Of a stretch of 8,524 nucleotides of DNA, positions 1 to 8,524 are shown piece by piece. The notes under the pieces were generated by a model that searched no databases, was not told the origin of the DNA, and worked only from the letters and a program-made list of their open reading frames with translations. Position numbers and translations under genes: made by a program. Every line of letters begins with the position of its first letter. The stretch's first letter is position 1. The stretch is from Lachnospiraceae bacterium (GTDB lineage Bacteria; Bacillota; Clostridia; Lachnospirales; Lachnospiraceae), in NCBI GenBank assembly GCA_003488445.1, contig DNLO01000069.1, positions 1 through 8,524 of the forward strand. Direction: 5' to 3'.

Positions 1-71
1 ATGATTTTTGCACCGTACTATCGAGATAACTACAAGCAAAAATTACATCAGCTGCACCGGGCCATATTGTT

Positions 72-1232
72 TTATTTTGAGAACGGTATGAAGTCGATCT
101 TCGCGAAGTTCTCCGTAGCCCTCTGCTCCCACATATCATAGTCTTCCTCACTGGCAGGCTCCCACTCATCATCCGCTTCACCCGAGCCCGTGCCAGTATA
201 CCAGGGATTCTTCTCATCGGTATATCCGTCATACTTGATCCCGTACTGGAAGAAGAGATCCGACGTACCCGGCTCTATGATATATACTCTGATGCCGCTC
301 TCCATGGCACTGCTCGAAAATACATTGGCCACTCCGCCGTATTGCATGGCACGGTAGCTGTTCCTTGCACTGCCGCTCACCACCGATGCGGGCTTCCTCT
401 TCACCATGGTGTAGATATCGTATACCACACTGGGCTCACTGCCGTCCGAGATCACTCCCACCAGCAGCTCATCCACACCGTCGTTGGAGATATCCTTGTA
501 GGCATATCCCATTTCATCATGCTCAGCGAAAAGCTCCGGGCTCATCCCTTCCTTTTCCAGCTTATCGGCATCCCAGCCTTCCTTTATGGCGGTCTCGTAC
601 TTCTCGACGGTCTGTCCGTAGAGCTCCTCACCCTTCATTCCGGCTCCGTACTCGAAGGTCGCACCGTTCAGTCCCTTGATCCCTCTGATCATGCCATCCA
701 CCGCATCGGAGAGCCTGGCATAGGTTTCCGGCGTGTCCTCGTATTTCTCATAGTCCCACTGCACATCCGAAGGATAGCTCCTGCAGACCTCATATACCTC
801 ACCGTTGCTGTCTGTCAGCTCACCGACCTTGGTATACATTCCTCCCGCCATCACTTCCCCGTCCTTGTCGGCGATCACCGAGAATATGAACCCGCCGAAT
901 CCGTCTTCGTTGCACGCCTTGTCATATAGACTGATCTCATTGTCCTTGATATAGCCCAGGAACGTACCTTTGAGCTCATCCGGCACCGTCATCGAGAAAA
1001 GCTCAGTGGACAGCACCGTATCCTCCACATAGTCCGGCTCCTCCTCGGTGTACTCAGCTGCCGCCTCTGTCGCAGGCACCTCGGCAGTCTCCGCACTCTG
1101 TGCCTCTGCCGCCACCTCAGTCTGCGCCTCAGCCGCCTCTGTCGCAGCAGGCGCCTCAGCCCCCTGCTTCGCACCGCAGGCAGTGAGCAGGAGCATCATA
1201 CCCGCCATCATCAACGCCGGTTTCATTTTCAT
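72..1232 (-). CDS. Putative lipoprotein with Ala/Glu-rich linker, function unknown
   Basis: This is a 386-residue secreted lipoprotein of unknown function. Residues 1-18 form a type II signal peptide (basic start, Met/Leu-rich core) ending in the lipobox L-T-A-C, with Cys19 as the predicted lipidated residue, so the protein should be anchored on the outer face of the membrane. Residues 20-68 are a low-complexity Ala/Glu/Thr linker. Residues 72-190 resemble a domain I associate with Lachnospiraceae hypothetical proteins (beta-rich, 'FSMTVPDELKG' then 'GGFIFSVIADKDG'). Residues 247-256 (DISNDGVDEL) look like an Asp/Asn-rich calcium-loop type motif, as seen in FG-GAP or dockerin-like loops. The ATG at 1232 is chosen because GGAGG lies eight bases upstream; an in-frame ATG two codons later is less well placed. 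It sits 24 bases after a tRNA gene with no promoter of its own visible. No terminator is evident in the 71 bases after the stop. A role in the polysaccharide pathway is not supported. Confidence 0.9.
   Translation of the reverse strand: MKMKPALMMAGMMLLLTACGAKQGAEAPAATEAAEAQTEVAAEAQSAETAEVPATEAAAEYTEEEPDYVEDTVLSTELFSMTVPDELKGTFLGYIKDNEISLYDKACNEDGFGGFIFSVIADKDGEVMAGGMYTKVGELTDSNGEVYEVCRSYPSDVQWDYEKYEDTPETYARLSDAVDGMIRGIKGLNGATFEYGAGMKGEELYGQTVEKYETAIKEGWDADKLEKEGMSPELFAEHDEMGYAYKDISNDGVDELLVGVISDGSEPSVVYDIYTMVKRKPASVVSGSARNSYRAMQYGGVANVFSSSAMESGIRVYIIEPGTSDLFFQYGIKYDGYTDEKNPWYTGTGSGEADDEWEPASEEDYDMWEQRATENFAKIDFIPFSK
1060..1147. repeat. 16-bp direct repeat inside lipoprotein linker
   Basis: The 16-base sequence GCCGCCTCTGTCGCAG occurs exactly at 1060-1075 and again at 1132-1147, in the same reading frame of the lipoprotein (both copies encode an A-T-E-A-A-type stretch). 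The 72-base period is a multiple of three, so gain or loss of one unit would change the linker by 24 residues and keep the frame. This is a coding repeat in a low-complexity tether, not a mobile element. Confidence 0.6.
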
Positions 1233-1240
1233 TCTGTTAT

Positions 1241-1245
1241 CCTCC
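1241..1245 (-). promoter_or_regulatory. Ribosome binding site of the lipoprotein gene
   Basis: The minus strand reads ACGGAGGATAACAG immediately before the ATG at 1232, giving a GGAGG core with eight bases of spacing. It decides the start codon over the in-frame ATG at 1226. The whole leader between the tRNA 3' end (1257) and the start codon is only 24 bases, so this site would lie close to the 5' end of the mRNA left after tRNA release. Confidence 0.8.
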
Positions 1246-1256
1246 GTATTTTTTTA

Positions 1257-1329
1257 TGGAGCTAATCGGACTCGAACCGACGACCTCTTGCATGCCATGC
1301 AAGCGTTCTCCCAGCTGAACTATAGCCCC
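1257..1329 (-). tRNA. tRNA-Ala (anticodon GGC)
   Basis: The 73-base minus-strand sequence folds into a full cloverleaf. The acceptor stem is GGGGCTA/TAGCTCC and carries the G3:U70 wobble that identifies alanine tRNAs. The D stem is GTTC/GAAC with loop AGCTGGGA. The anticodon stem is CTTGC/GCAAG with loop ATGGCAT, placing anticodon GGC at plus positions 1294-1296. The variable loop is AGGTC. The T stem is GTCGG/CCGAT with loop TTCGAGT. The discriminator is A. CCA is not encoded: the next bases are TAAAAA, so CCA must be added after 3' processing. It should read GCC and GCU codons. It lies six bases after the stop codon of the upstream glycosyltransferase gene and 24 bases before the lipoprotein start, with no terminator on either side. 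Confidence 0.97.
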
Positions 1330-1335
1330 GTATCT

Positions 1336-3375
1336 CTATTGTACCATAGGTGCGGGATTCACCTTAAGGGTAAAGTTGCTGTAGTCGAGGCTGAAGTTCG
1401 GATTGAAGTAAGGATCCCCCGCCTCAAGATCGGCTGCCCACCTTTCCCGGAAAGCCTCTGATTCCCTGTCATATCTCGCAGCCCTCTCCGCATCCGCTCC
1501 GGACACATCCGATCCCCTCGAAGCGGACTCATAGTGAAAGAGCTCCGCGAAGGGCGTAAATACATTGACCCTGCCCATATGCCTGAGCTTCAGGCAAAGA
1601 TCCACATCATTGAGTGCCACGGCAAAGCCCGTATCCATTCCTTTGCAGGCATCGAAATCTGCTCTCGAGACCATAAGGCAGGCACCGGTCACCGCCGTGA
1701 AGTTCTGGGCATAGCAGAGCCTTCCCATGTATCCCAGATTCCCCTTTGCGAGCCTGTAGTGCACATGCCCCGCCGTCCTGTGGGCTCCGAGGCCGATCAC
1801 CACTCCCGCATGCTGTATCGTATAGTCCGGATAGTAGAGCTTGCATCCCACAGCACCCACATCCTCTCTCTGTGCGTACATGAGAAGCTCCTCTATCCAG
1901 TCTCTCGTTATCACCTCGGTATCATTGTTCAGAAGGAGCAGATATTCTCCCTTCGCAGCCTCCGCTCCTTTATTTATGAGCTCGGAGTAGTTAAAGCTCT
2001 CCTGCTCCACGCTTATCACGCTGATGTTCGGAGCCTTCCCAAGCTCCTCATAATAGGCTTTTATCCCCTCGGAAGTGCTCCCGTTCTCCACTACCACGAT
2101 CTCATAATTCTCATATGAGGATCTCAGCATGATGGAGTCTATACAGCGTCTCAGATCGCTCTCATGCTCTCTGTTGGGTATGATGACGGAGACAAGAGGC
2201 TTTGCCTTCAGCTCGTATCTTATCCTGAATATGGTCGCGAAGGCCTTGGTACTCTCTATCTCGAAGTTCTTCATCCCGTCTCTTTCCAGAGACGATGCCA
2301 CTGCCTTCTTGGCTGCATTTATCGCATAGGTCTTTGCATTGATGTCCGCTGCGGTGGAGCCCGCATGGCTCCTCCAGTAATAGAGGATCCGCGGCACATG
2401 CACGATACCGTCCTTCATCTTCGAGGCCTCACGCGTGAGCCTCAATATCAGGTCGTGATCCTGACTTCCGTCGTATTCGGACCGGAACTTCCCCGCCTTC
2501 TCCACCAGCTCTCTCTTAAAAGCAGAGAAATGACAGATATAATTGTTCGCCCTCAGATTGTCCGGGGCGTAGTCCGGCTTGAAGTGCAGCGTGATCATGT
2601 TGTTCACCGAGTCTCCCGTAAAGGTCGCCTCGTCGGAATACAGGAAACCGGCATCCTTCTCCTGCAGCACCTTCATGTATTCATACAGTGCAGAGGGATG
2701 GAGCAGATCATCATGATCCATCAGTGCATAATAATCACCCGTCGCAAGCTCGAAGCAGGCATTGGTATTCTCGGAGATCCCTCCGTTGCGCTCCAGCTTC
2801 TTATACCTGATACGCTCTCTCGCCGCACCGTCCTTCATATCCTTCGATGCGTACTCCGCCACGATCTCTCCCACATAGGCGTGCTCCTCATCGGACCCGT
2901 CGGCGAAGCAGAGCTCCCACCCCGCATAGGTCTGGGCCATCACACATTCTATGAGCTGCCTCAGGAAGTTCTCCGGCGTATTGTACAGAGGGATCAGTAT
3001 GGAGAATATATGCTCCTTTTCAAACCTTGCACTCTTCTCCTTCTCAAGCTCCTCACCCTTCGGGAAGCTCTCCGTACCGTGATACTTATAAGCCGAGCGC
3101 TCTATCTTCTTTGACTTCAGCTTCCTTATCACTTCCTTCACGGAGCCCAGTCGCTTCACTCTGATGCAGGCATTCTTAAAGTGCGACCACGCCAGCCTGA
3201 AGGGCATGATCATCCTGTATATCAGGCTCTGCTTCAGCGTGTTCCACTTCAGGGAGAGCTCGGCATGCTCGGCCTCGAGATCCGTCAGCTCTCTCGTGAG
3301 CTTCTCGTTCTTCTCTCTCTCCTTTTCGTAGAGCCCCTTGTAATATTCAGCTATATCTCTTTTGTCATCTGACAT
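1336..3375 (-). CDS. Two-domain GT2 family glycosyltransferase (RfbC-like)
   Basis: This 679-residue cytoplasmic or membrane-associated enzyme probably adds sugars to a growing surface polysaccharide. Residues 8-47 are a charged predicted coiled coil, followed by an amphipathic basic stretch (about 49-90, 'SLIYRMIMPFRLAWSHF') of the kind that often precedes GT2 domains in polysaccharide clusters. The first GT-A domain spans about 123-340 and has the nucleotide-binding start 'FSILIPLYNTPENF', the metal-binding DHDD at 220-223, 'FKPDYAPD' at 265-272 and 'SQDHDLILRL' at 304-313. The second GT-A domain spans about 394-620 and has 'VSVIIPN', 'ENGST' at 430-434, NNDTE at 483-487, 'VTGACLMVSR' at 562-571, NDVDLC at 589-594 and an 'HYESASR' tail motif. 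Both domains look complete, so the enzyme may be bifunctional. The ATG at 3375 is backed by AAAGGTGAT. The gene overlaps its upstream neighbour by 25 bases. Donor and acceptor sugars cannot be read from the sequence. Confidence 0.93.
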   Translation of the reverse strand: MSDDKRDIAEYYKGLYEKEREKNEKLTRELTDLEAEHAELSLKWNTLKQSLIYRMIMPFRLAWSHFKNACIRVKRLGSVKEVIRKLKSKKIERSAYKYHGTESFPKGEELEKEKSARFEKEHIFSILIPLYNTPENFLRQLIECVMAQTYAGWELCFADGSDEEHAYVGEIVAEYASKDMKDGAARERIRYKKLERNGGISENTNACFELATGDYYALMDHDDLLHPSALYEYMKVLQEKDAGFLYSDEATFTGDSVNNMITLHFKPDYAPDNLRANNYICHFSAFKRELVEKAGKFRSEYDGSQDHDLILRLTREASKMKDGIVHVPRILYYWRSHAGSTAADINAKTYAINAAKKAVASSLERDGMKNFEIESTKAFATIFRIRYELKAKPLVSVIIPNREHESDLRRCIDSIMLRSSYENYEIVVVENGSTSEGIKAYYEELGKAPNISVISVEQESFNYSELINKGAEAAKGEYLLLLNNDTEVITRDWIEELLMYAQREDVGAVGCKLYYPDYTIQHAGVVIGLGAHRTAGHVHYRLAKGNLGYMGRLCYAQNFTAVTGACLMVSRADFDACKGMDTGFAVALNDVDLCLKLRHMGRVNVFTPFAELFHYESASRGSDVSGADAERAARYDRESEAFRERWAADLEAGDPYFNPNFSLDYSNFTLKVNPAPMVQ
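1338..1348 (-). promoter_or_regulatory. Extended -10 promoter for tRNA-Ala, overlapping the GT stop codon
   Basis: The minus strand reads TATGGTACAAT, an exact fit to the Gram-positive extended -10 pattern TRTGnTAnAAT with hexamer TACAAT at 1343-1338. The last T of the hexamer is also the first base of the TAG stop codon of the upstream gene. The tRNA 5' end is nine bases further on, so transcription would start at or within about two bases of the mature 5' G. The -35 region is weak (TTAAGG at 18-base spacing), which is acceptable for an extended -10 promoter. This is a sequence match only; start-site mapping would settle it. Confidence 0.6.
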
Positions 3376-5141
3376 TTCTCATCACCTTTTATCAGTACAT
3401 GCCTTCCCCGAAGCACCGGATAAGCCGTGACCTCTCCCCAGGCGTTCAGCTCGTCCATTGCCTTTGCGGGTATCCTTGCGATGAAGCCGGACTTCGCGGC
3501 ATGCTTTTCTTTCGGGAAGCTCCTTGCCACATCCCTGCGCTCCATCCTCTGCGCCGTGACAGTGTATCTCGCTCCCTCCGTCTGCAGCATCACATATGGC
3601 TCTGCCTGTCTTCCGCCCTCTTTAAAGATCCATCCCCTGATCTCATAGAAGTCTTCATTGCCGTACGCATCCTGGGTGCAGTATTCAAAGCTGTCCAGAG
3701 AGGCGTGTATCTTTTTGCCGTCCTTCACCTTATCCTTCAGGAGAGTGACATCCGACATCCCGGATGTCTCCCATTCCTCGGGCAGGTTGATGTCAAAATC
3801 CAGACCGAACCTCGTGATGTTCCCGCTCATGAACGGATCGCCACCCTCCGCAAGCTCCGGATGTCTGGTAGTGAAGTATCTCTTCTCCGCCTTCAGCCGC
3901 TCATAGGCCTCCCTGTGATCCCTGTCATCGGGTCTGGTGGCGCTCTCGCTGTGGATCAGATGGTGCGAGTTCATGCACACATTGTACAGTCCCCTGTCGT
4001 AGAGCCTGATACACAGGTCTACGTCATTATATGCCACCGGAAGAGATTCATCAAAGCCGCCCACCGCCTCGTAGTTCTCTCTCGATACGGCAAGGCAGGC
4101 TCCGGTCACCGCTATCGTGTTGATATCATGGTCACTGTAGCCGTGATAATAAGATCCGTCCCTGTATCCCTGCAGCTTGTGGGACGGTCCCGAATGCAGC
4201 AAGGTGACTCCGCAGTGCTGTATCCTCTCTTCACCGGGATAGAGGAGCTTCAGACCTACCGCTCCTACTCCCTCTTCCGTTGCCTTGAGAGCGAGTCTTT
4301 CGGTCACACCCTTCTCTTTCGCGGGTATCTCTATATCATCGTTCATGAAGATATACACATCTCCCGAGGCCTTTGACACTCCGCAGTTGTTGAGTCTCGG
4401 ATAGTTGAACTCTGACGGCTCATAGTGATAGACGATCCCGTACTCTCTCACCGTCTCCTCGTAGAGACTCCGGTTCTCATCGGTGCTTCCGTTGTCTATC
4501 AGGATGATCTCGGTATCGTCCGCCAGCAGCGAAGCCGTGAGGCTCTTTACACACCTTGCAAGCATTTCCGGATGATCCTTCGAGAGGATGATCACGGATA
4601 TCTTCCTCTCCAGCTTGTCGATGAAGAATTCCTCTCCCCGGTCCTTCGACTCCTCCTGCTCCGTACTTCCCTCGCGCTTTCGATTCCCGGCCTTTTCCTG
4701 ACCTTTTATTCCGTTCCTTTTTCCCGCGGCGTTCTTCTTCCCGGGCTTCTCATCACCGTTCCTGTGATAGAGCACCTTGTCGATATGGCAGACCCTGTCC
4801 CTTGCAAAGCGTGACAGATCTCCTGCCTCCACTCCCTTCCTCAGAGCCACCATACCGTCGATATATCCCGTACTCCTCTGAGTCTCCGGAGAATATCCGG
4901 GCTTGAAGAAAGGCTCCTCACGAAGCCCCTTCCTTATCACATCCTCATCGCAGTATATGAGATCGTAGTCACATCCGTCAGCTGCCCGTGCGAATTCCTC
5001 CATGGCATCCGGATCCACCACATGGTCGTCACTGTCATATACTATATCGTAGCCGGCAGTGAAGCGGTCCAGGGCATGCCTCGACGCGCCTCTCCCTCTC
5101 CAGCCTTCATTCTGCTCTATCCAGCAAAGATACTTTGTCAT
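3351..5141 (-). CDS. GT2 glycosyltransferase with half-missing first GT-A domain
   Basis: This 596-residue protein probably transfers a sugar in the same polysaccharide pathway. Residues 1-127 resemble only the second half of a GT-A domain of the RfbC type: 'NEGW..GAS', DSDD at 36-39, YCDED at 63-67, 'FKPGYSPE' at 79-86 and 'HIDKVLYHR' at 119-127. The nucleotide-binding first half (about 60-70 residues) is absent. Residues 129-178 are a Lys/Glu-rich, low-complexity linker. A complete GT-A domain follows at 181-400, with 'ISVIILSKDHPEM', DNGSTDE at 216-222, MNDDIE at 266-271, VTGACL at 345-350, NDVDLC at 372-377 and HSESATR at 397-403. Residues about 475-587 form a beta-rich module ('IRGWIFKEGG', 'SGFIARIPAK'), perhaps glycan-binding. 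The start at 5141 is the only one that keeps the similarity, because an in-frame TGA lies nine codons upstream at 5166-5168. The preceding site (AAGAAGG) is modest. It overlaps the upstream gene by 35 bases and the downstream gene by 25. Confidence 0.88.
   Translation of the reverse strand: MTKYLCWIEQNEGWRGRGASRHALDRFTAGYDIVYDSDDHVVDPDAMEEFARAADGCDYDLIYCDEDVIRKGLREEPFFKPGYSPETQRSTGYIDGMVALRKGVEAGDLSRFARDRVCHIDKVLYHRNGDEKPGKKNAAGKRNGIKGQEKAGNRKREGSTEQEESKDRGEEFFIDKLERKISVIILSKDHPEMLARCVKSLTASLLADDTEIILIDNGSTDENRSLYEETVREYGIVYHYEPSEFNYPRLNNCGVSKASGDVYIFMNDDIEIPAKEKGVTERLALKATEEGVGAVGLKLLYPGEERIQHCGVTLLHSGPSHKLQGYRDGSYYHGYSDHDINTIAVTGACLAVSRENYEAVGGFDESLPVAYNDVDLCIRLYDRGLYNVCMNSHHLIHSESATRPDDRDHREAYERLKAEKRYFTTRHPELAEGGDPFMSGNITRFGLDFDINLPEEWETSGMSDVTLLKDKVKDGKKIHASLDSFEYCTQDAYGNEDFYEIRGWIFKEGGRQAEPYVMLQTEGARYTVTAQRMERRDVARSFPKEKHAAKSGFIARIPAKAMDELNAWGEVTAYPVLRGRHVLIKGDEKCQMTKEI
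3378..3389 (-). promoter_or_regulatory. Ribosome binding site of the 679-residue GT gene
   Basis: The minus strand reads AAAGGTGATGAG followed by AA and the ATG at 3375. This is a strong anti-16S match with nine bases between AAAGG and the start codon. It lies wholly inside the 3' end of the upstream glycosyltransferase gene (coding for its last 'KGDEK' residues), so ribosomes finishing that gene would uncover or pass the site. Confidence 0.75.
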
Positions 5142-7215
5142 ACGCCTTCTTTTCCGTCGGTTTCTTCAGCAGTCCTTTGGGAGCGGTCTCATACCTGGTG
5201 AACCTGCCGCCTATGTCAGCGATCATCTCCTTATCCATCGTACCTATCACGTACTCCAGATGAAACTCCCTGCACCCTGCCGGAAGGTCGAAGATCAGCT
5301 GCGGATCCTCCGTATCGAAGAAGACCGTCTTGTCGCATACATGACCGTTGGTCATCGCTTCCTTCACCGTAGCATCCGTAAGCCTCACCATGCACGAGGT
5401 CTCTGCGGGATCCACCCTCAGCTGCTTCACTCCCTCAGGCAGAGGCACGTCGAAGCACACCCTCATGTCATCCGATACCCTGCCGTCATAGTAGGTCATC
5501 TCCTGCTCCGTATATCCCTTTCCGGTGTCATAGTAGAATTTCGCATGTCCCGGCCTCAGCAGCTCACCGTACCCGTGCAGTGCCTGTGCCAGCGTCACAT
5601 ATCCCCTTCCGAATATGCTGTACATCGACCTGAGAGATACATGGCTCCCCGCGATCTTCAGCTGCAGCTCATCCTCCTTCTTCTCGAACTCCGCCTTCCT
5701 TGCCGTGTCCGTCTTCGCTGCGGCATACAGCTCATCCTCGGGTATCACCTCTCCGTTGTCGTCCCTGAAGTATCTCAGAGCACGGTATATGATGAACTCG
5801 GGATCCGCTCCCTCCTCCATCCATTCATAATCAGTGATGTTCCATGCACCGTCGGCGGTGATCATGATATTGGAGAAGATCAGATCCAGATCCGCCGGCC
5901 TCTTGGCCCGGACGAAGGCCGCGAACTGTCCTATCACCTTGAGTGCGGCATCCTTCCTGCCCTCCCGCATATATCCCGTCAATATGTCATCCAGAGTCTT
6001 TCCCTCCAGATACTCGAACTGTACCCCTACGAAGTCCCCGTTCCTGTCGTTGACGAGTCTCGCCCTGTTCACCTTCACCGACGAGTTCTTCAGCTTCTCT
6101 GAAAGCTTCAGATATGAATCATACATTCCCAGAAGATGTGACTTTGCAGCCGGAGTCTTCGGATACTTCATCACGTATTTCTTGTGATATCCGTCCTCCT
6201 GTATGTCCGTCCTGATCCTGTACCTGTCATCCCTCTCGTCGGAATGCCTCGAATACAGCGTCCTCTTCACATCGAAGCTCTCTATCCTGTCTTCCTTTGA
6301 AAGAAGCACCAAAAAGGAATTGGAAACTGTAGGGAACGCCCCTTCCCGTATCGCTTCGTCGAATGCCCTCGCCTCGTCGAATGCCACGAATCTCGGTGCA
6401 TCGAAATTCCTGATGTTGTCAGTCATCTCACCGGGATGGGGCAGTCTCTCATCCGAGAAGACCACCGACGGCAGCTTGTAGTCCGGATAGGGATAGTAGA
6501 ATTCCGTACGTAGCCCGGCCTTTTTCGCCAGAGCCTCTATGCCTTTTTTTGAGAAGGTCCTCACCTTCTCCGTATCTCTGTATCCTTCTATGCCGTCATA
6601 GAAGACACCCGTATGATCCTCCGTACAGCCTGCGATATACTTCATGCCGTACTTGTTCTCTATGCCGGCGACGATCTCACCGCCCTGAGCCAGATGCCCC
6701 GTAAGCCTCGACAGCATGTCCAGATAAGGCTCGGAAGAATGTATATATTCACCCGAGTACTCCAGCACTCCGATCAGGAAGATATAGTCGTACTCATCCT
6801 TAAGGTCCGGCTCTATATCCTCGAAGTTGCCCACTATGATATCTATGTTGTCCCTGTTCCTGTTCCTGTAGGCATTGATCAGACTTCTCCTGTAAGAGAG
6901 CTCTATGCAGGTCACATGCTCTGCCTTGTCCGAGAGCACTCCCGTGACCGCCCCGCATCCCGCACCTATCTCCAGCACCTTCTGGGTCTTCTGCACCGGC
7001 AGGAAGTCAGCTATGTTCCCTCTCATGTCCGAGAGATGATAGAGCACGTTCCAGGTGTGGCGCCTCGCTATGATGTCGTTGAAGCTCTCCTCCGGCTCAT
7101 TCTGCACGATGGTGAGCAGCTCATCCTCCACAGCTCCCTCGCTGTATCCGTCCGACCCGCTGTAATAGCTCAGGTCCAGATTCACTTTTCCTATCGTTTC
7201 AGATCTCTTTTCCAT
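5107..7215 (-). CDS. SAM methyltransferase-kinase fusion, WbdD-like glycan-capping candidate
   Basis: This 702-residue protein joins three parts. Residues 1-310 hold a class I SAM-dependent methyltransferase: motif I VLEIGAGCG at 80-88, the acidic post-I strand 'VTCIELS' at 101-107, and 'YIFLIGVLEYS' at 144-154. Residues about 335-480 resemble a protein-kinase or aminoglycoside-phosphotransferase fold: Lys350 in 'KYVMK', hinge-like 'FEYLEGKTLDDIL' at 400-412, Asp444 and Asn449 in 'DLIFSN', and Asp462 in 'TDYEW'. The Asp-Asn-Asp spacing (5, then 13) is exactly that of classical kinases, so the site looks active. Residues about 555-660 are beta-rich ('LRVDPAETSCMVRLTD', 'LIFDLPAGCREFHLEYV'). 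The nearest known plan is WbdD, which methylates and phosphorylates the non-reducing end of E. coli O8/O9a chains and so stops growth. The ABC transporter gene beside it fits that role. The ATG at 7215 overlaps the upstream gene by 17 bases and has a poor ribosome site; GTG at 7185 is an alternative start. Capping is inferred. Confidence 0.88.
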   Translation of the reverse strand: MEKRSETIGKVNLDLSYYSGSDGYSEGAVEDELLTIVQNEPEESFNDIIARRHTWNVLYHLSDMRGNIADFLPVQKTQKVLEIGAGCGAVTGVLSDKAEHVTCIELSYRRSLINAYRNRNRDNIDIIVGNFEDIEPDLKDEYDYIFLIGVLEYSGEYIHSSEPYLDMLSRLTGHLAQGGEIVAGIENKYGMKYIAGCTEDHTGVFYDGIEGYRDTEKVRTFSKKGIEALAKKAGLRTEFYYPYPDYKLPSVVFSDERLPHPGEMTDNIRNFDAPRFVAFDEARAFDEAIREGAFPTVSNSFLVLLSKEDRIESFDVKRTLYSRHSDERDDRYRIRTDIQEDGYHKKYVMKYPKTPAAKSHLLGMYDSYLKLSEKLKNSSVKVNRARLVNDRNGDFVGVQFEYLEGKTLDDILTGYMREGRKDAALKVIGQFAAFVRAKRPADLDLIFSNIMITADGAWNITDYEWMEEGADPEFIIYRALRYFRDDNGEVIPEDELYAAAKTDTARKAEFEKKEDELQLKIAGSHVSLRSMYSIFGRGYVTLAQALHGYGELLRPGHAKFYYDTGKGYTEQEMTYYDGRVSDDMRVCFDVPLPEGVKQLRVDPAETSCMVRLTDATVKEAMTNGHVCDKTVFFDTEDPQLIFDLPAGCREFHLEYVIGTMDKEMIADIGGRFTRYETAPKGLLKKPTEKKAYDKVSLLDRAE

Positions 7216-8509
7216 TTTTTACCAGCTGCACCTCAGAGTCCATATCGTAATATCCCACAGTGTCCTTTGAAGAAATGACCTGCACGTTAAATATATCATA
7301 TAATCTGTGGTATACGGTGAAATTCCCTTCCCTGTAGCCCACGAGTCCCAGCGACACAAGATAGTCCCCTCCCTGCAGCATCATGTCCTGGGTAAAGGTA
7401 GCCACTATCTCATCCCCGTCATGACACTCACCTGTGGAGAGCTTTTCAAACATGGTATTGGTTCCCGTTATCTCCACACCCATGCGGTTCTTCAGCGATA
7501 CCGCTATGATGGGTTCGGAGATATCCGCGTGATATTTCGTCTTCACCTTCACCGAGAAGCTGTCACCCTTTATCACGGTATTTGTCATGTTGCCCGCGTT
7601 GTCTATCAGACAGAAATCCTCTATCTCCGCCAGCCCGCTGCCATATGTATCGTTGGAGGGGTTCAGAGTCATATGCGACTTCCACAGTCCCTCCTTTACA
7701 TTCCTGTTGAAGGATCCCCTGAGCCTGCCGTCCTCGCCCACCTGCTCGGAGCCCGACATCGCGGAGCTGGTCTGGTTCACCAGCACCTTCTTGTACATGT
7801 CGATGATCTCCTTGGGCCTTCCCTCAGCCATCTTCTTACCGTGGTCCAGCAGTATCACCCTGTCACAGTATTTGCTTATGGATGAGAGATCATGCGACAC
7901 GAAGAGGATCGTCTTGCCCTGGGCCTTGAACTCCTCGAACTTGTGGTAGCACTTGTTCTGGAAGAAGACATCTCCCACGGACAGCGCCTCATCCACCACC
8001 AGTATCTCCGGATCTATATTGATCGCCAGAGCGAAAGCCAGACGCACGAACATACCCGACGAATAGGTCTTCACCTGCTGGTTCACGAACTCACCTATAT
8101 CCGCGAAGTCCAGTATATCCTGGAGCCTCTCATCTATCTCCTCTTCCGTGAAGCCGTTCATCGTCCCGTTCAGATACACATTCTCTATGCCCGTGAACTC
8201 CATGTTGAACCCGGCACCCAGCTCCAGCAGCGCGGATATCCTGCCGTTTATCTCCACATTCCCCGCTGTGGGCGAGAGCACTCCGGTGATGATCTTGAGT
8301 ATGGTGGACTTGCCGGACCCGTTGGTCCCGATGATACCCACGGTCTCACCCTTCTTCACCTGTATGGACACATCCTTAAGGGCATAGTGCTCCTTGTAGA
8401 GCTGCTTTCCCCTGCCCAGTCCCAGCGAGTCCTTCATCCTGTCCCGCTGCCTGTTATACAGTTTATACATCTTGTCGAGATGCTCGACGTTTATTATTAC
8501 ATTGTCCAT
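7199..8509 (-). CDS. wzt: Polysaccharide ABC transporter ATPase with Wzt C-terminal domain
   Basis: This 436-residue protein is the nucleotide-binding subunit of an ABC exporter for surface polysaccharide, working on the cytoplasmic face with a Wzm-type permease that is not in the window. The ATPase domain (about 1-240) has Walker A GTNGSGKST at 61-69, the Wzt/TagH-typical 'LLELGAGF' at 94-101 where many ABC proteins have a Q-loop, signature YSSGM at 149-153, Walker B 'ILVVDEALSVGD' at 169-180 and the switch His206. Residues about 285-425 match the Wzt C-terminal glycan-binding type, opening with 'YGSGLAEI' at 289-296 and followed by beta-strand-rich sequence. TagH-type teichoic acid exporters lack this domain; in O9a-type systems it reads the capped chain end. 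The ATG at 8509 gives the usual family N-terminus 'NVEHLDKMYKLYN'. No good ribosome site is visible in the 15 bases left before the window edge, and the frame stays open to the edge, so a slightly longer start cannot be excluded. Confidence 0.93.
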   Translation of the reverse strand: MDNVIINVEHLDKMYKLYNRQRDRMKDSLGLGRGKQLYKEHYALKDVSIQVKKGETVGIIGTNGSGKSTILKIITGVLSPTAGNVEINGRISALLELGAGFNMEFTGIENVYLNGTMNGFTEEEIDERLQDILDFADIGEFVNQQVKTYSSGMFVRLAFALAINIDPEILVVDEALSVGDVFFQNKCYHKFEEFKAQGKTILFVSHDLSSISKYCDRVILLDHGKKMAEGRPKEIIDMYKKVLVNQTSSAMSGSEQVGEDGRLRGSFNRNVKEGLWKSHMTLNPSNDTYGSGLAEIEDFCLIDNAGNMTNTVIKGDSFSVKVKTKYHADISEPIIAVSLKNRMGVEITGTNTMFEKLSTGECHDGDEIVATFTQDMMLQGGDYLVSLGLVGYREGNFTVYHRLYDIFNVQVISSKDTVGYYDMDSEVQLVKNGKEI

Positions 8510-8524
8510 ACCGTCTATGATCTT

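What the first reader, a model, noticed from the sequence alone, without database searches (positions are those of the whole stretch)
5107..8509. Wzt with glycan-recognition domain next to a methyltransferase-kinase: O-antigen-style chain capping in a likely Bacillota
Seen: a Wzt-type ATPase with a C-terminal substrate domain overlaps by 17 bases a protein with methyltransferase and intact kinase signatures. Known: in E. coli O8/O9a, WbdD caps the non-reducing end with methyl or methyl-phosphate groups, and the Wzt C-terminal domain recognises that cap for export. Inferred: the same cap-and-export logic controls chain length of a surface polymer here. Classical Gram-positive ABC export of teichoic acids (TagGH) lacks a comparable recognition domain, so a capped-chain checkpoint in this setting would be notable.
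Basis: partly seen in the sequence, partly recalled or inferred. Interest (0 to 1): 0.72.

Follow-up and report, generated by a model that had tools for sequence, protein, structure and literature searches.

The report
Split sugar-chain capping and export module
In a Lachnospiraceae-like bacterium, the gene for a sugar-chain export pump with a sugar-recognition domain overlaps the gene for a methyltransferase-kinase protein that is predicted to cap the finished end of a likely rhamnose-rich surface chain, so that the pump would export only completed chains; the closest characterised relative appears to be in Klebsiella, and here the parts sit on separate proteins.

Summary
Observation confirmed: a Wzt ATPase with a strong Wzt_C domain (135.7 bits) overlaps by 17 nt a 702-aa protein with methyltransferase, kinase and beta-rich domains and conserved catalytic residues. 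The pairing is not chance: among 200 genomes of the same family, all 100 with the strong Wzt_C subtype have a methyltransferase-kinase hit (partial in a few), 95 have neither, 5 only the latter; 91 of 100 have both domains within 6 kb downstream, against 0 of 43 weaker Wzt_C hits. Cap-and-export is well supported by analogy, but the nearest characterised relative appears not to be WbdD: it is the O7 ORF6 terminator of Klebsiella pneumoniae, which puts methyl-phosphate on a terminal rhamnose. A Pseudomonas plasmid protein has six of six published O7 SAM-site residues at the same numbers and is co-linear with the window's methyltransferase-kinase plus its second glycosyltransferase. Relatives of the window carry these modules on separate genes, as kinase-coil-GT fusions, or in one 1270-aa chain. 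Gram-positive cap-and-export was already proposed for Geobacillus S-layer rhamnan (methyl only). No polymer chemistry is known; cap, substrate and ruler are inferred. New variant of a known kind.

The parts
7199..8509 (-). Wzt-type ABC exporter ATPase, 436 aa
   Evidence: ORF; ABC_tran 83.2 bits; best PDB sequence match 8dku (A. aeolicus Wzt by PMC9445017), E 3.6e-77 over residues 11-245
7241..7651 (-). Wzt_C glycan-binding domain (residues 287-423)
   Evidence: PF14524 135.7 bits; profile A3 hits 2r5o E 3.1e-14, 7k2t/8dku E 7.6e-9, 5hno E 1.9e-4
7199..7215 (-). 17-nt overlap of the two reading frames, also in L002, L003, L004 and G079
6292..7215 (-). class I SAM methyltransferase domain (residues 1-308; E82, G84, G86, G88)
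5548..6285 (-). kinase domain (residues 311-556; K350, D444, N449, D462, E464 invariant in A1)
   Evidence: no Pfam hit
5242..5547 (-). C-terminal beta-rich domain (about residues 557-658), no Pfam family; possible counterpart of the Ig-like CBM of O7 ORF6
   Evidence: DSSP of the AF2 model; my CT profile, built from A1, finds it in 48 of the 79 named loci and weakly (E 0.016) in the Pseudomonas protein
5107..7215 (-). whole methyltransferase-kinase protein, 702 aa
3351..5141 (-). GT2 glycosyltransferase, 596 aa, overlapping the previous gene by 35 nt
1336..3375 (-). two-module GT2 glycosyltransferase, 679 aa; its residues 118-674 match the C-terminal GT2-GT2 half of the Pseudomonas protein (39% over 560 columns)
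3235..3318 (-). short N-terminal heptad stretch (residues 20-47) of the 679-aa protein, possible coiled coil
   Evidence: home-made heptad score 0.60 against shuffle mean 0.37, reached by 7 of 300 shuffles

Best explanation
The window encodes a Wzt-type export ATPase with a C-terminal glycan-binding domain and, overlapping it by 17 bases, a methyltransferase-kinase protein that is predicted to put a methyl-phosphate cap on the finished end of a likely rhamnose-rich surface polysaccharide, which the Wzt domain would then recognise for export. Shown here: the domains, their conserved catalytic residues, the overlapping genes, and the co-occurrence across genera. Inferred: the two neighbouring GT2 enzymes extend a lipid-linked chain in the cytoplasm from dTDP-rhamnose; the kinase phosphorylates the non-reducing end and the methyltransferase methylates that phosphate, as measured for Klebsiella O7 ORF6; elongation stops; Wzt_C binds the cap and Wzm/Wzt exports the chain. 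I read it as a split version of the O7-type chain (MT-kinase-CBM-coil-GT2-GT2 in one polypeptide): here MT-kinase-beta domain, GT2, and (short coil)-GT2-GT2 are three overlapping genes. How length is set without a covalent coiled-coil ruler is open.
For: Co-occurrence: 200 genomes of the family (own genome included), 199 genera; strong Wzt_C (E<1e-37) in 100, all 100 with a listed methyltransferase-kinase hit, 5 with the latter only, 95 with neither; both domains within 6 kb downstream in 91 of 100, some part in 96; 0 of 43 weaker Wzt_C hits have either domain downstream. Named loci: Wzt N and C parts directly before MT in 62 of 79. Of 12 genomes tested from the 16-locus clade where MT-K has no Wzt next door, 10 carry the strong Wzt_C elsewhere. 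Gram-negative relatives: Citrobacter plasmid rmlBACD-wzm-wzt-MTK (29.7% over 489 columns) and Pseudomonas plasmid wzm-wzt-MT-K-...-GT2-GT2, both Wzt with Wzt_C; the Pseudomonas protein has Y28, Y66, G91, G93, E112, Y158 as published for O7 ORF6 and its candidate catalytic Asp at 443 against 441 (PMC11231755 section 11 part 1). Kinase-coil-GT fusions in L069, L073, L079, L080 and a 1270-aa MT-K-GT chain in G185 tie the kinase to glycosyltransferases. RmlA, RmlB, RmlC matches in 41, 39 and 41 of 51 loci with over 5 kb upstream. Closest solved recognition domain by profile is 2r5o, which I recall as the O9a Wzt domain, whose cap is methyl-phosphate.
Against: No chemistry of any such polymer; no enzyme assay. 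The O7 protein itself could not be fetched, so the link rests on published residue numbers and a plasmid relative; in the Citrobacter protein the same motifs are shifted by one and 0 of the 7 numbers match. No coiled coil is evident in the window protein, whereas the paper gives all its O7 orthologues one. Nine of 100 strong Wzt_C hits lack one or both domains downstream: G072, G064, G170, G034, G139, G081, G116, G153, G066 (in G139 MT-K lies upstream, in G034 and G116 on another contig). G506 has MT-K and no Wzt_C, G500 only a weak, broken one; G188, G076, G186, G090 have MT-K hits without Wzt_C; kinase hits without Wzt_C also in G348 (partial) and G398. RmlD matched in only 2 of 51 loci. The 1e-37 split was chosen after seeing the list and the Fisher p of 2e-51 ignores relatedness. 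WbdD is not among the 50 VIA rows shown for either model.
Confidence: 0.7

Rival explanations
1. The methyltransferase-kinase decorates internal residues or the linker of the polymer rather than its end, and Wzt_C recognises that decoration or the backbone.
For: No end-group data; the beta-rich domain could hold the chain along its length (inference); MT-K also occurs without a neighbouring Wzt in a 16-locus clade.
Against: Tight pairing with the strong Wzt_C subtype and co-linearity with a characterised terminator; in that clade Wzt_C is mostly present elsewhere (10 of 12 tested).
Confidence: 0.13
2. A methyl-only cap as in Geobacillus S-layer rhamnan, the kinase fold serving as scaffold or regulator.
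For: Gram-positive precedent for a 2-O-methyl rhamnose cap with a Wzt predicted to bind it (PMC2943079 passages); rml genes nearby.
Against: K, D, N, D of the kinase invariant in 57 relatives and kept in 64 of 65 locus proteins; the kinase is kept where it is encoded apart from the methyltransferase.
Confidence: 0.1
3. A direct WbdD counterpart in which the same protein is also the coiled-coil ruler.
For: WbdD entries are the only two-domain hits in the 50 Foldseek rows listed.
Against: No WbdD by sequence; global superposition poor, rmsd 16 A over 521 columns; no heptad stretch in residues 557-702, best score reached by 205 of 300 shuffles.
Confidence: 0.05

Closest known systems
Klebsiella pneumoniae O7 ORF6 methyltransferase-kinase terminator with Wzm/Wzt (PMC11231755, passages and section 11 part 1)
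   Same: Order MT, kinase, then a further (Ig-like / beta-rich) domain; spacing of SAM-site residues; catalytic Asp at 441 / 444; rml genes, wzm, wzt; two GT2 modules
   Different: Here three separate overlapping genes, no coiled coil evident in the terminator, an extra GT2, a Lachnospiraceae-type host; the paper lists O7 ORF6 orthologues from alpha-, gammaproteobacteria and cyanobacteria
E. coli O9a WbdD / Wzt (PMC3482155, passages)
   Same: MT plus kinase in that order; Wzt with C-terminal recognition domain
   Different: No sequence match, different relative domain placement, WbdD residues 460-708 with predicted coiled coil not seen here; mannan, not rhamnose
Geobacillus stearothermophilus S-layer glycan system WsaE, Wzm/Wzt (PMC2943079, passages)
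   Same: Bacillota, dTDP-rhamnose, ABC export, end-capping methyltransferase next to wzt, overlapping genes
   Different: Methyl-only cap, no kinase described, methyltransferase fused to two GT domains, product goes to an S-layer protein
Aquifex aeolicus WzmWzt (PMC9445017, passages)
   Same: NBD plus CBD; best PDB match of the window NBD
   Different: Cap is 3-O-methyl rhamnose or mannose; its CBD is a weaker profile match than 2r5o

Membership tests
Wzt with C-terminal recognition domain (PF14524) | ABC ATPase followed by Wzt_C above the curated cut-off | tested here: met
   135.7 bits against 30.4, plus ABC_tran
Wzt with C-terminal recognition domain (PF14524) | binds the capped chain end | not testable with these tools
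   needs a binding assay
O7 ORF6-type methyltransferase-kinase terminator | N-terminal class I methyltransferase with the SAM-site residues | tested here: met
   Y59, G84, G86, E105 have the same spacing as O7 Y66, G91, G93, E112
O7 ORF6-type methyltransferase-kinase terminator | following kinase domain with catalytic Asp | tested here: met
   D444 invariant in 57 relatives; kinase fold
O7 ORF6-type methyltransferase-kinase terminator | Ig-like CBM after the kinase | tested here: inconclusive
   beta-rich domain in the model; weak profile link E 0.016 to the Pseudomonas protein; not folded alone
O7 ORF6-type methyltransferase-kinase terminator | coiled coil in the same polypeptide | tested here: not met
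   home-made heptad score of residues 557-702 reached by 205 of 300 shuffles; a coil-like stretch is seen instead in kinase-GT fusions of relatives
O7 ORF6-type methyltransferase-kinase terminator | phosphorylates then methylates terminal rhamnose | not testable with these tools
   needs an enzyme assay
O7 ORF6-type methyltransferase-kinase terminator | direct sequence relationship to ORF6 of O7 | not tested
WbdD | sequence relationship to WbdD | tested here: not met
   no WbdD chain at E up to 1 among 55 PDB matches
WbdD | C-terminal coiled coil | tested here: not met
WbdD | methyltransferase plus kinase fold in that order | tested here: met
   4azt, 4ax8, 4azw two-domain matches
Geobacillus WsaE-type methyl-only cap | methyltransferase without kinase | tested here: not met
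   kinase present and conserved

The most novel reading that the evidence does not exclude
About half of Lachnospiraceae genera, and apparently some wall-less Acholeplasmatales, build a rhamnose-based surface glycan whose ends are methyl-phosphate capped and proof-read by Wzt_C, with terminator and polymerase on separate, repeatedly re-fused proteins, so chain length is set by a non-covalent terminator-polymerase contact instead of a built-in coiled-coil ruler.
Probability: 0.35. Interest if true: 0.75.

Novelty: new variant of a known kind. Interest (0 to 1): 0.58.

Why it matters
Cap-dependent export is best known from Gram-negative O-antigens. Finding its likely full gene set, in natural split and fused forms, in half of 200 sampled genomes of what appears to be Lachnospiraceae makes the chain-length question testable in Gram-positive commensals and offers natural experiments on whether the terminator must be tethered to the polymerase. 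It also gives a gene marker for capped, probably rhamnose-type surface polymers in gut bacteria.

Tried and rejected
NCBIfam gave no family above its cut-off in the rows shown for the five window proteins (for Wzt 25 of 189 rows shown). The kinase profile against PDB sequences gave only weak protein-kinase hits, best E 0.0015, and no WbdD among the 60 of 65 shown. WbdD is absent from the 50 VIA rows shown for both models; this is not counted against relationship.

Considered and rejected: 'methyltransferase-only variants' for L069, L070, L073, L074 (the kinase sits in the next gene); 'no Wzt' for L030, L040, L050 (an artefact of my greedy ORF caller; tblastn finds it); 'split' for L052 and L076 in the tree (contig ends); the number 30 'split' is not a count of separate genes, as G185 in that list is one 1270-aa frame.

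Weak points of the counts: A1 matches 196 of 200 genomes at E<=1e-3, presumably through generic methyltransferases, so I used only the 150 listed places (weakest E 1.4e-14; more were not listed) and dropped G016 (C-terminal domain only) from the genome table. Some of the 100 hits are partial, e.g. G170 only profile positions 5-81 near a contig end. The loci are selected by similarity to the window. One search was given 12 of the 16 loci of the Wzt-less clade. The heptad score is home-made; the coil-like stretches of L069, L073, L079, L080 were reached by 17, 0, 11 and 12 of 300 shuffles of already coil-rich stretches, and those of the two plasmid proteins had no shuffle control. The tree has long branches (L101 above all) and I draw no rooting from it.
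Full report
What is there. The window is G000:C228:1-8524 of a 61.8% complete assembly. Four genes overlap on the minus strand: Wzt (8509-7199), a 702-aa methyltransferase-kinase (7215-5107), a 596-aa GT2 (5141-3351) and a 679-aa double GT2 (3375-1336). The nearest named locus, 85% identical, is from a MAG labelled Lachnospiraceae (L002); the family name of the 200 sampled genomes is inferred from this.

Wzt. ABC_tran and Wzt_C are both far above their cut-offs. A profile of 28 C-terminal domains finds 6 PDB sequences at E<=1: 2r5o first (3.1e-14), then the A. aeolicus entries (7.6e-9 and weaker) and 5hno (1.9e-4). That 2r5o is the E. coli O9a Wzt domain is recalled, not from a call.

Not chance. 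Searches covered the same 200 genomes (own genome included). Of 143 Wzt_C places in 121 genomes, 100 (one per genome) have E<1e-37; 91 of these have both MT and kinase matches within 6 kb downstream, 96 some part, 61 in one alignment. Of the other 43 places none has MT or kinase downstream (one has only the C-terminal domain). The nine strong hits without both are G072, G064, G170, G034, G139, G081, G116, G153 and G066: partial matches, contig ends, MT-K upstream (G139) or on another contig (G034, G116, G066). By genome: 100 with both, 0 with strong Wzt_C only, 5 with MT-K only, 95 with neither; of 21 genomes with only weaker Wzt_C one has MT-K, G023, whose Wzt_C (3.8e-35) lies about 0.9 kb downstream of it. 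Across the phylum the kinase is rare: 7 of 299 genomes, while Wzt_C is in 34 of 299. The five best Wzt_C genomes, the window's own among them, are all among the seven; G348 (partial hit) and G398 have the kinase without a Wzt_C match; none of the other 29 Wzt_C genomes has it. Across the class it is in 12 of 245.

Neighbourhood. In 62 of 79 named loci Wzt lies directly before the methyltransferase; the 17 without are 16 loci that form one clade and L072. In 10 of 12 genomes tested from that clade the strong Wzt_C lies elsewhere in the genome, in one it is weak and broken, in one absent. Of 51 loci with over 5 kb upstream, RmlA matches in 41, RmlB in 39, RmlC in 41, RmlD in only 2 (one query), Wzm in 47 and a GH25 protein in 45, with my ORF caller's known misses. 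Further genes in single loci include PGM, GT2 and a polyprenyl sugar-phosphate transferase (PF02397) in L039 and an LCP ligase (PF03816) in L081. This is why I call the polymer likely rhamnose-rich and, in walled hosts, possibly wall-linked; both are inferences.

Architectures. Same modules, different fusions: MT-K-beta (window; 48 of 79 named loci); MT, then K-coil-GT in one frame (L069, L073, L079, L080; two GT2 modules shown by Pfam for L069 and L079); MT, then K (L070; L074 runs off its contig); one 1270-aa MT-K-GT chain in G185. Separate MT genes fall in more than one place of the methyltransferase tree (at least 4 label changes forced by starred branches, but two of the 11 'split' rows are contig ends and long branches are flagged).

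The closest known system. PMC11231755 (passages; section 11 part 1) describes K. pneumoniae O7 ORF6: methyltransferase, a previously unannotated kinase, an Ig-like CBM, a coiled coil and two GT2 modules; in vitro it phosphorylates, and partly methylates the phosphate of, the terminal rhamnose at position 3, and D441A abolished activity. A tblastn of the window protein against 72,556 plasmid records gave two. The Pseudomonas asturiensis one has an ABC permease gene, a Wzt with Wzt_C, and a 1457-aa protein with MT (35% identity to the window over 294 columns), kinase (profile E 8.1e-8), a weak beta-domain match (E 0.016) and GT2-GT2 (39% over 560 columns to the window's 679-aa protein). All six O7 SAM-site residues named in the paper occur in it at the same numbers, and its candidate catalytic Asp is at 443. 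The Citrobacter braakii one has rmlBACD, permease, Wzt with Wzt_C, MT-K (649 aa, kinase profile E 3.6e-6) and GTs in the same order as the Lachnospiraceae loci, but its GTs belong to other Pfam families and its motifs are shifted by one against the O7 numbers. So I read the window as a split form of the O7-type system. Because the coiled coil that the paper gives all its orthologues is not evident in the window protein, I file it as a variant, not a member.

What was known. WbdD: PMC3482155 (passages). A. aeolicus cap recognition: PMC9445017 (passages). Gram-positive cap-and-export with a methyl cap: PMC2943079 (passages). I saw no report of a methyltransferase-kinase terminator in Bacillota in the listings of searches; the library is partial.

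How it likely works, with status. Domains, residues, overlapping genes, co-occurrence: shown. Kinase then methyltransferase acting on a terminal rhamnose: inferred from O7. Wzt_C reading the cap: inferred from the O9a and Aquifex systems and from the pairing found here. Length control: open, since the terminator is not covalently joined to a coil or polymerase in the window.

Noticed in passing
window 72-1232 (-): 386-aa ORF starting like a Cys lipoprotein, no Pfam family at E<=0.1; a 262-aa ORF follows the GTs in G079 instead.
   Followed up: partly
L073, L074, L078: MAG contigs labelled Anaeroplasma/Acholeplasmatales (GC 24-28%) carry a Wzm-like gene, Wzt with Wzt_C-like domain and MT (kinase next in L073 and L074; L078 ends). 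The genomes of L074 and L078 show no transpeptidase and no LCP match, so the exported glycan may not be wall-bound there; that of L073 has 4 transpeptidase matches and no LCP match. Completeness unknown; binning needs checking.
   Followed up: partly
L054-L068, L071: A 16-locus clade has MT-kinase without the C-terminal domain and without Wzt in the fetched flanks, mostly after a GT2 gene; in 10 of 12 tested genomes the strong Wzt_C sits elsewhere.
   Followed up: partly
43 weaker Wzt_C places: Weaker-scoring Wzt_C in the same family with no MT or kinase match within 6 kb downstream: presumably other caps.
   Followed up: no
L003:4498-5739 and relatives: A GH25 (lysozyme-type) gene lies between rmlA and rmlC in L003 and matches are present in 45 of 51 loci with enough upstream DNA.
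   Followed up: no
L098: A rml-wzm-wzt-MT-kinase O-antigen-type cluster on a conjugative Citrobacter braakii plasmid.
   Followed up: no
L029, L035: Loci labelled Gastranaerophilales and Muribaculum nest inside Lachnospiraceae in the MT tree: likely misbinned contigs.
   Followed up: no
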